DNA of 64,000 nt. Origin: Deltaproteobacteria bacterium. Lineage in GTDB: Bacteria > Myxococcota > Myxococcia > Myxococcales > 40CM-4-68-19. This document shows positions 1 through 64,000 of this stretch, one piece after another (within the stretch, counting starts at the first letter, position 1; the number at the start of each line of letters is the position of its first letter). The position numbers and the translations under genes are program-made. Location: NCBI GenBank assembly GCA_005879535.1, contig VBKI01000049.1, positions 1 through 64,000 of the forward strand. Reading direction: 5' to 3'. The notes beneath the pieces were generated by a model, which was not told the DNA's origin, searched no databases, and saw nothing but the letters and a program-made list of their open reading frames with translations.

Positions 1-2
1 CG

Positions 3-38
3 ACCGAGCAGTGCAAACGGATCTACTACAAGCGTTGA
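3..38 (+). CDS. C-terminal end of an unknown gene cut by the window edge
   Basis: The frame beginning at base 3 reads eleven residues (TEQCKRIYYKR) and then a TGA. Nothing upstream is available, so this may be the tail of a real protein or chance. It lies in the accessory zone that also holds Rhs and IS fragments. No function can be assigned. Confidence 0.25.
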   Translation, partial: TEQCKRIYYKR

Positions 39-273
39 GTGTGGTCCCGCGCGGACAAACCCGAAGGCGGGCAGGTGCTGCCCTTTGTGGAGTACGAACG
101 TTCTGAGCTTCAGCTCCTTATCAGCGTCACTCGTGCTGTGGTCATCTCGAGGGTCGATTGAGTAAGGTCTGCCGCTCTTTTTATGGAGCTGCGCCGTGAC
201 ATGACGACGGCCTCTTCTCTGCAGACCCGAAGGATTGTAAGCTGGTCCGATGCCTGACCAGAACTACAGTGGC

Positions 274-458
274 ATGACTGTCAACGAGCGTCTCTTCGCA
301 GCAGGCCTTCTCGACGACTTTGATGCGGCCGTTATGAGGTGGGATAAGGAAGCCGTGTTGAATCTCCTCCAGAAAGTTGAAGTCCCGACGAGGCCCTTGA
401 GACCCCTGATGCGTTGTTCGCGAATCCCGAATTTTATGGGTTTCCCAAGCGGAGGTGA
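274..458 (+). pseudogene. Small conserved hypothetical protein interrupted by a frameshift
   Basis: The frame from the ATG at 274 begins MTVNERLFAAGLLDDFDAAV and reads well to about base 390. From base 390 the sensible reading moves to another frame, giving EALETPDALFANPEFYGFPK and a stop at 456-458. Joined, the two halves make a compact helical protein of about 60 residues that resembles short hypothetical proteins I associate with proteobacterial mobile regions. The shift is -1 relative to the first frame, near bases 388-392. An in-frame ATG 24 bases upstream (250) is an alternative start. The gene is either decayed or carries a sequencing indel. The resemblance is from memory and the function is unknown. 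Confidence 0.6.
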
Positions 459-487
459 CCATGGCGCCGCGCAGGGATCTTCGCGAT

Positions 488-550
488 GTAACGGCCGGTG
501 CCCGCAGTTACTTGTGCGACGCGGATCCCGGGGTTTTCAGCGGGGTCGCA
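488..550. repeat. 63-bp dispersed direct repeat, copy 1
   Basis: Bases 488-550 match bases 2470-2532 in the same orientation with 5 mismatches in 63 and no gaps. The central 39 bases (499-537) are identical. Both copies lie in the low-GC accessory zone next to broken genes. It may be an end of an undetected mobile element or a conserved piece of a broken coding gene. Confidence 0.85.
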
Positions 551-596
551 ATGTGTTGCATCCGCTCATATCATCGGTGATGTAGCCGCCTTACAG

Positions 597-617
597 CCAC
601 GTTGCAGCGCAACGTGG
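597..617. other. Perfect 9-bp hairpin
   Basis: CCACGTTGC is followed by a 3-base loop and then its exact reverse complement GCAACGTGG. It sits in a gap between broken genes with no T-run after it, so it could be an element end, a transcript hairpin or a protein-binding site. Confidence 0.5.
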
Positions 618-853
618 TTGCAACGATGGGGCGAGCCCGCGAGGAGTGGTATGCGCGCAAATTTGATCACCCAACCCTTCAACGCTTGTTCTGATTCCGG
701 GTTCGCCACAAGGTGGGCTTACGGATGTCGTCGGGGTTAGCGATTCGAGCACGCACTTCGTCCTATACGCCGCGACGGGCTCGACGGTCTCCCGGTACTC
801 GTCCACGTGGGCAGGAAAAGACGTGTATACCGGAAAGTGAACGGGGGCCGAAC

Positions 854-1387
854 GTGGTTGGAGAGACAAGATCTCGACCAGTTGTGTTGACCGTGTTCGC
901 TCTAGCGGCGCTACTCGCAATTGGGGCTGGCAAACCGGATGCCGCCGGCAAAGAAACCGGCCGAGAGGACCCGCAATTGTCGTATAACGTACGCGCCATC
1001 CGAGCATACTTGTATTACCAGGACAAGAGATCGTTCGGCGAACGCGACATTGCCTCTGGCACGGTCGATTTATGGAACACTGTCATTGGCACAAGTGACG
1101 AGATGGGGCCCTCCAGTTCCGTGCTCGTCGTCGTAGAGCTCGAAGGGCCGAATTTCACACGTCCTCCTGACTCACTTGTTCTCGCTGTCGAAATACGAGA
1201 GGACACGCGGTCCGTCAGTCAGCACAGAGTGCCACTCAAAAATTTCTTTTCGAAGAAGCATAACATTTCAGTTCCGATCATCGTCTACCCAAGCATGTGT
1301 AAGCGGTTGACGATCGCGGCTCGAGTTGACGGTGCACCACAGTCGCGGCGATTTTCGGCGAACGTGCCGTTTGCGTGTGGCGAGTAG
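854..1387 (+). CDS. Small exported hypothetical protein
   Basis: I place the start at the GTG at 854, giving 177 residues, because a GGGGG ribosome-binding-like stretch lies 7 bases upstream. The longer frame from 713 would prepend low-quality Arg-rich sequence. The N-terminus has a basic stretch (ETRSRP) followed by a hydrophobic segment (VVLTVFALAALLAIGAG), consistent with a signal peptide. The mature part is mainly beta-like, with 'SSSVLVVVELEGPNF' and two Cys residues near the C-terminus. No family is recognised. The next exported gene starts 10 bases downstream, so the two probably form an operon. Composition is less GC-rich than the core genes, consistent with transferred DNA. Confidence 0.55.
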   Translation: MVGETRSRPVVLTVFALAALLAIGAGKPDAAGKETGREDPQLSYNVRAIRAYLYYQDKRSFGERDIASGTVDLWNTVIGTSDEMGPSSSVLVVVELEGPNFTRPPDSLVLAVEIREDTRSVSQHRVPLKNFFSKKHNISVPIIVYPSMCKRLTIAARVDGAPQSRRFSANVPFACGE

Positions 1388-1397
1388 AGGACGGTAA

Positions 1398-2000
1398 ATG
1401 GGTAGCGGTGCGGCGAACGCCCGCAGATGGGAGAATTTGGCGACGATGATTCGACGACGACGCGGAGGCGAAATCGTGCACTTGCTTTTGCTCGACCAGG
1501 GCAATCGAAAAGCCTTGGTGGTGCTTCTCATCGCCGTGACACTCCCTCCTGCGTCGCGAGCTGGATATGCTACTACACAGTGGGGAATGCCCCTTACCCA
1601 GGTTCAGCAACTATATCCCGACGGTGAAATCGCCGAAGGCACCCCTGAGGGCGGAGTAACCTATGTGATCGCGGGCAGAGTTGCTGGGCTAAGAACTGTC
1701 GTCGTCTTTTCGTTTGTGGACGAAGGCCGCTTGTTTGCGGTGTCGGAGTTGTTTCCGAGACGCGGGTCTGCCGTCAACCTAAGAACGCTCGACGTTCCTC
1801 CGCCGTTCAACCCCGAGGCTGCCAAAATTGTCGGAATTCTGCGGCGGTTCTTTACGAAGAGGTATGGAAAACCGCGGCGGTCTGACGGCGCTATCTCGCT
1901 TTGGGTTGGTTCTGATGACGCCGTTTCACTACAGGTAGAGAAGCGGGACAAGGTTCACACAACTGTCGCAGTTCTCTACTCGGGATACGTAAGGAAGTAG
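1398..2000 (+). CDS. Exported hypothetical protein
   Basis: The ATG at 1398 has a GAGG motif 7 bases upstream and lies 10 bases after the previous stop, giving 200 residues. An ATG at 1446 would shorten the N-terminus. A hydrophobic segment (ALVVLLIAVTLPPASRA, about residues 39-55) looks like a signal peptide with an unusually long N-region, which favours the internal start. The mature part begins with TTQWGMPLTQVQQLYPDG, the 'WGM..v..lyP' pattern common at the N-terminus of small periplasmic proteins. Its role is unknown. It immediately precedes the Rhs fragment and could be a leftover partner of that locus (inference). Confidence 0.55.
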   Translation: MGSGAANARRWENLATMIRRRRGGEIVHLLLLDQGNRKALVVLLIAVTLPPASRAGYATTQWGMPLTQVQQLYPDGEIAEGTPEGGVTYVIAGRVAGLRTVVVFSFVDEGRLFAVSELFPRRGSAVNLRTLDVPPPFNPEAAKIVGILRRFFTKRYGKPRRSDGAISLWVGSDDAVSLQVEKRDKVHTTVAVLYSGYVRK

Positions 2001-2015
2001 GGGCGCCATGTATAA

Positions 2016-2450
2016 ACGTATCTCATCCACATGAACGGCCGTGTGTACGACTATCGGCTCGGCAGATTCCTGAGTGTCGATCCGATCATCTCGAACCCGG
2101 CGAACAGTCAGTCGAGGCGGTCGAAGAAAGGTGCCGGGCCGTGGGGCAGGTCGTGGACGACTGTTGATCCTAGGAACGTAATTGGGTACAGAAATTTGGC
2201 TGGCCTTCCAGACGCGAACGCTGGACGATTCCTCAGTGTTGGTGAACTCCAAGACAGTACTGGCGTCATGTTCCGTGCGGCCGAGCGCGTAGGCAACAAC
2301 GTGGGTGGGCTGCCGGAAGTCGTAGTGCCTCAACCGGCGTTGCAGATTCGGTTACGTAGTGTATTGGGACTTAACCCGGAGTTCTCGCTTCTTGGGCTTC
2401 TTCGTCGCAGCGATCGCGCGAGCCTGGTACTTGAAGCACCATGGAGATGA
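2016..2450 (+). pseudogene. Rhs repeat-associated core fragment with a possible C-terminal domain
   Basis: From 2016, after an in-frame TAA at 2013, the frame reads TYLIHMNGRVYDYRLGRFLS then VDPIISNPANSQS. This is the signature of the Rhs/YD repeat-associated core domain (HMNGR.YD..LGRFLS.DP). The core stops at about base 2110, before the usual NxYxYxxNNP and DPSG part, and the frame continues into about 90 residues that include YRNLAGLPDANAGRFLSVG and GGLPEVVVPQP. That tail may be a remnant of a polymorphic C-terminal domain, but I cannot name it. The large N-terminal YD-repeat body is absent. The natural reading is a deletion-scarred end of an Rhs gene. Confidence 0.7.
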
Positions 2451-2469
2451 CGCCGTTGTGGGAGCAGGA

Positions 2470-2532
2470 GTAACAGCGGGTGCCCGCAGTTACTTGTGCG
2501 ACGCGGATCCCGGGGTTTTTGGCGAGGTCGCA
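2470..2532. repeat. 63-bp dispersed direct repeat, copy 2
   Basis: This is the second copy of the repeat at 488-550, at 58 of 63 identity. It follows the Rhs fragment and lies about 210 bases before the IS3 remnant. Confidence 0.85.
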
Positions 2533-2744
2533 ACCGACGTGATTCCGCGATATCCGCCCATGTAACACGGATTTCGCTCGTATCCGGCTGCGCCTCGGTT
2601 GCAACGTGAAGGCCCGAAGTCTTGCGTAAAGGTACCAATAGGGCCCGGTTCAGTACCGAATGGGTACCAAATTAGGCCATATCGGGTCTGGTCGGTATAT
2701 TAATTCGCGTGAGACGTATTATCCCAACGCGACCCCGAGTCCAG

Positions 2745-2888
2745 TTGGCCACTACGTCGAGGTATTCTACAACCAGGAGCGCAGGCACTCGACGCTGGGG
2801 TACATGAGCCCAGGCGAGTTCGAGAGGGCAGCAGGGATGGAGCAGGCAGCAGCGTAATCAACCTGTCCACCAAATCGGGGCAAGCTCA
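2745..2888 (+). mobile_element. 3' remnant of an IS3-family insertion sequence
   Basis: The frame ending at TAA 2855-2857 contains HYVEVFYNQERRHSTLGYMS followed by PGEFERAAG. This is the well-known C-terminal end of IS3-family OrfB transposases (yIe.FYN..R.HS.LGY.SP.efE). Six bases after the stop comes TGTCCACCAAATCGGGGCAA ending in GCTCA (2864-2888), which fits a right terminal inverted repeat with the CA end typical of the family. The rest of the transposase, including the DDE catalytic core, and the left end are missing. The element is dead. It sits just outside the left tRNA-derived repeat. Confidence 0.8.
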
Positions 2889-2967
2889 AACGAGCCGCTT
2901 GGGCAGGAAGCGCGTCCACGCGCCTGTGTTAAGCGCGCGCAGCAGATGTTCTACTGGACCAGAGGAG

Positions 2968-3013
2968 TGGCTCCCCGAGCTGGGTTCGAACCAGCGACCC
3001 ACGGATTAACAGT
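2968..3013 (-). repeat. Partial tRNA-Asn (3' half), probable attachment-site copy
   Basis: These 46 bases are identical to bases 13381-13426, the 3' part of the complete tRNA-Asn gene (CCA end, acceptor 3' strand, T-arm, variable loop and part of the anticodon arm). The identity stops abruptly after the anticodon region, so this is not a functional tRNA. Elements that integrate at the 3' end of tRNA genes leave such a direct repeat, so this is the likely left border of a 10.4-kb island. Confidence 0.9.
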
Positions 3014-3275
3014 ACGCGGCGAAGGGTGGCCAACTCCGCGAGACGACAACCGAATGCGGCATCTGAGACAACACACCTCAGCACATTCTCAGCAGTGAGT
3101 AAGGGCGAGCTTCACCACAGTTGCGGAGGCGGTCCGCGTGAAGCCGGACCTTCGACGGCCTGAGCGGGACGAAGCTGGCTCGCGCAAGGACTCCTTCGGT
3201 ACGGTCTTCGCTACCCTTTGGTCCAAATGGCGAACGTTCTCTTAGCGTATCGTTCGCAACTCGAGCGGACCTCGC
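3014..3275. other. Gap without recognisable gene
   Basis: Between the tRNA-derived repeat and the broken cassette I see no convincing reading frame, repeat or RNA gene. Confidence 0.5.
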
Positions 3276-3640
3276 TCAGCGCCTCGCGCGTCGCTTTGGA
3301 CGCACGAGGTTTTCGGCGGCCTCCTCGCTGAGCTCTCGGTCGTCTTCTCGATCAAGAGGGCCGCGAGCTGCATCGGTTCGAGGTTGGCACCGCCGTGCTT
3401 GCGGACCTTCGCCGCGATCTCTTCGAGCTTCTTCAGGGTCCGCGGCGCGAGCGGCACGAGACGGCGCTCAGTCCAGGCGGGGTCCGTAGGCCTCCCCCCG
3501 CCGGGCGGCACGCGGAAACGGGCTTCGATGTCGGCCAGAAGCTGCATCGCGCCGAAATAGCCGCCGGTGGCAGCAACCCTGCCCTGTCGCTCGGCGCCCA
3601 GCCCGCTGGCGATCTTGTCCATGTTGAGCTGCATCTTCAT
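3276..3640 (-). pseudogene. Conserved hypothetical protein of a two-gene cassette, frameshifted near its C-terminus
   Basis: The ATG at 3640 starts MKMQLNMDKIASGLGAERQG. The frame continues through RPTDPAWTERRLVPLAPRTL to LLIEKTTE near base 3340. From about 3333 the protein-like reading moves to another frame, ELSEEAAENLVRPKRRARR, ending at a stop at 3276. The joined product would be about 121 residues, helical, with a basic tail. I recall similar proteins as paired hypothetical genes in plasmid or island contexts of alpha- and deltaproteobacteria, but I have no function for them. It starts 4 bases after the stop of its partner, so the two were translationally linked. Confidence 0.65.
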
Positions 3641-3644
3641 CGTC

Positions 3645-4060
3645 CTACTCCTCTCCGAAGTCGCGGATGGCGAAGTATTCGTCACCGATCACGAGGCCAA
3701 TTTCTCCCTGGCGAGCCTCGCGTCCCATCTTGCGGCAGAAGCTTCCGAGATCGGCCAGATTGCGGTCGTCATGGATGTCGGCGGGCGTCGTATAGCAGTG
3801 GACCACGACCGGCTCGTCCTTGACCAGGACGTCGCCTCGCTCGTCGTCCCGCCAACCCCCTTCGCCTTGGGGTAAGCGGTGGCGCCGCCGAACACACGGC
3901 CGAGCATCTCGAGCGCCGCATCTACCCAGCGCGCCTGGTCGATTGGCGTCGCCCCGTCCCGCTCGACGCTCGGGACGAACAGAACCACGAGGACGCGCTT
4001 CCGCCCGCCGCTCAGCGCCCGCTGCCGGGTTCCCGCCGGTTTCTGCCGCTTTCGCACCAT
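3645..4060 (-). pseudogene. Conserved hypothetical protein of a two-gene cassette, frameshifted in the middle
   Basis: The ATG at 4060 starts MVRKRQKPAGTR. The frame reads RVLVVLFVPSVERDG and DAALEMLGRVFGGATAYPKA, then loses sense near base 3860. There the other frame takes over with RDDERGDVLVKDEPVVVHCY, later DLGSFCRKMGREARQGEIG and FAIRDFGEE, stopping at 3645. One missing base around the GGGGGTTGGCGGG run restores one continuous protein of about 138 residues. Its partner lies 4 bases downstream and is also frameshifted. The function is not known. The full-length form would be cytoplasmic, with no signal or membrane segment. Confidence 0.65.
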
Positions 4061-4354
4061 CGGAACGATCAATATAGATCGTCTACCGCCGCGACGCAAG
4101 CATCGAAGATGACGCTTCAGCGGGTGGAACGCGTTCTGGTCCGGTGCGCTGTCTACACCTCAGTCGGTGCTCGCGGGAAATCGCCGACTTCACGTCTCGC
4201 GACGAGCAACGCAAGGGCTGAATCGAGCTCGTTCGGCCCACGTTCTGGACGGCTGCGGATACACGCCGACATGTGTTCGATTTCACATGATCGAGGCGCG
4301 CGATCCTCGGGCGTCGGCTGCCAGGGTCGCTCCGGATGACCATCGTACTCGCCC

Positions 4355-6505
4355 ATGGGGGGGTCGCGCTTTCTATTGACTGCAGTCGCGTTCGGTGTCG
4401 CCTGCGGACCTGGCCGCGTTACGCCGCCGCAGGCTCCAGTCTCCGGTGACCAGACGCCGCGCGCACCGGTCGATGCCTCGACTCCCGACACGAGCCCGTC
4501 TGCCGACGCAGGTACCACCGCCAACCCTGCCGATGGAGGCATGCCGCAAGCGCGCCTTTCCGTCCTGTGCGATTCACCTGATGCTCCATCGGGCCTGACG
4601 ATCGATGGGTTTACCTGGGAGAACCCGCTTCCCTGGGGATTCGAGATCGCGGCGGCGTGGTCTCCATCGGCGGACGAGGCGTGGTTCATTCCGGCGGTCC
4701 CCGTCGGAGATGCCGTCCGGTTGCTCCATCGCACTCCTTCCGGCTTCGAAGCCGTGACGGCGCCGCTCGCGACGTGGGGCGTCGCGATCCACGCCGTCGC
4801 CTGGGGCATCTCGGTGGAGAACGGCTGGTTTGCCGTGCAGCAACTCGGCCCGCTGCGCGACTTCGCGCATGGGGATTGGGACGTCCATTCGGCCTTGTTG
4901 CGCTACGACGGCCACGAGTGGACGGTCGCGTGGTCGGAGGCGGGCGCCAAGGTCCTCGCGCTCGCCGGCAGCGCCGACGGCCACGTCTGGGCCGCGGGCG
5001 CGCGCCTGAAGGACGGCTACCGTTTGATCCCGTTCGTCCTGCGATGGGACGGCCAGGCCTGGACCGAATCGACCGGCTTCAAGCAGTACGAAGGGACCGA
5101 CGTCACCCGGATGTACCTCTGGGTCGACGAGAGCCACGTCGCGCTCTCTGGCTCGTACCAGTGGATGTATTACGAACACGGGCCGTTCACCGGCTCCTTC
5201 CAACTGGGCGCTCCGACGTCCTCGTGGACCGATGCCTCACAATGGCAGACCGCCGGAACGGAGCCAGCCAATGATTTGTGGTCCATCCGCTGGGAAGACG
5301 GGAACGTTGCGCACCTCTCGCGGCGGATGAGCGACGGTTGGTCGCCGGTGTCTCTGACCACGGCGAATGGACAATGGATGAGCGATCTCCCCAGGGTCTT
5401 CGCGGACGGGTCTTCATGGATCATGAGCTTCGGCCTGCTCGGTCCCGCCATCACGCGCTGGGACGACGCGCTGGGCTTCGTCCCCGAGATCAGCGCCGTC
5501 GACATGCTCGGGCTTTCGTCCGGCAACGATTTGTGGGCCTTCGGCATCGACGGCGCCATCGCGCGGCGCACCGCGACCGGATTCGAACGGGTCACTCACA
5601 ACCTGTTGCAGCCGGACCTCGATCTCTCCCGGGCCGCCGCTGGCCAGGACGTGGTCGTCCGTCCATTCTACGTTTCCGACCTGACCAGCGACGGCTCGCC
5701 GGACGGCTTGTGGGCGTCGACGGCGAACACGGTCTTGCGCCGGGCGGCTGGGCGCTGGCAACGCATGGATTTCGCCGGATGGCTAGGCGCGATCGGCGCC
5801 ATCAGTTCTGACGACGCTTGGGCGGTGGGAGCGCAGACGACCTTGACCGGACTGTTCCATTGGAACGGCACCTGGATGCTGCGAGAAATCCTTCCGTGTG
5901 CCCCGGGGAACGCACCGGGAACAGGGGTGGTCGCCACCCGGTCCGACGACGTCTGGGCCGTCGCCTGCGGAGACGTCTGGCACTACGACGGCTCGGCGTG
6001 GCGAACGATGCTCGCCGGCGGCGCGATGTCCATCTGGGCCAGCAGTTCGCAGGACGCGTGGGTCGTCCGTTTCTACCCCTCCCAGGAGCGCTCCGCCTTG
6101 CTTCACTACGACGGAGCATCATGGAACGAAGTGGAAACAGGCTGGAAGCCGCGCACCGACTACTATCTCGACATCCTGCGTTACGTGGCCGGCACTGCGC
6201 CAGACGACGTCTGGGTCGCTGGGGGCGGCGACGTCATGATGCATTGGGACGCAACGTCTTGGAGCTCAATCCGGAGCCCATTCAGTGACGTTCGGTCGCT
6301 TCGCGTCTTCCAGCGGGGTCGTCCTGTCGCGACGGCGTATGGCATGGCGGCGCGCTGGGACGGAGGCACCTGGCAGCGCATCCAGCCGCCGGGGCTCCAG
6401 GCCGGATCCGCGATCTTGCCTACCGTGTACGAATCGCCGTCGGGTCTGGGCTGGATCGCCTGGGGCCACAACGTGGCGACATACCGAGTGGCTCAGCTAC
6501 GCTGA
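4355..6505 (+). CDS. Large beta-propeller lipoprotein
   Basis: This protein has 716 residues and a short N-terminal signal ending in a lipobox (LLTAVAFGVAC, Cys at about residue 17). A Pro/Asp/Ala/Thr-rich linker (to about residue 65, with ADAG and NPADGG) follows, of the kind seen in myxobacterial surface lipoproteins. The rest is built from repeats of the form 'sxDDvWaVg....hxdGxxW'. Examples are SSDDAWAVGAQTT, RSDDVWAVACGDVWHYDGSA, SSQDAWVV and APDDVWVAGGGDVMMHWD. These are characteristic of WD- or kelch-like propeller blades. The likely site is the cell surface or outer membrane and the role is unknown. No clear ribosome binding site precedes the ATG. It is intact, unlike the broken cassette beside it. 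Confidence 0.8.
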   Translation: MGGSRFLLTAVAFGVACGPGRVTPPQAPVSGDQTPRAPVDASTPDTSPSADAGTTANPADGGMPQARLSVLCDSPDAPSGLTIDGFTWENPLPWGFEIAAAWSPSADEAWFIPAVPVGDAVRLLHRTPSGFEAVTAPLATWGVAIHAVAWGISVENGWFAVQQLGPLRDFAHGDWDVHSALLRYDGHEWTVAWSEAGAKVLALAGSADGHVWAAGARLKDGYRLIPFVLRWDGQAWTESTGFKQYEGTDVTRMYLWVDESHVALSGSYQWMYYEHGPFTGSFQLGAPTSSWTDASQWQTAGTEPANDLWSIRWEDGNVAHLSRRMSDGWSPVSLTTANGQWMSDLPRVFADGSSWIMSFGLLGPAITRWDDALGFVPEISAVDMLGLSSGNDLWAFGIDGAIARRTATGFERVTHNLLQPDLDLSRAAAGQDVVVRPFYVSDLTSDGSPDGLWASTANTVLRRAAGRWQRMDFAGWLGAIGAISSDDAWAVGAQTTLTGLFHWNGTWMLREILPCAPGNAPGTGVVATRSDDVWAVACGDVWHYDGSAWRTMLAGGAMSIWASSSQDAWVVRFYPSQERSALLHYDGASWNEVETGWKPRTDYYLDILRYVAGTAPDDVWVAGGGDVMMHWDATSWSSIRSPFSDVRSLRVFQRGRPVATAYGMAARWDGGTWQRIQPPGLQAGSAILPTVYESPSGLGWIAWGHNVATYRVAQLR

Positions 6506-7305
6506 GCCGATAGTCAAACGCTCACTGGGAAGCGGAGGCTGCCGCGCATGCACTGGTGCAATCGTGATGCATCCGTTCGAAGTAGGGACGGTACACTGGG
6601 GGTATGGACAGCCCCGGTCCGCTGACCGCGGAATTCGCACGAACGAAGTGACGCATCGCTTTGAACGTAACGATCACTTCGACTCGACAACGAAGGAACA
6701 GGTCGAGCTCACTTCCCTTGATCGGGATCTCCGGATCGGACTCGCCCAAGACCAAGGATGGTCGAGCCCGTGTATGGCCGGCTGGGCTGGCATGCGGTCT
6801 CCCAGCGCATCGAAAGCGACTGAGCACTTCACCAGGATCTCAGCAGACGGGCACCGGAGCGTCGACCTTCCGTGAAACGCGGTGGACACTACGCCGCGCG
6901 TAAGTCAGCGAGATTTGCTCTCCGAAGCTCGATTGCTGGTGGCGACCCACGGACTGACGGTCCGGGTGTCATCGACGACCCAACCCCTTGAAATTGGCTC
7001 CCCGTAGCGGGCGGCGCTCGAACCTGGAGGTTCGTGGCGCCGTTCCCCTCGTCCTGATCTTCCCAAGATGGGCGCAGCTATCACACAGGAAGATCCGCTC
7101 AAAACAAGGCGCGGCCGTCCCAAGGACCGATCCTGCCAATGCTGCGCGAGACCCTCGCGGTCAAGAAGAAAGTTGGAACAAAAGAGAGTAGTGACAGATA
7201 GGCGCTGTTCAGCACAGTCGTGACGCCGCTGCCGTCGAATGCCCAATCGGGGGCGGCGATTCTGCGGCACGGGAGCGTGTCTCGTCGAGAAAGCGAGGTG
7301 GCGCA
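6506..7305. other. 800-base stretch with no recognisable gene
   Basis: No frame here gives a convincing protein and the longest frames look random. It contains one notable element, the tRNA-end-like repeat at 6991-7033. It is probably decayed island DNA. Confidence 0.5.
6991..7033. repeat. 43-bp repeat with a tRNA-Asn 3'-end-like edge, copy A
   Basis: This copy matches bases 10979-11021 at 37 of 43 positions in the same orientation. Its first part, AATTGGCTCCCC, is also the sequence across the 3' end of the intact tRNA-Asn at 13379-13390. It is not a folded tRNA. It may be a relic attachment site or junction from an earlier integration. Confidence 0.7.
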
Positions 7306-7455
7306 ATGTTGTGGACCCTGGCGGTGCTTCTCTTGGTGTTGTGGGTAGTGGGATTGTTCACTTCCCATACGATGGGTGGATTGCTTCACATCCTGCTGGT
7401 CCTGGCGTTGGTCGTCCTCGTCATCCGGCTAGTTCAGAGTCGCCGCGGCGTCTGA
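7306..7455 (+). CDS. 49-residue membrane protein, lmo0937 family
   Basis: This small gene has a good ribosome binding site (GAGGTGG, 5 bases before the ATG). The product starts MLWTLAVLLLVLWVVGLFTS and ends VIRLVQSRRGV. It has two hydrophobic helices around a Gly-Gly turn (HTMGGLLHILLV) and a basic C-terminus. Length and pattern match the lmo0937-type small membrane proteins found widely in bacteria and often stress-linked. The family function is not established. It lies alone in the island between non-coding stretches, and its intactness among broken genes is notable. Confidence 0.8.
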   Translation: MLWTLAVLLLVLWVVGLFTSHTMGGLLHILLVLALVVLVIRLVQSRRGV

Positions 7456-7749
7456 CTGTAGGTTCCGCTGCCGCAGTCGACCCTCTTCGATTCAGGAGCT
7501 TTCGTATGACCGCTAGCTGGGGCCGCGCGACGCAATGCCTGCAGCGTGGCCGTCGCTGCGATGCGGGGCGCTGCGGCGCCACTGTGACGTGCATTCCGAT
7601 GCCTACTTCTGCTGGAGCTTGCAGTGGGAACTCAGTGGCGCGGCGATTGCTCAGGCATACCCTTGGAACGTCTCGTCACCGTGGAATTTTTCCGCGACTT
7701 CGCCAACGCTTCCGTGTCCGAGTACTGCTACGTCTCTCTCGTGGGCCAC

Positions 7750-8140
7750 TGGACGTCCTAGAACGTGAACCCAAACCGACGAAGAGCACACTAGCCATAC
7801 CCACCCTGCGGCATGCCTCGCGCAGGCAACGCTGCTCGAGTATGCCCTGCAGCACGCGAAAGCATCGGCGGCCGGTGCGCTCTTCGAGGCGTGGCAGAAC
7901 ATCCGACGCGACCCTGATCCCCGCTGACGATCGGGACGGTGCGCCAGCGGCTCGGCGGCTCGGTCCCGGGCACGAGGACGAACTTCCGGTCGTCGGACAC
8001 GTCGGAGCGCTGCGCCCGCTCCGAGCGGCCCATTTGGCTGAAGTCGCGAGCATGAAGGCGACGCGATTGGCGTGGCCTTCGGGGATCGTGCCGAGCAGTT
8101 GGCGAAGGTGCTCGCGCGACAGCCGCCTCTGCACCTGCTC
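7750..8140 (-). pseudogene. Decayed tyrosine recombinase (integrase)
   Basis: On the minus strand, reading from about 8125, one frame gives REHLRQLLGTIPEGHANRVA and FMLATSA. A second frame then gives SDVSDDRKFVLVPGTEPPSR and WRTVPIV, the strand region around the first catalytic Arg/Lys area of tyrosine integrases. The next expected block, 'LLEYALQHAKASAAGALFEA' and WQNIRRD, is present but encoded on the plus strand (7831-7912). The following block REACRRVGMA resumes on the minus strand at about 7820-7790. The C-terminal R..H..Y box is not readable. The gene has therefore suffered at least one frameshift, an inversion and loss of its end. It is the best candidate for the enzyme that once moved this island. 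Confidence 0.7.
7823..7916. other. Micro-inversion inside the integrase pseudogene
   Basis: Bases 7827-7912 are flanked by the 4-bp inverted pair CAGG (7823-7826) and CCTG (7913-7916). Flipping these 86 bases on paper joins the minus-strand reading into GDQATLLEYALQHAKASAAG and continues to WQNIRRD, with a one-base mismatch of frame at the far junction. This indicates a short inversion at microhomology. Confidence 0.65.
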
Positions 8141-8272
8141 CGGCTGGGTGCGAACACAGTGTCCCGGTGGGAATCAGGGAGGAACGTTCAGACTGCGGCG
8201 ATGGACATTTTGCTTCGGATGATCCGCGACCTGCCGGGTAGCATTGAGTACTTGCGCGATCACACGGCGTGA
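8138..8272 (+). pseudogene. C-terminal helix-turn-helix remnant of an antitoxin-like regulator
   Basis: The reading LRLGANTVSRWESGRNVQTA followed by MDILLRMIRDLPGSIEYLRD is the recognition helix and tail of an XRE-type helix-turn-helix domain. The 'NTVSRWE.G' signature with a trailing '.LL.l...p...eyLR' is typical of MqsA/HigA-like antitoxins. The first helices, any zinc-binding N-terminal domain and the toxin partner are missing. It abuts the integrase pseudogene on the opposite strand, so two gene scraps meet here. It is not expected to be functional. Confidence 0.65.
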
Positions 8273-8478
8273 GTTCGGCCTCTCGCCTGCGGCCACTGCT
8301 CAATTGCCCGCAGCCATGAGGGACGAAGGCGAAAGGACGGATAGCGAACTTCTGTCGCCTCGCCCTCCGCCTGCCTTCCTCGGCACCAAGCCCAGCAGAG
8401 CGCGCCGGGAGGGCACTACCCTCCGCTGCGCAGGGGACGGAGAGTGGAAAGCGGTGTTCACGCAGGAAACCGAAATCT

Positions 8479-8979
8479 TCAAGCTGTGACTCGAGTGGGC
8501 TGGTAACGCAGAACCACCGCCCCCGACCGGAACTCATGGCGGCCCACCAGCCTCAGATCGAGCCGCTCGCTCAAGCCGGCGAACAACGTCGGCCCGTGGC
8601 CCGCCAGGATGGGCTGGACGACAAACTCGTACTCATCGATCAATCCCAGATCCGCCAAGGCCAGCGGGAGCTTCAGGCCTCCCACGAACAGCCCTTTGCC
8701 CGGCTCCCGCTTGAGCTGCTCAACGGCTTTCCCCAGGTCCCCCCGCACGAGCTCAGCGTTCCAATCGACCCGGTCCAGGGTGCCCGACACGACGTACTTC
8801 TTTGCCCCGGCGATCTTCTGGGCGAAGGGGACCATCCAATCAGGCCGCGCTCCCGTCCGCGCCGACGGCCGCCACGCCGCCTCCATCATCTCGTAGGTCA
8901 CCCGGCCAAAGAGCAGGGCATCGGCTCGCTCCAGGTTGGCGACGGCATGGCGATGCAACTCTTCGTCCGCGATCATCAC
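8479..8979 (-). CDS. Dihydrofolate reductase/RibD-like family protein, start codon damaged
   Basis: The product is 166 residues from the first ATG. It contains ERADALLFGRVTYEMMEAAW, 'KKYVVSGTLDRVDWNAELV', GKGLFVGGLKLPLALADLGL and IDEYEFVVQPILAGHGPTLF. These are the conserved blocks of the DHFR-like RibD C-terminal family that binds NADPH in reductases. The family's first beta strand is also visible in the same frame upstream (LRYSINVTLDGCCDHRV, bases 9027 to 8980). It is preceded directly by an in-frame TAG at 9028-9030, with no ATG or TTG. Translation would have to begin at GTG 8982 or ATG 8979, losing that strand. The gene may therefore be a very recent pseudogene. The substrate is unknown. 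Confidence 0.7.
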   Translation of the reverse strand: MMIADEELHRHAVANLERADALLFGRVTYEMMEAAWRPSARTGARPDWMVPFAQKIAGAKKYVVSGTLDRVDWNAELVRGDLGKAVEQLKREPGKGLFVGGLKLPLALADLGLIDEYEFVVQPILAGHGPTLFAGLSERLDLRLVGRHEFRSGAVVLRYQPTRVTA

Positions 8980-9221
8980 CCGGTGATCGCAGCAGCCGTC
9001 GAGGGTGACGTTGATCGAGTATCGGAGCTAGGCGGAAAGTACTCCCGAATCGCAGCTCCTGGAATGACTGACCCGGGCGCAAGCCCGCTCGAGCATGCCG
9101 GTCCACGTTTCCTGATGCGCCCGGGCGGCGTCGCGGTCCGGAAGGCCCGCGTGCGCAGCTTTCGCGAGCTGAGCGCTCGCTAGAAGATCGCGTCGGCAAG
9201 CCGCCCGCGGCGTAACCGCAA

Positions 9222-10916
9222 TCACTGACAAGCGAGCGGATACGGGACGCCGCCGCTAACGTTGCAGATGTTGCCGCCGCCATCGATGACCAATCCCGGG
9301 ACGACAGGCGCTCCAAAGTCCGGAGCGAGGAGCGTGTGGCCGAAGTCGTTGTTGCGGAAGATGTTGTTGGAGAGGATGAAGTCCGATGACCCGGGGGCCC
9401 GCTCGCCGGGGATGACGCTGCTGACCGAGCCGCTGTAGTCAAGCTGGTCGTACACGCGGATGATCGATGACGAGGTGGCCTGCGTCGACGGATTGACGAG
9501 GCGATTGCCGTCGAAGACGTTGTCGTTGAAATACACGGCAGCGTCCGCGGGCATCTCGTGCAGGGAGTCGAATCTGGCCGGCCGCAATCCGAAGATGCGG
9601 AAAAAGTGAAAGAGGCGCGGGACGCCCGTGGCGACGTTGCCCGAGATGGTGCTCGCCTTGAGACTGTTCCAGTACCACCCGCCGATTCCGCAGAAGCCCG
9701 TCCGGGTGATGTTGTTGTTGCTGATCGTCGCGTTCGCGATCACTCCGGTGGTCTCGATGCCGCAATCGAAGACGTTGGATATGGTGTTTCCCGACACGAC
9801 GTCGCCGCTTTCATCGCCGATCACGACGCCGTCGTCGGTCTCCGTCTGGCCCGAGCCGGCCCATTTTCCGTCCATCACGTTGCCGACGAACTGATTGTCG
9901 CTCCCGAAAGTGCTGCCGATCATCGCCCCGGCGAATGCCGACCCGCGCGCCGAGCTGACGAGCGTGTTGGACGAGAGCACCACCCGATGTGAATAGGATT
10001 GCCAGTACGACGCATTGAACGTGTTCTGGTCGATGCGGACATCGGCCGCATGCACGACGTTTACGGGCGCGCTGCCAAACGTGTCGTGCTGGAAGGTTCC
10101 GTTGCTGACATGGAGCAGGTTCGCCAGGTAGAAGCTGGCCGTGGGGACGAAGTGGCAGTTCTTGATGGAGAATCCGTCGACGTTGGTCATGACCAGCGCC
10201 GGTGATCCGCCGACGGTCTGTCCGCCGCAATCGATGGTCACGCCGTGGGTGTCGTGGATGTCGAGGCAAGTGTCCGACGAGGAGATCTGGCCAGTGACGG
10301 CGTAAGTGCCGGGGGCGGTAATCGGCCTGCAGCTCGTGATTACGCTCGTGACGGCGAATGAAGCGCCCACAGTCTGATCCGCTGTCATCGTGACGGCACA
10401 CGTTCCCTGACCAGCGCAGGCGCCGCTCCAGCCGGCGAAGGCGAAGCTACTGTCAGCAGTGGCTGTGAGTTGCACCCCGCTGCCGACATCGAACGCCGCG
10501 GAGCAATTGGCGGGACAGGCGATACCTGCCGGCGCGGACGTCACATGGCCGGAGCCCGAGACGGTGACGGACAGTGTGACGCGCTGAGGGGGCGAAATTG
10601 CGGCAAACGCGGCACTCACTGTCACGTCCTGGGCCACGACGACATCGCAAGCGCCGACGCCGCTGCAGGCACCGGACCAGCCGGAGAAGCGAGCGCCCGG
10701 ATCCGGCGCAGCCTCGATGTGCAAAGACGTTCCCTGCGGCAGTGTCGTCCTGCAGCTCGATCGACAATCGATTCCAGGAACCTTTACAGATCCGGGACCG
10801 GCGACCGTAATCGTGACCGCCACCATCGGAATGCCGGCGTCCTGCGATCCACCGCCCGACGTGCCACCGCAGGAAATGACGACTGCGGCCACGACGACAC
10901 ACACCGATACCCGCAT
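9222..10916 (-). CDS. Secreted lipoprotein with InlB-type repeats and a right-handed beta-helix
   Basis: The ATG at 10916 has GAGGG 7 bases upstream, giving 564 residues, and an upstream ATG at 11051 is rejected. The signal MRVSVCVVVAAVVISCGG carries a lipobox (VISC). Two divergent InlB B-repeat-like units follow at about residues 25-110 and 110-190. They show 'GSVKVPGIDCRSSCRTTLPQ' and the FSGWSGAC / FAGWSGACAG motif with paired Cys. From about residue 230 a parallel beta-helix is evident from IKNCHF, ISNNNITRTGFCGIGG, VVSGNTISNVFDCG and FILSNNIFRNNDFG, which fits the NosD / periplasmic copper-binding or pectate-lyase-like fold. It is probably surface-exposed, as a carbohydrate-interacting or structural protein. 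Its enzymatic role is not evident. Confidence 0.85.
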   Translation of the reverse strand: MRVSVCVVVAAVVISCGGTSGGGSQDAGIPMVAVTITVAGPGSVKVPGIDCRSSCRTTLPQGTSLHIEAAPDPGARFSGWSGACSGVGACDVVVAQDVTVSAAFAAISPPQRVTLSVTVSGSGHVTSAPAGIACPANCSAAFDVGSGVQLTATADSSFAFAGWSGACAGQGTCAVTMTADQTVGASFAVTSVITSCRPITAPGTYAVTGQISSSDTCLDIHDTHGVTIDCGGQTVGGSPALVMTNVDGFSIKNCHFVPTASFYLANLLHVSNGTFQHDTFGSAPVNVVHAADVRIDQNTFNASYWQSYSHRVVLSSNTLVSSARGSAFAGAMIGSTFGSDNQFVGNVMDGKWAGSGQTETDDGVVIGDESGDVVSGNTISNVFDCGIETTGVIANATISNNNITRTGFCGIGGWYWNSLKASTISGNVATGVPRLFHFFRIFGLRPARFDSLHEMPADAAVYFNDNVFDGNRLVNPSTQATSSSIIRVYDQLDYSGSVSSVIPGERAPGSSDFILSNNIFRNNDFGHTLLAPDFGAPVVPGLVIDGGGNICNVSGGVPYPLACQ

Positions 10917-10978
10917 GGGAATGCCCTCACGACGCAACCTGGTTCTCGAGTGCACAACGCGCAACGCGGCTGACTGGA

Positions 10979-11021
10979 AAATTGGCTCCCCATAGTGGGC
11001 GGACCTCGAACTTGGAGATTC
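10979..11021. repeat. 43-bp repeat with a tRNA-Asn 3'-end-like edge, copy B
   Basis: Second copy of the repeat at 6991-7033 (37 of 43 identical, same orientation). It lies in the 283-base gap between the divergently transcribed beta-helix lipoprotein and amidase genes. Confidence 0.7.
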
Positions 11022-11199
11022 ACCCAGAACTTCAGCGATAGCGGCGCTCACCGTTACCAGACACAGCAGCGTACGCAGCCTCGTCTCCGCCCGGTTTCTT
11101 CAGATGACGCTTCGGGTCTTGACTCGCCCACGGCCAGAAACGAGGGTGCCCCGGCCGGTGGTCACTGCGCCCACCGGCACTCGCAGAGGAGCATCTCAC

Positions 11200-13098
11200 A
11201 TGAGACGTGACTACTTGTGGATCGCGTCCGCGGCCGCCCTCGCGACGGCCGGCGCTCGCGCCGACTCGTTCCCGGTGGCCGAAACGACCATCGCCGACAT
11301 CGAGGCTGCCTATCAGGCTGGTACCGCCACGCCGCAGGACGTGGTCCGGGCGTACCTCATACGGATCGGCCAGTTCGACCGCACCAACAGCCCGCAGCCG
11401 ATCAACGGCGGCCAGGGCGACCAGCCGCTCAACTCATACATGCGCGTCAACCCGCACGCTCTGCTCGACGCGGGCAGGCTCAACCCTAATGTCGGGCCGC
11501 TCTTCGGCATCCCCGTCATCATCAAGGACAACATGGCCACTTTCGACATGCCTACGACCGCGGGCTCGGTCGCGCTGGGCGGATCGAAGCCGGCCAGCGA
11601 CTCGACGGTGGCTCGCAAACTGCGCGCGGCCGGGGCGATCATCCTCGGCAAGGGCACGCTGACCGAGTTCGCCAACTTCATCGCCATCGGAATGCCCACC
11701 GGCTTCAGCTCGCAGCTTCGCTTCCAGCTCTTCCAGCAGGGCGGAGACCTCGCCAAGGTCGGGTACGGATTCAACTCCTACGATCCGCGCATCGATCCGC
11801 GCACGACGGCGCCGTTCAACGACGGCCGTCCGGTCCTGCAGACCGGCGGATCGAGCTCCGGTCCCGGCATCGCCGTCGGCGACAACCTGGCGACGGTCGG
11901 CGTCGGAACCGAGACGTCGGGATCGATCCTCAGCCCGTCCGGCCAGAACATGATCGTCGGCATCAAGCCCACGCTCGGGCTCATCAGCCGCTACGGCATC
12001 GTGCCGATCACCGCCGGCCAGGACACTGCCGGCCCGATGGCGCGGACGGTGACCGACGCCGCGAAGCTGCTCGGCGTCCTCGCCGGCTTCGACGCGAACG
12101 ACTCCGCCACCCAGGCCTGCCTGACGCCCGGGAAGTGCCTCAGCGACTACACGCCGTTCCTCGACAAAAACGCGCTCACCGGCGCTCACATCGCGGTACC
12201 GCAGAAGGGGTACTGGTACGTCCTGGATTCCAAGGGGAACCAGATCGACATCCTCGGCCCGGCCCGCAGAGCACTGATGAATCAGGCGATCGCCAGGATG
12301 ACTGACCTGGGCGCGACGTTCGACGAAGACTGCAATCTTCCCGACCAGGATGCCCTCAGCGCGTTCAGCAGCTGCCTCACTACGGACGACACGGCCGCCC
12401 GCGAGGCGGCAGGGCCGACCGGAACGGCGCCGTGCACGTCCGTACTCGGCTTCGGCTTCAAGCGGGATCTCAACGCGTACCTCGCGAACCCGAGCTTCGG
12501 GCCGGGCGTGAGCGCATCGAGCTCCAGCATCCCGGTGCGCACGATCAACACACTTCACGACGTCGTCCAGTTCAACTCCGACCACGCCGACGTCGCGCTG
12601 AAGTATGGCCAGGCCATCGCGCTCGGCTCCGATGCATACAACAGCCCGAGCGTCGACCAGCCCGACTACGACGCCGACCGCGCGCGCGATCTGCACCTGA
12701 CCAGGACCTGTGGACTCGATATTCTCTACAACGGCGTTCCCAGCGGGCAGATCCCTGCAGCGTGCACGGACGTCATCACGCAGCCGCTCGCGAGCTGCAC
12801 CAGCCACCCGCACGACGCGGTGCTCTTCCCCGCCAACTTCGGCGCCAACCCGCCAGCGCGCGCGGGGTACCCGAGCGTGATCGTGCCGGCCGGCCGCTTC
12901 CCCAACCTGAATAAAACCGCGATCGACGCAGGCGATCCGAACTTCCACCCGAAGCGGTCGCCGTTTGGAGCGACGTTCTCAGGCCCGGCATTCAGTGAGC
13001 CGAAACTGATTGGCTTCGCCTACGCGTACGAGCAGGCGTCACACTGCCGCATCACGCCCGACAAGAACGACTCCCTCAACATCGTCAGCTGCCCGTAA
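11200..13098 (+). CDS. Exported amidase (amidase signature family)
   Basis: The ATG at 11200 has GAGGAG 7 bases upstream and gives 632 residues, while the longer frame from 11104 is Arg-rich noise. The start MRRDYLWIASAAALATAGAR then ADS is a cleavable signal peptide. The amidase-signature fold is clear: 'GIPVIIKDNMATFDMPTTAG' supplies the catalytic Lys, and 'GGSSSGPGIAVGDNLATVGV' followed by GTETSGSI supplies the Ser-cisSer-Lys triad and the Gly/Ser-rich signature. PTLGLISRYGIVPIT and AGQDTAGPMARTV complete it. Relatives hydrolyse amides in peptides, drugs or small molecules, and secreted forms occur in soil bacteria and fungi. Natural substrate unknown. The protein is intact. Confidence 0.9.
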   Translation: MRRDYLWIASAAALATAGARADSFPVAETTIADIEAAYQAGTATPQDVVRAYLIRIGQFDRTNSPQPINGGQGDQPLNSYMRVNPHALLDAGRLNPNVGPLFGIPVIIKDNMATFDMPTTAGSVALGGSKPASDSTVARKLRAAGAIILGKGTLTEFANFIAIGMPTGFSSQLRFQLFQQGGDLAKVGYGFNSYDPRIDPRTTAPFNDGRPVLQTGGSSSGPGIAVGDNLATVGVGTETSGSILSPSGQNMIVGIKPTLGLISRYGIVPITAGQDTAGPMARTVTDAAKLLGVLAGFDANDSATQACLTPGKCLSDYTPFLDKNALTGAHIAVPQKGYWYVLDSKGNQIDILGPARRALMNQAIARMTDLGATFDEDCNLPDQDALSAFSSCLTTDDTAAREAAGPTGTAPCTSVLGFGFKRDLNAYLANPSFGPGVSASSSSIPVRTINTLHDVVQFNSDHADVALKYGQAIALGSDAYNSPSVDQPDYDADRARDLHLTRTCGLDILYNGVPSGQIPAACTDVITQPLASCTSHPHDAVLFPANFGANPPARAGYPSVIVPAGRFPNLNKTAIDAGDPNFHPKRSPFGATFSGPAFSEPKLIGFAYAYEQASHCRITPDKNDSLNIVSCP

Positions 13099-13201
13099 TA
13101 CGCTGAAATTCGACGGTTTTTGCGACCCGGAACGGCAGCGTGGCGTCCGCTGCGTTCAGGGTCGCGTCGATATCGAGCTCGGCGAGTCCGGTCGCGACAA
13201 G

Positions 13202-13346
13202 TGACGCGCGCCATCCTCGCCGTCACGTTCACCAACAAGGCCGCTCTGGAGATGAAGGAGCGCGTGCGCAAGCTCGCCGGCGAGGCGGCGCAGGCGGTCA
13301 CGGTCAGCACCTTTCACTCGTTTTGCCTGCGCATCGTCCGGCGTGA
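13202..13346 (+). pseudogene. UvrD/Rep helicase fragment
   Basis: One frame reads [32 protein letters not shown] and [15 protein letters not shown]. This is motif Ia to Ic of superfamily 1 (UvrD/Rep/PcrA) helicases. The Walker A region before it and everything after are missing, and the fragment is only about 48 codons long. It lies 35 bases from the tRNA-Asn 3' end, where integration events deposit scraps. It is probably a relic of an element-borne or chromosomal helicase gene. Confidence 0.75.
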
Positions 13347-13380
13347 GCGCGGGAGGTCTCGGTCTTCGCCTCTGGAGAAT

Positions 13381-13456
13381 TGGCTCCCCGAGCTGGGTTC
13401 GAACCAGCGACCCACGGATTAACAGTCCGTTGCTCTGCCAGCTGAGCTATCGGGGA
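13381..13456 (-). tRNA. tRNA-Asn (anticodon GTT)
   Basis: Read on the minus strand, the 76-base gene starts TCCCCGATAGCTCAGCTGGC and has the anticodon loop CTGTTAAT (GTT, Asn). The T-arm is GCTGGTTCGAACCCAGC and the gene ends TCGGGGA-G-CCA. The acceptor stem (TCCCCGA with TCGGGGA) and T-stem pair perfectly, and the CCA end is encoded. The 3' 46 bases are repeated at 2968-3013, so this gene is the probable integration target of the island. Confidence 0.97.
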
Positions 13457-13478
13457 ACAGGGCCGGCGAAGGCCGGCG

Positions 13479-13507
13479 TTTGTAGCCGCACGTGCCAGCA
13501 CTGTCAA
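13479..13507 (-). promoter_or_regulatory. Sigma-70-type promoter of tRNA-Asn
   Basis: On the minus strand a consensus TTGACA (13507-13502) is followed by 17 bases and TACAAA (13484-13479). The tRNA 5' end is 22 bases further on. Spacing and placement are right for the tRNA promoter. A GC-rich palindrome (GCCGGCCTTCGCCGGC) fills the stretch between the promoter and the tRNA. Confidence 0.8.
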
Positions 13508-13521
13508 GGTACACTGCGGGC

Positions 13522-14400
13522 GTGGAAGCGCTCCGTCCAGGGGACCCGATCGACGTCGTCGCCCCCTCGAGCGGGTTCGATCGCGAGCGCTTCGAGCGCG
13601 GCGTCCAGGCGCTGCGCGGCATCGGCCTCCAGCCCCGCTTCCGGGAGGAGATCTTTTCCCGGACGGGCCATCTCGCGGGAGACGATGCGCGGCGCAAGCG
13701 CGAGCTCGACGAGGCGTTCCGCAGCGATGCCAAGGCGCTGATCCTCGCTCGCGGCGGCTACGGCCTCCTCCGCTTCGCAACCGAGCTGCGCAAGTTTCCG
13801 CGCAAGCTCGTCATCGGCTACAGCGACGCGACGGTCCTGCACGAGCTCTGGCGCCGCAGGAGCGTGCCGTCGATCCACGGGCCGATGTGCACGCAGCTCG
13901 GCGAGGATGCGACCGCGCTGGAACGGCTCCGGCAGCTTCTCTTCGGCGAGCCAACGCGGCCGCTCTCGTGGAACGCGCGCGCCGCGCGCGAAGGCCGCGC
14001 CGAAGGACCGCTGGGTGGAGGCAATCTCGCGAGCCTCGCATCGATGTGCGGCACGCCGCTGCAGCCGCAACTCAAAGGCTGCCTCGTGCTTCTCGAGGAT
14101 CTGAACGAGCCTCCATACCGGCTCGACCGCCTGCTCACGCAGCTCCTGCTCAGCGGCGCGTTCGAGGGCGCGAAGGGTTTTGTCATCGGCGATCTCTTCG
14201 CGCCGGGGGAAGACCCGGCTGGCCGCGAGGAAGTCGTAGCCGAGCGCCTCGCTTCCCTCGCGGTCCCGGTAGTCTTCGGAGCGCCCTTCGGCCACGCCGG
14301 CCGGAACCAGCCTGTCGCCTTCGGCTGCGCACACGCGCTGGACGCCGGCGCGGGCCAGCTCACTCCGCTGGAATCGCCGATTGCCGCCGCGCAAAGCTGA
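13522..14400 (+). CDS. ldcA: LD-carboxypeptidase (peptidase family S66, MccF/LdcA-like)
   Basis: I choose the GTG at 13522 (292 residues) because the upstream ATG at 13492 overlaps the divergent tRNA promoter and adds atypical residues. The start VEALRPGDPIDVVAPSSG is the usual S66 beginning. 'LILARGGYGLLRF' and VIGYSDATVLHELW place the nucleophilic Ser in GYSD, LLEDLNEPPYRLDR gives the Glu, and GAPFGHAGRNQPVAFG gives the catalytic His. The family removes the terminal D-Ala from muropeptide tetrapeptides in the cytoplasm. The next gene, 16 bases on, is Mpl, which uses exactly the tripeptide this enzyme produces. This supports LdcA rather than the antibiotic-resistance MccF branch. Confidence 0.85.
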   Translation: MEALRPGDPIDVVAPSSGFDRERFERGVQALRGIGLQPRFREEIFSRTGHLAGDDARRKRELDEAFRSDAKALILARGGYGLLRFATELRKFPRKLVIGYSDATVLHELWRRRSVPSIHGPMCTQLGEDATALERLRQLLFGEPTRPLSWNARAAREGRAEGPLGGGNLASLASMCGTPLQPQLKGCLVLLEDLNEPPYRLDRLLTQLLLSGAFEGAKGFVIGDLFAPGEDPAGREEVVAERLASLAVPVVFGAPFGHAGRNQPVAFGCAHALDAGAGQLTPLESPIAAAQS

Positions 14401-14416
14401 TACCCTCCGCCGCCGC

Positions 14417-15823
14417 ATGCGCGTCTACCTGCTCGGCATCGCCGGCACCGGAATGGGGTCGTTCGCCGGGCTTCTCAGGAAGGCCGGCCATGAAGTTTCC
14501 GGCTCGGACGAGAACGTCTACCCGCCGATGAGCGACAAGCTCGCGGAGTGGAAGATCCGCGTCTTCACGCCGTACTCCGCGGACAACTTGAAAAGGGCGG
14601 AGATCAATCTGGCGGTGGTCGGCAACGTGTTGCGGGCGGACAACGTCGAGGCGAAGGCGGTCCGGCGGGTCGGCATTCCGCACATGAGTTTCCCCGAGGC
14701 GCTCGAGGAGCTCTTCCTGACGAAGCAGCATCCGGTGGTCATCGTCGGCACCCATGGGAAGACCACCACGACCGCCATCTGCGCCCAGGTGCTGACGCAT
14801 GCGGGCCGCGATCCGAGCATGCTCGTCGGCGGAGTTCCCTTGAACTTCAACGAAGGGTTTCGCCTCGGAGGCGGCGAGCACTTCGTCATCGAGGGCGACG
14901 AGTACGACACCGCTTACTTCGACAAGGGACCCAAGTTCCTCCATTACCGGCCGCGCACCGCGATCTTCACCGGCGCCGAGTTCGATCACGCCGACATCTA
15001 CCGGGACACGGCTCACTACGAGAGCGCATTCGAGAAGTTCTTTCCGCTCTTGCCGCAGGAGGGCTACCTCGCTGCCTGCAGCGCTTTTCCCAACTGGAAG
15101 CGCCTCGCCTCGTTCGCGAAGTGCAAGGTCGAGAGCTACTGCGCGCAGGAAACGATCGACGCCGACTGGCACTCGCGCTGGGTGAGCCTCGGACCCGCCG
15201 GCGCCGCGTTCGAAGTGGACTACAAGGGCAACAGCGAAATCCGCGTGACGCTGCCGGCCGCCGGCCGGCACAACGTCGAGAACGCGCTCGGCGTCTACGC
15301 TGCCTGCCGCGCGCTGGGGCTGAAGCCCGACGAGATCGCGGCCGGCTTTCGCAGCTTCCGGGGAGTCAAGCGACGACAGGAGCTGCGCGGCGAAGTGAAG
15401 GGCGTCGCGGTGATCGACGACTTCGCGCACCACCCGACCGCCGTGCGGGAGACCATCGCCGCCGTGCTCGCGCAGTATCCCGGGCGGCGTCTCGTCGCTG
15501 TGTTCGAGCCGCGCAGCAACACCGCCATGCGCAAGATCCATCAGGAGGAGTACGCGCACGCCTTCCGCGGGGCGGACGAGACGATCATCAGCCAGCCGAC
15601 CGCCATCGCCAAGGTGCCGGAGAACGAGCGCATCGACGCGAAGCGCATGGCGCAGGACATCGCCGATGCCGGCACCCGGGCACGCTGGATGGAGTCGCCC
15701 GATGCCATCGTCCTGGCGCTGGCCAAGGAGACGCGCTCGGGCGACGTCGTGTTGGCGATGTCCAACGGCGGCTTCGGCGGCCTGCACGACAAGCTGCTCG
15801 AGGCGCTGGGCACGCGCGCATGA
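14417..15823 (+). CDS. mpl: UDP-N-acetylmuramate:L-alanyl-gamma-D-glutamyl-meso-diaminopimelate ligase
   Basis: The ATG at 14417 gives 468 residues, close to the usual Mpl length. The N-terminal Rossmann motif is LLGIAGTGMGSFAG. The ATP P-loop of Mur ligases is VIVGTHGKTTTTA, and central motifs are 'EGDEYDTAYFDKGPKFLHYR' and FTGAEFDHADIYRD. The C-terminal domain has VIDDFAHHPTAVRETI and AVFEPRSNT. Mpl attaches recycled murein tripeptide to UDP-MurNAc, returning it to cell-wall synthesis. The gene overlaps the next one by 4 bases (ATGA) and follows an LD-carboxypeptidase gene, forming a recycling operon. Confidence 0.93.
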   Translation: MRVYLLGIAGTGMGSFAGLLRKAGHEVSGSDENVYPPMSDKLAEWKIRVFTPYSADNLKRAEINLAVVGNVLRADNVEAKAVRRVGIPHMSFPEALEELFLTKQHPVVIVGTHGKTTTTAICAQVLTHAGRDPSMLVGGVPLNFNEGFRLGGGEHFVIEGDEYDTAYFDKGPKFLHYRPRTAIFTGAEFDHADIYRDTAHYESAFEKFFPLLPQEGYLAACSAFPNWKRLASFAKCKVESYCAQETIDADWHSRWVSLGPAGAAFEVDYKGNSEIRVTLPAAGRHNVENALGVYAACRALGLKPDEIAAGFRSFRGVKRRQELRGEVKGVAVIDDFAHHPTAVRETIAAVLAQYPGRRLVAVFEPRSNTAMRKIHQEEYAHAFRGADETIISQPTAIAKVPENERIDAKRMAQDIADAGTRARWMESPDAIVLALAKETRSGDVVLAMSNGGFGGLHDKLLEALGTRA

Positions 15824-16614
15824 ACGCGGTGGAGCTGCGGGACATCTGCGTCGCCGCGGCGGAGGCGGGCGCCCGCGTGCTGCGCGATCTGTACGAAGGC
15901 CCGCGCGACGTCCGGTTCAAGGGCCGCACCGACCTCGTCACCGACGCCGACAAGGCCTCCGAAGAGACGGTGTTGCGCATCCTGCGCGAGCGAGCGCCCG
16001 GAACGCGCATCCTCGCCGAAGAGAGCGGCGCGCACGGCGGAAACGAGGTGTGCTTCATCGTCGATCCGCTCGACGGCACCACCAACTACGCGCACGGCAT
16101 CCCGATCTTCTGCTGCACCGTCGCGGCGGAAGAAAACGGCCGCGTGGCCGCCGGCTGCACCGTGGATCCGATGCGAGAGGAGCTCTTCACCGCCCTTCGC
16201 GGCGGCGGGGCGGAGCTCCGAAGGGCGCGCGGTTCACACCCTTTGCGCGTCTCCGCTGCCCGCGAGCTGGTCGAGGCCGTCGTCTGCACCGGCTTTCCGT
16301 ACGGCGACCGCGACAAGCTTCCGCAGATGATCGCGGCCTTCGGCAAGTTCACCGAGCTGGCGCGCGGCTCGCGCCGGCTGGGCAGCGCGGCCATCGATCT
16401 GGCCTGGGTCGCGGCCGGACGGCTCGACGGGTTCTGGGAGATGGGCCTCCGGCCCTGGGACGTCGCCGCCGGTCAGCTCCTGGTGGAGGAAGCCGGCGGC
16501 CGCGTCACGCGCTTCGACGGCTCGTCACACCAGCTTGCGGGGGGCGAGATTGTCGCCGCGCCGCCCGCGCTGCACGCGAAGATGCTGGAGGTGTTGGCTA
16601 CCGCTGTGCCGTGA
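15820..16614 (+). CDS. Inositol monophosphatase family protein
   Basis: Its ATG overlaps the mpl stop (ATGA), giving 264 residues. The family motifs are present: 'DLVTDADKASEE', ILAEESG (first metal-binding Glu), IVDPLDGTTNYAHG (Asp-Pro-Leu-Asp-Gly-Thr, second metal site) and WDVAAGQLLVEEAGG (third). The enzyme hydrolyses small phosphate monoesters such as inositol 1-phosphate or histidinol phosphate, with Mg. SuhB-like or HisN-like roles cannot be separated from sequence alone. The 3' end overlaps the convergent pal gene by 17 bases. Confidence 0.88.
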   Translation: MNAVELRDICVAAAEAGARVLRDLYEGPRDVRFKGRTDLVTDADKASEETVLRILRERAPGTRILAEESGAHGGNEVCFIVDPLDGTTNYAHGIPIFCCTVAAEENGRVAAGCTVDPMREELFTALRGGGAELRRARGSHPLRVSAARELVEAVVCTGFPYGDRDKLPQMIAAFGKFTELARGSRRLGSAAIDLAWVAAGRLDGFWEMGLRPWDVAAGQLLVEEAGGRVTRFDGSSHQLAGGEIVAAPPALHAKMLEVLATAVP

Positions 16615-17131
16615 CGTCGTCGCGCCGGTTCTGTTTCCAGGCGTCTTCGTCGTGACCCGTCGCCTTCGGCTTCTCTGCTCCGAAGCTGATGGCAGTGATC
16701 TGGGGCGACTGAACACCGAGTGTAGCGAGATACTTCTTCGCGGCGTCCGCGCGGCGCTGACCGAGCGCGAGATTGTACTGTCCGGAGCCGCGCTCGTCGC
16801 AGTTCCCCTCGATGCGGACCTTCAGGTCGGGATGCGCCGTCAGTACGTTGGCAACGGCGGTCAGCTTCTCCTGCGCGTCCTTGGTCAGCGTCGCCGAGTC
16901 GAACTCGAAGAAGACGCTGACGTTGCGGAGCTGCTCGAGCGCCTTGTCCAGGTCCGCCTGTCCCTGCGCCCGGTACTGGTCCGCCGGCGTAGGCTTGGTG
17001 TCGGCCGTCGCCTCCTGCTTCGGCTGCACTTGCGCCAGGGTGTTGTCCGGCGTGGGTTGGTTGGTGGAGCAGGCGACGAGGCCGGCGAGGCCGACAGTGA
17101 CGAGATGTCCGGTGATCTCCGATAGCTTCAT
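16598..17131 (-). CDS. pal: Peptidoglycan-associated lipoprotein Pal
   Basis: The ATG at 17131 has GGAGGT 6 bases upstream, giving 177 residues. The signal ends in lipobox GLVAC (Cys about residue 21). An 'OmpA-like' domain fills the C-terminal half: VSVFFEFDSATLTKDAQEKL, HPDLKVRIEGNCDERGSGQY and NLALGQRRADAAKKYL, with the Asp/Arg residues that bind diaminopimelate. Pal anchors the outer membrane to peptidoglycan within the Tol-Pal system. No tol genes are in this window, so pal stands apart from a tol operon here. The C-terminus GHDEDAWKQNRRDD is typical of Pal. Confidence 0.92.
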   Translation of the reverse strand: MKLSEITGHLVTVGLAGLVACSTNQPTPDNTLAQVQPKQEATADTKPTPADQYRAQGQADLDKALEQLRNVSVFFEFDSATLTKDAQEKLTAVANVLTAHPDLKVRIEGNCDERGSGQYNLALGQRRADAAKKYLATLGVQSPQITAISFGAEKPKATGHDEDAWKQNRRDDVTAQR

Positions 17132-17255
17132 GCAGTACCTCCAGAGTTTGGACGAGAACAGCGGGCGCGCCCGGCGTATGCCCGCTCGCCCTCCTTCGCG
17201 CAAGCGAATCTTTTGTCCGAACTTCGTTGGAGGTCAAACGAATTATCGCAGCGGG

Positions 17256-17534
17256 CTAGACCGTCTTTCGCCGTCCTGCGAGCGCCATGTACGCCCAAAG
17301 CACGACGACCGCGCCGACGATCGACGAGATCCATCCGCCAGGAGTGAAACCCCATGAGCCGTCCGCCTGGGAGGCGCCCCCAAACAGCGCGTGCCCGATG
17401 AGGCCGCCGACGAGCGACCCGATCATTCCAAGGATGGCCGTCGCGAGCCAACCCATGGCCTGCCGGCCGGGATAGATCGCTCTAGCCAACAGGCCGATCA
17501 CGAGTCCGAAAATGATGAAGCCGATGATGTGCAT
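17256..17534 (-). CDS. GlsB/YeaQ/YmgE family membrane protein
   Basis: The product has 92 residues with three hydrophobic helices. It starts MHIIGFIIFGLVIGLLARAI then YPGRQAMGWLATAILGMIGS, the conserved 'GLlAr.i.PG....G...tillGiiGa' motif of the family. The last helix ends in a basic tail (AGRRKTV). The extra loop (GGASQADGSWGFTPG) between helices two and three makes it slightly longer than E. coli YeaQ. Members are small stress-linked inner-membrane proteins without a defined activity. AGGA-like bases lie 9 to 12 before the ATG. Confidence 0.88.
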   Translation of the reverse strand: MHIIGFIIFGLVIGLLARAIYPGRQAMGWLATAILGMIGSLVGGLIGHALFGGASQADGSWGFTPGGWISSIVGAVVVLWAYMALAGRRKTV

Positions 17535-17583
17535 AGGTCGTTTCCTGTCTTAGAGGATTGAAAACAACCGTAAGCACGTCAGC

Positions 17584-18117
17584 TCAGCGAAGGTAGCGTA
17601 AGCGGGCGAGCGAGATCAGGGCCGCCCCTACTGCGGCGCCGAGCGCCCAGCCGGCGATCACGTCGGTGGGCCAGTGCACGCCGAGATAGACGCGGGAGAC
17701 ACCGACGAGCAGCGCCAACCCGATGCCGATCGGCGAGAGCCGCGGAGCCGCCCAGGACAAGACCACCGCCGCAGCAGCGGTGTCGCTCGCGTGCGTCGAG
17801 GGAAACGATTGCCCCGCACCACAGCCGAGCGGGTGCGGCACCCGCGCGGGATCCGCGTTGCAGGGACGGACCCGGCCGAACTCTGGCTTCACCACCCGGA
17901 CGCTGAGAAGGTCGGCGACGCCAATCGCCGCCCAGAGGAGGATGGCGGCGAGCGCGCGGTGGGGCGACTTGATCCAGAGGTAAATGGCCGCAAGCGCCGC
18001 CACGGCAAGAAGAACTCCGCGATTCGACGCCGCCCCCATCACGGCGTCGAGCCACCCCACGCCGGGGCGGTTCAGCAGCGAAAGCAGCTGCAGGTCGATG
18101 ACGGGGGGCGCGACCAA
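17584..18117 (-). CDS. PAP2-type membrane phosphatase
   Basis: The product has 177 residues and several hydrophobic helices. All three phosphatase signature parts are present in order: KPEFGRVRP (KX6RP), FPSTHASD (PSGH-type, with Thr for Gly) and [13 protein letters not shown] (SRX5HX3D). The Arg-His-Asp triad is complete. Relatives dephosphorylate undecaprenyl pyrophosphate, phosphatidic acid or other lipid phosphates at the membrane. A short Cys-containing loop ([15 protein letters not shown]) between motifs 1 and 2 may form a disulfide outside the membrane (inference). It is divergent from the yggX-like gene. Confidence 0.88.
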
Positions 18118-18241
18118 CCTGAAAACCGTAGCACTTACCGGGCGCTGGCAGGAAGGCGATCGACCGCTTCACAGCCTGCCCGCCCGCAGGCACGCCGGCG
18201 CACGGGGTTGGGTTATACAGGTCGCCCACACGGGAGTTCGC

Positions 18242-18520
18242 ATGCCGCGGATGGTGAAGTGTGCAAAGCTCGGGAAGGAGCTCCCGGGCCTCGACTTCAA
18301 GCCCTGGAACAACGAGCTGGGGCAGCGCATCTACGAGACCATCTCCCAGGACGCATGGAAGATGTGGCTCGAGCACTTCAAGATGGTCATGAACGAGTAT
18401 CGGCTGGCGGGCGGGTCGGAGCAGGCAAACCAAGTGCTCTTCGATCAGGCCGAGAAGTTCTTCTTCGGCGAAGGCGCGCAACTTCCGCCGGACTACAAGC
18501 CGCCCGCAGCGAAGGGCTGA
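18242..18520 (+). CDS. yggX: YggX-like probable Fe(2+)-trafficking protein
   Basis: From the ATG at 18242 the product has 92 residues, the usual size. It starts [20 protein letters not shown] then [20 protein letters not shown]. This is the YggX signature with the single conserved Cys near the N-terminus and the 'W..W' helical core ([17 protein letters not shown]). YggX protects iron-sulfur enzymes from oxidants in enteric bacteria. The radical SAM gene starts 3 bases after its stop, so the two are almost certainly co-translated. That pairing makes sense because radical SAM enzymes need an intact 4Fe-4S cluster (inference). Confidence 0.9.
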
Positions 18521-18523
18521 GGA

Positions 18524-19867
18524 GTGCGCGGGCCGGGCGAGATCCTCGTCGTTTCCTGTTACGAGCTCGGCCGGCAGCCGGTGGCGGCAGCCGCGGCGAT
18601 CGCGGCTCTCGAACGCGCGGGCTTCTCGCCGGCAGCCCAGGACATCTCGGTCGAGAAGCTTTCCATCGAAGCGCTGGCCAGGGCGCGCCTCGTGCTCATC
18701 AGCGTCCCCATGCACACCGCGTTGCAGCTCGGCGTTCGCGTCGCCGCCAAGGCGCGCGAGGTGGGCGGGTGCGTGGCGCTGTTCGGCCTCTACGCGACGC
18801 TCAACGCGGAGCACCTGCGCGAGCGGCACGGCGATTTCGTCGCCGGAGAGAACCCCGACGAGCTCGTCGAGCTGGCGCGCGCGATGGAGGCCGGGCGGGA
18901 ACCGGCGCCCGTCGCACTTCGCAAGCGCGACGTGGCGGTCCCGTCCCGCGCGTCGCTCCCGCTGCTCGACCGGTACGCGAAGCTCTCCTGGAACGGCGAG
19001 GAGCGGCTGGTCGCCTCCGTCGATGCCTCGCAGGGATGCAAGCATCTCTGCCGGCACTGCCCCATCGTTCCCGTGTATCGCGGCCGCTTCGTCGCCGTGC
19101 CGCGAGAAACCGTGCTGGCCGACGTCGCACAGCAGATCGCCGTGGGGGCACGGCACGTCAGCTTCGGGGATCCGGACTTCCTCAACGGCCCGACGCATGC
19201 GCTGCGGATCGTGCGCGAGCTGCACGCGCGATGGCCCGAGGTCTCGTTCGACGCGACGATCAAGATCGAGCACTTGCTCCAGCACCGGGCGCTGCTCGCG
19301 GATCTCGCGCAGTGCGGGATGATCTTCGTCACCAGCGCGGTCGAATCGCTCAACGACCGGGTGCTCGCGGCGCTGCACAAAGGTCATGTCGCCGCAGACG
19401 TTCCCGAGGCTCTCAGGGCCGTGCGCGAGGCTGGAGCAGAGCTGCGGCCGACGCTCTTGCCATATACGCCCTGGACCGCTCTCGAGGATTTGCCGGCGCT
19501 CTTCGACTTCGCGGTCGAGCACGACCTCGTCGACGCCATCGATCCCGTCCAGTACACCCTGCGTCTGCTGCTTCCCCCAGGGTCTCTGCTTCTGGACGAC
19601 TCGGGGCCGTGGCTGCGCGGCTTCGACGCGGACGCCTTCACGTGGCGTTGGGAACATGAAGACCCGAACGTCGACGCTCTCTGGCGCGAGTCGGCCGAGC
19701 TGGCGCGCAAAGGCGCCGGATTCGACGAGCTCCGCGCGGTCGCCAACCACGCCTCCCGGCGGCAGACCGCAGCGCGCGCGCCGCGGCGCCGCAGGAGCGT
19801 GCCGCGCCTGACGGAACCCTGGTTCTGTTGAGCAGAGCCCACCGCCGGCCAGTTCGGCCGGATCTAA
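18524..19867 (+). CDS. Radical SAM protein with B12-binding-like N-terminus and a Cys-Sec-Ala-Glu-Pro tail (selenoprotein)
   Basis: GTG start at 18524, with GAGGA-type bases overlapping the yggX stop region. Residues 1-110 resemble a cobalamin-binding-like Rossmann domain. The radical SAM cluster is at Cys172, Cys176 and Cys179 (GCKHLCRHCP). A conventional reading stops at TGA 19829-19831 after RLTEPWFC. The same frame continues sensibly through AEPTAGQFGRI to TAA at 19865-19867. This fits the 'CUAEP/CCAEP-tail' radical SAM family, where the TGA encodes selenocysteine (residue 436, next to Cys435). A 6-bp hairpin begins 13 bases after the TGA. With read-through the protein has 447 residues. 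Substrate unknown. No selenocysteine machinery genes are in the window. Confidence 0.85.
19832..19861 (+). promoter_or_regulatory. Putative bacterial SECIS element
   Basis: Downstream of the in-frame TGA, CCGGCC (19845-19850) pairs with GGCCGG (19856-19861) around the five-base loop AGTTC. The stem begins 13 bases after the TGA, close to the spacing of known bacterial SECIS hairpins, and the loop contains a G-T pair of the type SelB recognises. It also lies inside the coding extension, as bacterial SECIS elements must. Confidence 0.65.
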
Positions 19868-21141
19868 GTCACGGAGAGCCTGGGCGTCACCACCGCCTCG
19901 ATGCGCGCGGCTGCCTGGCGCAGCGCCTGTTCGACCTGCTCGGGCGTGTCGCCGCGCGCGAAGGCGAAGCCGAGATACGACGCTCCCTCGGGCAAGGGAA
20001 CGAGCTCTTCGCGCAGATGCGCGGTGATGGCGACGTCCTCGACGAGAGGCACATGCCGCGCCTCCTCGACGCCGCGCACCTCCTCCAGCACGCCGCGCCG
20101 CCGGATGGGCAGCATCACCACGCCGGAAGCACGTTTCTCGCGGGGAGGGGGGTCGCCGGTCATGCCCAGCGCATGCCGGAGGATCAGCTCCTCCAGCGTC
20201 ACGCCGACGCCGAACCGCAGCGCGCGGCCGCAGAGGCCGCCAATGCTGCGGGCCGCGATCTCCAGGATCCGCGGACCCGACGGCGAAAGGCGCAGCTCGG
20301 CGTGGACCGGCCCCTCGGCGAGCCCGAGCGCGGCGCAGCCGCGGGAGACCTCGCGCGCGATCGCGTCCTGCAAAGGCGCCGGGTGCCGGGAAGGGGTGAC
20401 GTAGATCGTCTCCTCGAAGTACGGACCGTCCAGTGGGTCCGGCTTGTCGAAGATCGCGAGGGCATGCAGGTGGCCGCGCATCAGGAGGCCTTCCAGCGCC
20501 ACCTCGGGTCCCGGGACGAACTCCTCGATCAGCACGCGCTCCAGGTCGGCATCGCGCCGTTGCGCGACGTCCGGCGAGCTCAGCAGCGCCGCAACCCGTT
20601 TCAGGGCAGCGCGTAGCGCTTGCGGATCGTCGGCGCGGATCACGCCGCGGCTGCCCGAGAGAACGAGCGGCTTCACCACGCAGGGGTAGGGCGCTCTTTG
20701 CAACAGCGCCTCCAGGTCGTCCCCGCCGATGTCCCGGGACGCCACTTCGAAGCGCGGCACCGCGACGTCGGCGTCGCGCATCTTCGCCCGGCTCAGCGCC
20801 TTGCTTCGCGCCGCCGCGACCGCTTCCGCCGGATTGTGCGGAAGCCGCAGCCTCGCCGAGGTGAGGGTCGCGACGAGAGCAGTCAGATCGTCCACCCCGA
20901 TCACGGCCACCGGTTTGCGCTCCCGTACGGCGCGCGCGAGCTCGTCGGCTGCTGCCTGCGCATCGCGGAATCGCAGCGCCACCGGAGCCGCCGCCCACTC
21001 GTCCGCGAGCTGGTGGCAGACGTCGCTCGCTACGATCACCTCCGCGCCGAGCCGCTTCGCCGCCGCGAGAAAATCGTCGTTGCGGTAGCCCGACTTGGGT
21101 AGGACCAGGACTACGGCGGGAGGCATGGCGCCGGGAATCAT
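19864..21141 (-). CDS. ATP-grasp domain protein
   Basis: The product has 425 residues (a second ATG at 21126 is possible). The N-terminal domain begins AVVLVLPKSGYRNDDFLAAA, a pre-ATP-grasp Rossmann-like part. The ATP-grasp core shows PYPCVVKPLVLSGSRGVIRA (ATP-binding Lys and Gly/Ser loop), VLIEEFVPGPEVALEGLL, VHAELRLSPSGPRILEIAAR and SIGGLCGR (metal-binding Glu and Asn-like positions). Such enzymes ligate a carboxylate to an amine or thiol, as in peptide or amino-acid ligases (BL00235/carbamoyl-phosphate-synthase-like group). It converges on the selenoprotein gene, with the stops overlapping by 4 bases. A functional link with that gene is possible but unproven. Confidence 0.85.
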   Translation of the reverse strand: MIPGAMPPAVVLVLPKSGYRNDDFLAAAKRLGAEVIVASDVCHQLADEWAAAPVALRFRDAQAAADELARAVRERKPVAVIGVDDLTALVATLTSARLRLPHNPAEAVAAARSKALSRAKMRDADVAVPRFEVASRDIGGDDLEALLQRAPYPCVVKPLVLSGSRGVIRADDPQALRAALKRVAALLSSPDVAQRRDADLERVLIEEFVPGPEVALEGLLMRGHLHALAIFDKPDPLDGPYFEETIYVTPSRHPAPLQDAIAREVSRGCAALGLAEGPVHAELRLSPSGPRILEIAARSIGGLCGRALRFGVGVTLEELILRHALGMTGDPPPREKRASGVVMLPIRRRGVLEEVRGVEEARHVPLVEDVAITAHLREELVPLPEGASYLGFAFARGDTPEQVEQALRQAAARIEAVVTPRLSVT

Positions 21142-21221
21142 AACCGCGATCTCGGTCAGCGATCGGATGTTCTGCGATCCGTGGGTTCGCTAAGGTGATC
21201 GCGACCTGAAGCGGAGACGAC

Positions 21222-22526
21222 ATGGAAGCGATCCTTGCGCTCGCGGACCGCGTGACGGCAGACTCTCCGCGCGAAGCGCCAGCACCCCAGCCGCTCGCCT
21301 TGCACTTCCCTGGGGGAGTGATCGGACTGCAGAGCACCGTATCGGTCGGAGCCGACACCACCAACCAGGTGGTGCTCGAGGACCGCTACGTCTCGCGCTT
21401 CCATTGCCGGCTGTTGCCGCACGGCGGACGCTGGCTCCTCAAGGACCTGGCCTCGACCAACGGCACATTCCTGGACGGCGCCCGCATCGCGGAGGCCGAC
21501 GTCGACGCCGGCGCGAGAATCCGCGTCGGGTCGGCGGAGCTGCGCATCGAGGAGACGGCACCGCGGCTGCAGGCCACGCTTCCCGGCCTCGTCGCGCGCG
21601 ATCCGGCGCTCGCTCCCGTGCTGGAACTGCTCCGCCGGGCCGCTCCGTCGTCCCTGCCGGTGACCATCCTGGGCGAGAGCGGCACCGGCAAGGAGGTGGC
21701 GGCGCGGGCCCTCCACGAGCTCTCCGACAGGAGCGGAGGTCCGTTCGTGCCGTTGAACTGCGGCGCCATCTCCCGCGAGCTGGCCGAGGCGGAGCTGTTC
21801 GGACATGAAAAAGGCGCGTTCACCGGCGCCATCACCAGCGCGCCGGGCGCGTTCGGCGCCGCCGACGGCGGAACGCTCTTTCTCGACGAGATCGCCGACC
21901 TGCCCTCGAGACTACAGGTAACGCTCTTGCGCGCCCTCGAGGCCGGCGAGGTGAAGCCCGTCGGCGCGCCGAAACCCCGCTGCATCGACGTGCGCGTCGT
22001 GTGCGCCACGCACCAGGATCTGCGGTTGCGCATCCGCGAAGGCGCCTTTCGCGAGGACCTCTTCTATCGCCTCCGCGGCGTGACCCTGGAGCTGCCGCCT
22101 TTGCGCGCGCGTCCTCGCGACATCCTTCCGCTGGCCGAGCACTTCCTGCCTCCGGACCGGTCCTTCGCGCCCGACGCCCGGGCAGCGCTCCTCGCCCATC
22201 CCTGGCCGGGCAACGTCCGGGAACTCAGGCACGTCGTCCAGCTCGCATCCCTCCTCTCGGAAGCGCAGGTGATCCGGGCGTATGCGCTTCGATTCGACGA
22301 CTCGCCGCCGCGTGCCTGGGCGCCGCGCGTGTGCGAACCGGGCGCAACGGCTCCAGCCGAGTCCACTGTCGAGCTGCGCGGCCGTACTCTCTACGAGCTG
22401 GAGGAGCTGGCCATCCGCGCCGCTTTGGCGCGCCATGGCGGAAACCGCCGGGCGATCTCCGCGGAGCTGGGCATCGCCCGCTCGAGCCTGCTGCGCAAGC
22501 TGGACGCGCTCCGGCTGCGCGGATGA
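21222..22526 (+). CDS. Sigma-54-dependent activator with an FHA sensor domain
   Basis: The product has 434 residues. The N-terminal FHA domain (about 30-110) has [20 protein letters not shown] and [14 protein letters not shown], the phosphothreonine-binding loops. The central AAA+ domain (about 130-350) has GESGTGKE (Walker A), [10 protein letters not shown] (complete sigma-54 contact loop) and [12 protein letters not shown] (Walker B). A Fis-type helix-turn-helix ends it ([20 protein letters not shown]). There is no receiver domain, so activity is probably set by a Ser/Thr kinase, as in myxobacterial FHA activators. A GGAG-type site precedes the ATG. It is divergent from the ATP-grasp gene. 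The target operon is not identified. Confidence 0.93.
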
Positions 22527-24503
22527 TCACTCCGTCCCGAGGTAGGTGTACCCGCGCATCGCCTGCTCGTAGAAGTCGGTGAGCTGGACGCTCTCCTTCG
22601 GCTTCACCTGGCCTTCGCGGACCTTCCCGTCCAGCGCCTGCTTTACCCGCTTCGCCAGATCGCTCGGCTCGTACTGCACCCGCGCCAGCACGCGCTCCAT
22701 GGTGTCGCCCGGGATCACTTCCTCGATGTAGTAGTCCTCGGGGTCGTCGTCGTCGACGAAGACGTGCACCTCGTGCACGCGCCCGAAGAGGTTGTGCATG
22801 TCTCCCATGATGTCCTGGTAGGCGCCGGTCAGGAACATGCCCAGATAGTACGGGTCGCCGGGGCGGAGCGGGTGCAGCGCGATGGTCTCGTCGACGGTCT
22901 CGCCTTCGATGAAGGTGTCGATCTTCCCGTCGGAATCGCAGGTGATGTCCACGATGGTGGAATCGCGCGTCGGCTGCTCGGTGTGCCGGTGCAGCGGGGC
23001 GATGGGAAAGAGCTGGTTGATCGCCCAGTGGTCGGGCGCGCTCTGGAAGAGCGAGAAATTCGCCATGTACTGATCGGCGAGCCGGTCGTCGAGGCCGCGG
23101 GTAGGTCCGGGCACGCGTTTGCGCTTCTTGTTGATCTCCACCAGGCGGCGGCAGAGGCGCCAGAACAGCCCCTCGACGGCGGCGCGCTCCTCCAGGCCGA
23201 GGATGCCGAGCTTGAACATCGTCAGCGCCTGCTCCTTCTTCGCCACGGCGTCGTTGTAGGCCTCGCCGGAGTTCTTCGGCGTCATTCCCGAGATGATCTC
23301 GCGCATCTCCCGGACGATGGGCGACTGCGCCGTCCCGTCCGGAACGGGCGCAACCGCATCGGGCGGCGCGTTCGGCCCGGGGCTCGCCGACGGCTCCTCG
23401 TGCACCGCGCCGTTCTCTCCGAACTCGATGTGTCCGAAGACGTTCATCAACAGGCAGGAGTGGTGCGCGGTCAGCGCGCGGCCACTCTCCGACACCAGGT
23501 TCGGCTCGGGAACGCCTTCGTTGCTGCAGATCTGCTGGACCGTGTAGACGACGTCGGCCGCGTACTCCTCCATCGAATAGTTCAGCGACGAGACGTAAGA
23601 AGTGCTGCGTGCGCCGACGTAATCGACGCCCAGGCCGCCTCCCACGTCGAAGTACTCCAGCGCTGCGAGCCCCATCTTCCGCAGCTTGGCGTAGAAGCGC
23701 GCGCCCTCGTTGACCACGTCCTTGACGGTGCGGATGTCGGTGAGCTGCGAGCCCACGTGGAAGTGGAACAGTTTCGCCGCGTCCACCTTTCCGGCGGAGC
23801 GCAGGATCTCCACCGCGCGGATCAGCTCGGGGGTGGTGAGGCCGAACTTGGCGAAATCTCCCGAGGAGGACTCCCATTTCCCGGTGCCCTTGGTGGACAA
23901 CTTGCTGCGCAGACCGATCATCGGCTGGACGTTCATCTCCTCCGCAAGGCGGAGCAGGTGCGGAAGCTCGGAGAGCTTCTCGATGACGACGAGGATCTTT
24001 CGTCCCAGCTTGCGGCCCATCAGCGCGAGCCGCAGGTACTCCTCGTCCTTGTAGCCGTTGCAGATCGTGAGCGCCTCGGGATCCGTGTTGAGCGCGAGCA
24101 CGATCAGGAGCTCGCCCTTGCTGCCCGCCTCGAGGCCGAAGTGGTACGGAGCGCCGGCGTCGAGGATCTCCTCCACCACCTCGCGCATCTGGTTCACCTT
24201 GGTGGGGTACACGCCGAAGTACTGGCCCCGGTATCCATGCTGGGCGATGGCGTTGCGGAAGACGTCATTGAGCTGCTTCACCCGGCTGCGCAGCAGGTCC
24301 TGGAAGCGCACCACGCAGGGAAATCCCAGCTTGCGCTCGCGGATGTCGTCCACGACGTCCATCAGATCGATCGCCGGGCCGGGCTGGCCGAAGGGGTGGA
24401 CGGCGAGATGACCCTTCGGATTGATGCTGAAGTACCCCGCGCCCCAGCCAGGAATGTTGTACAGCTGCAGCGACCTCTCGATGGACCAGTCGGGATTCGA
24501 CAT
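22527..24503 (-). CDS. speA: Biosynthetic arginine decarboxylase
   Basis: The ATG at 24503 gives 658 residues, normal for SpeA. The protein begins MSNPDWSIERSLQLYNIPGW then GAGYFSINPKGHLAVHP, matching the family N-terminus. The PLP-binding Lys is in GVYPTKVNQMREVVEEI. Fold-III landmarks include FHFHVGSQLTDI, YFDVGGGLGVDY and VSESGRALTAHHS. It converts arginine to agmatine for putrescine and spermidine synthesis. It ends with the usual YEQAMRGYTYLG region. It converges with the FHA activator, with stops adjacent, and is divergent from the oxygenase-like gene 13 bases away. Confidence 0.95.
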   Translation of the reverse strand: MSNPDWSIERSLQLYNIPGWGAGYFSINPKGHLAVHPFGQPGPAIDLMDVVDDIRERKLGFPCVVRFQDLLRSRVKQLNDVFRNAIAQHGYRGQYFGVYPTKVNQMREVVEEILDAGAPYHFGLEAGSKGELLIVLALNTDPEALTICNGYKDEEYLRLALMGRKLGRKILVVIEKLSELPHLLRLAEEMNVQPMIGLRSKLSTKGTGKWESSSGDFAKFGLTTPELIRAVEILRSAGKVDAAKLFHFHVGSQLTDIRTVKDVVNEGARFYAKLRKMGLAALEYFDVGGGLGVDYVGARSTSYVSSLNYSMEEYAADVVYTVQQICSNEGVPEPNLVSESGRALTAHHSCLLMNVFGHIEFGENGAVHEEPSASPGPNAPPDAVAPVPDGTAQSPIVREMREIISGMTPKNSGEAYNDAVAKKEQALTMFKLGILGLEERAAVEGLFWRLCRRLVEINKKRKRVPGPTRGLDDRLADQYMANFSLFQSAPDHWAINQLFPIAPLHRHTEQPTRDSTIVDITCDSDGKIDTFIEGETVDETIALHPLRPGDPYYLGMFLTGAYQDIMGDMHNLFGRVHEVHVFVDDDDPEDYYIEEVIPGDTMERVLARVQYEPSDLAKRVKQALDGKVREGQVKPKESVQLTDFYEQAMRGYTYLGTE

Positions 24504-24516
24504 TGATCCGACGGAT

Positions 24517-25170
24517 GTGCCACAGCGCGGCGGGCGATCACAAGCGCTCGTGCGCGTGATCGACGATGCGCTGCCGGAGCCGCTGGTCCGCCGCGCCCGC
24601 GCCGCCATCTCGCGCCTTGGAGGCGAGCGCTTGCGGCAGAGCTACTTCACGACGTTCTGGCTGCCGCGCGGCGCGACGCCGGCGCATCCGCTAGAGGAGG
24701 CCGTGCTGGCCCTGTGGCCTCTCGCGCGGGCACGCTCCGCCCTCGGAGCGGAATGGTGGATCGGACGCGCGCACACGACGTCAATCCCCGTCGACTTCCA
24801 TTTCGACCAGGACGTCAAAGGCCGGAGGCGCTGCCACCCCCTCGTCTCCAGCGTCTTCTTTTTCAATGCCGTGCGCGGTGGCCAGCTCGCGGTGACAGAC
24901 CAGGTCCCGGGCCGATCGACCGCGACTCGCCTGGAAACCGTCGCGCCGCATCGCAACCGCTACGCGGTCTTCGCCGGCAACCTGCTCCACGGTGTCCTCG
25001 ATGCGCGCGGGAGGGCCCCGGGCCGACGCGTACCCGGGCCGGCCGGACGTCTCCGCGTCACGCTCGTCGCCAACTACTGGGACCAGCGGCCGGCGGCGGT
25101 TCCGACCTGGCTCGCAAGCGGCGTCTATCGAACGCTGGTCGAAGGTCGCAACCGGGCAGGAAGGCCGTAG
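24517..25170 (+). CDS. Putative 2-oxoglutarate/Fe(II)-type oxygenase
   Basis: The GTG at 24517 gives 217 residues; an upstream ATG would run through the speA start. The key region is VDFHFDQD (HxD metal pair), followed by SSVFFFNAVRGGQLAVTDQV, FAGNLLHGVLDA (distal His) and 'LRVTLVANYW' (a possible 2-oxoglutarate-binding Arg). This is the order expected for a small double-stranded beta-helix dioxygenase of the prolyl-hydroxylase type. Substrate unknown. The RlmN-like gene begins 18 bases downstream, so they may share a transcript. The assignment rests on motif spacing only. Confidence 0.6.
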   Translation: MPQRGGRSQALVRVIDDALPEPLVRRARAAISRLGGERLRQSYFTTFWLPRGATPAHPLEEAVLALWPLARARSALGAEWWIGRAHTTSIPVDFHFDQDVKGRRRCHPLVSSVFFFNAVRGGQLAVTDQVPGRSTATRLETVAPHRNRYAVFAGNLLHGVLDARGRAPGRRVPGPAGRLRVTLVANYWDQRPAAVPTWLASGVYRTLVEGRNRAGRP

Positions 25171-25188
25171 CGGAGTTAGAAGGAGCAC

Positions 25189-26226
25189 GTGGATCTCTAC
25201 GGCATGACGGGCGACGCGCTCTTCGAGTGGGCGCGCGAGCGCGGCGCCACCGCAGGCGCGGCGCGGACCCTGGCGCGCTTTCTTCTCGCACAAGCAGCGG
25301 GGCGTCCCACCGCCGGATCGCCTGCGCGCGACCTTCTGGCAGCGTTCAGCGACGCTCCGGTCCGTCCGCACGCCGACGCGGCGAAGTCGAGCGACGGCAC
25401 CGTCCGCTTCGCGGTCCGGCTCGGGGATGGCGAGCTCGTGGAGACCGTCCTCATCCACCAGCCCGCTTCCGAGCTGCGCCGCAGGGAGCGGTGGACGGTG
25501 TGTCTCTCGTCGCAGGTCGGATGCGCTCGCGGCTGCGTCTTTTGTGAAACGGGCCGCCTCGGGCTCGTGCGCAATCTGAGCGCCGCGGAGATCGTCGTCC
25601 AGTATGCGCTCGCCGCCCGGCATCTCGGGGCGCGACCCGCGAACGTCGTCTTCATGGGGATGGGGGAGCCGCTGGACAATCTGGAGGAGGTCCTGCGGGC
25701 GATTGCCGTCCTCCGCGAGCCGGGCGGGTTCGCCGTGCCAGAGCGGCGCATCACGGTGAGCACGGTGGGGATCGTCCCGCGGATGGACGAGCTGTTCTCG
25801 CGGACCAAGGCGCAGGTGGCCGTTTCGTTGCATGCCATCCACCCGGAGCAGCGCCGCGCTCTGTTGCCGGTAGCGAGAAAATGGAGCTTGACGCATTTGC
25901 GCGAGTGCATCGCCCGCGCGCCCCGCTCGGTCCTGCTGCAGTGGACGCTGATCGCGGGTGTCAACGACGCCGATTCCGACGCCGACACGTTGGCGCGATT
26001 CTGCGAAGGCCTCGACGTCCGCGTGAACCTGATCCCGCTCAATCCGGGCCCCGTGGCGGGGCAGGTGGCGCCGCCGATGGATCGCTGCCGCGCGTTTCAG
26101 AGACGTCTGTCGGGACACGGCGTGCGTGCGCTCCTGCGCATGCCCCACGGGCAGCAAATCGGCGGCGCTTGCGGGCAACTCGCTGGCGCGCGTCGTGCGA
26201 TGGGCAACGCGCCGGCTGCGGGCTGA
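25189..26226 (+). CDS. RlmN/Cfr-like radical SAM methyltransferase
   Basis: The GTG at 25189 has AAGGAG 5 bases upstream, giving 345 residues, shorter at the N-terminus than E. coli RlmN. The 4Fe-4S cysteines are Cys112, Cys116 and Cys119 (GCARGCVFCE). VFMGMGEPLDNLEEVLRAI is the family GMGEP signature, RRITVSTVGIVPRM and VAVSLHA follow, and the second catalytic Cys is in QQIGGACGQLAG. RlmN methylates A2503 of 23S rRNA and A37 of some tRNAs. Sequence alone does not separate it from paralogues of unknown substrate, and the short N-terminus argues for caution. Confidence 0.8.
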   Translation: MDLYGMTGDALFEWARERGATAGAARTLARFLLAQAAGRPTAGSPARDLLAAFSDAPVRPHADAAKSSDGTVRFAVRLGDGELVETVLIHQPASELRRRERWTVCLSSQVGCARGCVFCETGRLGLVRNLSAAEIVVQYALAARHLGARPANVVFMGMGEPLDNLEEVLRAIAVLREPGGFAVPERRITVSTVGIVPRMDELFSRTKAQVAVSLHAIHPEQRRALLPVARKWSLTHLRECIARAPRSVLLQWTLIAGVNDADSDADTLARFCEGLDVRVNLIPLNPGPVAGQVAPPMDRCRAFQRRLSGHGVRALLRMPHGQQIGGACGQLAGARRAMGNAPAAG

Positions 26227-26260
26227 CACCTTGTCGCCCGTGTCCTAGGTTTGCCGCCCT

Positions 26261-28861
26261 ATGAAGCGCTGGCAAAAGGCCGTCGCAATCGTCGTTGCGG
26301 TCGTCGTCGTCCTGGTCATCATCCTCTCCTTCGTCCTCGACGGGATCCTTACCTCCAAGGCCAGGGAACAGGCCCAGGAACTGTCGCAGGAGTGGGGACG
26401 GCCGGTGCAGATCGGCGGCGTGGCCACGAAGCTCCTCACCGGGCTCGGCGTACGCGTGTCCGACGTCCAGATCGGCGCGGCCTCGGGCGAGGACGTGCCG
26501 CTCGTGGCCCTAGAGCGCGTCGAAGTGCGCGTGGCGCTGCTGCGCGCGCTCTTCTCCGGCGGCAAGAGCGTACAGGTCCATTCGGCGGAAGTGCAGGGCT
26601 TGACGGTCAACGTCGAGCGCCTGTCCGATGGCACGACGAATCTGCAGCGCTTCCAGGACAAGCTCGCCGAGAGCTCCGAAAAGAAGGCGAAGGACGAGAA
26701 GCAGTCCGACCTCTCGTTCCTCCGCGTCGACCACGCGGCGCTGCGCGAAGGAAAGGTCGCGTTCATCGACAAGGCGACGCGCGGGGCAAAGGAGCTCGCT
26801 GTCCAGCATCTCGACGTCGAGGTCAACGACCTCCGCTCGGGAAAGCCCCTGGAGGTGTTGCTCAAGGCCGCCGTTCTCGCCGACAAGCAGAACCTCGAGG
26901 TCCGGGTGAAGACGGCGCCGCTGCCGGTCACGCTCACGCCGATGCCGACCAGCGTCGCCCTCCACGTCAATCCACCCATCGACATCGGGCCCCTGGGGCC
27001 GTTCGCCGGCAAGGACATCGGCCTGGAGTCGGGAACGCTCGACGCCGACTTCGATGCGCAGCTCGGCGCAGCGGTCCCCGGCGGCTCCGGCCCGACTGCC
27101 GTGAAGGGTGTCATCAAGCTCGCGGGACTCCGCTTCGCGGGGGCGGAGGGCGGCAAGAAGCTCGACGTGGTGCTGGATACCGACTTGAAGGGCGACGCCG
27201 CCGCCGGAGACATGCGGATCGACAAGCTCCGCCTCGATCTCGGGCCTGCCGGAATCACCGGCCACGGCACCGCCAAGGGGCTGACGTCGCCTTCGCCGAG
27301 GATCGAGGGACTGGAGATCGTCTCGCACGACCTCGATCCCGCGCGTCTCGCCGCGTACTACCCGCCGCTCCGCAAGTCGTTGGGCGACATGTTCGCGGGC
27401 CCCATCGGCCTGACGGTCCGCGCCAGCGGCACGCAGGCAGCCCAGGCGCTGGAGCTGCGCGTCGACTTGACACCCGTGAGAGTGACCGTTCCGGAGCAGA
27501 TGGCGAAGGCAGCCGGCGCGCCGATGACTCTCGTCGCTCACGCCAAGGGCGCGGCCGCAAACAACGGGCCGATCCGATTCGATGCGAAGCTCGATCTCGC
27601 CGGAGTGGATCTGCGACCCGGGCAGTCATTGGACAAGAAGCCCGGTGGTCGCCTCGACCTCTCCGTCGAAGGGACGCGGAAGACGAACAAGTCGAGCACC
27701 GACCCGGAACAACGCATCGAGCTCGCCGACGTGAAGGCGCACGTGCTCGACGACGAGCTTCAGGGCAAAGGTTGGGTCGAGATGAAGGGCGCGGGAGCAA
27801 AGGCGACGAAGCAGTTCGATCTCGATCTCGCCTCCTCGCATCTCGATCTCGACCGGATGCTCATGCCCTCGACGAAGAAGAAGGAGAGCAAGCCGCTCGA
27901 TCCCGCCACTTTCAAGGGCCTCTCCGGACACGCGAAGGTGCAGATCGCGCGCCTGACGATGAAGAAGCAGACCGTCACGGACATCGTCGCCGACGTCGTC
28001 GTCCAGGAGGACCACGTCAAGGTGAACACGGCGCAGCTGAAGGCCTTCGGCGGGACGGTGAACGCCGGCGGCACGGAGATGCGCCTCGCGCACCCGGACG
28101 ATCCCTTCCACCTGGTGACGAAGCTCGACAACGTCGGGCTCGAGAACCTCGTCGCGCTGGGTTCCAGCCACAAGCTGGTCGCCGGCAAGTTCAATGGCAC
28201 CATCGACCTGCGCGGCGCGGGCGACCTGGAGAAGACGCTGGCCGGAGTGCTCGACGGCAACGTGCTCGACGGCGTCTTCTACGGCAAGGACATCCTCGGC
28301 TCGGTGACGGGACCTCTGTCGAAGGCGCTTCCTTCCGGTCTCGCCGGGAAGACGACCCAAGGCGGGATCACCAACCTCGGCCAGAAGCTGCCGTTCGGAG
28401 TCACGATCGACAAGGGAGTCGCGAAGCTGAAGAATCCGATCACGATCTCCCGCCCCGAGGCGGAGATGTCGTTCTCGGGCGGAATGCGCATGGACGGGAC
28501 GCTCGATCTACCCGGCACCGTTTCGCTCTCGCCGGAAACGATCTCCGCCATCACCGGCGGGAAGGTGAAGCCCGCGAGCGCGATTCCGGTCACGCTCAAG
28601 CTGGTGGGACCCGCGTGGAGCCCGAGCGTCGCCGATCTCGATCTCAAGCCCGCGGTGAACGAGATCGTGAAGCAGGGCGGCGCCGCGCTCGTCGGTCGCG
28701 CCTTCGGCGTCGATTCGTCGAAGGCCCAACAGGCGGCGGAGCAGAAGGCGCAGAAGGTCCAGGATGAAGCACAAAAGCGCGCGGAGGCGGAAGCCGCTGC
28801 GCAGAAGAAAAAAGTCGAAGAGGAGGCGAAAAACCGGCTGAAAGGCCTGTTCGGAAAGTAG
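26261..28861 (+). CDS. AsmA-like envelope protein
   Basis: The product has 866 residues with one N-terminal membrane anchor (AVAIVVAVVVVLVIILSFVL). The body is a long beta-rich solenoid typical of AsmA/TamB relatives, with repeated 'l.v.DV.i' units such as RVSDVQIGAASGEDVPLVAL, GTLDADFDAQL and AKVQIARLTMKKQTVTDIV. A VKGVIKLAGLRFAGAE segment and a late GSVTGPLSKALPSGLAG region fit the AsmA C-terminal domain. The last 40 residues are an Ala/Lys/Glu coiled coil. Family members help transport phospholipids to the outer membrane. It stands alone between the RlmN-like gene and a zinc-binding protein. Confidence 0.85.
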   Translation: MKRWQKAVAIVVAVVVVLVIILSFVLDGILTSKAREQAQELSQEWGRPVQIGGVATKLLTGLGVRVSDVQIGAASGEDVPLVALERVEVRVALLRALFSGGKSVQVHSAEVQGLTVNVERLSDGTTNLQRFQDKLAESSEKKAKDEKQSDLSFLRVDHAALREGKVAFIDKATRGAKELAVQHLDVEVNDLRSGKPLEVLLKAAVLADKQNLEVRVKTAPLPVTLTPMPTSVALHVNPPIDIGPLGPFAGKDIGLESGTLDADFDAQLGAAVPGGSGPTAVKGVIKLAGLRFAGAEGGKKLDVVLDTDLKGDAAAGDMRIDKLRLDLGPAGITGHGTAKGLTSPSPRIEGLEIVSHDLDPARLAAYYPPLRKSLGDMFAGPIGLTVRASGTQAAQALELRVDLTPVRVTVPEQMAKAAGAPMTLVAHAKGAAANNGPIRFDAKLDLAGVDLRPGQSLDKKPGGRLDLSVEGTRKTNKSSTDPEQRIELADVKAHVLDDELQGKGWVEMKGAGAKATKQFDLDLASSHLDLDRMLMPSTKKKESKPLDPATFKGLSGHAKVQIARLTMKKQTVTDIVADVVVQEDHVKVNTAQLKAFGGTVNAGGTEMRLAHPDDPFHLVTKLDNVGLENLVALGSSHKLVAGKFNGTIDLRGAGDLEKTLAGVLDGNVLDGVFYGKDILGSVTGPLSKALPSGLAGKTTQGGITNLGQKLPFGVTIDKGVAKLKNPITISRPEAEMSFSGGMRMDGTLDLPGTVSLSPETISAITGGKVKPASAIPVTLKLVGPAWSPSVADLDLKPAVNEIVKQGGAALVGRAFGVDSSKAQQAAEQKAQKVQDEAQKRAEAEAAAQKKKVEEEAKNRLKGLFGK

Positions 28862-28954
28862 TGGATACTTTTTCGCTCGCGCCGCGGGCCGGCCCGGGAT
28901 ACAAGGACCCGCTCGACGCCGCTTGCGGGTGGCGTTATCCACACGGAACAATCA

Positions 28955-29572
28955 ATGGCAAATCAGACGAAGGATGCGTCTTTTCGCTCGGTGATCGATC
29001 GGTTCACGCGCGAGCTGACCGCGGTCATTGCCCGGCAAGTGGAGGAGCAGGTATCCGCCGCGCTTTCGCGCATGCAGATCGGCGGCGCAACCGGGCGGAT
29101 GCGGCTCGACGGCAGGCGTTCGGGGAGGCTCTGCCCGGTGCCCGGCTGCGGGAAGCCGGGGGCCGGACCGCGCAACCGGTGGTTCTGCAAGGAGCACGCG
29201 AGCAAGCTTTCCGCGGCCGAGCAGCGCAGCATCCTCGAGCGCAACCGCAGACTGGAGGCGGAAGGCAAGCTTCCCACGGCGGTGCCCGCGCAGCGCATCG
29301 TGCGGCTTCCCGCCAAGTCTCCGCGGCCGCGCCGGCCCCTCGACATGAGCTGCCGCGTGGAAGGGTGCCCCAACCGGTCCCGCGGCCCGCGCGCCGGGTT
29401 CATCTGCGATCAGCACCGCGCCGAGTTGAGCGCCGATGAACAGCGCGCCGCGCGCGAGCGGTGGAACGCCCGGCAGAAGGGCGGCAATGCCGTCGCCGCG
29501 CCGGAGCAGCCGAAGCCGTTGCCGGCGCCCGTGCCGCCGATCGTGCGCAAGGCCGAATCCGCCGAAGCCTGA
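28955..29572 (+). CDS. Small protein with two Cys/His zinc-binding-like modules
   Basis: The product has 205 residues. After a helical N-terminus (about residues 10-42) there are two related modules: [20 protein letters not shown] then EH, and [20 protein letters not shown] then QH. Both follow C-x4-C-x12-C-x2-H and each is followed by a helix of the form 'a.LSa.EQr...ERn.R'. This is an internal duplication of about 70 residues and probably binds two zinc ions. A Pro-rich tail ends the protein. I do not recognise a named family. It could bind nucleic acid or protein. It precedes msrP by 49 bases. Confidence 0.8.
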
Positions 29573-29621
29573 CGTAACCGGCGGGGTCGAAACGGCGTAC
29601 AGAAGGGCGTGGAGGTCACGC

Positions 29622-30548
29622 ATGTCCTCGTCTGAAATCACGCCGAAGCAGCTCTACGTCCGTCGTCGCGAGTTCCTGAAGCTCGGCGCTGGCAGCGCGC
29701 TCGCGCTGTCGCTTCCCGCCTTCGCAAAGGCCAAGGTGGAGCACGGAGCGAAGCTCGCCGGCGTGACCGCGAATCCGAAGTACGCGTTGGCGGAGGAGAA
29801 GAAGAACGCCTACGAGGACATCACCACCTACAACAATTTCTACGAGCTGGGGACCGACAAGTCGGACCCGAGCGAGAACGCCAGCAAGCTGCAGACGCGC
29901 CCGTGGACGGTGAGCGTCGAAGGCGAAGTGGGCAAGCCGCGGAAGTGGGACATCGAGGAGATCCTCAAGTCCTTCCCCATCGAGGAGCGCGTCTACCGGC
30001 TGCGCTGCGTGGAAGCGTGGTCGATGGTGATCCCCTGGGACGGGTTTCCGCTGGCCGACTTTCTCAAGAAGCACGATCCGACCAGCCGGGCGAAGTACGT
30101 CGCCTTCGAGAGTGCGGTGCAGCCACAGATGCCCGGAGTGAAGGGATATGCGGGAATCCCCTTTCCCTACCTCGAAGGCCTGCGCATCGACGAGGCGACG
30201 CACCCGCTCGCGCTGCTGGTCGTCGGTCTCTATGGCGAGGCGCTTCCCAACCCGGACGGCGCACCCATCCGGCTGATCGTTCCCTGGAAGTACGGTTTCA
30301 AGTCGGCGAAGAGCATCGTCCGGATCAAGCTGCAGGAGACGCAGCCGGCCACGACCTGGAACCAGTATGGGGGCGGTGTCGAGTACGGTTTCTACGCCAA
30401 CGTGAACCCGGACGTGGATCACCCGCGCTGGTCGCAGGCAAAAGAGCGGCGCATCGGCGAGTTCGCGCGGCGCAAGACGCTGATGTTCAACGGCTACCCG
30501 GAAGTGGCCTCGCTGTACGCCGGGATGGACCTGAGGAAGTTCTATTGA
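29622..30548 (+). CDS. msrP: Periplasmic methionine-sulfoxide reductase, molybdopterin subunit
   Basis: The ATG at 29622 gives 308 residues. The twin-arginine signal is [20 protein letters not shown], expected for a Mo-cofactor protein exported folded. The molybdenum ligand Cys is in [20 protein letters not shown]. '[15 protein letters not shown]' and [20 protein letters not shown] are further sulfite-oxidase-fold blocks of the MsrP (YedY) family. It repairs oxidised methionines in periplasmic proteins using electrons from MsrQ, whose gene overlaps it by 4 bases (TTGA). Confidence 0.95.
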
Positions 30549-31144
30549 AGAAGGCGCTGGTCCCCGGAGCGTTCGCCGCGTGCTGCGTGCCCGCGCTCTG
30601 GCTCGCCGTCCAGCTCGTCACCTCGGGCCTGGGGGCCAACCCCATCGAGGCGCTCCTCAACGACCTCGGGTACATCACGTTCGTGCTGCTCGCGCTCACG
30701 CTCGCCTGTACCCCGGCGCAGATCCTGCTCGGTTGGAACTGGCCGATCCGGATCCGCAAGCTCCTCGGCGACTTCTGCTTCTTCTACGCCTGCCTGCATC
30801 TGCTCACCTACACGGTGATCGATCAGGGGTTCGACATTCACGCCATCGCCAAGGACGTCCTCAAGCACAAGTTCATCTTTCTCGGGATGGGGACGTGGCT
30901 CTTGCTGCTGCCGCTCGCCATCACGTCCACGCAGGGCTGGCAAAGGCGCCTCGGTTTCCGCCGCTGGAAGCGCCTCCACCGGCTGGTGTACCTGGCCGGT
31001 GGGCTGGCGAGCTTCCATTTCCTGCTCCGGTTCAAGACGCCGCGGCTCGAGACGGTGGCCTGGATGGGAGTGATCGGCGCGCTTCTGCTGGTGCGCGCGG
31101 TGGAAGCGGCGCGGCGGAGGGCGAGGGTGGTAGAGTCGCCATGA
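30545..31144 (+). CDS. msrQ: Heme-binding membrane subunit MsrQ
   Basis: It begins at TTG 30545 inside the msrP stop, giving 199 residues with about six membrane helices. Typical family segments include [40 protein letters not shown] (heme-ligand His region) and [20 protein letters not shown] (His in a cytoplasmic-edge motif). It passes electrons from the quinone pool or flavin to MsrP. Its stop is one base before the next gene's ATG, so the response regulator is in the same operon. Confidence 0.93.
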
Positions 31145-31145
31145 G

Positions 31146-32534
31146 ATGTCCTCTCGCGCCGCCAGCATCCTGATCGTCGACGACGACGCGAATCTTCGCC
31201 AGAACATCCATTTCATCCTCGAGAAGGGCGGGATGAAGTCGTCGATGGCTTCTTCCGGTGAAGAGGCCCTGCAGCGGATGCGCACCACCGCGTTCGATCT
31301 GGTGCTGCTCGACGTGCAGATGCCGGGCATGGGTGGCCTGGAAGCGCTGCGCATCATGCGGGAGCGGCACCCGGACGTCGGCGTGATCATGTGCTCGGTG
31401 CTCAAGGACATCGCCGTCGCGGTGGAGGCGATGCATACCGGAGCGCTCGATTACGTCACCAAGGACTTCTCCCCGCCCGAACTGATCGCCCGGATACGAA
31501 AGACGCTGGCCCAGCTCCGCGCGGGCCGCGAGCTGGAGCGGCTGCACGACGTCGAGGCCACCCACGTCGGCCGGCCCATGGTGCTGGGGACCTCGCCGCG
31601 GATGCGCGCGGTGGTGCAGGTGGCGGAGAAGATCGCCGCCAAGCCCGTCACCGTGCTGGTGACCGGTGAGAGCGGCACCGGCAAGGAAGTGCTGGCGCGC
31701 TACATCCACGCCCGGAGCGACCGGAGGACCAGTCCGTTCGTCGCCGTGAACCTCCCAGCCATTCCCGCCAACCTGGTGGAGAGCGAGCTGTTCGGACACG
31801 AGCGCGGCTCCTTCACTGGCGCCGACAGGCAGAAGCTGGGCAAGTTCGAGCTGGCGAACGGCGGGACGTTGTTCCTCGACGAGATCGGCGATCTGGCGCT
31901 GGACCTCCAGGCGAAGATCCTCCGCGCGCTGCAAGAGCACGAGATCGAGCGGGTCGGTGGAGAGAAGCCCATCCTGCTCGACCTGCGCGTGATCTGCGCC
32001 ACCAACCGCGAGCTCGCGAAGCTCGTCCAGGAAGGAAGGTTTCGCGAGGATCTCTTCTGGCGTCTGAAGGTGGTCCCCATCGAGCTGCCGCCCCTGCGTG
32101 AACGGCGCGAGGACATCCGCGATCTGGCACAGCACTTCCTCGCCCGGAACGCCGCCGAGCACGGCCGCCTCCCGCAGACGCTCTCCGATGGCGCCCTCCA
32201 GCTCCTGGAGCGGTATCGGTGGCCGGGCAACATCCGCGAGCTGGAGAACATCATGGCCCGGATGACCGTGGTCTGCGACTCGCAGGTGATCGAGGAGTCG
32301 GACCTTCCGTACGACTTCGCGCTCACGGCGGCGGCCACTCCGGAAGCGGAGGCGGGCCAGAGCCTGGAGGCGGCGATCCTCGCCTTCGAGAGGAGCTTCT
32401 TGCGCAAGGCTTTGAAGCGGAACCAGTGGAACCGCAAGCGCACCGCCGAGCACCTGCAGATCGGCTACTCGACGCTCAAGGCGAAGCTCAAGTCTTATGG
32501 CATCGTGGCGGGCGCCGAAGGCGACGACGACTGA
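31146..32534 (+). CDS. NtrC-family response regulator, GSFTGA variant
   Basis: The product has 462 residues. The receiver domain (about 6-120) begins ILIVDDDANLRQNI with the phospho-Asp in LVLLDVQMPGMGG. The AAA+ domain has [31 protein letters not shown] and [12 protein letters not shown]. The sigma-54 contact loop reads GSFTGA instead of GAFTGA. A Fis-type helix-turn-helix is at the end (WNRKRTAEHLQIGYSTLKAK). It is co-transcribed with msrPQ, being 1 base from the msrQ stop. It also converges on a sensor kinase whose 3' end overlaps it by 40 bases, so the kinase is its likely partner. Confidence 0.93.
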   Translation: MSSRAASILIVDDDANLRQNIHFILEKGGMKSSMASSGEEALQRMRTTAFDLVLLDVQMPGMGGLEALRIMRERHPDVGVIMCSVLKDIAVAVEAMHTGALDYVTKDFSPPELIARIRKTLAQLRAGRELERLHDVEATHVGRPMVLGTSPRMRAVVQVAEKIAAKPVTVLVTGESGTGKEVLARYIHARSDRRTSPFVAVNLPAIPANLVESELFGHERGSFTGADRQKLGKFELANGGTLFLDEIGDLALDLQAKILRALQEHEIERVGGEKPILLDLRVICATNRELAKLVQEGRFREDLFWRLKVVPIELPPLRERREDIRDLAQHFLARNAAEHGRLPQTLSDGALQLLERYRWPGNIRELENIMARMTVVCDSQVIEESDLPYDFALTAAATPEAEAGQSLEAAILAFERSFLRKALKRNQWNRKRTAEHLQIGYSTLKAKLKSYGIVAGAEGDDD

Positions 32535-34093
32535 TCGCCGCTGAGCGGCAGGGACAGAGTGAACGTGCTCCCGTTTCCGGGGATGCTCTTCACCGTGATG
32601 CGGCCGCCATGGGCCGCCACGATCCGACGCACGTTCGGAAGGCCCATTCCCACGTGCGCGCCAGTCCGCTTCGTCGACGAGAAGGAGTCGAAGAGGGTGG
32701 CAATCCGCTCGGGAGCGATTCCTCCTCCCTGATCCTCCACCGTAAACAGCGCGTCGTGCTCGGCGCGCCCCACGCGTAGCCGCACCGCCGAGCCGGGTTC
32801 TGAGGCCTCGATCGCGTTGCGCATCAGGTTCAGGGCTGCCCGTTCCAACAGGTAGCGGTCCCCGCGCACCCACAGATCGGAAGGCGCGCGCTGCACGTCG
32901 ATCCCGATGTTTGCCTCTTTTGCGTATCCCTGCCCTCCGGCGCGGACGCTCTCGGCGAAGGCGTTCAGCTCGATGGGAAGGAATTCCGCCGGCTTCGCTT
33001 CGCGCGTCAGATCCGAGAAGTCGGAGACGAAACGGCGAAGCGTTCCGACTTCCGCGCCAATCGATTCGCGGATGCGGGGCAGGTAGTCGGCGTCGTTCAT
33101 GGCGGCGAGCTGCTCGATCTGCTGCAGGACGATGAGGCGATGCCCGAGATCATGAGTGACGCCGACGGCGATCCGGCCCGCGGTCTTGAACCGCTCTTCC
33201 AACTCGAGCGCCGTCAGCATCCGCCGGGCGAGCATGTACCCGACCGCGATGGAGATGAGCAACGTGAGGGCGGCTCCGAAGGCGAGGAAGTGCAGCGCCG
33301 TGCGAGCTCCTCGCAGCGCCTCGTCCGCGGGCTGCTCGACGGCGATGCTCCAGCCGAGATCGGGGAGTGAAGCCCATCCCGCGATCAAGTCGCGGCCTTC
33401 ACCGTTGCGTAGCCGCGCGGGGGCGGGCGTCCCCTTCACCAGGGCGGAAGCAAACGGAGATTCCGCCACGGGCTCGCCGCTGAGGACCGCGGCCCGCATC
33501 GAACCGGAGCCTGCCGCGACGAGGTGGCCGCTGCGATCGAACGCGAGCGCATATCCCTGCTCGCCGACGCGGATGCGCTGGACCTGACGCTGCAACTCGA
33601 GCAGATCCAGCGTGGCGCAGACGGCGCGGCCGGGCTTGCCGGATGGAACGCAGACATCCATCGCCGGCGATAGCTCCGCGATGTACGTCTCGGAGGCGAC
33701 TTCGGTGCCCCGCAGCGCCGCGGCGATCCGGTCGCGATCGAGCATCCGTGGCACCTCGCGCTGCGGCGTATCCGCGGAGAGGAGACGTAGCTTGCCCAGG
33801 CTCGGCGCATCGAGGGCTATGTCGGCGAGACGCCGTACGGCGTCTGACTCGTCCGCGACGGCAGTGCCGATCGCTCGCAGCATTTCGCGCTGTTGCGCGA
33901 TGTACGTGGCGATGCGTGCCGCGGCCTGAGCGGCGATTGCCTCGAGGGCCTCCTGCGACGCGCGCTCGCCGCGGTCACCGAGGATCCGCAGGCCAAAGAT
34001 GGCCAGAAGGAGGACCGGGATGACGCCGCTCGCGGCGATCAGCGCAGTGAGCAGCAAGGCGATGCGGCGCCGCGTCACCGCACGATCTCCCAT
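32495..34093 (-). CDS. Membrane sensor histidine kinase with a periplasmic Cache-like domain
   Basis: The ATG at 34093 gives 532 residues and overlaps the upstream lipoprotein gene by 19 bases. A membrane helix (about 10-35, LLLTALIAASGVIPVLLLAI) precedes a roughly 240-residue periplasmic domain of Cache type, with GWASLPDLGWSIAVEQPADE near its end. A second helix (FGAALTLLISIAVGYMLA) follows. The kinase core has the H-box VGVTHDLGHRLIVLQQIEQL, N-box LNLMRNAIEA, and G-boxes VEDQGGGI and HVGMGLPNVRRIVAAHGGRI. There is no PAS or receiver domain. Its position after a peptide-binding lipoprotein suggests that lipoprotein or its ligand is the input. The output is probably the convergent NtrC-type regulator. 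Confidence 0.92.
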   Translation of the reverse strand: MGDRAVTRRRIALLLTALIAASGVIPVLLLAIFGLRILGDRGERASQEALEAIAAQAAARIATYIAQQREMLRAIGTAVADESDAVRRLADIALDAPSLGKLRLLSADTPQREVPRMLDRDRIAAALRGTEVASETYIAELSPAMDVCVPSGKPGRAVCATLDLLELQRQVQRIRVGEQGYALAFDRSGHLVAAGSGSMRAAVLSGEPVAESPFASALVKGTPAPARLRNGEGRDLIAGWASLPDLGWSIAVEQPADEALRGARTALHFLAFGAALTLLISIAVGYMLARRMLTALELEERFKTAGRIAVGVTHDLGHRLIVLQQIEQLAAMNDADYLPRIRESIGAEVGTLRRFVSDFSDLTREAKPAEFLPIELNAFAESVRAGGQGYAKEANIGIDVQRAPSDLWVRGDRYLLERAALNLMRNAIEASEPGSAVRLRVGRAEHDALFTVEDQGGGIAPERIATLFDSFSSTKRTGAHVGMGLPNVRRIVAAHGGRITVKSIPGNGSTFTLSLPLSGDQSSSPSAPATMP

Positions 34094-35346
34094 TCGGGCA
34101 GTGTTTCGAGTGCCTCGTACGGCCCGAGCCTCGGATTCACGATCCTGACGTCGACGACCGCGATCTGTTCGCGGGTGCATACGAAAGCACCGGGGGGATC
34201 CTCGCGAAGAGCGGCATGAGCCGCCCTCCAGTCACCGGCATCGACGGCCCGATCGACCGCGGGATTCGAGTATCCGATGAGGTTGTACGGTGCTCCGGTC
34301 CGCCATACGAGAGCGAGCGCGCTCGGTGGCCATCGGAGCGGACGCGCCGTCACCAGATCGAAATCGCGATTCCTCACCCGCGATACCGCCTCTTCGGGCA
34401 CCAGCTGGGAAACTTCGCCGGCCCGGTCCGCCAGAACACGTCGCGATGCCAGCGCAAGCCGCTCGAACGGGCCCCAGCTCACGACGCGCAAAGGCCGTCC
34501 TGCAGGGGGGCCCGGCTCATCGCCGCCGCTCCCCTCGGCGCACTCCCCGCCGTCGTACGCCAGGTCTCGCACGCGTTGCGAACCAAGGATGCGTTCGAGC
34601 TGTAATCGTTCGGATCGCGGCAATTCGGGGTTGAAGAGAATGGAGTCCGTACTTCGTCCCGTGCCGCGGATGATCTGCAGCGATGGCACGCCTCTGAAGA
34701 ACTCGAGCCAGCGCGACTCCACATCGACGATCAGATTCGTGTCTCCTTTGAGCGTGTGCGCGAAAGCATCGCGAGGAGTGTCGTAGGCAATGATGCGCAC
34801 GTCATTGATCCGTCCAGCCGCCGGGATCCGCCGCGCCAACCGGAGCTCCGTCGGCGTCTGAGACGCAACCGCGAAGGGTCCAGTTCCGAGGAACTTGTCC
34901 TGCACGCGGCGGAAGATGAGCGCATTCAGGAGCAACGCGTCTGCTGGCAGGCCTTCCTGGCGCGACTCGATCAGCAGGGCGCCATCCGACTTGATTGCCC
35001 GCAAGCCGGCGGGCTCCAGTGATTGGATGACATCCACATCCGTCACCGGCGTCCCGTCGCTGAAGGTGGCGTCGCGTCGGACCTCGACGCGCAGCTCCTT
35101 GTTCGACAAGCGATCGACGCTGGCGGCGAGGCTTGGCCTCAGCTCCCCTGCGGCGTCGATCGTGACGAGCCTCTCATATACCCATGGCTGGGCGATGGAA
35201 GCCAAGGCGGTTTCGTTGCCCGTGGGGGCCAGTTCGCCCAACGGCCCCCACATGGCAAGCTTGACGACGAACGCCTCGCGTGATGGCGGCGATGTGCAGC
35301 CCAGGATGATACTGAACAGCAATAGCCGATACACGCTGCCTGCCAC
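34075..35346 (-). CDS. DppA/OppA-like solute-binding lipoprotein
   Basis: GTG at 35346 with a purine-rich site (GCGAAAG) just upstream, giving 423 residues; a GTG at 35334 is an alternative. The lipobox is FSIILGC. Family 5 solute-binding features are ALASIAQPWVYERLVTIDAA then GELRPSLAASVDRLSNKELR, VRRDATFSDGTPVTDVDV and DKFLGTGPFAV. It is about 100 residues shorter than classical DppA. No permease or ATPase genes are nearby, so it is more likely a receptor than part of an importer. It lies between the 27-aa peptide gene and the kinase gene, which suggests peptide recognition linked to signalling (inference). Confidence 0.85.
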   Translation of the reverse strand: MAGSVYRLLLFSIILGCTSPPSREAFVVKLAMWGPLGELAPTGNETALASIAQPWVYERLVTIDAAGELRPSLAASVDRLSNKELRVEVRRDATFSDGTPVTDVDVIQSLEPAGLRAIKSDGALLIESRQEGLPADALLLNALIFRRVQDKFLGTGPFAVASQTPTELRLARRIPAAGRINDVRIIAYDTPRDAFAHTLKGDTNLIVDVESRWLEFFRGVPSLQIIRGTGRSTDSILFNPELPRSERLQLERILGSQRVRDLAYDGGECAEGSGGDEPGPPAGRPLRVVSWGPFERLALASRRVLADRAGEVSQLVPEEAVSRVRNRDFDLVTARPLRWPPSALALVWRTGAPYNLIGYSNPAVDRAVDAGDWRAAHAALREDPPGAFVCTREQIAVVDVRIVNPRLGPYEALETLPEWEIVR

Positions 35347-35395
35347 CTTTCGCAGTACGGCTTTGCGGAGTCAAACGCTGCGAAAGGCGCCGCGG

Positions 35396-35479
35396 TCATG
35401 CGACCGGAGGACTTATCACGATCATTCCGCAGACGGTCGGAACGCGCACGGACTTCCTCTTCGACCGGTTGATCTTCAT
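35396..35479 (-). CDS. 27-residue peptide, candidate RiPP precursor
   Basis: This short gene starts at ATG 35479 with GGAG 7 bases upstream, 18 bases after the stop of the radical SAM gene, and ends at TGA 35396. The peptide begins with a strongly basic leader-like part (MKINRSKRKS) and ends with a hydrophobic core-like part (VCGMIVISPPVA) holding a single Cys and a Pro-Pro. Size, position and two-part character match precursors of ribosomally made peptides modified by radical SAM/SPASM enzymes. I do not recognise the family. The modification and mature form are unknown. The chance that it is not translated is real because it is so short. Confidence 0.65.
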   Translation of the reverse strand: MKINRSKRKSVRVPTVCGMIVISPPVA

Positions 35480-35497
35480 GGGTGTCTCCAGTGTTGG

Positions 35498-36844
35498 TCA
35501 GGCTGTTTCCGTCCACTCCGGTTGCGGGAACTCCGTGAGGTAGCGGTGGACGACGCTCTCGCGGAAACTCGACTCGAACATGTCCTTCTTGCAGGCGACT
35601 TCGTCGCGGCGGCCAGTCTTCAGGAACTTCCCGCCCAGGCACCCGCCGACGCACACCGGGAGATACGGGCAATCGCCGCATTTTTCCCAAGGCCTCAGCT
35701 CGACGAGCGGCGCCACCTTCTCGGGTGCCGAGGACGCAACGTGCGCGACCTCGAGTCCCGGGAGCCCGGCGACCACCGGGCATTTGTACACGCGGCCTTC
35801 GGGATCGATGGTGTAGTTGTTCTTCCAGTGCAGCTCGCAGGGCCCGAGGAGGCCTTCGAGCGTCCTGCCCTGATGAGCAGTCGGCGTCATCTTCCGGCGC
35901 TCGATCGACGCGTTGAGCTGCACCAGCGTCTGCGTCTCCTGCTTTTCGCTGCAGCCGGTGCAAGTGCCTTTACTGCGTTGCTGCGTGTCGACCATCGGCC
36001 GGAACATCACTCCGGCAAGGAGCGGCGCGACGCCGCTCTTCTCGAACCGATCGAGCAGCGCTTCGAACGAGGCCGCCTGGTCGGGGAAGAAGTGCCCCCC
36101 GACGAACACCTTGCACCCGGCCTGGGCGAGCGCAACGACGTTGTCGAAGATCACGTCGAAGGTGCCGCGGCCGTCGCGATAGACGCGCATCCGGTCGTGC
36201 GTTTCCTTGTCGCCGTCGAGAGTGACCTTGAAGGCGCCGGGGCCGAAGGAATGCATCTTCCGGGCGAACTCCACGTCGAGCTGGATGCCGTTCGTGGTCA
36301 TGTCCCAGCGGAACGTGCCGCCTCGGGCCTTCATCGAAGCGGACAGCACCTGCGCGGTGCGCAGGCAGTAGTCCTTGCGCGTGGTGGGCTCGCCGCCGAA
36401 GTAATGGACCTGCAGCGTGCGCAGTCCGCGCTCGTCGACCTGGCGCAGGAGCCACTCCAGCGTTGCATCCTCGGTCGGCGCCGACATCTTGGTGAACGAC
36501 GGGTGCTCCTTCTGGAAGCAATAGTTGCAGGCGAGGTTGCACTGCAGCGTTGGCATCAAGGTCACGTACATCGTGCCGGGGACGCCTTCGCTCGCCTTGT
36601 CCAGGTATGCGCGGACCCTGACATCGTCCTCGAGGCGATTGCTTACGAGAAATCCGTCTTCGACCAGCGCGTCCCGCGCTTCGCGCTCGTCCGCCGTCGC
36701 CGGCTGATTCCCCGCGGACCACCGAGCGATGGCGCGGAGCGTCGCTTCGTCGATGCCGGCGTAGCGATCCTCGATCACGCTGTAGAGGACGTGCTCGCCC
36801 GGCCGAACGTTCTCGTAGGCGACCACGAATCGGGAGAGCTGCAT
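35498..36844 (-). CDS. Radical SAM/SPASM peptide maturase
   Basis: The ATG at 36844 gives 448 residues. The frame stays open to 37141, but that extension is Arg-rich and unlike a protein. N-terminal residues 1-90 (MQLSRFVVAYENVRPGEHVL) look like a peptide-recognition region. The radical SAM cluster is Cys102, Cys106 and Cys109 (CNLACNYCF). 'VHYFGGEPTTRKD' and MTTNGIQL are typical of maturases. The C-terminal SPASM domain has about ten Cys, including CTGCSEKQ, GPCELHW, YKCPVVAG and CGDCPYLPVCVGGCLGGKF. Relatives install thioether, C-C or other links in peptides. The 27-aa peptide gene 18 bases downstream is the obvious substrate (inference). Confidence 0.9.
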   Translation of the reverse strand: MQLSRFVVAYENVRPGEHVLYSVIEDRYAGIDEATLRAIARWSAGNQPATADEREARDALVEDGFLVSNRLEDDVRVRAYLDKASEGVPGTMYVTLMPTLQCNLACNYCFQKEHPSFTKMSAPTEDATLEWLLRQVDERGLRTLQVHYFGGEPTTRKDYCLRTAQVLSASMKARGGTFRWDMTTNGIQLDVEFARKMHSFGPGAFKVTLDGDKETHDRMRVYRDGRGTFDVIFDNVVALAQAGCKVFVGGHFFPDQAASFEALLDRFEKSGVAPLLAGVMFRPMVDTQQRSKGTCTGCSEKQETQTLVQLNASIERRKMTPTAHQGRTLEGLLGPCELHWKNNYTIDPEGRVYKCPVVAGLPGLEVAHVASSAPEKVAPLVELRPWEKCGDCPYLPVCVGGCLGGKFLKTGRRDEVACKKDMFESSFRESVVHRYLTEFPQPEWTETA

Positions 36845-36857
36845 TGCGCGACCCCTA

Positions 36858-36873
36858 CGCAACGGTGGTGCCA
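36858..36873 (-). promoter_or_regulatory. Probable sigma-54 (-24/-12) promoter of the maturase operon
   Basis: On the minus strand TGGCAC (36873-36868) is followed by 5 bases and TTGCG (36862-36858). The invariant GG and GC are exactly 10 bases apart. Transcription would start near 36847, only about 3 bases before the maturase ATG, so the message would be almost leaderless. A sigma-54 activator gene lies at the other end of the locus. Confidence 0.6.
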
Positions 36874-37115
36874 GCTCTCTCAGCGTCTCTCCCCCAGAGG
36901 AGACGAGCCAGTTTCCGGGCCGGCGGCCAGCGTTCCGGCCGCGCTTCGGGGCTCGGAACCGGGCCTCGACCTGCGCGGTTTCGCGGCGCGGGATCGCGCG
37001 GCAACGCCGAAAGAACTCAATCGGTGCGCGCTTCGCCGCGGGGCCAGAGTGCTGGCTGGAGCGGCCAGTTCCCCGGCCCTGAAGGTGGCGCGCGAATTGC
37101 TCGCGACGCGATTTC

Positions 37116-37337
37116 GTGACTCCGCAAAAGCAAAAGATCATCGCGGTGCGCCACCTCCGTGCAGGAGGGCGCTTGATTCCCGTTCACTTCTCCCGGAATG
37201 CCGGAGGCTCCGTCGCGGGACGAGCCGTGCTCGGCGCCCAGGATACCCCCATTCTCGACGGGCCCGATCCCGAAGCGGTGCTCGCCGTCCTGCGCGACGT
37301 GATCGACGGCCTCTTGATGGCGCGCCGATCCGCGTAG
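37116..37337 (+). CDS. Small hypothetical protein
   Basis: GTG start, 73 residues, divergent from the maturase operon. It contains GGRLIPVHFSRNAGGSVAGR and DGPDPEAVLAVLRDVIDGLL, a short beta part followed by an amphipathic helix, with GC-rich third positions like neighbouring genes. I do not recognise a family. It ends 15 bases before the convergent membrane protein gene. No clear ribosome binding site is visible. Confidence 0.5.
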   Translation: MTPQKQKIIAVRHLRAGGRLIPVHFSRNAGGSVAGRAVLGAQDTPILDGPDPEAVLAVLRDVIDGLLMARRSA

Positions 37338-37351
37338 TCGCGGCGACGAGA

Positions 37352-38023
37352 CTACACCTTTCGAAGTCGCCGCGCTGCCGCGCTTCCGAGGATGGCCGCC
37401 GCGACCAGCGCGACCGCCAGCAGGATCCATACCGCCGTCCCGTGGACGGCCTCGCCTTGCTCGAGCGCCTCGACGCTGGGCAACAGCGAGCCGGCCCACG
37501 AATAGAGGAACGTGCCGGGCGCCATGCCGATCGCCGTTCCCAGCACGAGATCGCGCAGGCGCATGGGCGTCAGCCCCATCACCGCGTTGCTGGGCGTGTA
37601 GGGCAACAGCGGCGAGAGCCGGATCAGGGTGACGGTCAGGAAGCCGCCTTCGGCAGCCAGATTCGCCAGCGCCCGCGCTTTCGGCCGCTCGAGCAGCGCC
37701 TGCGCGGCCGCCGCGCCGCCCAAGGCGCGGGCAACACTGAACGACGTTGCCGCGCTCGCGACCGCTGCGGTGAGCGAGATGATCGACCCAGCGGGCCCGT
37801 AAAGCCAGCCGCAAGCGACGATGAGCGGGATGATCGGCAAGAGCAACAGCGTCATCAGATAAATCGCGCCGAGGGTCGCCACTGCGCCCGGCCACCCCAG
37901 CGCGTGGACGAACTTCGCTCCCTCCACGATCCAGCGGAGCAGCGGAAGCTGGCGGACGAGCGCGTAGAGCAGGAACAGGACGGCCAACGCCGCGAGAACG
38001 CGCGCCGCCTTGCGCAGCGCCAT
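37352..38023 (-). CDS. TVP38/TMEM64 (DedA-like, VTT domain) membrane protein
   Basis: The ATG at 38023 overlaps the preceding stop by one base (TGATG), giving 223 residues and about six hydrophobic segments. The VTT-domain signature runs through 'YLMTLLLLPIIPLIVACGWL', YGPAGSIISLTAAVASAAT and the re-entrant region VTLIRLSPLLPYTPSNAVMG then LTPMRLRDLVLGTAIGMAPG. The Arg and Pro residues in 'R.sPllPy...n...Gl' are those conserved in the family, linked to lipid scrambling or transport across the inner membrane. It is in an operon with the coiled-coil protein upstream. Confidence 0.88.
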   Translation of the reverse strand: MALRKAARVLAALAVLFLLYALVRQLPLLRWIVEGAKFVHALGWPGAVATLGAIYLMTLLLLPIIPLIVACGWLYGPAGSIISLTAAVASAATSFSVARALGGAAAAQALLERPKARALANLAAEGGFLTVTLIRLSPLLPYTPSNAVMGLTPMRLRDLVLGTAIGMAPGTFLYSWAGSLLPSVEALEQGEAVHGTAVWILLAVALVAAAILGSAAARRLRKV

Positions 38024-38448
38024 CAGGTCTTCTTGAACAGCGGGTCTTCGGCGAGCTGCGCGTGCGTTTCCGCCCGCGCCTCTGCCTGGAGTGCCTCCCA
38101 CTCGCGGCGCTCGGCTTCGTCCATGCGGTCCAGCGCGAAGTTGAGGCGGGCACGCGCCTTGACCGCGCGCGTCCTCGCCTCGTTCGCCTCGCTCTTGCCC
38201 TGCGCGAGAAGATCCGCGGCCTGAAGCGGCGGAACCCCTCCGCTGCGTGCACGCTCCTGCTTCTCCGCGGCCGCCTTCTCCGCCGCTTCAGCGGCCGCCA
38301 GATCGTGCTGCGATTCCGCAGCGAGACGCTGCGCGGCGGTTCGCAGGCCTGCCACGTCAGCCTGCTTCGTGCGCGCGTCCTGCTGGGCCCGCGCCTGTGC
38401 CTCGAGGTGCTGCATCTTCAGGATCAGCTCATCGGCCTCGTCGGGCAT
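38023..38448 (-). CDS. Coiled-coil protein of unknown function
   Basis: The ATG at 38448 gives 141 residues, and an ATG 15 bases upstream (38463) is possible. Nearly the whole protein is a charged Ala/Glu/Gln/Arg helix (for example LKMQHLEAQARAQQDARTKQ and AAAEAAEKAAAEKQERAR), with no signal or membrane segment. It is translationally coupled to the VTT-domain gene, so it may serve that membrane protein. No family is recognised, and low-complexity coiled coils make homology hard to judge. Confidence 0.7.
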   Translation of the reverse strand: MPDEADELILKMQHLEAQARAQQDARTKQADVAGLRTAAQRLAAESQHDLAAAEAAEKAAAEKQERARSGGVPPLQAADLLAQGKSEANEARTRAVKARARLNFALDRMDEAERREWEALQAEARAETHAQLAEDPLFKKT

Positions 38449-38480
38449 CCGACGAGCATACACCTGCTAATCTCGGCCGC

Positions 38481-39458
38481 GTGCTCTGGATCGTCGGCGC
38501 AAGACTCGCGGATCCGGGACCGCAAGCGACGGCCCTTGGAATCGATGGAACGAAGATCGGCGCCCGGGCCGCCCGCGCGCCGCGCGGCGCGAACACGATC
38601 GACGCGCGCGGGCTTACCCTGGTTCCCGCTCTCATCGATGCTCATGTGCACTTGAGCGTCGCGGGAGAGCCGGCCTCCGTCGCCCGCGCGCAGGTCAAGG
38701 GCGGGGTAGCGGCCGTTCTCGATCTCGGAGCTCCGGAGCGCACGCTGCCGCTCGATCATCCGCCGCTGCGCGTTCGCTTCTCCGGGCCGCTCATGACGGC
38801 GCCCGGCGGGTACCCGACGCGATCGTGGGGGAAGAACGGCGAAGGCCTGGAGCTCGCGACCGCCGCCGACGCGCGGGCGGCGGTCCTGCGGCTCTCGCAG
38901 CGCGGCGCAAGGTTCATCAAGCTTGCTTTCGATCCGCGATTTCCGTTGCTCGGCCCGGAAGTCGCCCGGGCGGCCGCGGAGGAAGCTCGCCATCTCGGGC
39001 TGCGGGTCGCCGCGCATGCGCTCGAAACGGAGTCGGTGCGGCTCGCTCTGGACGCGGGCGCGGACGTCCTCGCGCACACGCCGCGCGATCCGTTGCCACG
39101 GGACCTTCTCGGGCGTCTCCAAGGCAAGTGGGTGATCTCGACGCTCCGCGCCTTCGCCGTCGACCCCGCCCGGCTGCGCGCGTTGGCGGATGCCGGGACG
39201 CGGATCGCCTACGGCACCGACCTCGGCAACGAGAACACGGCGCCGGGCATCGATGCGGGCGAAATGGCGCTCATTGCCGAAGCCGGCGTCGATCCGCTCG
39301 CCGCAGCCACCTCGGCGGCAGCTACCCTGCTCGGATTTGGCGATCTCGGCAGCCTCGCCGTCGGAGCGCGGGCAAGCGTTCTCGCCGTCCGTTCTCTCGC
39401 CCCCGAGTCTCTCGCTACGCCCGAATGGGTGATGATCGACGGTAAGATGACGGCATGA
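38481..39458 (+). CDS. Amidohydrolase-family protein
   Basis: The GTG at 38481 (VLWIVGARLADPG) gives 325 residues. Metal-site motifs are in order: LIDAHVHL (HxH), FIKLAFDPRF (candidate bridging Lys), LRVAAHALE (His), DVLAHTP (His) and IAYGTDLGNENTAPG (Asp). This is the usual dihydroorotase/imidazolonepropionase-like layout with a small N-terminal beta sandwich and a C-terminal GSLAVGARASVLAV strand. Substrate unknown. It is divergent from the coiled-coil gene 32 bases away. Its stop overlaps the start region of the next gene. Confidence 0.85.
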   Translation: MLWIVGARLADPGPQATALGIDGTKIGARAARAPRGANTIDARGLTLVPALIDAHVHLSVAGEPASVARAQVKGGVAAVLDLGAPERTLPLDHPPLRVRFSGPLMTAPGGYPTRSWGKNGEGLELATAADARAAVLRLSQRGARFIKLAFDPRFPLLGPEVARAAAEEARHLGLRVAAHALETESVRLALDAGADVLAHTPRDPLPRDLLGRLQGKWVISTLRAFAVDPARLRALADAGTRIAYGTDLGNENTAPGIDAGEMALIAEAGVDPLAAATSAAATLLGFGDLGSLAVGARASVLAVRSLAPESLATPEWVMIDGKMTA

Positions 39459-40025
39459 AAGTTTCCCTTCAGGCCCGTCTGGCAAATCCTGGCGTCGCTC
39501 GCGCACGCGTATCGGCGCCTCGAGGTCGGGAACGAAGCAGCGTTCGAGGTGGTGGAACCGGAGGACCCGCAACCGTTCCTGCGCTTCCTCGGCGACAGCA
39601 TCGCCGCGCACGGACCCGATCTGCTCGGCGAAGCGGTCGCGCGATACCGCCGTTTCATCCACGTCATCGATCCCGCGCCGCTGCTCGACTCGAACCGGCT
39701 GAGGGCCGCCCTGCGAGACTGGCAGCCCGCTCTCGCCCGCTGGATCCCGCCTGCGGAAGCCGCCCTGCGGCCGCTCGCAACACGCTGGCTTGCGCACCGC
39801 TTCTCGCTTCCGATGTTGAAAGGCCGCGGCGAGCTACGCGAGAGCTGCGTCGGAATCGTCCATCTTTACGCCGCGTCCCTGAGATACGCCGGCGCGTTCG
39901 CGGAGACGTTGCAGCGTCCGCTCGAACGCGCGCTCTACAAGGTCGCCATCGGCAGCGCCGAGTTCTTCTACCGATCGCTACATTTGCCGCGCGAGGTGTT
40001 GCCCTGGTTCGCCGCCGCGCGCTGA
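39455..40025 (+). CDS. Hypothetical protein with a disrupted or unusual start
   Basis: The protein-like frame runs from base 39459 (KFPFRPVWQILASLAHAYRR) to the TGA at 40023-40025. It continues with EPEDPQPFLRFLGDSIAAHG and a helical C-terminus ending LHLPREVLPWFAAAR. The only well-placed ATG (39455, overlapping the previous stop) is one base out of frame. Removing one A from the ATGAAAG run would make it start MKFPFRP. Otherwise translation may begin at GTG 39546 or 39549, losing about 30 residues that look genuine. Family unrecognised; cytoplasmic and mostly helical. Confidence 0.6.
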
Positions 40026-40026
40026 A

Positions 40027-41172
40027 TCAGGCCGGCTGGAGCCTGAACAGCGTGATCTCCGCGGGCGCGAAGACGCGCATCGGGGGGCCCCAGAACCCGG
40101 TGCCGCGACTGACGTAGAGCTGCGAATCCCCGCGGCGGTGCAGTCCCGCGAGATATGGCTGCGCCAGCGCGACCAGCCAGGAGAACGGCCAGATCTGTCC
40201 GCCGTGCGTATGACCCGACAGCGTCAGCGGCACGCCGCGCCTCGCCGCCTCGGCGAACTGGCGCGGCTGATGCGCGAGCAGCACCAGCGCGCGGGAGGGA
40301 TCGCGGCCTTCCAGCGCTGTCGACAGATCGGGATTTCCGGTGGGGTCCTCGATCCCGGCGAGCTCGAGTCCCGGCGCCACTTCGACGCGCTCGTTCCTCA
40401 GGGGGCGGACGCCGAGCTTCGGCAGGTGCGAGTACCACTCCTCCACTCCCGAGTAGTACTCGTGGTTGCCGGTGACGAAGTACACACCGCGGCGCGCCTC
40501 GATCCTCGCCAGCGGAGCGACGTGGTCGCGCAGCTCGTGGACCCGCCCATCGACGAGGTCGCCGGTGATCGCCACCAGATCCGGAGCGAGGCCGCGGATC
40601 CGCTCGACGATGTGCGCCACCCAGTCCCTGCGGAGCAAGGGGCCGACGTGCACGTCGGAAATCTGTACCATGCGGAAGCCGGCGAGCTCCGGCGGCAGTC
40701 CCCGCAGCTTCACGTCCAGCTCCTTGATTTCCACGCCGGCAAGCGCGCTGCGCAGTCCCGCCGCGGAAAGGCCAGCCACCACACCGCCCACTCCCGCCGC
40801 CAGCGTACGCGCGAGAAGCACGCGGCGGGCGGGATCGGCGTCAGTGGGTGACCGCACCCGCGCGATCGCGAACGCCACCAGGCGTCCGAAATCGGCGATC
40901 CCGAGAAAGGCGACCAGCAGGAACCCGACCCCCATCCAGATGAATGCGAGCCAGATGGCCGGCCGCACCATGGACGATCCGAGCAGCCGCGCCGCGATCA
41001 CCGTCGCGGGCATCATGACGCCGAGCGCGACGATGGCGACGGTGAGCGCGCGCGCCCACGCCTGCGGGAGATGCGGGTCGCGGACGAGGCGAACCCAGAT
41101 GTAGTAGTGCATTCCGCCGGCCAGGGTGAGCGCGACGAGCAGGAAGATGAGGAAGGGAAGCAGGCGCGCCAC
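40027..41172 (-). CDS. Membrane metallophosphoesterase
   Basis: The product has 381 residues. About four N-terminal membrane helices (to about residue 110, starting MARLLPFLIFLLVALTLAGG) precede a calcineurin-like domain. That domain carries all metal motifs: ISDVHVG, ITGDLVDG, TGNHEYYSG, LLAHQPRQF and LSGHTHGGQIWP. This is the YkuE/YaeI-like arrangement, with the catalytic domain probably facing the periplasm. YaeI-type enzymes act on lipid or pyrophosphate esters. The exact substrate is unknown. It ends one base after the convergent hypothetical gene and is followed upstream by the NFACT-domain gene on the same strand. Confidence 0.9.
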   Translation of the reverse strand: MARLLPFLIFLLVALTLAGGMHYYIWVRLVRDPHLPQAWARALTVAIVALGVMMPATVIAARLLGSSMVRPAIWLAFIWMGVGFLLVAFLGIADFGRLVAFAIARVRSPTDADPARRVLLARTLAAGVGGVVAGLSAAGLRSALAGVEIKELDVKLRGLPPELAGFRMVQISDVHVGPLLRRDWVAHIVERIRGLAPDLVAITGDLVDGRVHELRDHVAPLARIEARRGVYFVTGNHEYYSGVEEWYSHLPKLGVRPLRNERVEVAPGLELAGIEDPTGNPDLSTALEGRDPSRALVLLAHQPRQFAEAARRGVPLTLSGHTHGGQIWPFSWLVALAQPYLAGLHRRGDSQLYVSRGTGFWGPPMRVFAPAEITLFRLQPA

Positions 41173-41191
41173 GGAAACAGGATGCCCGATC

Positions 41192-42580
41192 TCAGGTTTC
41201 GGTGCTCAAGAGAGCTGCCAGCCGCTCCGCTTCGAGCCGTACGCGCAAGGCCTTTTCCTGGATCACGATCACGGTCCCGGCTGGCGCTCCTTTCGCCTTG
41301 CGCACGTGCTTGCAGCGAGTCCAGGCGACCTCGACCCGGTCCTCTCCGCGCCCCGCGGAAAAATGTGCCGCGAGCAACGCCGCATCGCCCAGCGTTCGCG
41401 CATCTGGTGAATCGCCGGCACCGGGAACGACCACGTGCGCGCCTTGCAGGCCTCGCGCGTGAAGCCAGAGATCGTTCCCTCGCGCGACGCGAAAGGTCAG
41501 CGCATCGTTGTCGCGGGCGCTGCGGCCGACGAGAATCGGCGCGCCCGCCTGCGAAATGAACTTCCGGTACGGCAGCCGCGGGGCGGCGCGGCCGCGCAGT
41601 GAGCGCGGCGGGGCTTCGGGAAGCTCCGCCTCCACGGCGGCGAGCTCGTCCGCGGATTGCGCCGTTTCAGCGCGGGCGAGGAGCGCCTGCGTGCGCGAAA
41701 GCTCTGCCTGCACTTGCTCGCGGCGCGTGGCGATGCGCTCCGCCGCCGTTCGGTACCGCTTCGCGCGCCGCAGCCACCTCGCCGCGTTCTCGGCAGGACT
41801 CAGCGAAGGATCGAGGGCGATCACGACTTCCATCGGCCGACCTTCCTCGTCGAGCCGCGACCAGTCCGGCACGCGCGCCTCGCGACTTCCGCGAGCGAGG
41901 CGGGAGGCCAGCGGCAAGAGCAGCTCTGCGCGCGCCCGCTCTTCACCGGCGCGCGCCGCGCGCGCTGCATCCTCCTCCACGGCGGCCGCCGTGCGGCCCA
42001 GCTTCCGGACACGGGTCCGCAGACGCGCGACCAATTCCTTGCGCCGCGCGGCGACGCCGGCCTGCTCCTCCGCTGCCAGGGCCTCGCGGACCTTGCGATC
42101 GCGCGAGGTCAGCGGCTGCGCGTCGCCGAGCGGGATCTCGTCGGCGCCGGGATATGCGCTTCCCGGCCGGCGCGAGGCGCCCGATGACGCCCAGAGAATC
42201 TTCCCGCTCGCGGTCTCGACGCAAAGGAGGGCCTCCTCGGCGATGAGAACGCGCTCCCCGAACTCCAGGCGCGGCGAGGCGACGCGGCGATCGCGCGGCA
42301 CGACCAGCGCCGCGCCGGACAGCCGCGTGCCTTCCAGCGCGTTCCGCAGCGTCGCCTGCGACCGCGGCGCGCTGTCCGGCGCCGTCGGCCGTTCGGGCAC
42401 GAGCGCTGCGAATCGCAGTCGCGCATCGATCACGGCGAGGGCGCTGCGGCCGGGGAGGCGGAGCTGCAGGACGCAGAGTCGCGGCGAGGGCAGCCAGAGC
42501 CTCTGCAGCGACGCGCCCACCAGAGCGCGCAGCTCGAGGAGCAGCCGCTTCCGATCTTCGTCGTCGATGGTGGGGGGCAC
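41192..42580 (-). CDS. NFACT-domain (RqcH-like) protein
   Basis: I choose GTG 42580 (462 residues), because upstream codons in the same frame are antisense-like to a separate small gene. The N-terminal domain has LLLELRALVGASLQRLWLPS and RLSGAALVVPRDRRV. A long charged helical middle follows (about 150-320). The C-terminal NFACT-R domain has YRKFISQAGAPILVGRSARD, NDALTFRVARGNDLWLHARG, LQGAHVVVPG and KHVRKAKGAPAGTVIV. RqcH recruits tRNA-Ala to stalled 50S subunits to add Ala tails. The first, NFACT-N, part is weaker than in classical RqcH, so its activity is uncertain. Confidence 0.85.
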   Translation of the reverse strand: MPPTIDDEDRKRLLLELRALVGASLQRLWLPSPRLCVLQLRLPGRSALAVIDARLRFAALVPERPTAPDSAPRSQATLRNALEGTRLSGAALVVPRDRRVASPRLEFGERVLIAEEALLCVETASGKILWASSGASRRPGSAYPGADEIPLGDAQPLTSRDRKVREALAAEEQAGVAARRKELVARLRTRVRKLGRTAAAVEEDAARAARAGEERARAELLLPLASRLARGSREARVPDWSRLDEEGRPMEVVIALDPSLSPAENAARWLRRAKRYRTAAERIATRREQVQAELSRTQALLARAETAQSADELAAVEAELPEAPPRSLRGRAAPRLPYRKFISQAGAPILVGRSARDNDALTFRVARGNDLWLHARGLQGAHVVVPGAGDSPDARTLGDAALLAAHFSAGRGEDRVEVAWTRCKHVRKAKGAPAGTVIVIQEKALRVRLEAERLAALLSTET

Positions 42581-42607
42581 TGCAGGACTTCCAACTTCGG
42601 GATTCGC

Positions 42608-42638
42608 GGGCGGCCTCGCCGGGTACGGGAGGCCGCCC
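42608..42638 (-). other. Strong hairpin between the small basic gene and the NFACT gene
   Basis: GGGCGGCCT and AGGCCGCCC form a perfect 9-bp stem with a 13-base loop. There is no T-run after it, so it is a weak candidate for a terminator and may instead attenuate or stabilise the transcript. Confidence 0.45.
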
Positions 42639-42651
42639 GGATACGTCCGGG

Positions 42652-42735
42652 CTACCTCTTGCGCGAGCTCTTCCGCTTCGTCGTCCGCTTCGCGCCCTTC
42701 TTCGAACCCTTCTTCGAACCCTTCTTTCTGGCCAT
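42652..42735 (-). CDS. 27-residue Lys/Arg-rich basic peptide
   Basis: This gene has an excellent ribosome binding site (GGAGGAGG, 5 bases before the ATG at 42735) and ends at TAG 42652. The product begins MARKKGSKKGSKKGAKRTTK and ends RKSSRKR. It is more than half Lys/Arg, with a GSKK unit repeated, and has no acidic residues. It resembles the basic tails of histone-H1-like and ribosome-associated proteins, so nucleic-acid binding is likely (inference). It lies 71 bases upstream of the NFACT-domain gene on the same strand. Confidence 0.7.
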   Translation of the reverse strand: MARKKGSKKGSKKGAKRTTKRKSSRKR

Positions 42736-42868
42736 CGGTCCTCCTCCCATCCCAATGTGTCGCTCCCCGGCGGAGCTTGGGCGGCACGATACAGACGCCG
42801 ATCCGAAGCGTCAAACATCCGACCGGCTTGAAGCAGGGCGGCTGCGGTCGCTAGAGTGCTTCGCAGCC

Positions 42869-43654
42869 ATGCGGCAGCTCTCCCTCTTCCTCAGCGAGAC
42901 CGCTCCCCGCTCCGAACCCCGCGTTGCCGTCGCCCTCGAAGCAGGGCCGCGCCCGCCGGGGATCCATCTCGTTCCTCACGGCGCGAGCCTCGTCCTCGCA
43001 TCGCGCCTCTCTTCTCTCTTGCGCGAGCCCGTCGAAGTGGAGCTGACCGACAACGCGTGGACCATGGTCAGCTACCGGCGTGTCGAGGGCCGGCTGCGGT
43101 TTCGCCTCCATCACATGTTCGCCGCCGCGCACGAGCCGGTGATGCGCGCTCTCGCAGGCTTCACCGGCCGCAACCGCCGGACGCACGGCCGCGCCATCGA
43201 CGAATACGTCCGCCAGAACCGCGAGTTGATCCGGCCGCTGGAGCCGCGCCCGGAGGTGCCGCTTTCCGCGCACGGCCGCGTTCACGATCTCGCCGAGATC
43301 TACGTGGCCCTCAACGAGCGCCATTTCGCGGAGTCCGTCCGCGCCCGCATCGGCTGGGGCCGGCGCAGTCCCGGTGGGCGGCGCCGCTCGATCAAGATGG
43401 GCGTCTACTTCCACGATCAGAAGGTGATCCGGATCCACCCGGCGCTCGACGACCTGCGCGTTCCGCGCTACTTCGTGGAGATGGTCGTCTTCCACGAGAT
43501 GCTCCATCAGGTCCACCCGCCGGCGATGGACGACGCCGGGCGCCGCATCGTGCACGGCGCGGAGTTCCGCGTCGCCGAACGTCGCTTCCCCGGCTATCTG
43601 CGCGCGCGTGCCTGGGAGAAGGCCCACCTGCATCTGTTGCTGCGGCAACGCTAG
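42869..43654 (+). CDS. SprT-like zinc metalloprotein
   Basis: The ATG at 42869 gives 261 residues. The zinc motif is FHEMLHQ (HExxH), with a further His in GRRIVHGAEFRVAERRFPG, fitting SprT-like peptidase folds. 'LNERHFAESVRARIGWGRRS' is the SprT-like lead-in (lN..yF...l....i.Wg), and YFHDQKVIRIHPALDD follows. The N-terminal 100 residues are an extra domain not seen in E. coli SprT. It is likely a cytoplasmic DNA-protein-crosslink or ribosome-linked protease-like protein, with the exact role unknown. It is divergent from the small basic peptide gene. Confidence 0.8.
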   Translation: MRQLSLFLSETAPRSEPRVAVALEAGPRPPGIHLVPHGASLVLASRLSSLLREPVEVELTDNAWTMVSYRRVEGRLRFRLHHMFAAAHEPVMRALAGFTGRNRRTHGRAIDEYVRQNRELIRPLEPRPEVPLSAHGRVHDLAEIYVALNERHFAESVRARIGWGRRSPGGRRRSIKMGVYFHDQKVIRIHPALDDLRVPRYFVEMVVFHEMLHQVHPPAMDDAGRRIVHGAEFRVAERRFPGYLRARAWEKAHLHLLLRQR

Positions 43655-43714
43655 CCGCTGGCGCAGCGGAGCTGCGCCTTTGCGGCTATGGCTCGAGGCT
43701 GTACCGGTGAGGAG

Positions 43715-45787
43715 ATGCGTTCCAGGTTCGTGGCCTTCGTCCGCGCGTCCCCCGTCCTCTTGGTGCTCGCGGCCTGCGCGACGCCGTACGAACCCTTCGA
43801 GGGGCATCCCGTCCTCGCGGCGATCCAGTTCCGGGGCAACCAGAGCATTTCCGGCGGCGAGCTGCTCGACCACATCGCGACCGCGCCGACGAGCGGCTTT
43901 TTGTTCTTCAGCAAGACCGCGCGCTACTACGACGCCGATCTGTTCGCCCTCGATCTGAAGCGGGTCGAGCGCTGGTACAACCAGAAAGGCTTCTACGAGG
44001 CTAAGGTCAAGGACGTCCAGGAGCTTCGCGACGACAAAGGTCGCGTCACCGTGGTGGTCACCATCGAGGAAGGTCGCCGCGCCGTCGTCCGCAAGATGGA
44101 TTTCGAAGGCCTGGAAAGCCTGTCGCACGACGAGGTCTCCGACGTGGGCGATGCCATTCCCATCCATCCGGGTGACGGCTTCGACGAGGACGTCTACGAG
44201 AAGGCCAAGGAGGTGCTCATCCAGCAGCTCCGCAACCGGGGCTTCGCGCGCGCGCAGGTGCGCGGGCGCGTCGAGGTGGCCCCCGAGCAAGGCAGCGCCC
44301 ACATCGTCTTCCAGGTCGATCCGGGGCAGCGCTACACCTTCGGCGACGTCAAGGTGACCGGGAACCAACGCGTGCCGTCGGACGCAATCACGCACGCCAC
44401 CGGGATCGATCGCGGCGACCAATACAATCCGCAGGCCATCGCGCTCGCGCAACAGCACGTCTACAACCTGGGCGTCTTCTCTGGCGTGCGCGTCGCCGCA
44501 GAGCCGGCGCACGATAAACCGGTTGCCGCGGTGCGGGTGAACGTGCGCGAGGCTCCCGTTCGCACGCTGCAGCTCGGCCTCGGCGGCTCCGCGGAACAAG
44601 GGCGCTGGGAGCTTCCGCGCCTCCATGCGGAATACACGCACCGTTCGCTCTTTGGCGGCCTGCGGCGGCTGGAGTTGGCCAGCACCATTGGATATGCCTT
44701 CGTTCCGAACCCGTTTCCGGGCCAGTACGACCCGAGCCATTCCGGCATCACCACGGTGACCAGCGCCCAGGTGACGAACCCGAACGTGTTCGTTCCCGGT
44801 CTCGACTGGGTGGTGCGCGGCGAGTTCGGACGCGAGGTCCAGGCCGGGTTCTCGTACGACGACGTCGCCGCGCGCGCGGGATTGCTGTACCGCCGTGGCC
44901 CGCACACCGTCGGCCTGTCGCTGAATTTTCTCCGCTACTTCAACGTCGACCTGCGCGGCGCCAACCTTCCGACACTCGCGCAGACGGGCGCGCAGTTCGT
45001 CGCTGGTTGCCCGCGCGCTTGCACACTGACGTACCCCGAGCTGCGATACACCTACGACGGGAGGGACAACCTCATCGAGCCGACGCAAGGGTTCTTCGGA
45101 AGCGTCAGCCTCCAGCAAACGCTCAAGCCCGGATCGTTCAGCTACTTCCGAGTCAACCCGGACGTCCGCGGGTACGCTTCCCTCGGTCGCTACGCCGTTC
45201 TCGCAGTCCGCGCCCTGTACGGTGGCATGTTCACCGAGACGCAAGCGACGACCCCATTCACCCAGAGGTTCTTCTTCGGCGGCCAGAACGAGCAGCGCGG
45301 TTACAGTGCGCTCCAGCAGGGTCCGAAGCTCGGCGCCACTCCTTGCGATCCGCGGCTAATGGGGACCCCTGGATGCACGCAGCCGTATGCCACCGAAGCG
45401 ATCCCCATCGGTGGAAAGGCGGCGGCGCTGGTTTCGGCGGAGATTCGCATTCACGCCGACTTCATCCTCAACCATCTCAGCGTGGTTCCGTTCGTCGACG
45501 CCAGCAGCATCGGTGACGATCCCAAGCGACCCCTCGCAGGCGGGCTCGAAGTCGCTCCCGGGCTTGGGCTCCGCTATCTGACGCCGTTCGGCCCCATCCG
45601 GCTCGACGTTGCATATCTGGCGCGCGCGAAAGACGTCTTCGCCACGGGTGGGGCGGCCACGGATCCGACGGGCGCGCAAGTCACGATGCCGGACACGCTG
45701 GTGTCGGCGTACTGCCGGGGCACGGTAGCGGGGTGCATCCACGTGCCGCGGCTCGCCTTTCACGTGACGCTGGGCGAAGCTTTTTAA
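43715..45787 (+). CDS. Omp85-family outer-membrane protein (TamA/BamA-like) with a lipobox-like N-terminus
   Basis: The ATG at 43715 (690 residues) fits the signal peptide, but a GAGGAG sits immediately against it, so ATG 43688 is also possible. The signal ends PVLLVLAAC, a lipobox, unusual for Omp85 proteins. POTRA-like domains follow (VLAAIQFRGNQSISGGELLD, VRKMDFEGLESLSHDEVSDV, YTFGDVKVTGNQRVPSDAIT). The C-terminal barrel has strands ending in aromatic residues, with FFFGGQNEQRGY, the conserved (V/I)RG(Y/F) lid motif. The next gene, a TamB-like giant, starts 87 bases on, so this is the TamA partner. Confidence 0.88.
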   Translation: MRSRFVAFVRASPVLLVLAACATPYEPFEGHPVLAAIQFRGNQSISGGELLDHIATAPTSGFLFFSKTARYYDADLFALDLKRVERWYNQKGFYEAKVKDVQELRDDKGRVTVVVTIEEGRRAVVRKMDFEGLESLSHDEVSDVGDAIPIHPGDGFDEDVYEKAKEVLIQQLRNRGFARAQVRGRVEVAPEQGSAHIVFQVDPGQRYTFGDVKVTGNQRVPSDAITHATGIDRGDQYNPQAIALAQQHVYNLGVFSGVRVAAEPAHDKPVAAVRVNVREAPVRTLQLGLGGSAEQGRWELPRLHAEYTHRSLFGGLRRLELASTIGYAFVPNPFPGQYDPSHSGITTVTSAQVTNPNVFVPGLDWVVRGEFGREVQAGFSYDDVAARAGLLYRRGPHTVGLSLNFLRYFNVDLRGANLPTLAQTGAQFVAGCPRACTLTYPELRYTYDGRDNLIEPTQGFFGSVSLQQTLKPGSFSYFRVNPDVRGYASLGRYAVLAVRALYGGMFTETQATTPFTQRFFFGGQNEQRGYSALQQGPKLGATPCDPRLMGTPGCTQPYATEAIPIGGKAAALVSAEIRIHADFILNHLSVVPFVDASSIGDDPKRPLAGGLEVAPGLGLRYLTPFGPIRLDVAYLARAKDVFATGGAATDPTGAQVTMPDTLVSAYCRGTVAGCIHVPRLAFHVTLGEAF

Positions 45788-45874
45788 CTCCGTCGACGAG
45801 TGCGTTGTCGCAAGGACGCTTGGAACAGCCGTTCCAGGTGCGCTCGGACGTTTGTGTGGCAAGAATCCTGAACG

Positions 45875-48800
45875 GTGGGATCCGAGCAGTTGCCAGAACC
45901 GACGTACGAACCTCCGCGGCCTTCGCCGCGGCGCCGGGACGACCTCGCTCCGCGGCGACGCAAGATCCCTTGGATCCTGCGGAATGTTGCGCTCGGGCTG
46001 CTTGGCGTCCTCGTGCTGGCGATCGTGGTAGCGCTCGTCTGGCTGCACACCGGCAGCGGTGCCGAGAAGCTGGGGCGGTACGTCACGGAAGAGGCGCGCA
46101 ACGCCATCGAAGGCGATCTGCGCGTCGGCGCCATCCACGTCGGTGGCTTCCTGCACATCTGCGTGGACGGCGTGGACCTGCGCGATCCGGAAGGCCACCG
46201 CGTACTCAGCGCCGACCGCGCTTGCGTCCGAATCAAGCCGCTCGCCTTGAAGGCGCATCGGATTGTCCTCACGGAGGCGCAGCTCGAGCGGCCGTGGATC
46301 GAGATCGCAAAGGCCCCGGGCAGCGCGGAGACGACGCTGCAGCGCGCGATCAAGCCACGCAAGCCACCGCAGCCGGGCGGCGGCCCGTTCGAGTGGACCA
46401 TCGACGTCGGCAACCTCGAGCTTCGCGGCGGCTCCATCACGGTACGCCCCGAGCTTGGCGCCGACGCCACGTTGGCGCTGCGCGATCTCAACGTCGGAGA
46501 GACGCACGCGCACTATTCGGCGGACGCGGCCGCCGCCGTGCTCAACGTTTCGGCGCAGCTATCGGCGCCGGGAGAAGCGCCGGTCGCGTTGAACCTCGAC
46601 GCAAGGCTTGACGGCACCGCGGCGACGGGGACGGTCGGGCTGAATTCGCTGCGGGTGAAGCTCGGTGAGAGCGGCTTTTTGGCGAGCGGGTCCTGGAACC
46701 TTGGCCAGCAGGCAGGGGAGATCCGTTTGCGCGAGATCGCCGTGCGTCCGCAGGACGTCCACGCGATCGCCCCGGATGCGCCGCTTGCGGGCGCGATCCG
46801 CGGGGAGGCGAACCTCAAGTCCGACGGCAAGACGGCCGGCGCGGAAGCGAAGCTCGTTGCCGGCGGCGGGAAGATCGACCTGAAGCTGACTGCCACCGTC
46901 GAGAAGAGCCCGGTCTGGGACGTCCAGGTGTCGCTCGATCGCATCGATCCGGGTGCCGTGTCCGCCCGCGCTCCGAAGGGCGAAGTGACCGGGCGCCTTT
47001 CACTGCATGGAAAAGGAACGCCGCGCTTCGACGAGCACGGGGTCGTCGGACAGCTGGAAGGCGCGCTGCACATCGGCCCCGCCCGGCTGGATCGGGTAGG
47101 TCCGGTCGTGGTGGACATGAAGGCGACCCTGCTGCGCCGATACGCGATCGTGCGAGCATTCACGGCCACGGCGTTCGGGCTCGAGGTGAAGGCGCACGGA
47201 GCCGCCGCGTACGACGAGCTGTCGCTCGATCTCGACATCCGCGCCGCGGATCTGGCGCACGTCGGACGGGCCATCGGAGCCACGCTACGCAAGCCATCGC
47301 TCCCGATCGCCGGCTCCGCGCATCTGGTCTCGCGTGTGACCGGTTCGCCGCGTTCGCCCGACGCCACGGTGCGTTTGCGCGCGCCGCGGCTGCGGTGGGC
47401 CGGAACGATCGACGCGGACGGACTCGCTGTCGACGGCAACCTGCGCGGGCCGCTCCAGCGGCCGGACGGCTCGCTGCGACTCGTCGCCCGGAGGTTCTCG
47501 GCAAGCGCGATCGATCTCGGGGCGCCGCACGTCGACATGACGCTGCAATGGCCGCTGGCGCACGTGCGCATCGATGCCGGAGTCGCCGACGGCGCGGTCC
47601 AGCTCGCCGGGGACGCGAAGATCGACGACGACAAGGACGGCTTGAGCCTCTCCAACTTCCTCGTCGCCTATCCGGGAAACACGCTGCGCCTCGCGCACGA
47701 CGCGAGCGTCCACTTCCGCGACGCGCTCGTGCTCGAGCCCATCGAGCTCGTCGGCGAGCACGGAAGCATCCGCCTCCAGGCGCAGGTGCAGCCGCCGCCG
47801 GGACGGATTGACGCGGCCCTCGTGGTCACCAGGTTCGAGCTGGACCGCCTTCCCCGGTTCGCAATGCCGAAGGACCTCGGGCTGCACGGCGTGCTCGACG
47901 CCAACGCGGTCGTCCAGGGACCGCGTGCCCGGCCCGACGTCGACGTGCGCGTGGAGCTGCGGGGAGCGGGGGCGCGTCCCGCAGGCGATCTGTCCCTCGA
48001 CGCGCAGACGCACGCTCACGTCCGCGCCGGCGTGCTGCAGACGGAGGGCTGGCTGGCAGGAGGCGGCCTCGTCCGGCTCGATTTTCAGGGCGAGCTTCCG
48101 GTGCAGGCCATCGCCACGCAGCCTGCCACCGCGCCCGTCCGCTTCGACGTCCGTCTCGCCAGGCTGGACCTCGCGCGGCTTGCGGAGACGGCGAAGATCG
48201 ATTCCCTCCAGCGCCAGCATGTCAGGGGCATCATCGATGCGCGGATCGTCGCCGTCGGCACCCTGGCGGCTCCGCGGGCCACGGTTTCCCTCGAAGCGAG
48301 CGATTTCGGGACCGAGAAGATCCAGCAGGTGGACGCGCACCTGGGCCTTCTGGTCGAGAAAGGCACCGCCGCGCTCGACGGCGCCGTCCTCCTCGGCGGA
48401 GATCCGGCGCTCGCGGTCACCGCGCAGGCGCCGTTCGATCTGATCCGCGCCCTTCGCGATCGTGGCTATCTGCGCGGCGCGCTGCAGCGGCCGGTAAAGG
48501 GCGATCTGGCGGTGACGAAGCTTCCATTGGACCGGCTCGCGCGATCCGGCCTGCTCCCGGCGGGCAGCAGCGGAACCGTGAGCCTGTCGGCGCGCCTCAC
48601 CGGCACCGTCGTCGACCCGATCGTCGAGCTGAACACGGCTGGCGAGGACGTGACCGTCGGCCGCCTCCATCGTCTCGCTTTCCAGGGCACCCTGGGCATC
48701 GGAGAGAAGCTGAAGGCGACCGTCGGCGCGCAGTCGCAGGGAGACGTGGTTGCGCGGATGGATGCTTCGGCGTCCGTGTCCGGGGCGGAGTTGGTGGAGC

Positions 48801-50608
48801 TGCTCGAGCGCCGTAACGATCGCCAGGCCATCGCTCCGCTGCTCGACCGGGCCCTCTCGTTCAATCTGGAGATTCCCGGCCTCCCGATCGCGCGCGCTTC
48901 GCAACTCGCCGGCCGCAGCGCTGTCGCCGAAGGGCGGCTCGCGGGGCGCGTCGCGCTCTCGGGAACTCCAGCGCGGCCGCAGGTCAACGGTCAGCTCACG
49001 CTGCGCGATCTGACCGCGCAGCAGAACAAGCTCGGCGCAGCCGACCTCTACCTCGAAGGCAACTCGGGCGGCGCCCTGCTGCACGTCGGCATCGATCCCC
49101 CGGGTGGCGGACGGTTCCTCGGCCATGTGAAGCTCGACGCGGACCTGGGAGGGCGCACCCTGCTCGCGCGCGGCGCGGCGCCGGCCCTCGAGGGCCGCAT
49201 CTCGGGCGACGTCAGCTCGCGCCAGCTCGATCTCGCGTTCCTCTCCGGCCTCATCCCAAGGCTCCGGCGCGCCGGCGGCACGCTCGACGGGGTGGTGAAG
49301 ATGGGAGGCACGCTGTCCAAACCGGTCGCCGAGGGCGACGCCCACCTGCGGCGCGGCATGTTCGACGTCGTGGGGCAGGGCGTCTACGAAGACGTGGGGC
49401 TCGACGCCAAGTTCTCTCCCAAGGAAGCACTCGTCGATCGGATCACCGGCACGGTCGGCACCGGCACGTTCAGCGCGATCCTCGTGGCCTCCCGGCGTCC
49501 GCTGCCTTCTGCCCCGAATGCGGACCGGATCGAATTCACCGGCGAGGTCCACCTCGGCGACTCGGAGTCGGTACGTGACCGGAAGGTCCCCGGCACCGAC
49601 CGTTCGCTCTCCGCAGGAGCGGTCCCCGTGCGCCAGGCCGGCGAGCAGCGCGCCGACATCTCCGGCGAGCTGGACATCTTCGGTGACTACACCGACGACA
49701 TCCTCACCCTGAATGCCCGGATTCCCGATGCCCGGATCGTGATCAAACAGCTACCCGACAAGAAGCTGCCGCGGTTGAAGGAGAACCCCGACGTCATCCT
49801 CGTGCATCCCGGCGAGCGGCCGCACCCGCCGGGACGCGAACCCGAAGACGTCGAGGCGGAGGCGGAAGCGCGCAGCAAGGCCACCTTCCGCATGAATGCG
49901 CATCTCGATCTCGACCATCTCTACGTGAAGGCGGCGGACTTCGAGTTTCCCGTCCAGAGCAAGATGAACTTCGTCTACGACGCCCGCCACCAGGAGGGCC
50001 CGACGGCGGACGGCACCATCCACGTGCCCCAGGGCTCGTTCACTGCGCTGGGGCGCCGCTTCATCATCGACGACGCGAAGATCATCGAGACGGGCGGCGA
50101 CCTGTCGGATCCGGAGCTGGAGATCAAGGCGCTGTACGACAACCCGCAGGCAAAGGTCACCATCACCGTCACCGGCACCGCCAAGGATCCGCAGCTGGAC
50201 ATGAGCTCGAACCCGGCGATGGATCAGGACCAGATCGCCTTCTTCCTCGCCACCGGCAGGATCCAGGGCCGCGCCACGCAACAGGGCGGCGGCGTCGATC
50301 TCTCCGGCGCCGCGACCAGCGTGGTGGGAGGGCTTCTCTTCGGCCAGGTGCGCAAGGAGCTCGCCGATGTCCTCCCGGTCGACGTGATCACCATCGATAC
50401 CAGCGCGCAGGGTGTATCGGGCGCCAGCGTCGGCAAGTACATCGGCGACCGCGTCTTCATCGGGTACCGGCAGCGCTTCACCGAGACCCCTTACGAGAAC
50501 AACATCGAAGGACATCTCGAGTACGAGATCAGCCGCGCCGTCTCCGCGGAAGTCACGTACGGAGATCGCACCAGCAACTTCTCGGTGCTGTATACCAAGG
50601 AGTTCTGA
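45875..50608 (+). CDS. tamB: TamB-like translocation and assembly module protein
   Basis: GTG start, 1577 residues. After a Pro/Arg-rich cytoplasmic part, a single membrane anchor (LRNVALGLLGVLVLAIVVAL) leads into a very long repetitive beta solenoid. 'VKGDLAVTKLPLDRL', 'GRVALSGTPARPQVNGQLTL' and GGTLSKPVAEGDAHLRRGMF are typical of AsmA/TamB repeats. The last 400 residues form the DUF490/TamB domain: 'GTIHVPQGSFTALGRRFIID', PQAKVTITVTGTAKDPQLDM then SSNPAMDQDQIAFFLATGR, and SVGKYIGDRVFIGYRQRFTE. With the Omp85 gene just upstream it forms a TamAB-type bridge for envelope assembly or phospholipid transport. Confidence 0.92.
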   Translation: MGSEQLPEPTYEPPRPSPRRRDDLAPRRRKIPWILRNVALGLLGVLVLAIVVALVWLHTGSGAEKLGRYVTEEARNAIEGDLRVGAIHVGGFLHICVDGVDLRDPEGHRVLSADRACVRIKPLALKAHRIVLTEAQLERPWIEIAKAPGSAETTLQRAIKPRKPPQPGGGPFEWTIDVGNLELRGGSITVRPELGADATLALRDLNVGETHAHYSADAAAAVLNVSAQLSAPGEAPVALNLDARLDGTAATGTVGLNSLRVKLGESGFLASGSWNLGQQAGEIRLREIAVRPQDVHAIAPDAPLAGAIRGEANLKSDGKTAGAEAKLVAGGGKIDLKLTATVEKSPVWDVQVSLDRIDPGAVSARAPKGEVTGRLSLHGKGTPRFDEHGVVGQLEGALHIGPARLDRVGPVVVDMKATLLRRYAIVRAFTATAFGLEVKAHGAAAYDELSLDLDIRAADLAHVGRAIGATLRKPSLPIAGSAHLVSRVTGSPRSPDATVRLRAPRLRWAGTIDADGLAVDGNLRGPLQRPDGSLRLVARRFSASAIDLGAPHVDMTLQWPLAHVRIDAGVADGAVQLAGDAKIDDDKDGLSLSNFLVAYPGNTLRLAHDASVHFRDALVLEPIELVGEHGSIRLQAQVQPPPGRIDAALVVTRFELDRLPRFAMPKDLGLHGVLDANAVVQGPRARPDVDVRVELRGAGARPAGDLSLDAQTHAHVRAGVLQTEGWLAGGGLVRLDFQGELPVQAIATQPATAPVRFDVRLARLDLARLAETAKIDSLQRQHVRGIIDARIVAVGTLAAPRATVSLEASDFGTEKIQQVDAHLGLLVEKGTAALDGAVLLGGDPALAVTAQAPFDLIRALRDRGYLRGALQRPVKGDLAVTKLPLDRLARSGLLPAGSSGTVSLSARLTGTVVDPIVELNTAGEDVTVGRLHRLAFQGTLGIGEKLKATVGAQSQGDVVARMDASASVSGAELVELLERRNDRQAIAPLLDRALSFNLEIPGLPIARASQLAGRSAVAEGRLAGRVALSGTPARPQVNGQLTLRDLTAQQNKLGAADLYLEGNSGGALLHVGIDPPGGGRFLGHVKLDADLGGRTLLARGAAPALEGRISGDVSSRQLDLAFLSGLIPRLRRAGGTLDGVVKMGGTLSKPVAEGDAHLRRGMFDVVGQGVYEDVGLDAKFSPKEALVDRITGTVGTGTFSAILVASRRPLPSAPNADRIEFTGEVHLGDSESVRDRKVPGTDRSLSAGAVPVRQAGEQRADISGELDIFGDYTDDILTLNARIPDARIVIKQLPDKKLPRLKENPDVILVHPGERPHPPGREPEDVEAEAEARSKATFRMNAHLDLDHLYVKAADFEFPVQSKMNFVYDARHQEGPTADGTIHVPQGSFTALGRRFIIDDAKIIETGGDLSDPELEIKALYDNPQAKVTITVTGTAKDPQLDMSSNPAMDQDQIAFFLATGRIQGRATQQGGGVDLSGAATSVVGGLLFGQVRKELADVLPVDVITIDTSAQGVSGASVGKYIGDRVFIGYRQRFTETPYENNIEGHLEYEISRAVSAEVTYGDRTSNFSVLYTKEF

Positions 50609-50612
50609 TCGC

Positions 50613-51311
50613 TCAGCGGTGGCGGACGCGAATCGTCCAGCCCAGCTTGAAGAGTCCCTTCAGCACGCGCGGCACCCGCCGCAAGAGATGCGTCGAAGGC
50701 GGCCGCTTCTCTTGCAGCGCGATGGGGATCTCCCGCACGTCGCGGCCCATCCGCTGCGCGCGAATGACGAACTCGCTCGCGAACAGGTCGCGGTCGACGA
50801 CGCAGGCCCGCGCCACGTCGACGAGGCGCTCGCGCTTGAAGGCCTTGAGCCCGTGCGTATCGGTGCCGCGAAATCCGGTGACGACCCGCAAGAGCAGGGT
50901 GATGGTGCGCGTGGCCAGCCGGCGCACCAGCGGTCTACCGTCGTTCGCGCCTTTCATCGCCTTGGACCCGACGACCATGTCGGCGCCCTGCTCGAGGATC
51001 GGGAGCGCGCGTTGGTAGAACTCCACGTCGCAGAGATCGATCTCGTCGCAGATCACCACCTCGCCGCGCGCCTGCAGGATCCCGATCTTCAGCGCACGCC
51101 CGTAGTTGGCGTCGTCTTCGTGCAGCCAGCGCGTCCGCGGAAGCTGCGCCGGCAACGCCTCGAGGATCTGCAGCGTGCCGTCGCGCGAGCCGTTCTCGGA
51201 GAGGATCAGCTCGTACTCCCAGCGGAGCGCGTCGAGCTTGCGGCAGAGCTCGGCGGCGGCTTCCCGCACGATGCTCGCCTCGTTGTAGACGGGGATGACG
51301 ATCGAAATCAT
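50613..51311 (-). CDS. Family 2 glycosyltransferase
   Basis: The ATG at 51311 overlaps the stop of the flavoprotein gene (ATGA), giving 232 residues. MISIVIPVYNEASIVREAAA is the GT-A start, SENGSRDGTLQILEAL contains the nucleotide-binding Asp, and the DxD-like site is VICDEIDLCDVEF. 'GFRGTDTHGLKAFKRERL' and IPIALQEKRPPSTHLLRR match dolichyl-phosphate-mannose-synthase-like transferases. There are no C-terminal membrane helices, so it is a short soluble or peripheral form. The coupling to a UDP-galactopyranose-mutase-like flavoprotein gene suggests a surface-sugar pathway. Confidence 0.88.
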   Translation of the reverse strand: MISIVIPVYNEASIVREAAAELCRKLDALRWEYELILSENGSRDGTLQILEALPAQLPRTRWLHEDDANYGRALKIGILQARGEVVICDEIDLCDVEFYQRALPILEQGADMVVGSKAMKGANDGRPLVRRLATRTITLLLRVVTGFRGTDTHGLKAFKRERLVDVARACVVDRDLFASEFVIRAQRMGRDVREIPIALQEKRPPSTHLLRRVPRVLKGLFKLGWTIRVRHR

Positions 51312-52609
51312 GCGAGATTGCGCGCGGCGTCGCGGCCGGAGAGGAGGGCATCCTCCATCGAGCTGTACTCCCACTTCCCGTAACGGCCTGCCAGCTCGAC
51401 GCCGTGCTGCTCGAAGTGGCCCTGCACGGTAGCGCGCGCCTGCGCGTGATGACGATCGAAGAGCACGTAGGCCGTCGGAATCGTCCGCGCGCGCGAGAGC
51501 ACGACCTGGTCGCGCTGGACGAGTCCGCAGCGCGAGAGCGCTTCGATCGCCTGCTCGATGAGCCGGGCGGTGTCCGGGGCGCCGCGATGAGCGAACTCGA
51601 CGGCAAAGCTGCGAAAGCCCGCAGGGGCGAGCGCCGGGTTGACCTGCGAGGGCGAGCCGATCCGGTAGAAGGCGAATTCCTTCCCGGGAAAGTACGCCCA
51701 GTGGAAGCGCTCGCCGCCGCAATCGCGCGCGCCGACCTCCACCACCGTCACGGAGACGGCGCGCAGGCGGGATGCTGCTTCCCGCACGGGAGGTGGCGCT
51801 TCGGCGAGCAGGCGGACGCAGACGGGCAGGGGCGCCGTCAGCACCAGGGCGTCATACGCGAGCTCCTCGCCGGAGGCGAGCCGCACGCGGCGCCCGGCCA
51901 GATCGAGCTGCTGTACGCGCGCGGCGAGCCGGACGTCCGCGCGCAGCTCCGCGGCGATCGCGCGAGGCAGCGCCTCGATTCCGCCCTGCCGCGGATACCA
52001 GAACGAGGCGTTGTATCCCACGTCTTCCGGGGCCGGTCCCGCAGCTCCGTTCACCACCTCCTCGAGCGACGGCCTGGGGATGAACCGGCCTCCCCATTCC
52101 GGCGAGAGCTCCTCGCACGGCACGGTGTAGAGCTTTTCGTTGTAGGGAAACATGAAGTGGCGCGCGAACCCCTCGCCGAGATGCCGGAGGATGTACTCCG
52201 CCGCATTCTTCAGAGGGCGCGCACGGAGCGCCTCGCCGCCGGGGCCGAGCGTGGCGTCGATGAAACCGAGCACGCAGTCGGAGATCGTCCGCGACGGCAG
52301 ACCGTGCAGATGGAACTGGTAAGGAAACGTGGTCCAAACGCCTTCACTGTAGATCCGCGCGCGCCGCTGCACGTCGAGCAGGTTTCCGCGCAGCCAGCGC
52401 CCGGCGATCAGATCGCGCATCTCCGGATCGCGCGCGTGCAGCCAGTGGCCGGTCCAATCGAACGAGAAGCCTTCGATCACTTCGGTGCGGCAGAGCCCGC
52501 CCACCCGGTCTTCGGCCTCGAGCAGCGTGCACGCGCTGCCGAGCTCCCGCGCGCACGCGAGGCCGGCGAGGCCGCCGCCGATCACGATGGCTCTCCCACC
52601 CCGGCGCAT
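51308..52609 (-). CDS. FAD-dependent amine-oxidase/UDP-galactopyranose-mutase-like protein
   Basis: The ATG at 52609 gives 433 residues. The N-terminal dinucleotide fold is AIVIGGGLAGLACARELGSA then CTLLEAEDRVGGLCRTEVIE. The substrate and FAD region includes FDWTGHWLHARDPEMRDLI, FMFPYNEKLYTVPCEELSPE and WYPRQGGIEALPRAIAAEL. YGKWEYSSMEDALLSGRDAA is the C-terminal FAD contact. The YNEKLY and 'YGKWEYSSM' blocks are those of protoporphyrinogen-oxidase-like and UDP-galactopyranose-mutase-like proteins of polysaccharide clusters. It is translationally coupled to the glycosyltransferase downstream. The reaction is not certain. Confidence 0.85.
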   Translation of the reverse strand: MRRGGRAIVIGGGLAGLACARELGSACTLLEAEDRVGGLCRTEVIEGFSFDWTGHWLHARDPEMRDLIAGRWLRGNLLDVQRRARIYSEGVWTTFPYQFHLHGLPSRTISDCVLGFIDATLGPGGEALRARPLKNAAEYILRHLGEGFARHFMFPYNEKLYTVPCEELSPEWGGRFIPRPSLEEVVNGAAGPAPEDVGYNASFWYPRQGGIEALPRAIAAELRADVRLAARVQQLDLAGRRVRLASGEELAYDALVLTAPLPVCVRLLAEAPPPVREAASRLRAVSVTVVEVGARDCGGERFHWAYFPGKEFAFYRIGSPSQVNPALAPAGFRSFAVEFAHRGAPDTARLIEQAIEALSRCGLVQRDQVVLSRARTIPTAYVLFDRHHAQARATVQGHFEQHGVELAGRYGKWEYSSMEDALLSGRDAARNLA

Positions 52610-52694
52610 AAGCACCCGCCTGTACCATGAAAGTCCCGCCGTTTCGTTGGCGACGCAGCAGGCCGATGCTAGCGTGACTTCGGGGCGACGCCGC

Positions 52695-55600
52695 GTGAAG
52701 ATCTCCTGTCCAAACTGCGCCGCGGCGTACGAGCTGGACGATTCGCGCGTGCCGCCGGCCGGCCTCTCCATCAAGTGCCCGAAGTGCAAGAATCCCTTCA
52801 CCGTGCACCGCCCGAAAGGCGATGCACCGAAGAGCGCGGCCAAGCCTGCTGCGCCCCAGCCCGCAGCGAAGCCCGCGGCACCGAAAGCGACACCGAAAGC
52901 GACTCCGCCGCGACCCGCCATGGGCGGCAAATCGCCAGGCAGCGGAGCGGTGCCGCTGCCGGGATTTGGCGATGCGCCGGAGCCGGACTCGTCGTCCGGC
53001 CTGCCCGATCTGGATCCTCCCGTCGCACCCGGCGCCGTTGCCCTTCCGGGCCTCGAGGGAGGAGAAGCATCGGGCCGCACGGCGATGGATTTCCGTCCGC
53101 CGCTGCGCCGGTCGAATCCTGCGCCCGACGGCGATGCAGTGCCGCTGCCCGGATTCGACGACGCGGCCGTGCCACCGCCGCCCCCTCCTCCGGACGACCC
53201 GTTCGCCGCCATCGATGCCGGAACCCCGGCGCCCCCCGCTCCGCCGCTGGAAGCGGCCCCGCCGCCGGACGACGACGAGTTTGCCGTCGAGCCGCAGCGC
53301 AGGGACGAGTTCGCCGTCGAGCCGCGCACGCTGCAGACGGCGCCGAAGGCGAACGAAGAGCCGATGAACTTCGACTTCGTCGACAATGCGCCCAAGACCG
53401 GCGCGCCGCCCGACATGCTCGATTTCGTCGAGGACGCGCCAAAAGACCCCGACACGAAGAAGAGGCCGCCTCCCCCGATGATCGGCAAGTCCGCCGACGC
53501 TGCCGAGGAACCGACGCTCGGTCTTGGAGAGGAGGTTGCCGCCGCTCCCCCGCTCTCGAAGAAGGAGGAGAACGAGCGCAAGTGGAGGGAGCGGAAGGAA
53601 AAGGCCGCGCGAGATCGGGAGGAGCGCGAGCGGCGCAAGCAGGAGCGCGGACCGAGCGCGCTGCGTTCGCTCTTCCGGCCTGGCCCGTTGATCGCGCTCG
53701 TGCTCGTCGCCGGGCTCGGCGCGGCCGGCGTCTTCGGGTATCGCGAACGGAAGAACCCAGCGGTCCTGGATTTGGTGAACGAGTTCCTTCCCTCCAAGAA
53801 GGCGGCGACCGCGACGGAAACCAAGGTGATCGAGCAAGGCCTCGCGAAGCTGAACCGCGGCGACTTCGCCGGCTCGCGCGAGGCGGTCGCCGCGGCGGCC
53901 GAGCTCATCGCTGCCGTTCCGGACGACGAGGAAGTGATGGCGTTTTTCGTGCTGGCCGCCTCCGAGCTGAAGATCGAGTACGGCCAGGTCGGAGCCGACT
54001 GGGATCAGGCGAAGCGGATCGTGGAGAAGATAAAGAAGACGCGGCCTATCCAGAATCGCGCCCGCGGCGCGTTCGCGCTGGCGAGCAACGATCTGCCCAA
54101 GGCGAAGCAATTTCTCGCCGCCCTCGGCGACGCGCCGAACGCCGACCTGGAATCGACGTGGCTCTACGCCGTCGCGCTGATCAACGGGAACGAGTTCGGT
54201 CGCGCGGCGCAGGTCATCGACAACGCGTTCAAGCGCGGCTCCTCGACCCGCCTGCTGCTGCTGCGCGCAGCGGTCGCGCGCGACCGGGGCCAGCTTCCGG
54301 AAGCGGCCGAGTTCTACGACCGGGCGCTCAAGGCCGCTCCGGACAACGCCAGGGCGATGGTCGAGCTCGCCTCGGTGCGGCTGCGGCAGAACGACACCAA
54401 GGGAGCCGGCGAGATGCTGGCCAAGGCCCTCGACACCGACGGCCGCAAGACGCTCGACGCCGCGGAAGAGGCACGCGCGAACATGCTCCGCGGAAGCCTC
54501 GCCACCGCTTCCCACGATCTGAGGGGCGCGGAAGCGGCGTACGAAAGAGCGGTGTCACTCGACCCGAACTCCCCGCGCGTCCACGAGGCATACGGCGAGT
54601 TCCGCCTGCAGCGGCTGGAGTGGGACAAGGCGGCGCGACACTTCGAGGCAGCCATCCAGAACGGAGGCTCGGCGGTCGCGTATGGAGGAGCGGCGCGTGC
54701 ATACCTCGGGCAGAACCGGCTGCTCGAGGCCGACAAGGCCATCAACGAGGCGGCAACGCGCGATTCGGGGAATGCCCGCTATCTCTACCTCCAGGGTCGC
54801 GTTGCCGACGCCATCGGCAAGGCGGAAGAGGCGTACCGCAAGTACGAGGCCGCGCTGAAGGCCAAGCCCGATCTGGTGGAGGCCCTGGCGGCGGAGGGCC
54901 TGGTGTGGGTGTCACGCAACGACAAGGCCCGCGCGCAGGAACGGCTCGACGTGGCTCTCAAGGTGCCCACCGATTCGCTGACGGCGGTGGAGGATGAAGC
55001 CATCGGTGATCTTGCCCTGTCGATGGGCCACCGGGACAAGGCGCGCGACGCGTTTGCGCGTGCGCTGCAGAAGGATCCCAACGACCCGATCGCGCATGCG
55101 GGCATGGGCAAGGCTTTGGCGGCGCAAGGCGATCTCGCCGCGGCCCGCAAGCAGATGGAGATGGCGCTCACCCAGCTCGAAACCGACGCGGCGCTGCAGT
55201 ACGAGTACGGCTCGCTGCTCCGCCGCATGGGACAGTCGGACGGGGCGCTGCAGTCGTTCCGCAAGGCCGTGAAGCTGGACTCCAAGGAGGCGCTCTATCG
55301 CACGCGTCTCGGCGGCATCTTGGTCGAGAGAGGCGATCTGGAGGAGGCCGAGGCGCAGCTCCGGCAGGCCGTGGCGATGAACGACCGCCTCCCCGAAGCG
55401 CTCTATTTCCTCGGTCGCGCGCTCGCCGGCCGCAAGAACCTGGGGGAGGCGCAGGATCTGGTGAAGAAGGCGGTCGAGATCGAGCCAGACAACCCGGAGT
55501 TCCTCTACCACCTCGGCCTCATCTACGAGAGGGGCCTGCAGGTCCGCGACGCGATCGACGCCTACACCCGCGCCCTCGACAAGGGCAGCAAGAACGCCGA

Positions 55601-56078
55601 CACCTACGAGCACCTGGGCGTGAATCTCATGATCGAGAACCGGTTCCGCGATGCGGTCAACTCCTTCCGCAAGGCGGCCGAGCTGGATCCGAAGCGCCCG
55701 CGCCTCTGGGCGCTGGTCGGCGACGCCGAACAGCAGTCGGGCGACATCGACAGCGCCATCCGCGATTTCCAGCGGGCGCTCGCGCAGGATCCGAACCTGC
55801 CTTCGGTGTGGACGAAGCTCGGCATCGCCTACAAGGACAAGGACTGCCGGGGCTGCCGGACGAAGGCCGTCGATGCCCTGCAGCGCGCAACGCGCGTCGA
55901 TCCCGGCGATGCGCTCGCGCACCACGAGCTCGGGTACATGTTCAAGGACGACGGCCGCCGCCGGGAAGCGGTCGCGGAGTTCCGCCGGTACCTCGATCTC
56001 CGTCCCGACGCCGGCGACCTGTCGACCGTGCAGGACGACATCTATTACCTGCAGGAGGAATCGCGGCGCACGCCGTGA
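52695..56078 (+). CDS. Very large TPR protein with N-terminal zinc ribbon and one membrane anchor
   Basis: GTG start at 52695, 1127 residues. Residues 1-35 form an MJ0042-type zinc finger: CPNC (5-8) and CPKC (28-31) with YELDDSRVPPAGLSIKC between. Next come about 300 residues of Pro/Ala/Asp-rich low complexity, a charged helix, and a membrane segment (PLIALVLVAGLGAAGVFGY, about residues 330-350). The rest is a long array of TPR units (for example AEFYDRALKAAPDNARAMVE, AAYERAVSLDPNSPRVHEAY, AIRDFQRALAQDPNLPSVWT). This myxobacterial architecture is found in adventurous-motility and scaffold proteins. A specific role is not known. Its stop overlaps the next start (GTGA). Confidence 0.88.
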   Translation: MKISCPNCAAAYELDDSRVPPAGLSIKCPKCKNPFTVHRPKGDAPKSAAKPAAPQPAAKPAAPKATPKATPPRPAMGGKSPGSGAVPLPGFGDAPEPDSSSGLPDLDPPVAPGAVALPGLEGGEASGRTAMDFRPPLRRSNPAPDGDAVPLPGFDDAAVPPPPPPPDDPFAAIDAGTPAPPAPPLEAAPPPDDDEFAVEPQRRDEFAVEPRTLQTAPKANEEPMNFDFVDNAPKTGAPPDMLDFVEDAPKDPDTKKRPPPPMIGKSADAAEEPTLGLGEEVAAAPPLSKKEENERKWRERKEKAARDREERERRKQERGPSALRSLFRPGPLIALVLVAGLGAAGVFGYRERKNPAVLDLVNEFLPSKKAATATETKVIEQGLAKLNRGDFAGSREAVAAAAELIAAVPDDEEVMAFFVLAASELKIEYGQVGADWDQAKRIVEKIKKTRPIQNRARGAFALASNDLPKAKQFLAALGDAPNADLESTWLYAVALINGNEFGRAAQVIDNAFKRGSSTRLLLLRAAVARDRGQLPEAAEFYDRALKAAPDNARAMVELASVRLRQNDTKGAGEMLAKALDTDGRKTLDAAEEARANMLRGSLATASHDLRGAEAAYERAVSLDPNSPRVHEAYGEFRLQRLEWDKAARHFEAAIQNGGSAVAYGGAARAYLGQNRLLEADKAINEAATRDSGNARYLYLQGRVADAIGKAEEAYRKYEAALKAKPDLVEALAAEGLVWVSRNDKARAQERLDVALKVPTDSLTAVEDEAIGDLALSMGHRDKARDAFARALQKDPNDPIAHAGMGKALAAQGDLAAARKQMEMALTQLETDAALQYEYGSLLRRMGQSDGALQSFRKAVKLDSKEALYRTRLGGILVERGDLEEAEAQLRQAVAMNDRLPEALYFLGRALAGRKNLGEAQDLVKKAVEIEPDNPEFLYHLGLIYERGLQVRDAIDAYTRALDKGSKNADTYEHLGVNLMIENRFRDAVNSFRKAAELDPKRPRLWALVGDAEQQSGDIDSAIRDFQRALAQDPNLPSVWTKLGIAYKDKDCRGCRTKAVDALQRATRVDPGDALAHHELGYMFKDDGRRREAVAEFRRYLDLRPDAGDLSTVQDDIYYLQEESRRTP

Positions 56079-56938
56079 TCTGGTCGGTCTCCGTCGATCT
56101 GGACGGGCTCGGCTGCTACGCCGCCATCCACGGTCTGCCGCTGCGCCTCGACGAGCGGGCGCAGCGCGCCGTCCCGGCCGTCGGCGTCCAGCGCTTCTGC
56201 GAGCTGTTCGCCGCGGCGGGAGTGCGCGCCACGTTCTTCGTCATCGGCCGGGAGGCGGCAATCGCACCTGGGGCGCTGAAGGCCGCGGCTGCGGCGGGAC
56301 ACGAGATCGGCTCGCATTCCTACGGACACGACTACGCGCTCTCGCGCAGGACTCGGGAAGAGATCGCGCAGGATCTCGGGCTCGCCGAGCGCGCCATCGA
56401 GGATGCTTGCGGGCAAAGACCGCGAGGCTTTCGCGCTCCGGGCTACACGCTCTCGGCGCGACTGCTCGACGCCGTCCGCGAGCGCGGGTACGCCTATGAC
56501 TCCTCGCTCTTGCCCAGCCTTCCCTATTACGCGGCGAAAGCGGCGGCTCTCGGCTACTACGCGCTGCGCGGCCGGACCAGCCAGAGCATCCTTGGTGGGA
56601 TGCGGCAGCTCTTCGCGCCGCGAAGGGCGCACCGCAGGCGAGGCGTTCGCGAGCTCCCCATCGCGACGCTGCCCGGTCTCCGAGCGCCGGTGATCGGCAC
56701 CACCATCCTGCCCTTCCCGTGGCTCGCGCACCGGGCGTTCGCGCGCGGGCACCTGAACCTGGAATTTCACGGCATCGATGTACTAGACGAGAGCGACGTG
56801 CCCGCCGGGATCGCCGCCGTCCAGCCCGGGCTGCGCATGCCCGCGGCGGACAAGTTGCGGCGGCTGCGCGGGCTGCTCGAAACGCTCCCGGGCGAGCACT
56901 GCACGCTCGTCGAGGCCGCAATCCGCCTCTTGCCCTGA
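56075..56938 (+). CDS. Polysaccharide deacetylase (NodB domain)
   Basis: GTG at 56075 overlaps the TPR gene stop, giving 287 residues. NodB motifs are present: VSVDLDGLG (Asp pair start), RATFFVIGREAA, GHEIGSHSYGHDYALSRRTR (HxxxH metal site), PRGFRAPGYTLSARLLDAVR (RxPG motif) and YAYDSSLLPSLPYYA. The C-terminal part has LNLEFHGIDVLDESDVPAG. Such enzymes remove acetyl or formyl groups from envelope or lipid-linked sugars. It has no signal peptide, so it acts in the cytoplasm or at the inner membrane, fitting PIG-L/ArnD-like roles. Confidence 0.88.
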   Translation: MIWSVSVDLDGLGCYAAIHGLPLRLDERAQRAVPAVGVQRFCELFAAAGVRATFFVIGREAAIAPGALKAAAAAGHEIGSHSYGHDYALSRRTREEIAQDLGLAERAIEDACGQRPRGFRAPGYTLSARLLDAVRERGYAYDSSLLPSLPYYAAKAAALGYYALRGRTSQSILGGMRQLFAPRRAHRRRGVRELPIATLPGLRAPVIGTTILPFPWLAHRAFARGHLNLEFHGIDVLDESDVPAGIAAVQPGLRMPAADKLRRLRGLLETLPGEHCTLVEAAIRLLP

Positions 56939-56964
56939 GCGCGCAGGGGCGTTACCACGCCTAC

Positions 56965-57852
56965 GTGTCCACCGCGCTCGTTCGTTTCGATCGGGATCGT
57001 CCCCGGGGGCTGTTCGGGCGGCTGCGGGGGGCGATGGAGAAGTGGACGCTCTCCCAGGGTGGGCCGGAGCTGGAGGCGAGGCTCGCGCGGCTGGTCGCCC
57101 CGCAGAACGAGTACGGGGTCGACCCGTTCGGCCTGGAGCTGGACTTCACCAAGGCCGCGATCGCGCCGGTGCTCTGGCTCTATCGCAGCTACTTCCGCGT
57201 CCAGACGCATGGCATCGACCAGGTCCCCCCCGACCGGGTGATGCTCATCTCCAACCACTCCGGCCAGCTGCCCCTCGACGCCGCGATGATCGCCCTATCG
57301 CTCCTGGTGGAGGCGGAGCCCCCGCGGGTGGTGCGAGCGATGGTCGAGAAGTGGGCGCCGACGCTTCCCTTCGTGGCGCCGTTCTTCGCTCGCATCGGCC
57401 AGGTCGTCGGGACGCCGGAGAACTGCCGCCGCCTGCTGGCGGCCGGCGAGACCATCATGGTGTTCCCGGAGGGCACGAGGGGATTGAACAAGACGTACGA
57501 CAAGCGCTATCGCTTGCAGGAGTTCGGCACGGGCTTCATGCGCATCGCGCTGGAGACCCGAACGCCCATCCTTCCCGTGGCGGTGGTAGGCGCCGAAGAG
57601 CAGGCGCCCGCGTTCTTCGATTTCAAGTCGGTCGCCAAGGCGATCGGCTTTCCGGCGCTTCCCATCACCCCCACGGTGGTGCCGCTGCCGCTTCCGGTGA
57701 AATACCACCTCTGGTTCGGATCGCCGTTGCGGTTCTCCGGCTCGCCCGACGATGACGACGCGGAGCTGGAGCCCAAGGTCTCCGAGGTGAGGCGCGCCAT
57801 CGAGGCGCTCCTCGAGCGGGGGCTCGCTTCCCGAGGCTCCATCTTCCGCTGA
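56965..57852 (+). CDS. PlsC-like acyltransferase
   Basis: GTG at 56965 gives 295 residues and follows the deacetylase by 26 bases. The acyltransferase blocks are VMLISNHSGQLPLDAAMIAL (catalytic His with a longer spacing to Asp than the classical HX4D), 'FARIGQVVGTPENCRRLLAA', and GETIMVFPEGTRGLNK (FPEGTRG, block III), then TPILPVAVVGAEEQAP (block IV). This HX6D spacing is known from lysophospholipid acyltransferases of the hemolysin/diacylglycerol-acyltransferase-like side of the family. It probably acylates a glycerolipid or lipid-linked sugar at the membrane. Confidence 0.85.
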   Translation: MSTALVRFDRDRPRGLFGRLRGAMEKWTLSQGGPELEARLARLVAPQNEYGVDPFGLELDFTKAAIAPVLWLYRSYFRVQTHGIDQVPPDRVMLISNHSGQLPLDAAMIALSLLVEAEPPRVVRAMVEKWAPTLPFVAPFFARIGQVVGTPENCRRLLAAGETIMVFPEGTRGLNKTYDKRYRLQEFGTGFMRIALETRTPILPVAVVGAEEQAPAFFDFKSVAKAIGFPALPITPTVVPLPLPVKYHLWFGSPLRFSGSPDDDDAELEPKVSEVRRAIEALLERGLASRGSIFR

Positions 57853-57931
57853 TCGGTCCACCCTGGCCCACCAGCGCCTCCTCGACGCCCCGTCGCACCC
57901 CGTGTTTCTTTCCACGCGGGGGGAATCCCAA

Positions 57932-59113
57932 ATGGTGAACAAGGTTGGTTCCGGCCGCGCCAGCGGCCCTGATGCCCAGCGCGCGTCCAGCGAGGCGTCG
58001 CGCGGCGCGCTCGACGGCCTTCGCGGCGCTGCGCCTTCGTTCGGGTTCGTCTTCGCTTCTCCGTCGCTCTCGCTCAGCGAATGCCTGCGCGCAGTTGCGA
58101 AGGTGGCCGGCGGAGCGAAGCTCGTCGGGTGTACGACCGCGGGCGAGTTCACCGAGCGCGGCCTGATCCATGGCGGCGTCGCGGTGATGCTCGTCTCGAC
58201 CGAGTCCCCGCATTTCGCCCGCACCGTTCGCGACGTCGCCGCCGCGCCGCAGGAAGCGGCACGGGCGCTCTGCGAAGGCTTTCACCGCGCCGCCGACGCC
58301 GCGAGGCAGAAGGGCTTCGTCTGCTCCACCACCATGACGCTGGTCGATGGCCTGAGCGGCGCCGGCGAACGGTTCGTGGAATCGATCGTGGAGAGCACGC
58401 AGGCGCTGCACCAGGTGGTGGGAGGCGCCGCCGGCGACGAGGGCAAGTTCCAGGCGACGCACGTCGGCGAGCCCGAGCGGGCCGCGAGCGACATGGCCGC
58501 CGCCGTCCACCTCTTCGCCCGCACCCCCTGGGGCGTCGGCATCGGCCATGGCCTCGAGGCGACCACGGCAAAGATGCGCGTGACGCGCGCCAAGGGGAAC
58601 GTGGTCCACGAGATCGACGGTCGCCCTGCCTTCGCCGTGTACGAGGAGCACGCCCGCAAGCGGGGCGTGACGCTCGCGCCGGCGTCCGCCGGCGAGTACC
58701 TGATCGCCAACGAGCTGGGGATCATCGTCGCCGGGAAGGTGACGCGGGCCCGCGCTCCGCTCTCCGTCGGCGCCGACGGGTCGCTCACCTGCGCAGCCGA
58801 GGTCCCGCAGGGAGCGCACGTGGCCATTCTCGACGGCAAGCCGGACAGCATGGTCGCCGCCGCGCGGCAGGCCGCGGAGGAGGCGCTGCAGAACCTCCAG
58901 GGGCAGACGCCCGCTGGCGTTCTCCTCTTCGACTGCGTCTGCCGCGGATTGATCCTCAAGGACGGGTTCCAGCGCGAGATCGACGCTGTCCGCGAGGTGA
59001 TGGGCGAGGTGCCGGTTGCCGGCTTCCTCACCTACGGCGAGATCGCCAGCTACAGCGGCCGGATCGAGTCCTGGCACAACACGACCGCGGTGGCGCTGGC
59101 GATCCCGAAGTAG
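57932..59113 (+). CDS. FIST-domain sensory protein
   Basis: The ATG at 57932 has GGGGGA 8 bases upstream, giving 393 residues; a GTG at 57902 would add ten. FIST_N covers about residues 30-220, with 'KLVGCTTAGEFTERGLIHGG' and VVGGAAGDEGKFQATHV. FIST_C covers about 230-390, with EYLIANELGIIVAGKVTRA, LLFDCVCRGLILKDGFQREI and VPVAGFLTYGEIASYSGR. FIST domains are thought to bind small molecules such as amino acids and usually accompany signalling modules. Here the protein stands alone, with no kinase, PAS or GGDEF domain attached, so its output partner is encoded elsewhere. Confidence 0.9.
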   Translation: MVNKVGSGRASGPDAQRASSEASRGALDGLRGAAPSFGFVFASPSLSLSECLRAVAKVAGGAKLVGCTTAGEFTERGLIHGGVAVMLVSTESPHFARTVRDVAAAPQEAARALCEGFHRAADAARQKGFVCSTTMTLVDGLSGAGERFVESIVESTQALHQVVGGAAGDEGKFQATHVGEPERAASDMAAAVHLFARTPWGVGIGHGLEATTAKMRVTRAKGNVVHEIDGRPAFAVYEEHARKRGVTLAPASAGEYLIANELGIIVAGKVTRARAPLSVGADGSLTCAAEVPQGAHVAILDGKPDSMVAAARQAAEEALQNLQGQTPAGVLLFDCVCRGLILKDGFQREIDAVREVMGEVPVAGFLTYGEIASYSGRIESWHNTTAVALAIPK

Positions 59114-59135
59114 GGCGCCGTGTTAAGGTGCCGGG

Positions 59136-60116
59136 ATGGCGCGCGACGCCGTCCTCGTCACCGGCATCAGCGGCAACCTCGGTCGCGCGCTCGCGCGCGT
59201 CCTGCACAAGACCGATCGGGTGATCGGCCTGGATCGGCGGCCGTTCCCCGGCGCGCCCAAGGACCTCGAGGTGCACAACCTCGACATCCGCAAGCGCAAG
59301 GTCGAGGACCTGTTCCGCCGCGGCGACGTACTGTCGATGATCCACATGGCGATCGCGCACGACCCGCGCCTGCCACAGGGCGAGCACCACAGCTTCAACG
59401 TCCTGGGCACCAAGGCGATGCTTTCGTACGCGGCGAAGTACGGAGTGCGCAAGGTCGTGGTGCTCAGCTCCGCGACCGTCTACGGTCCGCAGCCGGGCAA
59501 CGACAACTTCCTCACCGAGGAATCGCCGCTGCTCGGGTCGCAGCGCTTCCCGGAGTTCCGCGACCTCGTCGAGGTCGACATGTTCGCGCAGCAGTACATG
59601 TGGAAGCACCCCGAGGTGGACACGGTGATCCTCAGGCCGGTGCACATCGTCGGACCCACCGTGAAGAACGCACCTTCCATGTACATGCGCCTGCCGCGAC
59701 CCTGGACGCTGGCGGGCTTCGATCCGATGGTGCAGCTCATCCACGAGGAGGACGTTGCACGCGCGCTTGCTCTCGCGCTGCGGCCCGGGGTGCGCGGCAT
59801 CTTCAACGTCTGCGGGCCGGGGGAGCTCCCGCTCTCCGCCGTCTTGCGAGAGCTGGGCCGGACGACGATCCCGATGCCCCACCTGATCGCGCGGCCGCTG
59901 CTCGACAAGCTGTTCCAGTACCGGCTGGCCGGATTCCCTTCCGCCGAGCTCGACCATCTCCAGTTCCTCTGTACCGTCGACGGCACGCGCGCGGAGAGGG
60001 ATCTTGGTTTCCGTCCCGCGTACACGCTGCGGGAGACGATTCGCAGCGTGCTGGGCGAGGTGCCGCCGCGCATCCAGGTCGTTTCCGCTGCTCAAGGCTC
60101 GCAGGGCGCGGCCTGA
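59136..60116 (+). CDS. Extended short-chain dehydrogenase/epimerase-like protein
   Basis: The product has 326 residues. The nucleotide motif VLVTGISGNLGRALARVLHK matches GxxGxxG, with the Asp-binding tail LDIRKRKVEDL and an LSSATVYGPQ strand. The catalytic Tyr-x-x-x-Lys expected after that strand is not present: the region reads FRDLVEVDMFAQQYMWKHP, with Tyr-x-x-Lys at most. The C-terminal region VQLIHEEDVARALALAL and GIFNVCGPGELPLSAVLREL is typical of NAD-dependent epimerase/dehydratases. The protein may bind NAD and a sugar nucleotide without classical chemistry, or use another base. It is followed 29 bases later by hslO. Confidence 0.82.
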   Translation: MARDAVLVTGISGNLGRALARVLHKTDRVIGLDRRPFPGAPKDLEVHNLDIRKRKVEDLFRRGDVLSMIHMAIAHDPRLPQGEHHSFNVLGTKAMLSYAAKYGVRKVVVLSSATVYGPQPGNDNFLTEESPLLGSQRFPEFRDLVEVDMFAQQYMWKHPEVDTVILRPVHIVGPTVKNAPSMYMRLPRPWTLAGFDPMVQLIHEEDVARALALALRPGVRGIFNVCGPGELPLSAVLRELGRTTIPMPHLIARPLLDKLFQYRLAGFPSAELDHLQFLCTVDGTRAERDLGFRPAYTLRETIRSVLGEVPPRIQVVSAAQGSQGAA

Positions 60117-60145
60117 ACGGCGCGGCAGAGCTACATTCCGCCCCC

Positions 60146-61042
60146 GTGGCCGACCAGATCCTCACGATGGAGGCGCCTGCCTCCGGGATCCGCCTTTCGG
60201 TCTGCATCGCCACCGCGCTCTCCCGCGAGGCCGCGGCGCGCCACGGTCTCGCTCCGGGAAGCGCCGCAGCGCTCGCCCAGGGACTGACGGCAGGGCTGCT
60301 GCTCGCGGCGTACGAGGAAGCTCGCGTCGACGTGCAACTCGAGTGCAACGGACCCCTGCGCGGCCTCCTGGTGGACGGAGACGAGACCGGCGCGGTGCGC
60401 GGCCTGGTCCGGGTAACGACGCTCGAAGGGCCGCCGCGGACGCCTCGGCCGTCGCGCTTCGATCCCCGGCCCTTGCTGGCAGCGCCGCACGACGAGCGCG
60501 CCGGGATGATCTCCGTCCTGCGCGCGCCCCGCGGCCCAGAGAGCGCGCATCGCGCGGCATACCCGTTTGCCGGCGCCGATCTCGGCGCGGCGCTCACGCT
60601 CTTTCTCCGCTCCGAGCGCGAGGAGGGCGGGGAGATGGCGCTCGAGGTCCTCTGCTCCCAGGACGATCCCCTCGCCAGCGTCGCGGGAGTGCTGGTTGCG
60701 GCGCTTCCGGGCGCCGACGCCGAGCGGGCGCGCGTTCTGGGCAAGCCGCTGCGACAGGGCGCCCTCTGCACGGCGCTTGCGTCGGCCGATGGTGCATCCG
60801 GCCTGGCCCATGCGCTGTTGCACTCGCTCGATCCCGGACCGCTGCGGCGGATCTCCGCGCTGGAGCCACGGTTCGGTTGCCGCTGCTCGCGCGAGCGCGT
60901 GACCCGCGCGCTGAAATCGGTCGGCGCTCTCGAGCTGCGGGAGATGGCGGACGAGGACGGCGGCGCGCGCCTCACCTGTGATTTCTGCGGCGCGGATTAC
61001 CGGTTCACCCCCGCCGAGCTCCTGGAGATCGCTCAACCCTGA
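60146..61042 (+). CDS. hslO: Redox-regulated chaperone Hsp33
   Basis: GTG at 60146 gives 298 residues. The N-terminal domain has ARHGLAPGSAAALAQGLTAG then LLLAAYEEARVDVQLECNGP, typical of Hsp33. The C-terminal zinc redox switch is CRCSRERV (CxC) with CDFCGADYRF (CxxC), complete. Hsp33 becomes an active holdase when oxidative stress and heat remove its zinc. The 3' end overlaps the convergent ECF sigma gene by 10 bases. Its location near no other stress genes gives no extra hint of regulation. Confidence 0.9.
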   Translation: MADQILTMEAPASGIRLSVCIATALSREAAARHGLAPGSAAALAQGLTAGLLLAAYEEARVDVQLECNGPLRGLLVDGDETGAVRGLVRVTTLEGPPRTPRPSRFDPRPLLAAPHDERAGMISVLRAPRGPESAHRAAYPFAGADLGAALTLFLRSEREEGGEMALEVLCSQDDPLASVAGVLVAALPGADAERARVLGKPLRQGALCTALASADGASGLAHALLHSLDPGPLRRISALEPRFGCRCSRERVTRALKSVGALELREMADEDGGARLTCDFCGADYRFTPAELLEIAQP

Positions 61043-61569
61043 ACCAGCTTCTTCAGCTTTTGCACCGCATGGTGGAAGTTGACCTTCGCGTTCACTTCGG
61101 TGATCCCCAGGGTGCTGGCGATCTCCGCGAAAGGCAGATCGCCGTCGATGCGCAGCAGCAGCACTTCGCGTTGGCGGCGCGGCAGCTGCGCCACCGCGGA
61201 GCGGACGGCCCTTTGCCTCTGGGCGGCGGCGATCCGTTCTTCCACGTCGGGCGCGGTGGGCTCCGCCTCGCGCTCCTGCGCCTCGTCCGATCGATCGAAC
61301 CGGGCCATGTCCCGGAGGTGGTTCTTCGCCAGGTTCACCACGATGCGGAACAGCCAGGACTTGAACGATCCGCCGCGCCATCCCACGGCGCGGTTGCTGG
61401 CGTTGATGAACGCGCGCTGCGCCAGATCCTCGGCGTCGTCTCCGTCCCGCGCGAAGCGCCGCGCGATGGCGAGAACCGGCCGCTGGTAGCGCCGCACGAG
61501 GGTTTCGAACGCCCTGGAGTCCCCGGCGCGGAACGCGGCCAGCAGCTCGGAGTCGCTCGGGTCACCCAT
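61033..61569 (-). CDS. ECF sigma factor
   Basis: The product has 178 residues. Region 2 is RAFETLVRRYQRPVLAIARR with DDAEDLAQRAFINASNRAV (the DxEDlaQ.aF signature), then FKSWLFRIVVNLAKNHLRDM. Region 4 is QLPRRQREVLLLRIDGDLPF then AEIASTLGITEVNAKVNFHH. The linker is acidic. No anti-sigma gene is adjacent, since the downstream neighbour is hslO on the opposite strand, so its control is not visible here. An autoregulatory promoter upstream of 61569 could not be recognised. Confidence 0.9.
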   Translation of the reverse strand: MGDPSDSELLAAFRAGDSRAFETLVRRYQRPVLAIARRFARDGDDAEDLAQRAFINASNRAVGWRGGSFKSWLFRIVVNLAKNHLRDMARFDRSDEAQEREAEPTAPDVEERIAAAQRQRAVRSAVAQLPRRQREVLLLRIDGDLPFAEIASTLGITEVNAKVNFHHAVQKLKKLVQG

Positions 61570-61694
61570 CCGACGGGCCTACCCTTAGAACGCATCCGGT
61601 AATCTGTACAGTCTCAAACCATACCCGCAGAGCTGCACTTCGTGAGGCAGCGGCCGATTGACGCACGAAAAAGCGAGCGATACTTCCGGACGCC

Positions 61695-62972
61695 ATGCTC
61701 GACCTGAAGTGGGTTGTGGCGAACCTGGACGAGGTGCGCCGGCGGCTTCTGACCCGCGGCGCCGCGGGGGCGGAGGCGCTCGCGCCCATCGAGGCCCTCG
61801 CCTCCGAACGGCGGCAGCTCATCCAGTCGAGCGAAACGCAGCGCGCCGAGCAGCGGAAGGCGTCGGAGCAGATGCGCACGCTCAAAGGGGAAGAGCAGGC
61901 GCAGCTTCGCGCGCGGCTCAAGGCCCTGTCCGACGAGGTGAAGGAAAAGGACGCGCGGCTCAAGGAGGTGGAGGAGCGGATCGAGCGCGCCCTCCTCAAC
62001 GTCCCCAACCTGCCCCACGAGACGGTGCCACCGGGCACCTCGGAGCGCGACAACCAGGTGGTCCGGGCGTGGGGCGACAAACCCGGGCTGGCCTCGCCCC
62101 GGGAGCATACGGAGATCGGCGAGAAGCTCGGCCTGCTGGATTTCGAGCGCGCGGCGAAGGTGTCCGGGGCCCGTTTCGTCTTCTACCGCGGCGCCCTCGC
62201 GCGCCTGGAGCTCGCGGTCGTGCAACTCTTCCTCGACTCGGCACGAGAACGCGGCTATCTCGAGCTGCTGCCCCCTTATCTGGTCAACGCGGAATCGATG
62301 CGCGGCACCGGCCAGCTTCCGAAGTTCGAGGAGGACCTTTTCAAGACGACGGCCGGCTACTACCTGATTCCCACGGCGGAAGTGCCGGTGACGAACTACC
62401 ACCGTGACGAGATCCTCGATGCGGCGCAGCTTCCATTGAAGTACTGCGCCTTCTCTCCCTGTTTCCGCAGCGAGGCAGGAAGCTACGGCAAGGACACGAA
62501 AGGGATCATCCGGCAACACCAGTTCCACAAGGTGGAGCTGGTCCGCTTCGAAAAACCGGAGAACGCGCACGCCGCGCTCGAGGAGCTGGTGCGCGACGCC
62601 CAGGCGCCGCTGGAGAAGCTGGGCCTTCACCACCGGGTCGTGCTCCTTTGCACGGCAGATCTGGGATTCTCGTCGGAGAAGACGTACGACCTGGAGGTCT
62701 GGCTTCCCGGCCAGAACGCTTATCGCGAGATCAGCTCGTGCTCGACGTGCGGCGACTTCCAGGCGCGGCGCGCGCAGATCCGTTTTCGCCCCGCGCCGGG
62801 CGAAAAGCCGCGCCTCGTTGCGACCCTCAACGGGAGCGGTCTCGCCGTCGGACGGACGGTCGTCGCCATCCTCGAGAACGGACAGCAGGCCGACGGAAGC
62901 GTCGTCCTCCCCGAGGCCATCCGTCCGTATATGGGCGGACTCGCGCGCCTGAATGTCGCAGCGCCGGGGTAG
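61695..62972 (+). CDS. serS: Seryl-tRNA synthetase
   Basis: The product has 425 residues, the normal size. The N-terminal coiled-coil arm (about residues 25-105) and the class II core are both present: [20 protein letters not shown] (TxE loop), [20 protein letters not shown] then FHKVE (motif 2), [13 protein letters not shown], and [20 protein letters not shown] (motif 3). It charges tRNA-Ser and also tRNA-Sec, which matters because a selenoprotein gene is in this window. It is followed by a cupin gene after about 50 bases. Confidence 0.96.
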
Positions 62973-63021
62973 GTATTTCGCCGCCTTGTCCTGCCGGCGC
63001 ACCGTGCGAACCCTCGCTCGC

Positions 63022-63405
63022 ATGGCAGAAGCATCCGGACTCGAATCGCGTGACGTCCGTCACATGCCCCGGCGAGTGGAGAAGCCGTGGGGCTACGAGC
63101 TGATCTGGGCGCACGCGGAAAGCTACGTAGGAAAAATCCTCCACATCAAAGCGGGTCACGCGCTGAGCCTGCAATACCACCGCGTGAAGGACGAGACCGT
63201 CCACCTCCTCTCCGGAGCGATGCGGTTCGAGTACGATCGCGGCGAGGGAAGATCCGACGTCATCCTGCGGGCCGGAGAATCCGTCCGCATTCGCCCCGGC
63301 ATGGTCCATCGGATGGTCGCGCTCAGCGACTGCGATGTCCTCGAGGCGAGCACTCCGCAACTCGACGACGTCGTCCGCCTGGAAGATCGCTACGGTCGCA
63401 AGTGA
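63022..63405 (+). CDS. Mannose-6-phosphate-isomerase-like cupin
   Basis: The ATG at 63022 gives 127 residues; ATG 63064 is also possible. The single cupin fold is clear: RVEKPWGYELIWAHAESYVG, ILHIKAGHALSLQYHRVKDE (metal-binding HxxxxxE pattern) and VRIRPGMVHRMVAL (second His). This matches the C-terminal cupin of type II phosphomannose isomerases, standing alone. It may act on sugar-nucleotide or sugar-phosphate substrates. The next gene's ATG overlaps its stop by one base. Confidence 0.85.
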   Translation: MAEASGLESRDVRHMPRRVEKPWGYELIWAHAESYVGKILHIKAGHALSLQYHRVKDETVHLLSGAMRFEYDRGEGRSDVILRAGESVRIRPGMVHRMVALSDCDVLEASTPQLDDVVRLEDRYGRK

Positions 63406-64000
63406 TGGAGGGCAGCCGGGCAGAGGCGATTGCGCTTCCCGTCGCGCGGCCCGCGTTCGCCGCGCAGGAGCTCGTCTGGCCGCTGCTCATCGCTCTCTCC
63501 ACGGTTGCGGCCATCGCGCCGCTGTGGACGAGCGAGCTCTTGCCCTACCAGGACGCGCCCGAGCACATCGCGGCGGTGCGCATCCTTGCCGACTTCCACG
63601 CGCCGGGACCCGCCTTCGACAAGTGGTTCGAGATCGATCTCCGGCGGCTCGAGTACCTCGGCTTCTATCTGCCTGCCGCCGCGATCGCGAAGATCACGGG
63701 AGCCGATGCGGCCGTGCGGATCATGCTCTCGCTGATCGCGGCGGCGACCTCCGCTGCGTTCTGGATGTTCCTCGGCTCCTTCGGACGCGATCGGCGCCTT
63801 GCCGTCTTCGCGCCGGCGGTGTTCCACACCGTTCCCCTCTATCTGGGCTTCTTCAACTTCATCGAGTCGATCCCGCTTGCGCTCGTCCTCGTCGCGCTGA
63901 CCGAGCGCGAGCTGCGCGGCGCCTCGCTGCGGCGGGCCGCATGGATTGCCGCCGGCGGAGCCGCGCTCCTCTGGCTGCATCCCAGCGGGGTGGCATTCGC
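63405..64000 (+). CDS. Multi-spanning membrane protein, GT-C glycosyltransferase-like (cut by window end)
   Basis: The ATG at 63405 overlaps the cupin stop (TGATG), and the frame is open to the window end (198 residues seen). It starts with a short polar part, then a hydrophobic helix (LLIALSTVAAIAPLW). A loop, ELLPYQDAPEHIAAVRILAD, follows; its 'lPy.DapeH' pattern is like the acidic first loop of GT-C transferases. More helices follow (IMLSLIAAATSAAFWMFLGS, LALVLVALTERELRG). It would use lipid-linked sugars at the membrane. The rest of the gene lies outside the window. Confidence 0.75.
   Translation, partial: MEGSRAEAIALPVARPAFAAQELVWPLLIALSTVAAIAPLWTSELLPYQDAPEHIAAVRILADFHAPGPAFDKWFEIDLRRLEYLGFYLPAAAIAKITGADAAVRIMLSLIAAATSAAFWMFLGSFGRDRRLAVFAPAVFHTVPLYLGFFNFIESIPLALVLVALTERELRGASLRRAAWIAAGGAALLWLHPSGVAF

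What the first reader, a model, noticed from the sequence alone, without database searches (positions are those of the whole stretch)
18524..19867. Radical SAM selenoprotein: in-frame TGA with a Cys-Sec-Ala-Glu-Pro tail
After ...LTEPWFC the frame meets TGA and then reads AEPTAGQFGRI to a TAA. A 6-bp hairpin begins 13 bases after the TGA. Known: a radical SAM family with CUAEP or CCAEP tails exists, in which the TGA encodes selenocysteine. A standard gene caller would truncate this gene by 12 codons and lose the catalytically suggestive Cys-Sec pair.
Basis: partly seen in the sequence, partly recalled or inferred. Interest (0 to 1): 0.82.

Follow-up and report, generated by a model that had tools for sequence, protein, structure and literature searches.

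The report
Selenocysteine-tailed radical SAM enzyme
A soil myxobacterium-like genome encodes an enzyme whose gene reads through a "stop" codon to add a selenium-containing amino acid at its tail; the enzyme belongs to an already catalogued but uncharacterised family, and it always sits with an iron-sulfur protection gene and almost always shares its genome with a peptide-bond-forming enzyme, which points to the synthesis of an unknown small molecule.

Summary
TGA 19829-19831 is in frame between WFC and AEPTAGQFGRI-TAA. Read through, the protein scores 564 bits against NCBIfam NF040546, "CUAEP/CCAEP-tail radical SAM (seleno)protein" (cut-off 500), a family already named by NCBI curators. The genome has tRNA-Sec, selA, selB and selD. 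In its phylum 30 of 195 genomes carry the gene: 29 have TGA and one has TGC (CCAEP). The hairpin after TGA meets the published bacterial SECIS rules and covaries (6 of 7 pairs change on both sides). In the TGC genome the hairpin is gone, and selA and a true tRNA-Sec were not found: a natural control. A Thermomicrobium member also has the TGA, and its RefSeq protein is truncated there.

New here: yggX lies directly upstream in 30 of 30 loci. An ATP-grasp ligase gene occurs in 32 of 34 genomes with the rSAM and in 2 of 161 without it, often at a distance. The nearest relative is ArsL (arsinothricin synthesis), which ends in a Cys-Cys tail (RCCLKC) and also often neighbours an ATP-grasp gene. Best guess: an ArsL-like enzyme whose Cys-Sec tail handles a soft substrate, making an amino acid that the ligase couples. 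The decoding is near certain; the chemistry is inference.

The parts
18524..19867 (+). CUAEP-tail radical SAM selenoprotein gene, GTG start to TAA, 447 residues with Sec at 436
   Evidence: NF040546 564.3 bits (cut-off 500), Pfam Radical_SAM 40.9 bits
19037..19060 (+). Radical SAM cluster motif C172-x3-C176-x2-C179 (GCKHLCRHC)
   Evidence: Invariant in all 28 aligned CUAEP and ArsL proteins
19826..19831 (+). Cys435 codon TGT and Sec436 codon TGA
   Evidence: In frame; both columns Cys/Sec in all CUAEP members, Cys-Cys in L044 and in the two ArsL-type proteins
19832..19864 (+). Coding tail after Sec: AEPTAGQFGRI
   Evidence: E and P invariant with synonymous codon variation in 31 distinct tails
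19845..19861 (+). Bacterial SECIS hairpin: stem CCGGCC/GGCCGG, loop AGUUC, 19 nt between UGA and loop
   Evidence: Covariation; fits the bSECIS rules quoted in PMC13188914; MFE -12.8 kcal/mol
18242..18520 (+). yggX (Fe(2+) trafficking / oxidative damage protection protein), 3 nt upstream of the rSAM start, probable operon partner
   Evidence: PF04362 113 bits, NF003817 116 bits; only copy in the genome; directly upstream in 30 of 30 phylum loci
19864..21141 (-). ATP-grasp amide ligase (ATP-grasp_4 + LAL_C2), convergent; its stop TAG (19866-19864) overlaps the rSAM stop TAA (19865-19867) by two bases
   Evidence: PF13535 96 bits, PF18603 56 bits; orthologue in 32 of 34 genomes with the rSAM, 2 of 161 without

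Best explanation
The gene encodes a selenoprotein of the NF040546 family. UGA at codon 436 is decoded as selenocysteine by SelB and tRNA-Sec, directed by the hairpin 19 nt downstream (shown by comparative genomics, not by experiment; about 0.97). The product is a radical SAM enzyme with one CX3CX2C cluster, whose conserved Cys-Sec pair lies on a tail joined by a variable, probably flexible linker (shown from sequence). It works together with YggX, probably made from the same transcript, and with an ATP-grasp ligase found in the same genomes (linkage shown; joint function inferred, about 0.8). Most likely chemistry, inferred from its sister family ArsL (about 0.4): reductive cleavage of SAM with transfer of its 3-amino-3-carboxypropyl group, or another SAM-derived radical, to a soft acceptor held or reduced by the Cys-Sec tail. 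That would give an unusual amino acid, which the ligase joins to another amino acid or amine. YggX would shield the oxygen-sensitive cluster.
For: Family score 564 bits, over the cut-off. Complete Sec machinery. 29 TGA members and one TGC member in the phylum, plus a TGA member in Thermomicrobium. Hairpin covariation: 36 cells changed on both sides against 10.5 in shuffles, 0 of 500 reach it, and sliding the partner destroys it. Natural control: in G025 the codon is TGC and the hairpin is lost (-6.4 kcal/mol, folds worse than most shuffles); selA and any tRNA-Sec above the cut-off were not found there or in its congener G026. yggX directly upstream in 30 of 30. ATP-grasp co-occurrence 32/34 against 2/161, also at genus level 12/13 against 0/77. 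ArsL is the nearest other family: 280 bits against 47 for the next. ArsL-type proteins end in RCCLKC, also a vicinal Cys pair at the C-terminus, and three of the four ArsL-type loci read have an ATP-grasp gene nearby. ArsL is predicted to transfer the aminocarboxypropyl group to As(III), and arsL alone sufficed for hydroxyarsinothricin production in E. coli (PMC8552651).
Against: No experiment on any member was found. No tRNA-Sec above 50.2 bits was found in six of the 29 TGA genomes (G019, G021, G027, G029, G040, G042), although all six have selA; only 80 candidates per genome were scored, so these may be misses. G011 has a tRNA-Sec but no selA hit. The chemistry is by analogy only: Pfam scans of ten neighbouring window proteins gave no arsenic gene, and none is annotated within 10 kb in Thermomicrobium. 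The linker before the tail is about 30 residues longer than in ArsL.
Confidence: 0.88

Rival explanations
1. The Cys-Sec tail is a swinging redox arm, as in the C-terminal Gly-Cys-Sec-Gly of mammalian thioredoxin reductase (from my own knowledge): it forms and breaks a selenenylsulfide to reduce a substrate, a disulfide or the cluster, and does not bind a metalloid or take part in carbon transfer.
For: Adjacent Cys-Sec on a tail after a variable Pro/Arg-rich linker. YggX, an oxidative damage protection protein, is the constant operon partner.
Against: The sister family ArsL has a C-terminal Cys-Cys but acts on arsenite, which suggests thiophile handling. No reductase partner was found linked to it.
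Confidence: 0.3
2. The rSAM acts on arsenic (or antimony) as ArsL does and makes an arsinothricin-like compound.
For: ArsL is the closest other family over 7-395 of the protein; vicinal Cys in both tails.
Against: The ArsL score is 280, below the cut-off of 450; no RCCLKC tail; no ars genes seen next to it in the window or Thermomicrobium, whereas ArsL-type loci are full of them.
Confidence: 0.12
3. TGA is a true stop; the tail is untranslated or only leaky readthrough, and the functional protein ends at Cys435.
For: Standard gene callers end there; the RefSeq Thermomicrobium protein does.
Against: Conserved AEP with synonymous codon changes, covarying hairpin, full Sec machinery, and the TGC member that continues through the tail.
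Confidence: 0.02
4. yggX and the ATP-grasp gene are only historical neighbours with no shared function; the pattern reflects descent within two or three clades.
For: Most genomes with the rSAM come from two families (f1, f2) of one order, so the counts are not independent.
Against: Three further families (f5, f12, f13) fit; genomes inside the same families that lack the rSAM (genus g10, G026) also lack the ATP-grasp gene; the co-occurrence holds when the two lie on different contigs or about 10 kb apart, with no other gene conserved beside the ATP-grasp.
Confidence: 0.15

Closest known systems
NCBIfam NF040546, CUAEP/CCAEP-tail radical SAM (seleno)protein
   Same: Full-length match over the curated cut-off, same tail motif, Sec or Cys at the same position.
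   Different: Nothing of substance; this is a member. The SECIS covariation, the Sec-to-Cys case and the yggX/ATP-grasp links are additions.
ArsL (NF040542), RCCLKC-tail radical SAM protein of arsinothricin biosynthesis
   Same: Related over most of the length, CX3CX2C, shared DxDFxN and PW motifs, vicinal Cys at the C-terminus, ATP-grasp gene often nearby.
   Different: Below the ArsL cut-off; tail CUAEP, not RCCLKC; longer linker; no ars genes seen beside it; Sec in place of Cys.
Other radical SAM selenoproteins (TIGR04167 rSAM_SeCys; TrsS NF045646), listed in PMC13188914
   Same: Radical SAM domain plus Sec.
   Different: Different families; no hit of this protein to either in the NCBIfam scan; that review does not list NF040546.
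Mammalian thioredoxin reductase C-terminal Gly-Cys-Sec-Gly tail (own knowledge)
   Same: Adjacent Cys-Sec at a flexible C-terminus.
   Different: Unrelated protein and cofactor; a possible analogue in working only.

Membership tests
NF040546 CUAEP/CCAEP-tail radical SAM | HMM score at or above 500 bits over the length | tested here: met
   564.3 bits, profile 1-467 of 468
NF040546 CUAEP/CCAEP-tail radical SAM | C-terminal C-[U/C]-A-E-P tail | tested here: met
   CUAEP by read-through; conserved in relatives
NF040546 CUAEP/CCAEP-tail radical SAM | CX3CX2C cluster motif | tested here: met
   C172, C176, C179 invariant
Bacterial selenoprotein | selA, selB, selC, selD in the genome | tested here: met
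Bacterial selenoprotein | bSECIS: loop 3-9 nt, stem 4-16 bp, G in first two loop positions, 16-37 nt from UGA, MFE at most -7.5 (PMC13188914) | tested here: met
   Loop AGUUC, stem 6 bp, 19 nt, -12.8 kcal/mol; covariation
Bacterial selenoprotein | Cys homologue at the Sec position | tested here: met
   L044 (G025): TGC, CCAEPTEGQLKIAE
Bacterial selenoprotein | Selenium in the purified protein | not testable with these tools
   Needs protein mass spectrometry
ArsL NF040542 | HMM score at or above 450 bits | tested here: not met
   280.5 bits
ArsL NF040542 | RCCLKC tail | tested here: not met
   Tail is WFCUAEPTAGQFGRI
ArsL NF040542 | ars gene context (arsM, arsR, arsQ) | tested here: not met
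   No such gene in the Pfam scan of ten window neighbours, nor annotated within 10 kb in T. roseum; the other loci were compared by clustering only, not annotated
ArsL NF040542 | Aminocarboxypropyl transfer to As(III) | not testable with these tools
   Needs biochemistry

The most novel reading that the evidence does not exclude
A selenium-dependent relative of ArsL forms, with YggX and an ATP-grasp ligase, an unrecognised pathway in anaeromyxobacter-like bacteria. In it a C-terminal Cys-Sec pair presents a metalloid or other soft atom to a SAM-derived radical, and the resulting amino acid is built into a peptide-like natural product.
Probability: 0.3. Interest if true: 0.75.

Novelty: new member of a known kind. 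Interest (0 to 1): 0.5.

Why it matters
The family is named in NCBIfam but I found no paper about it: three exact terms (CUAEP, CCAEP, NF040546) gave none in 5.39 million open papers, and the 2026 selenoproteome review that I searched does not list it. If the module is real, it offers a testable pathway: which soft element or substrate needs a selenol next to a thiol on a radical SAM enzyme, and what the ligase makes of the product. It also shows that public records, such as that of Thermomicrobium roseum, still truncate members at the Sec codon.

Tried and rejected
AlphaFold2 on three sequences gave mean pLDDT 50.7 with the tail at 25-28, so no structural claim is made. No PDB relative beyond MiaB at E = 0.05. 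No Rfam match for the hairpin. Single-sequence folding does not single out the hairpin. tRNA-Sec was not found on the Thermomicrobium megaplasmid; its chromosome is not held, so this is inconclusive. Two Haft papers on selenoproteins are not held. Two scripts wrongly reported 'no YggX' because a record-name clash emptied the query; one search is the corrected run.

Full report
OBSERVATION. The frame opened by GTG 18524 runs through ...RLTEPWFC (TGT 19826-19828), meets TGA at 19829-19831 and continues AEPTAGQFGRI to TAA 19865-19867. The described hairpin is there: CCGGCC-AGUUC-GGCCGG, 19845-19861, with 13 bases between it and the TGA. In single-sequence folding it is not exceptional for this GC-rich DNA (-12.8 kcal/mol, z -1.24, 21 of 200 shuffles as good). 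The case therefore rests on comparison.

IDENTITY. The read-through protein matches NCBIfam NF040546, CUAEP/CCAEP-tail radical SAM (seleno)protein, at 564 bits (cut-off 500). The next family is ArsL, NF040542, at 280 bits (cut-off 450), and then nothing above 47 bits. Pfam gives Radical_SAM only.

SELENIUM MACHINERY. The genome (5.16 Mb, 118 contigs, rated 100% complete) has tRNA-Sec (70.2 bits, anticodon TCA by ARAGORN), selB (302.7 bits joined), selA (500 bits) and selD (355 bits). selD itself holds an in-frame TGA in HGSG-U-ACK, the usual catalytic position (position from own knowledge).

RELATIVES. In 195 genomes of the phylum 30 exceed the family cut-off, with four more incomplete hits that stand far above the background. 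Of the 30, 29 have a single in-frame TGA at the same place and one, L044 of genome G025, has TGC. All carry C-[U/C]-[A/T/S]-E-P and then a short variable tail. Glu and Pro after Sec are invariant in protein while their codons vary. A further member on the Thermomicrobium roseum megaplasmid reads WFC-TGA-AEPLEDPSG...; its RefSeq protein stops at the TGA. That record is from another phylum.

SECIS. On 27 distinct sequences the stem (seven pairs) is paired in 92.6% of cells against 69.0% in shuffles; six of seven pairs have changes on both sides; 36 cells are doubly changed against 10.5; 0 of 500 shuffles reach the score, and sliding the partner by one to three columns destroys it. RNAalifold predicts the same stem unaided. 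Three TGA sequences (L021, L027, L034) with a shifted or different stem were left out of that alignment; each still has a hairpin with G in the first two loop positions. The window's hairpin meets the bSECIS rules as quoted in PMC13188914: 5-nt loop with G second, 6-bp stem, 19 nt between UGA and loop, and energy below -7.5.

NATURAL CONTROL. In G025 (TGC) the hairpin is gone: -6.4 kcal/mol, worse than 175 of 200 shuffles. SelA was not found in G025 or its congener G026, and neither has a tRNA-Sec over the cut-off. So codon, hairpin and machinery appear to be lost together. Caveats: G025 is 88% complete (G026 is 98%), and the tRNA search scored only 80 candidates a genome. Six TGA genomes also lack a tRNA-Sec above 50.2 bits although they have selA, and G011 has the tRNA but no selA hit.

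NEIGHBOURS. yggX (PF04362, NF003817; the only copy in this genome) ends 3 nt before the rSAM start. In all 30 phylum genomes over the cut-off yggX lies directly upstream on the same strand, mostly within 0-82 nt; one apparent overlap (L047) comes from an over-long start in my extraction and another (L048) is a 4-nt overlap. Thermomicrobium lacks it within 10 kb on either side. The convergent gene 19864-21141 (-) is an ATP-grasp protein with an L-amino acid ligase C-terminal domain; no NCBIfam equivalog reaches its cut-off, and weak hits include dapdiamide A synthase and BacD. Its stop codon overlaps that of the rSAM. Orthologues at E at most 1e-60 exist in 34 of 195 genomes. Of the 34 genomes with the rSAM (counting four partial hits) 32 have it, and of the 161 others only 2, both incomplete assemblies (G022, G043). 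By genus it is 12 of 13 against 0 of 77. Fisher values (6e-32; 5e-14 by genus) overstate the case because genomes are related, but five families fit and members inside these families that lack one lack the other. In several genomes the ATP-grasp gene lies about 10 kb away or on another contig with no other gene conserved beside it, so linkage by position alone does not explain the pattern.

HOW IT MAY WORK. ArsL, the sister family, is predicted to transfer the aminocarboxypropyl group of SAM to As(III), and arsL alone sufficed for hydroxyarsinothricin in E. coli (PMC8552651). ArsL-type proteins end in RCCLKC, so both families have a vicinal Cys-Cys or Cys-Sec pair at the C-terminus after a linker; MAFFT lines up the two pairs, but across a gap of about 45 columns, so positional homology is not proven. 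Three of four ArsL-type loci read have an ATP-grasp gene nearby (not). From this I infer a SAM-radical reaction on a soft substrate held or reduced by the Cys-Sec tail, then ligation by the ATP-grasp enzyme, with YggX guarding the cluster. The first part is shown only as far as domain and motif; the reaction, the substrate and the ligation are inference. No arsenic gene was found near the rSAM in the window or in Thermomicrobium, so arsenic is not my favoured substrate.

NOVELTY. The family and its Sec/Cys nature are known to NCBI's curators. Three exact terms for it gave no paper in the held library, and a 2026 review table of prokaryotic selenoproteins does not list it. Two relevant papers by Haft and co-workers are not held, so prior publication cannot be excluded. 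This window's gene is a new member; the constant yggX partner and the ATP-grasp co-occurrence are, as far as I could check, not described.

Noticed in passing
L014 1501-2433 (G000:C33:15304-16236): The genome's own selD has an in-frame TGA in ...HGSG-U-ACK, so selenophosphate synthetase is itself a selenoprotein.
   Followed up: yes
L050 9950-11458 (NC_011961.1, Thermomicrobium roseum megaplasmid): RefSeq protein WP_012643191.1, named CUAEP/CCAEP-tail, is truncated at the Sec codon; the DNA reads on as AEPLEDPSGPVASQVRMVDQPLR.
   Followed up: yes
G027:C41:15929-17161: The ATP-grasp orthologue of this genome has one in-frame TGA: a frame break, an assembly error or possibly another recoded codon.
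   Followed up: no
L051 1433-2665, L077 2477-3700, L078 7458-8774: ATP-grasp proteins lie close to RCCLKC-tail (ArsL-type) radical SAM genes on Alicyclobacillus, Priestia and Pantoea plasmids, which suggests that arsinothricin-like products are further built into peptides.
   Followed up: partly
window 17579-21364 (-): A 1261-codon open frame runs antisense across the whole rSAM gene; probably an effect of high GC, not a gene.
   Followed up: no

Follow-up and report, generated by a model that had tools for sequence, protein, structure and literature searches.

Five genes in the window (the whole 64,000-nucleotide stretch of DNA analysed here) are real and together form a conserved cassette. 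They encode a radical SAM maturase, a 27-residue precursor peptide that is probably modified, a solute-binding lipoprotein, a sensor histidine kinase and an NtrC-type response regulator. Quite possibly this is an autoinducing RiPP-signal cassette with positive feedback, in which the signal would pass from peptide to lipoprotein to kinase to regulator and back to a sigma-54 operon. The observations behind this reading are the gene order, its conservation, the promoter, the upstream dyads, the co-occurrence of the genes, the leader/tail pattern of the peptide and the fold of the receptor. The features of the locus are as follows.

31146–32534, plus strand: NtrC-type response regulator (Pfam receiver, sigma-54 AAA+ and Fis HTH domains)
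32495–34078, minus strand: dCache-type sensor histidine kinase (Pfam HATPase_c, dCache_1)
34075–35346, minus strand: solute-binding lipoprotein with family-5 fold, putative peptide receptor (lipobox, AlphaFold2 model)
35396–35479, minus strand: precursor peptide, 27 aa (84-base frame), in 12 of 12 assessable loci
35498–36844, minus strand: radical SAM/SPASM maturase, 448 aa (Pfam Radical_SAM, invariant cysteines)
36859–36873, minus strand: sigma-54 promoter TGGCACCACCGTTGC, starting 29 bases ahead of the maturase ATG
36925–36940: activator dyad 1 (putative), minus-strand sequence GGCCGGAACGCTGGCC
36950–36965: activator dyad 2 (putative), minus-strand sequence GGCCCGGTTCCGAGCC
37063–37078: activator dyad 3 (putative), minus-strand sequence GGCCGGGGAACTGGCC
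37116–37337, plus strand: divergent 73-aa protein, next to the maturase in all 13 loci

All five genes that the preliminary description had placed here are present at those positions, and its account of how they adjoin holds as well. The 84-base gene has its own GGAG, 6 bases ahead of the ATG, and its frame (35479–35396, minus strand) starts 18 bases past the maturase stop. The lipoprotein gene begins with GTG, 49 bases 3' of the short frame, and the kinase gene overlaps it by 4 bases (34078 vs 34075). The kinase converges on the regulator, with a 40-base overlap at the kinase end. The sigma-54 promoter, the dyads and the divergent 73-aa family are three parts that are new relative to that description.

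Orthologous maturases, 46–87% identical, were found in 13 of the 99 relatives searched. The carriers are a small group of soil myxobacteria, and the gene set is retained in these 13 genomes from two families with flanking genes that differ. In all 12 loci where contigs cover the site, the maturase is followed by the short frame and then by the family-5 lipoprotein, which bears out the earlier expectations that the short gene co-occurs with the maturase and that relatives keep lipoprotein and kinase linked to the maturase gene. The cassette kinase is present in all 13 genomes and the sigma-54 regulator in 12, convergent in 10 of these. Two genomes, G008 and G011, carry the regulator on a separate contig with no kinase adjoining, a point against the circuit. 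A phage or plasmid origin was rejected – viral contigs held no relative, and the one plasmid match, in Methylomagnum, was distant (25.8% identical).

The maturase matches Pfam Radical_SAM (5.6e-16); the Pfam search gave no match to the SPASM model in it. The radical SAM motif CX3CX2C (C102, C106, C109) and the SPASM-type cysteines C336, C355, C389, C392, C398, C402 and C418 are invariant in all 10 aligned maturases, as is the overall pattern CX13GX4C...CX2CX5CX3C...C, which we take to be that of SPASM domains. Both motifs, with a conserved short precursor alongside, mark the protein as a predicted radical SAM/SPASM peptide maturase. The best NCBIfam model is TIGR04280, 'geopeptide radical SAM maturase', at 227.7 bits, which falls short of the curated cut-off of 400 (reached by none of 195 genomes of the phylum). 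This model spans the whole maturase and matches all 10 aligned members; the words geopeptide and TIGR04280 are in no paper of the open-licence literature searched. The next-best models are PapB, CefB and TIGR04463 (113–143 bits), with the SCIFF maturase at 74 bits, and the nearest solved structure by profile is 5wgg (E 5e-21), presumably the SCIFF maturase CteB. Going by their NCBIfam names, the maturases related to the one in the window are thioether formers. The window maturase scores far under the cut-offs of all these thioether-forming enzymes, and their targets are Cys-rich, whereas the window peptide has one Cys, and in its family no Asp/Glu is conserved at a constant spacing.

The precursor peptide has a conserved, short, basic leader (consensus MKIKRSxRKSTR) with no obvious secretion signal, a single invariant Cys (Cys17) and a hypervariable tail of 5–10 residues past the Cys, with no conserved second ligand residue. 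Since the tail is hypervariable, the C-terminal VCGMIVISPPVA-like core proposed earlier is not kept; the Cys alone is invariant. When the window is compared with its nearest relative, all differences in codons 1–12 are synonymous (pN 0, pS 0.38), and a chance short frame was rejected on this leader pattern together with conservation in 12 of 12 loci. The peptide profile was made from 11 of the 12 copies, that of G001 being the only one found independently. At E<=1 so short a profile matches 187 of 195 genomes by chance; outside the 12 peptide genomes, the best match among the 195 was no better than 1.7e-4. The window peptide belongs to no NCBIfam or Pfam family, and the peptides of six relatives to no NCBIfam family (a Byssovorax peptide was assessed by NCBIfam alone). 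It thus matches no described family and defines an unnamed RiPP precursor family, even if it should be an output only.

The lipoprotein matches Pfam SBP_bac_5 at 5.8e-7 and 29.4 bits, under the gathering cut-off of 32.4, and its lipobox Cys17 is invariant in all 9 aligned lipoproteins. Its AlphaFold2 model (pLDDT 87.1) superimposes on 5u4o with a Z of 28.4 and an rmsd of 3.2 over 392 aligned residues, and the protein is predicted from this model to carry the family-5 solute-binding (SBP_bac_5) fold. That fold is common to oligopeptide receptors, NikA, CntA and the methanobactin receptor 5icq. Mean pairwise identity across six complete loci is 38.5% for the lipoprotein, 57.0% for the maturase, 61.6% for the kinase sensor and 70.4% for the regulator receiver; the lipoprotein is the fastest-changing of the proteins, as would be expected of the part that sets specificity. 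Co-evolution of tail and lipoprotein was not robust. Across 12 loci the partial r was 0.46 (p 0.004), falling to 0.18 (p 0.10) when G002 was left out and to −0.06 (p 0.64) when G002 and G006 were both left out, so that the signal rests on two close pairs.

The kinase matches HATPase_c (1.9e-24) and has an HDLGH box; its dCache_1 match (3.8e-11, 43.4 bits) lies just under the cut-off of 45. Its sensor domain is found in 17 of 195 genomes. In the regulator, Response_reg, Sigma54_activat and HTH_8 all score over the Pfam cut-offs, the domain set of an NtrC-type activator. At 1e-180, 12 of the 60 genomes searched had an ortholog of the regulator, and all 12 were among the 13 that carry the cassette. 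Regulator, maturase, peptide and small protein are gained or lost together, and none of them is found in G009, a genome that is 98% complete.

A strict sigma-54 promoter (TGGCAYN5TTGC, with perfect -24/-12 elements) lies 28–31 bases ahead of the maturase start in all 13 loci, and the genome encodes one RpoN DNA-binding domain (Sigma54_DBD). With both present, the operon is predicted to be sigma-54 regulated. Over the 5.16-Mb genome the strict pattern has 12 matches, no more than a reversed control (13), and this was counted against the circuit. Upstream of the promoter, dyads of the form GGCY-N8-RGCC are found in 13 of 13 loci, with 39 sites against a mean of 1.4 and a maximum of 7 in 300 shuffles, for a motif derived from the same sequences in which it was counted. 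Among the 12 strict sigma-54 matches, the one at the cassette alone has dyads upstream; one match was covered for just 100 bases upstream. Promoter and dyads are both absent from a Byssovorax maturase relative that lacks lipoprotein and kinase. The preliminary description had the regulator driving its own operon, a proposal that gains the promoter and the dyads at every locus, with binding of the regulator to the dyads remaining putative.

The dyad is kept as a putative binding site that is not exclusive to the cassette. It occurs at 201 places genome-wide, more rarely than the control (383). Paired dyads are also found elsewhere, one to three times, in several relatives, with no sigma-54 motif at the six places inspected. 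Because of these pairs a REP-like repeat was considered, and it was set aside on their low numbers – 22 pairs per strand in the nine nearest genomes (G000–G008), against 11 in the reversed control. Two other dyad places precede genes for 'IDRF'-type small proteins and two precede PilZ-like frames (names from reading of the sequence), so the dyads might be the target of a different protein.

The divergently encoded 73-aa protein is found in 14 of 195 genomes, the fourteenth copy being a fragment at a contig start, and it is seen only with the cassette. Its model (pLDDT 84.9) has four strands and one helix and no PDB match below E 0.37 (none at E<=0.001), which is not proof of a new fold. These proteins define an unnamed protein family.

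In the proposed circuit, the four genes from maturase to kinase would be transcribed as one unit from the sigma-54 promoter. The maturase would cross-link the peptide's one Cys to a residue close by in the tail. Removal of the conserved leader would follow, and a housekeeping system encoded elsewhere would export the tail; a point against the circuit is that the cassette has no exporter or leader peptidase gene. The outer lipoprotein would then bind the modified tail, and its loaded form would engage the dCache domain of the kinase. To judge from the architecture, the kinase would phosphorylate the convergent NtrC-type regulator, which would bind the upstream dyads and open the sigma-54 promoter. 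More tentatively, the circuit may be put in its full form, which would be a new kind of bacterial communication. The autoinducer would be a peptide modified by the radical SAM enzyme and linked through its Cys, its hypervariable tail being specific to the strain. The family-5 lipoprotein would be its receptor, and the dCache kinase and sigma-54 activator would close a positive loop on a near-leaderless operon, whose leader is predicted at 2–5 bases. Lineages that have lost the peptide half and retain lipoprotein and kinase would be listeners.

A doubtful but serious alternative is that what the lipoprotein and kinase detect comes from outside – a peptide of another microbe, a nutrient or a metal complex – and that the regulator induces a RiPP with some other job (antimicrobial, redox or protective), so that the peptide is an output and not an input. 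In four Anaeromyxobacter-like genomes (G022, G039, G037, G031), lipoprotein and kinase persist at this position with maturase, peptide, small protein, promoter and regulator all missing. This speaks against strict coupling, and the pair may therefore detect a different cue. The ligands of family-5 receptors are diverse. In the parts of the two accounts seen, streptococcal RaS-RiPPs are under quorum sensing without being its signal (PMC13361665), and a binding protein adjoining a kinase need not activate it, with no activation for three such proteins (PMC11113362). Against an outside cue, receptor and kinase sit inside the operon that they would induce, directly behind the peptide in all 12 assessable loci, and the receptor diverges fastest. 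The four exceptions have also lost the regulator and their kinases are on longer branches, so their role may have changed there.

It is improbable that the peptide is a small metal-binding RiPP, made on demand, whose metal complex is recognised by the lipoprotein while the kinase reports metal status. The invariant Cys and the fold shared with NikA, CntA and 5icq are consistent with such a role, but there is no uptake transporter in the cassette, and the peptides offer one Cys only, with tails of 5–10 residues that lack a conserved second ligand residue. Least probable of the readings weighed is a peptide that acts intracellularly or is the precursor of a protein-maturation cofactor, with the lipoprotein–kinase pair merely co-regulated. 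The lack of an exporter in the cassette and a short, basic leader with no obvious secretion signal would fit this, but cofactor precursors keep their core and here the tail past the Cys is hypervariable.

If true, the autoinducing circuit would be an unusual route of peptide signalling in Gram-negative bacteria, joining radical SAM RiPPs, binding-protein-fed kinases and sigma-54 feedback, each known separately, in one unit with diversified tails. To our knowledge, peptide pheromone circuits are little known in environmental myxobacteria. Even with the peptide as output only, the locus would hold unnamed RiPP precursor and 73-aa families and a clear promoter.

Radical SAM peptides have been linked to cell–cell signalling in the Rgg/SHP-controlled RaS-RiPPs of streptococci (PMC13361665) and in the SCIFF-derived ranthipeptides of clostridial quorum sensing (PMC8326336). 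In the parts of these accounts seen, the receiving component is a cytoplasmic Rgg regulator or the receptor is not described, and neither a binding lipoprotein nor a kinase nor a sigma-54 promoter appears. In the open-licence literature, no paper unites radical SAM, RiPP, histidine kinase, solute-binding protein and quorum sensing, none links SPASM, Anaeromyxobacter and RiPP, and none has four or more of radical SAM, RiPP, sensor kinase, substrate-binding protein and myxobacteria.

In the LuxP-LuxQ system a periplasmic binding protein feeds a sensor kinase, with the sigma-54 regulator LuxO downstream. The cassette resembles this type – its binding-protein gene directly precedes and overlaps the kinase gene, and a sigma-54 regulator would stand downstream in the pathway as LuxO does – but it has a family-5 peptide-type lipoprotein in place of LuxP and a dCache kinase, and a gene of the same operon encodes the putative ligand. 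The agr and ComQXPA systems are the Gram-positive form of peptide autoinduction, and the cassette resembles them in having a processing enzyme, a precursor with a variable core and a short Cys-containing tail, a sensor kinase and a regulator in what would be one autoregulated unit. It differs from them in being Gram-negative, in having a radical SAM enzyme in place of AgrB or ComQ, and in adding a binding lipoprotein and sigma-54 control.

The genome containing the window is 5.16 Mb in 118 contigs, and the matching records of relatives are soil and groundwater metagenome-assembled Deltaproteobacteria/Myxococcales and one Anaeromyxobacter sp. The five genes that the preliminary description had proposed as a peptide-signalling locus – maturase, peptide, solute-binding lipoprotein, kinase and regulator – were found at exactly the positions claimed for them. 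Maturase matches were present in 13 of the 99 relatives searched, the window counted (10 in its own family, f1, and 3 in a second myxobacterial family, f6), where a match had an E value of 1e-120 or better and was end-to-end or cut by contig ends alone. TIGR04280, the NCBIfam model for geopeptide radical SAM maturases, matched below 1e-40 in 14 of 195 genomes of the phylum: 12 of the 13 cassette genomes and two others, which encode a different maturase family (alignment 21–23% identical to the window's maturase). The window's maturase belongs to the radical SAM/SPASM peptide maturases, close to TIGR04280 and well under its cut-off. We infer thioether chemistry from its relatives: the NCBIfam models that score next carry the names of thioether-forming maturases, and 5wgg is the best solved relative. 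Two more radical SAM domains are encoded in the window, at 19028–19471 and 25510–25974, both on the plus strand.

The peptide gene lies directly behind the maturase gene in all 12 genomes in which the site is assembled; the contig of the thirteenth (G007) stops within the maturase. One of the 12 loci (G001) is on two contigs, treated as a single locus because the second opens with a maturase end. Each of the 12 peptides has a single Cys, at position 17 (18 in G011), followed by a tail of 5–10 residues, exactly five in 5 of the 12. Ser6, Arg8, Arg12 and Cys17 are invariant among the 11 aligned peptides. No described family in NCBIfam or Pfam matched the peptide.

Two further maturase relatives came from scanning GTDB species genomes. 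One, 54% identical, is in a Byssovorax MAG; a 43-aa Cys peptide ending WYTCAYMVF is encoded 472 bases behind it (L070:9657-9788), and this locus has no lipoprotein or kinase nearby and neither sigma-54 promoter nor dyads. The other is a fragment (52% identical) at the very beginning of a Terriglobia MAG contig (L071:7-1179), which reflects either transfer or a binning error.

The lipoprotein gene is next in line after the peptide in 12 of 12 loci, and the kinase sensor domain is present in all 13 cassette genomes. The regulator is present in 12 of the 13, being absent from G004, whose contig stops in the kinase. Regulator and kinase genes converge in 10 of these 12; in the other two (G008, G011) the regulator is on a contig without an adjoining kinase. 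Genes flanking the f1 cassettes (a VTT-domain protein, an amidohydrolase and others) were not seen beside the f6 cassettes, except for a weak 59-residue match in one, and the gene set has therefore been retained through more than shared synteny. A molybdopterin oxidoreductase (Oxidored_molyb) and a membrane protein, presumably MsrP and MsrQ, are encoded at 29436–31144, ending two bases ahead of the regulator gene; the pair also adjoins the regulator in f1 relatives covering that stretch. On the upstream side of the maturase is a sixth cassette gene:

37116-37337, divergent from the maturase: 73-aa gene

It adjoins the maturase in every one of the 13 loci. Its profile matches 14 of 195 genomes, the fourteenth match being a fragment at a contig start in an incomplete genome (G005). 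The predicted model of the protein is confident (pLDDT 84.9), and nothing among solved structures matched it.

A strict sigma-54 promoter motif is found 28–31 bases upstream of the maturase start in all 13 loci. The pattern occurs 12 times genome-wide, against 13 for the reversed control, so the case for the promoter rests on where it lies and on how well it is conserved rather than on its rarity alone. If the final C of TTGC is taken as -12, the predicted transcript start is 2–5 bases ahead of the start codon in all 13 loci (window 36844–36873). The maturase message is thus predicted to be near-leaderless throughout, unless the start codon is misjudged; purine runs resembling ribosome sites lie between the predicted transcript start and the start codon in some loci.

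Upstream of the cassette, GGCY-N8-RGCC dyads, putative activator sites, occur in all 13 loci – 39 sites, against a shuffle mean of 1.4 and maximum of 7, with the motif derived from the same sequences in which it was counted. Other spacers from 3 to 18 gave 0–14 sites each. Three of the four strict dyads in the window are at the cassette. Genome-wide, strict dyads are rarer than the reversed pattern (201 vs 383), and among the 12 strict sigma-54 places only that of the cassette has dyads upstream. Paired dyads also occur at a few further, mostly intergenic, sites in relatives:

G000, contig C47: 140432-140468
G003, contig C667: 6681
G004, contig C143: 22259
G007, contig C7: 36869
G007, contig C12: 13063
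G007, contig C156: 34664

Some of these directly precede PilZ-like frames or an IDRF-type small protein family (names by reading).

Autoinduction is the most likely reading of the cassette, with about an even chance of being right: the modified peptide tail, once outside the cell, would be bound by the lipoprotein, which when loaded would trigger the kinase, the regulator and so the sigma-54 operon. Mean pairwise identities among the six complete loci are 57.0% for the maturase, 38.5% for the lipoprotein, 61.6% for the kinase sensor, 62.3% for the kinase core, 70.4% for the regulator receiver, 79.1% for its AAA+ domain and 58.4% for the 73-aa protein. The lipoprotein, like the peptide tail, changes fastest while the kinase sensor stays conserved (two Cys invariant, 9 of 9), a pattern that would suit a lipoprotein reading the tail and a kinase reading the lipoprotein. 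Co-variation of tail and lipoprotein across 12 loci is suggestive only: partial r is 0.46 (p 0.004), and -0.06 (p 0.64) without members of the two closest pairs. For tail and kinase sensor, the value falls from 0.34 (p 0.008) to 0.18 (p 0.17) on the same removal. The lipoprotein model is that of a family-5 binding protein, with structural matches including oligopeptide, nickel-chelate and methanobactin receptors and AapF, whose entry has it binding a signalling molecule; ligand choice is not decided by this modelled fold alone.

The next most likely reading is that the lipoprotein and kinase respond to a different cue, with the peptide as output. In four f6 genomes, 99–100% complete (G022, G039, G037, G031), a kinase and a full-length lipoprotein (E 1e-96 to 1e-115) persist at the syntenic place (L140–L143), right after the f6 cassette-flanking gene. 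These genomes have neither the peptide nor the 73-aa gene and no ortholog of the maturase or the regulator, and their loci yielded no sigma-54 motif. This is evidence against tight coupling of the pair to the peptide. The kinase tree unites the four with the f6 cassettes (support 1.000), to which they form a longer-branched sister group; the lipoprotein tree does not place them in a single group. A string search found no HDL/HEL box in the G031 kinase. The simpler account is that the peptide half was lost, in which case the pair there must have another use, or none; these pairs are possibly listeners or re-used sensors.

The proposed autoinducing circuit would resemble agr-type autoinduction in its working, with a receptor step comparable to that of LuxP, but it belongs to neither of these systems.

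Follow-up and report, generated by a model that had tools for sequence, protein, structure and literature searches.

Does the short reading frame that follows the stop codon of a radical SAM maturase gene at this locus encode a real peptide, and if so, is the peptide made into a product by that maturase, and would the product be a signal or some other output? We approached the question in the window (the whole stretch of 64,000 nucleotides analysed here) by comparison with other genomes of the phylum.

The peptide reading frame and its conservation

The two genes with which the question begins are:

35396-35479, minus strand: gene of a 27-residue candidate precursor peptide (leader, residues 1-16; invariant Cys17; variable tail, residues 18-27)
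35498-36844, minus strand: radical SAM/SPASM peptide maturase of 448 residues (ATG at 36844; PF04055, 59.6 bits)

The translation of 35396-35479 on the minus strand is MKINRSKRKSVRVPTVCGMIVISPPVA, and its ATG is located 18 nt 3' of the maturase stop codon (35498-35500), with the sequence GGAG 6 nt 5' of the ATG. A sequence-only reading of the locus had described six Lys/Arg in residues 1-12, one Cys, Pro-Pro near the end and a good ribosome binding site 18 bases past the maturase stop; the translation (C-terminus SPPVA) and the spacing agree with this description.

Close relatives of the maturase (E ≤ 1e-40 with alignment A1) were found in 13 of the 195 genomes of the phylum that were searched, including the window's own. 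DNA beyond the maturase stop codon is available in 12 of them (the contig of G007 ends inside the maturase gene), and all 12 copies encode a peptide of 22-27 residues at this place. Genome G005, in which only the edge of the neighbouring gene for a 73-residue protein is present, is outside this count, and the G001 peptide was read from a second contig, which starts inside the end of the maturase gene. When the peptides were aligned without gaps on the Cys (one copy begins with an additional residue), S6, R8, R12 and C17 were invariant in 12/12 peptides, S10 was present in 11/12, and every peptide had exactly one Cys. The leader consensus across the copies is MKIKRSxRKSTRxxxPC, with Pro directly before the Cys in seven of the 12. 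The tail behind the Cys (5-10 residues) differs strongly between lineages, no residue in it being conserved across the 12 peptides, and the mean identity is 0.12 in the tail versus 0.60 up to and including the Cys. The sequence-only reading had named the conservation of frame, leader and core beside maturase homologues as the check on its proposal: the frame and the basic leader are conserved in 12/12 copies, whereas the core is kept only in its Cys. Its two-part basic/hydrophobic design likewise stands for the basic half, but the hydrophobic half is different from lineage to lineage.

Between the window and its nearest relative (locus L043 in genome G006), peptide residues 1-14 are identical, 13 of the 19 nucleotide differences are at codon position 3, and the NG86 estimates over the 27 codons are dN 0.12 and dS 1.25. 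In the close pair L044/L047 (genomes G003/G002), 7/10 differences in the peptide gene are at codon position 3; the leader differs at three residues in this pair and the tail is identical. A profile of the peptide gave E ≤ 6.1e-10 at these 12 sites and 2.3e-4 at the next best site in the 195 genomes. Weak matches (E ≤ 1) occurred in 188/195 genomes, as expected of a profile of 24 positions, and matches of comparable score were confined to the sites of the gene module described below, among the best candidates (43 or fewer) scored per genome. The conservation of the frame, the bias toward codon position 3 and the specificity of the profile therefore indicate that the 27-residue frame is, as judged from these sequence comparisons, a real conserved gene under selection, which accompanies the maturase gene.

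Two explanations without a modified peptide can be weighed at this point. A chance open reading frame, for which the length of only 27 codons would speak, is ruled out by the 12/12 conserved copies together with the gap in profile scores, and we give it practically no weight. The peptide might also be an unmodified small protein or a translational leader that regulates the downstream genes for a binding lipoprotein and a kinase, given that it is very short and basic and that its gene is between the maturase and lipoprotein genes and near both. This explanation is very improbable, because the leader and the Cys are kept at the residue level with synonymous drift and because the peptide co-occurs with the maturase.

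The maturase and the gene module

The arrangement by which a RiPP locus is recognised, a short precursor gene conserved beside a maturase gene, was found in 12/12 copies, and it supports the earlier proposal, in which a precursor peptide combines a basic leader with a one-Cys core. We infer with high confidence that the peptide is the precursor of the adjacent maturase; the enzyme encoded immediately 5' of the 27-residue peptide very probably modifies it chemically.

The radical SAM motif CxxxCxxC is present in 12/12 maturase copies, and the seven SPASM-type cysteines are present in 11/12 (in the G002 maturase, the last two of them lie past a frame break and were left unprojected). The best NCBIfam model of the window maturase is TIGR04280 ('geopeptide'; 227.7 bits, 2.6e-67, residues 1-432), whose maturase presumably acts on a peptide, as its family name implies. 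However, the score of the window maturase is below the TIGR04280 cut-off of 400 bits, which was passed in 0/145 genomes of the order. The window module may be a branch of the geopeptide system. The TIGR04280-like loci L033 and L034 (family f4) were set aside as another system; there, the maturase relatives are followed on the 3' side by a different and longer small open frame (read by eye), which probably belongs to a different RiPP system. Viral contigs yielded no relative, and plasmids contained distant radical SAM proteins only (all 134 records below 60% identity).

The next-best NCBIfam matches of the maturase include TIGR04463, PapB ranthipeptide, CefB, Clo7bot, SCIFF and CcpM, among which are maturases of Cys peptides (PapB family, 1.1e-32; SCIFF maturase, 8.7e-21), and the best sequence relative in the PDB is 5wgg, which we take to be the SCIFF maturase CteB. 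Because of this proximity to Cys-peptide families and to 5wgg, we favour a modification of the Cys: the basic leader would be the part recognised by the maturase, and Cys17 would be the modified residue, probably in a thioether or another Cys-centred link. The window maturase resembles the PapB/SCIFF ranthipeptide maturases in having radical SAM and SPASM parts and a Cys-containing putative substrate. Known PapB/SCIFF ranthipeptide substrates, however, have several Cys and conserved acceptor residues, whereas the window-type precursors have 22-27 residues, one Cys (12/12) and no conserved acceptor; the ranthipeptide pattern was seen in none of the 12 peptides. With HMMER filters that discard most weak matches, nine of the 12 peptides had no NCBIfam match at E ≤ 10 and the window peptide had no Pfam match at E ≤ 1, and within this range the initial impression that the peptide fits no precursor family that can be named still holds.

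The module in which both genes are located has the order divergent 73-residue protein gene, maturase, peptide, SBP-like lipoprotein and histidine kinase, with the gene of an NtrC-type regulator convergent to the latter:

37116-37337, plus strand: divergent 73-residue protein without recognised family (predicted beta4-alpha, pLDDT 84.1)
34075-35346, minus strand: SBP-like lipoprotein with a predicted family-5 solute-binding fold (GTG start; lipobox-like IILGC)
32495-34093, minus strand: histidine kinase with Cache-like sensor region and HATPase (HATPase_c, 86.7 bits; dCache_1, 43.4 bits with a cut-off of 45)
31146-32534, plus strand: NtrC-type response regulator with receiver, sigma-54 AAA+ and Fis HTH domains, convergent to the kinase

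Over the length that their contigs cover, family f1 and three genomes of family f6 (the latter, we guess, an Anaeromyxobacter-like genus) retain this order; the named relatives are 'Deltaproteobacteria' MAGs (e.g. DP_13), probably from soil. Where the contigs reach, the f1 flanks contain AsmA-like, MsrP-like (Oxidored_molyb), MsrQ-like (Ferric_reduct) and VTT-domain genes. None of these flanking genes had a match in the three f6 stretches (16-20 kb each), so the module by itself forms the core. We recognised neither an exporter nor a protease among the genes of the module. In the window, the MsrP/MsrQ-like genes (29625-31144) are located directly 5' of the regulator gene, which is separated from the MsrQ-like gene by 1 nt, and five f1 relatives with contigs that extend this far have the same order. 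The 73-residue protein was found in 14/195 genomes, namely the 13 maturase genomes and G005 (at a contig edge). Its model had no confident fold match (Foldseek best E 0.4; VIA best Z 6.2), which does not make the fold new.

Mycofactocin and PQQ precursors are also very short and are located beside SPASM maturases, and the mycofactocin precursor has a conserved core. As a tiny precursor adjoins a SPASM maturase here as well, the peptide might be the precursor of a PQQ- or mycofactocin-like redox cofactor or internal prosthetic peptide. We consider this improbable: the tail varies strongly, unlike a fixed cofactor core, and the module part common to f1 and f6 contains no recognised dehydrogenase partner. 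A further difference from mycofactocin and PQQ is the sensing module that accompanies the window-type peptide. According to the mycofactocin paper, mycofactocin goes with nicotinoprotein dehydrogenases, and further short-peptide systems built for metabolic roles are foreseen (PMC3023750), the latter being in favour of a cofactor precursor.

Promoter, binding lipoprotein and two-component system

The region between the divergent 73-residue protein gene and the maturase gene contains:

36858-36873, minus strand: putative sigma-54 (-24/-12) promoter element TGGCACCACCGTTGCG, preceding the maturase and peptide genes
36907-36920 and 36926-36939, no strand: proximal pair of GCC(A)G-N4-CTGGC-like dyads, proposed regulator sites
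37043-37056 and 37064-37077, no strand: distal dyad pair, which may also serve the divergent 73-residue protein gene

A strict sigma-54 element (TGGCA[CT]-N5-TTGC) is located 28-31 nt 5' of the maturase start in 13/13 copies (13 observed; mean of 0.008 after the upstream regions were shuffled). The element matches the sigma-54 AAA+ domain of the regulator in the same module and is its putative target. Paired dyads with similar spacing were found in five copies (the window, L043, L044, L046 and L047), the distal dyads near -233 to -247 and near -212 to -226, the proximal ones near -94 to -97 and near -75 to -78; the two dyads of a pair are 19-21 bp apart. Note that we derived the dyad consensus from these same sequences; in the other copies, the dyads were degenerate or below the detection threshold. 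As a separate observation, transcription usually starts 11-12 nt past the GC of a sigma-54 element, and because the element is so near the maturase ATG, the 5' leader of the maturase mRNA would be only about 2-5 nt long in 13/13 copies (36844-36873 in the window), making the mRNA nearly leaderless.

The SBP-like lipoprotein scores 29.4 bits with SBP_bac_5, just under the cut-off of 32.4. Its AlphaFold model (pLDDT 87.3) has 5u4o as the best VIA match (Z 26.9, rmsd 3.6, 394 residues aligned), and the lipoprotein is, by this predicted structure, a protein with the family-5 (peptide/nickel) binding-protein fold. A lipobox-like Cys is present in 9/9 aligned copies; the start codons of the copies are our own choice, and alignment A3 leaves out G010 (frame-broken SBP), G002 (SBP over two contigs) and G001, all of which are included in the SBP identity table. 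Foldseek matches of the model include AppA with a nonapeptide (1xoc), NikA, a methanobactin-binding protein and PrgZ (4faj, rank 49), and nickel, methanobactin and heme binders are among the family-5 proteins in the match lists. The predicted fold would be shared with the pheromone-binding protein PrgZ. PrgZ, however, serves pheromone import by the Opp permease, whereas no permease gene was recognised beside the window SBP gene, the end of which overlaps the start of the kinase gene by 19 nt.

The motif HDLGHR was found in 9/9 kinase copies whose sequence reaches it. The regulator has matches to PF00158 (232 bits), PF00072 (105 bits) and PF02954 (37.9 bits), and G[AS]FTGA is present in 9/9 regulator copies with the gene. 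A related SBP-kinase pair without maturase or peptide is present in four genomes (G022, G039, G037 and G031), which suggests that the SBP and the kinase form one sensing unit and that a unit of this kind can respond to a different ligand. At loci L090, L091, L092 and L093, SBP-kinase pairs without maturase or peptide are located 3' of a gene that encodes a small basic protein of another kind.

Signal or product made on demand

We infer a course of events that runs from the substrate relation and the Cys chemistry through cleavage and export to sensing and autoinduction. The modified product would be trimmed, then exported, and, once in the periplasm, would be captured by the family-5 binding lipoprotein; from the lipoprotein, the signal would pass through the Cache-like histidine kinase and on to the NtrC-type regulator, which would fire the sigma-54 promoter before the maturase and peptide genes. 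The outcome would be a self-inducing, lineage-specific peptide signal. Every copy with a sufficiently long contig has the binding lipoprotein, the kinase and the sigma-54 regulator, and this, together with the sigma-54 element, points to a product that is sensed and turns on its own synthesis. As in a quorum-sensing system, the putative promoter of the candidate signal gene fits the sigma factor of the regulator (sigma-54 element, 13/13; sigma-54 AAA+ regulator). The genes of the candidate signal, the candidate receptor, the kinase and the regulator are located together. A signalling role is plausible, and the full loop, in which the product sensed by lipoprotein, kinase and regulator would induce its own operon, is in our estimation a serious possibility that falls somewhat short of an even chance. 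The SBP-kinase pairs without peptide in four genomes are a point against the loop, since the pair can sense something else, and so are the missing conservation of the tail and the lack of a recognised exporter or protease gene in the module. We advance tentatively, and hold to be rather less than probable, a reading in which the RiPP itself would be the signal: a peptide pheromone of Gram-negative bacteria, modified by a radical SAM enzyme and acting in a closed loop. It would combine a minimal precursor, a constant leader, a variable tail, an OppA-like lipoprotein receptor and a self-inducing sigma-54 two-component system, a combination we propose with the same reserve.

The peptide-free pairs also speak for an alternative in which the RiPP is made on demand: the lipoprotein, kinase and regulator would sense an outside cue (a nutrient peptide, a metal chelate or a stress signal), and the peptide would be the output (an antimicrobial, a metallophore or another effector). 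The nickel, methanobactin and heme binders in the SBP match lists and the MsrP/Q-like genes adjoining the regulator gene in the window and the five f1 relatives are in line with it. On the other hand, the f6 stretches contained no MsrP/Q match, none of the module genes was recognised as serving immunity, uptake or export (the 73-residue protein could have such a role), and each peptide has only a single Cys. We regard this alternative as a real possibility, slightly less likely than the full loop.

Comparisons of peptide and lipoprotein divergence gave arguments both for and against the loop. Tail similarity was correlated with SBP identity, given maturase identity under a linear control, with a partial r of 0.57 (reached by 2/2000 permutations) in 12 taxa, which are few and related; the corresponding value for the leader was -0.00. 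With a quadratic control, the tail-SBP value was 0.23 (55/1000 permutations), and in some settings the tail also tracked the maturase or the kinase. A robust tail-SBP correlation was rejected because it falls under nonlinear control. The dN of the SBP was the highest in 6/6 peptide-bearing pairs compared (0.27 versus 0.10 for the kinase in window/L043). However, the SBP/kinase dN ratio was 2.0-2.8 with the peptide (where both were measured) and also raised, at 1.5-2.4, in genomes without peptide and maturase, and fast SBP evolution was not accepted as proof of receptor-ligand co-evolution.

Divergence at fourfold sites was highest in the SBP in 6/8 pairs; in window/L043 that of MsrQ was marginally higher (0.563 versus 0.558), and in L044/L046 that of the peptide (4 sites) exceeded it. 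The high fourfold divergence of the SBP accompanies a lower GC3, which was 0.72-0.83 in nine f1 rows and the lowest of the genes measured in 8/9 (the figures leave out the L048 peptide). In the window, GC3 was 0.75 in the SBP versus 0.82 in the kinase, 0.87 in the maturase and 0.90 in the regulator; the dip was similar in the f1 relatives, smaller in f6 and almost absent from the peptide-free SBP-kinase pairs. The SBP identities (identities, not trees) show the same relatedness pattern as those of the maturase, and the exchange of a specificity cassette is therefore unsupported and was discarded.

To our knowledge, modified peptide signals of the kind proposed here are little known in Gram-negative bacteria. 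Among the matches listed in our literature search, no title or abstract opening described such a signal or such a module, and in the literature covered (most subscription papers are outside it) no paper was found on geopeptide or TIGR04280 or on radical SAM RiPP precursor peptides of Anaeromyxobacter. A further comparison is with the streptococcal RaS-RiPPs, radical-SAM peptides which are tied to peptide signalling; SHP, a pheromone distinct from the RiPP, controls their operon with the regulator Rgg (PMC13361665). Such a tie is proposed for the window module, and the module differs from the streptococcal system in its binding lipoprotein, two-component system and sigma-54 element; no second (pheromone) peptide was recognised in it.

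The module adds a precursor family that no curated model was found to cover, with a fixed set of partner genes and a precursor so short that gene finders likely skip it. As the whole system consists of six genes and the substrate has 27 residues, it is easily testable in E. coli. If the self-inducing loop is true, radical-SAM RiPP chemistry and peptide signalling would be directly connected in Gram-negative bacteria.
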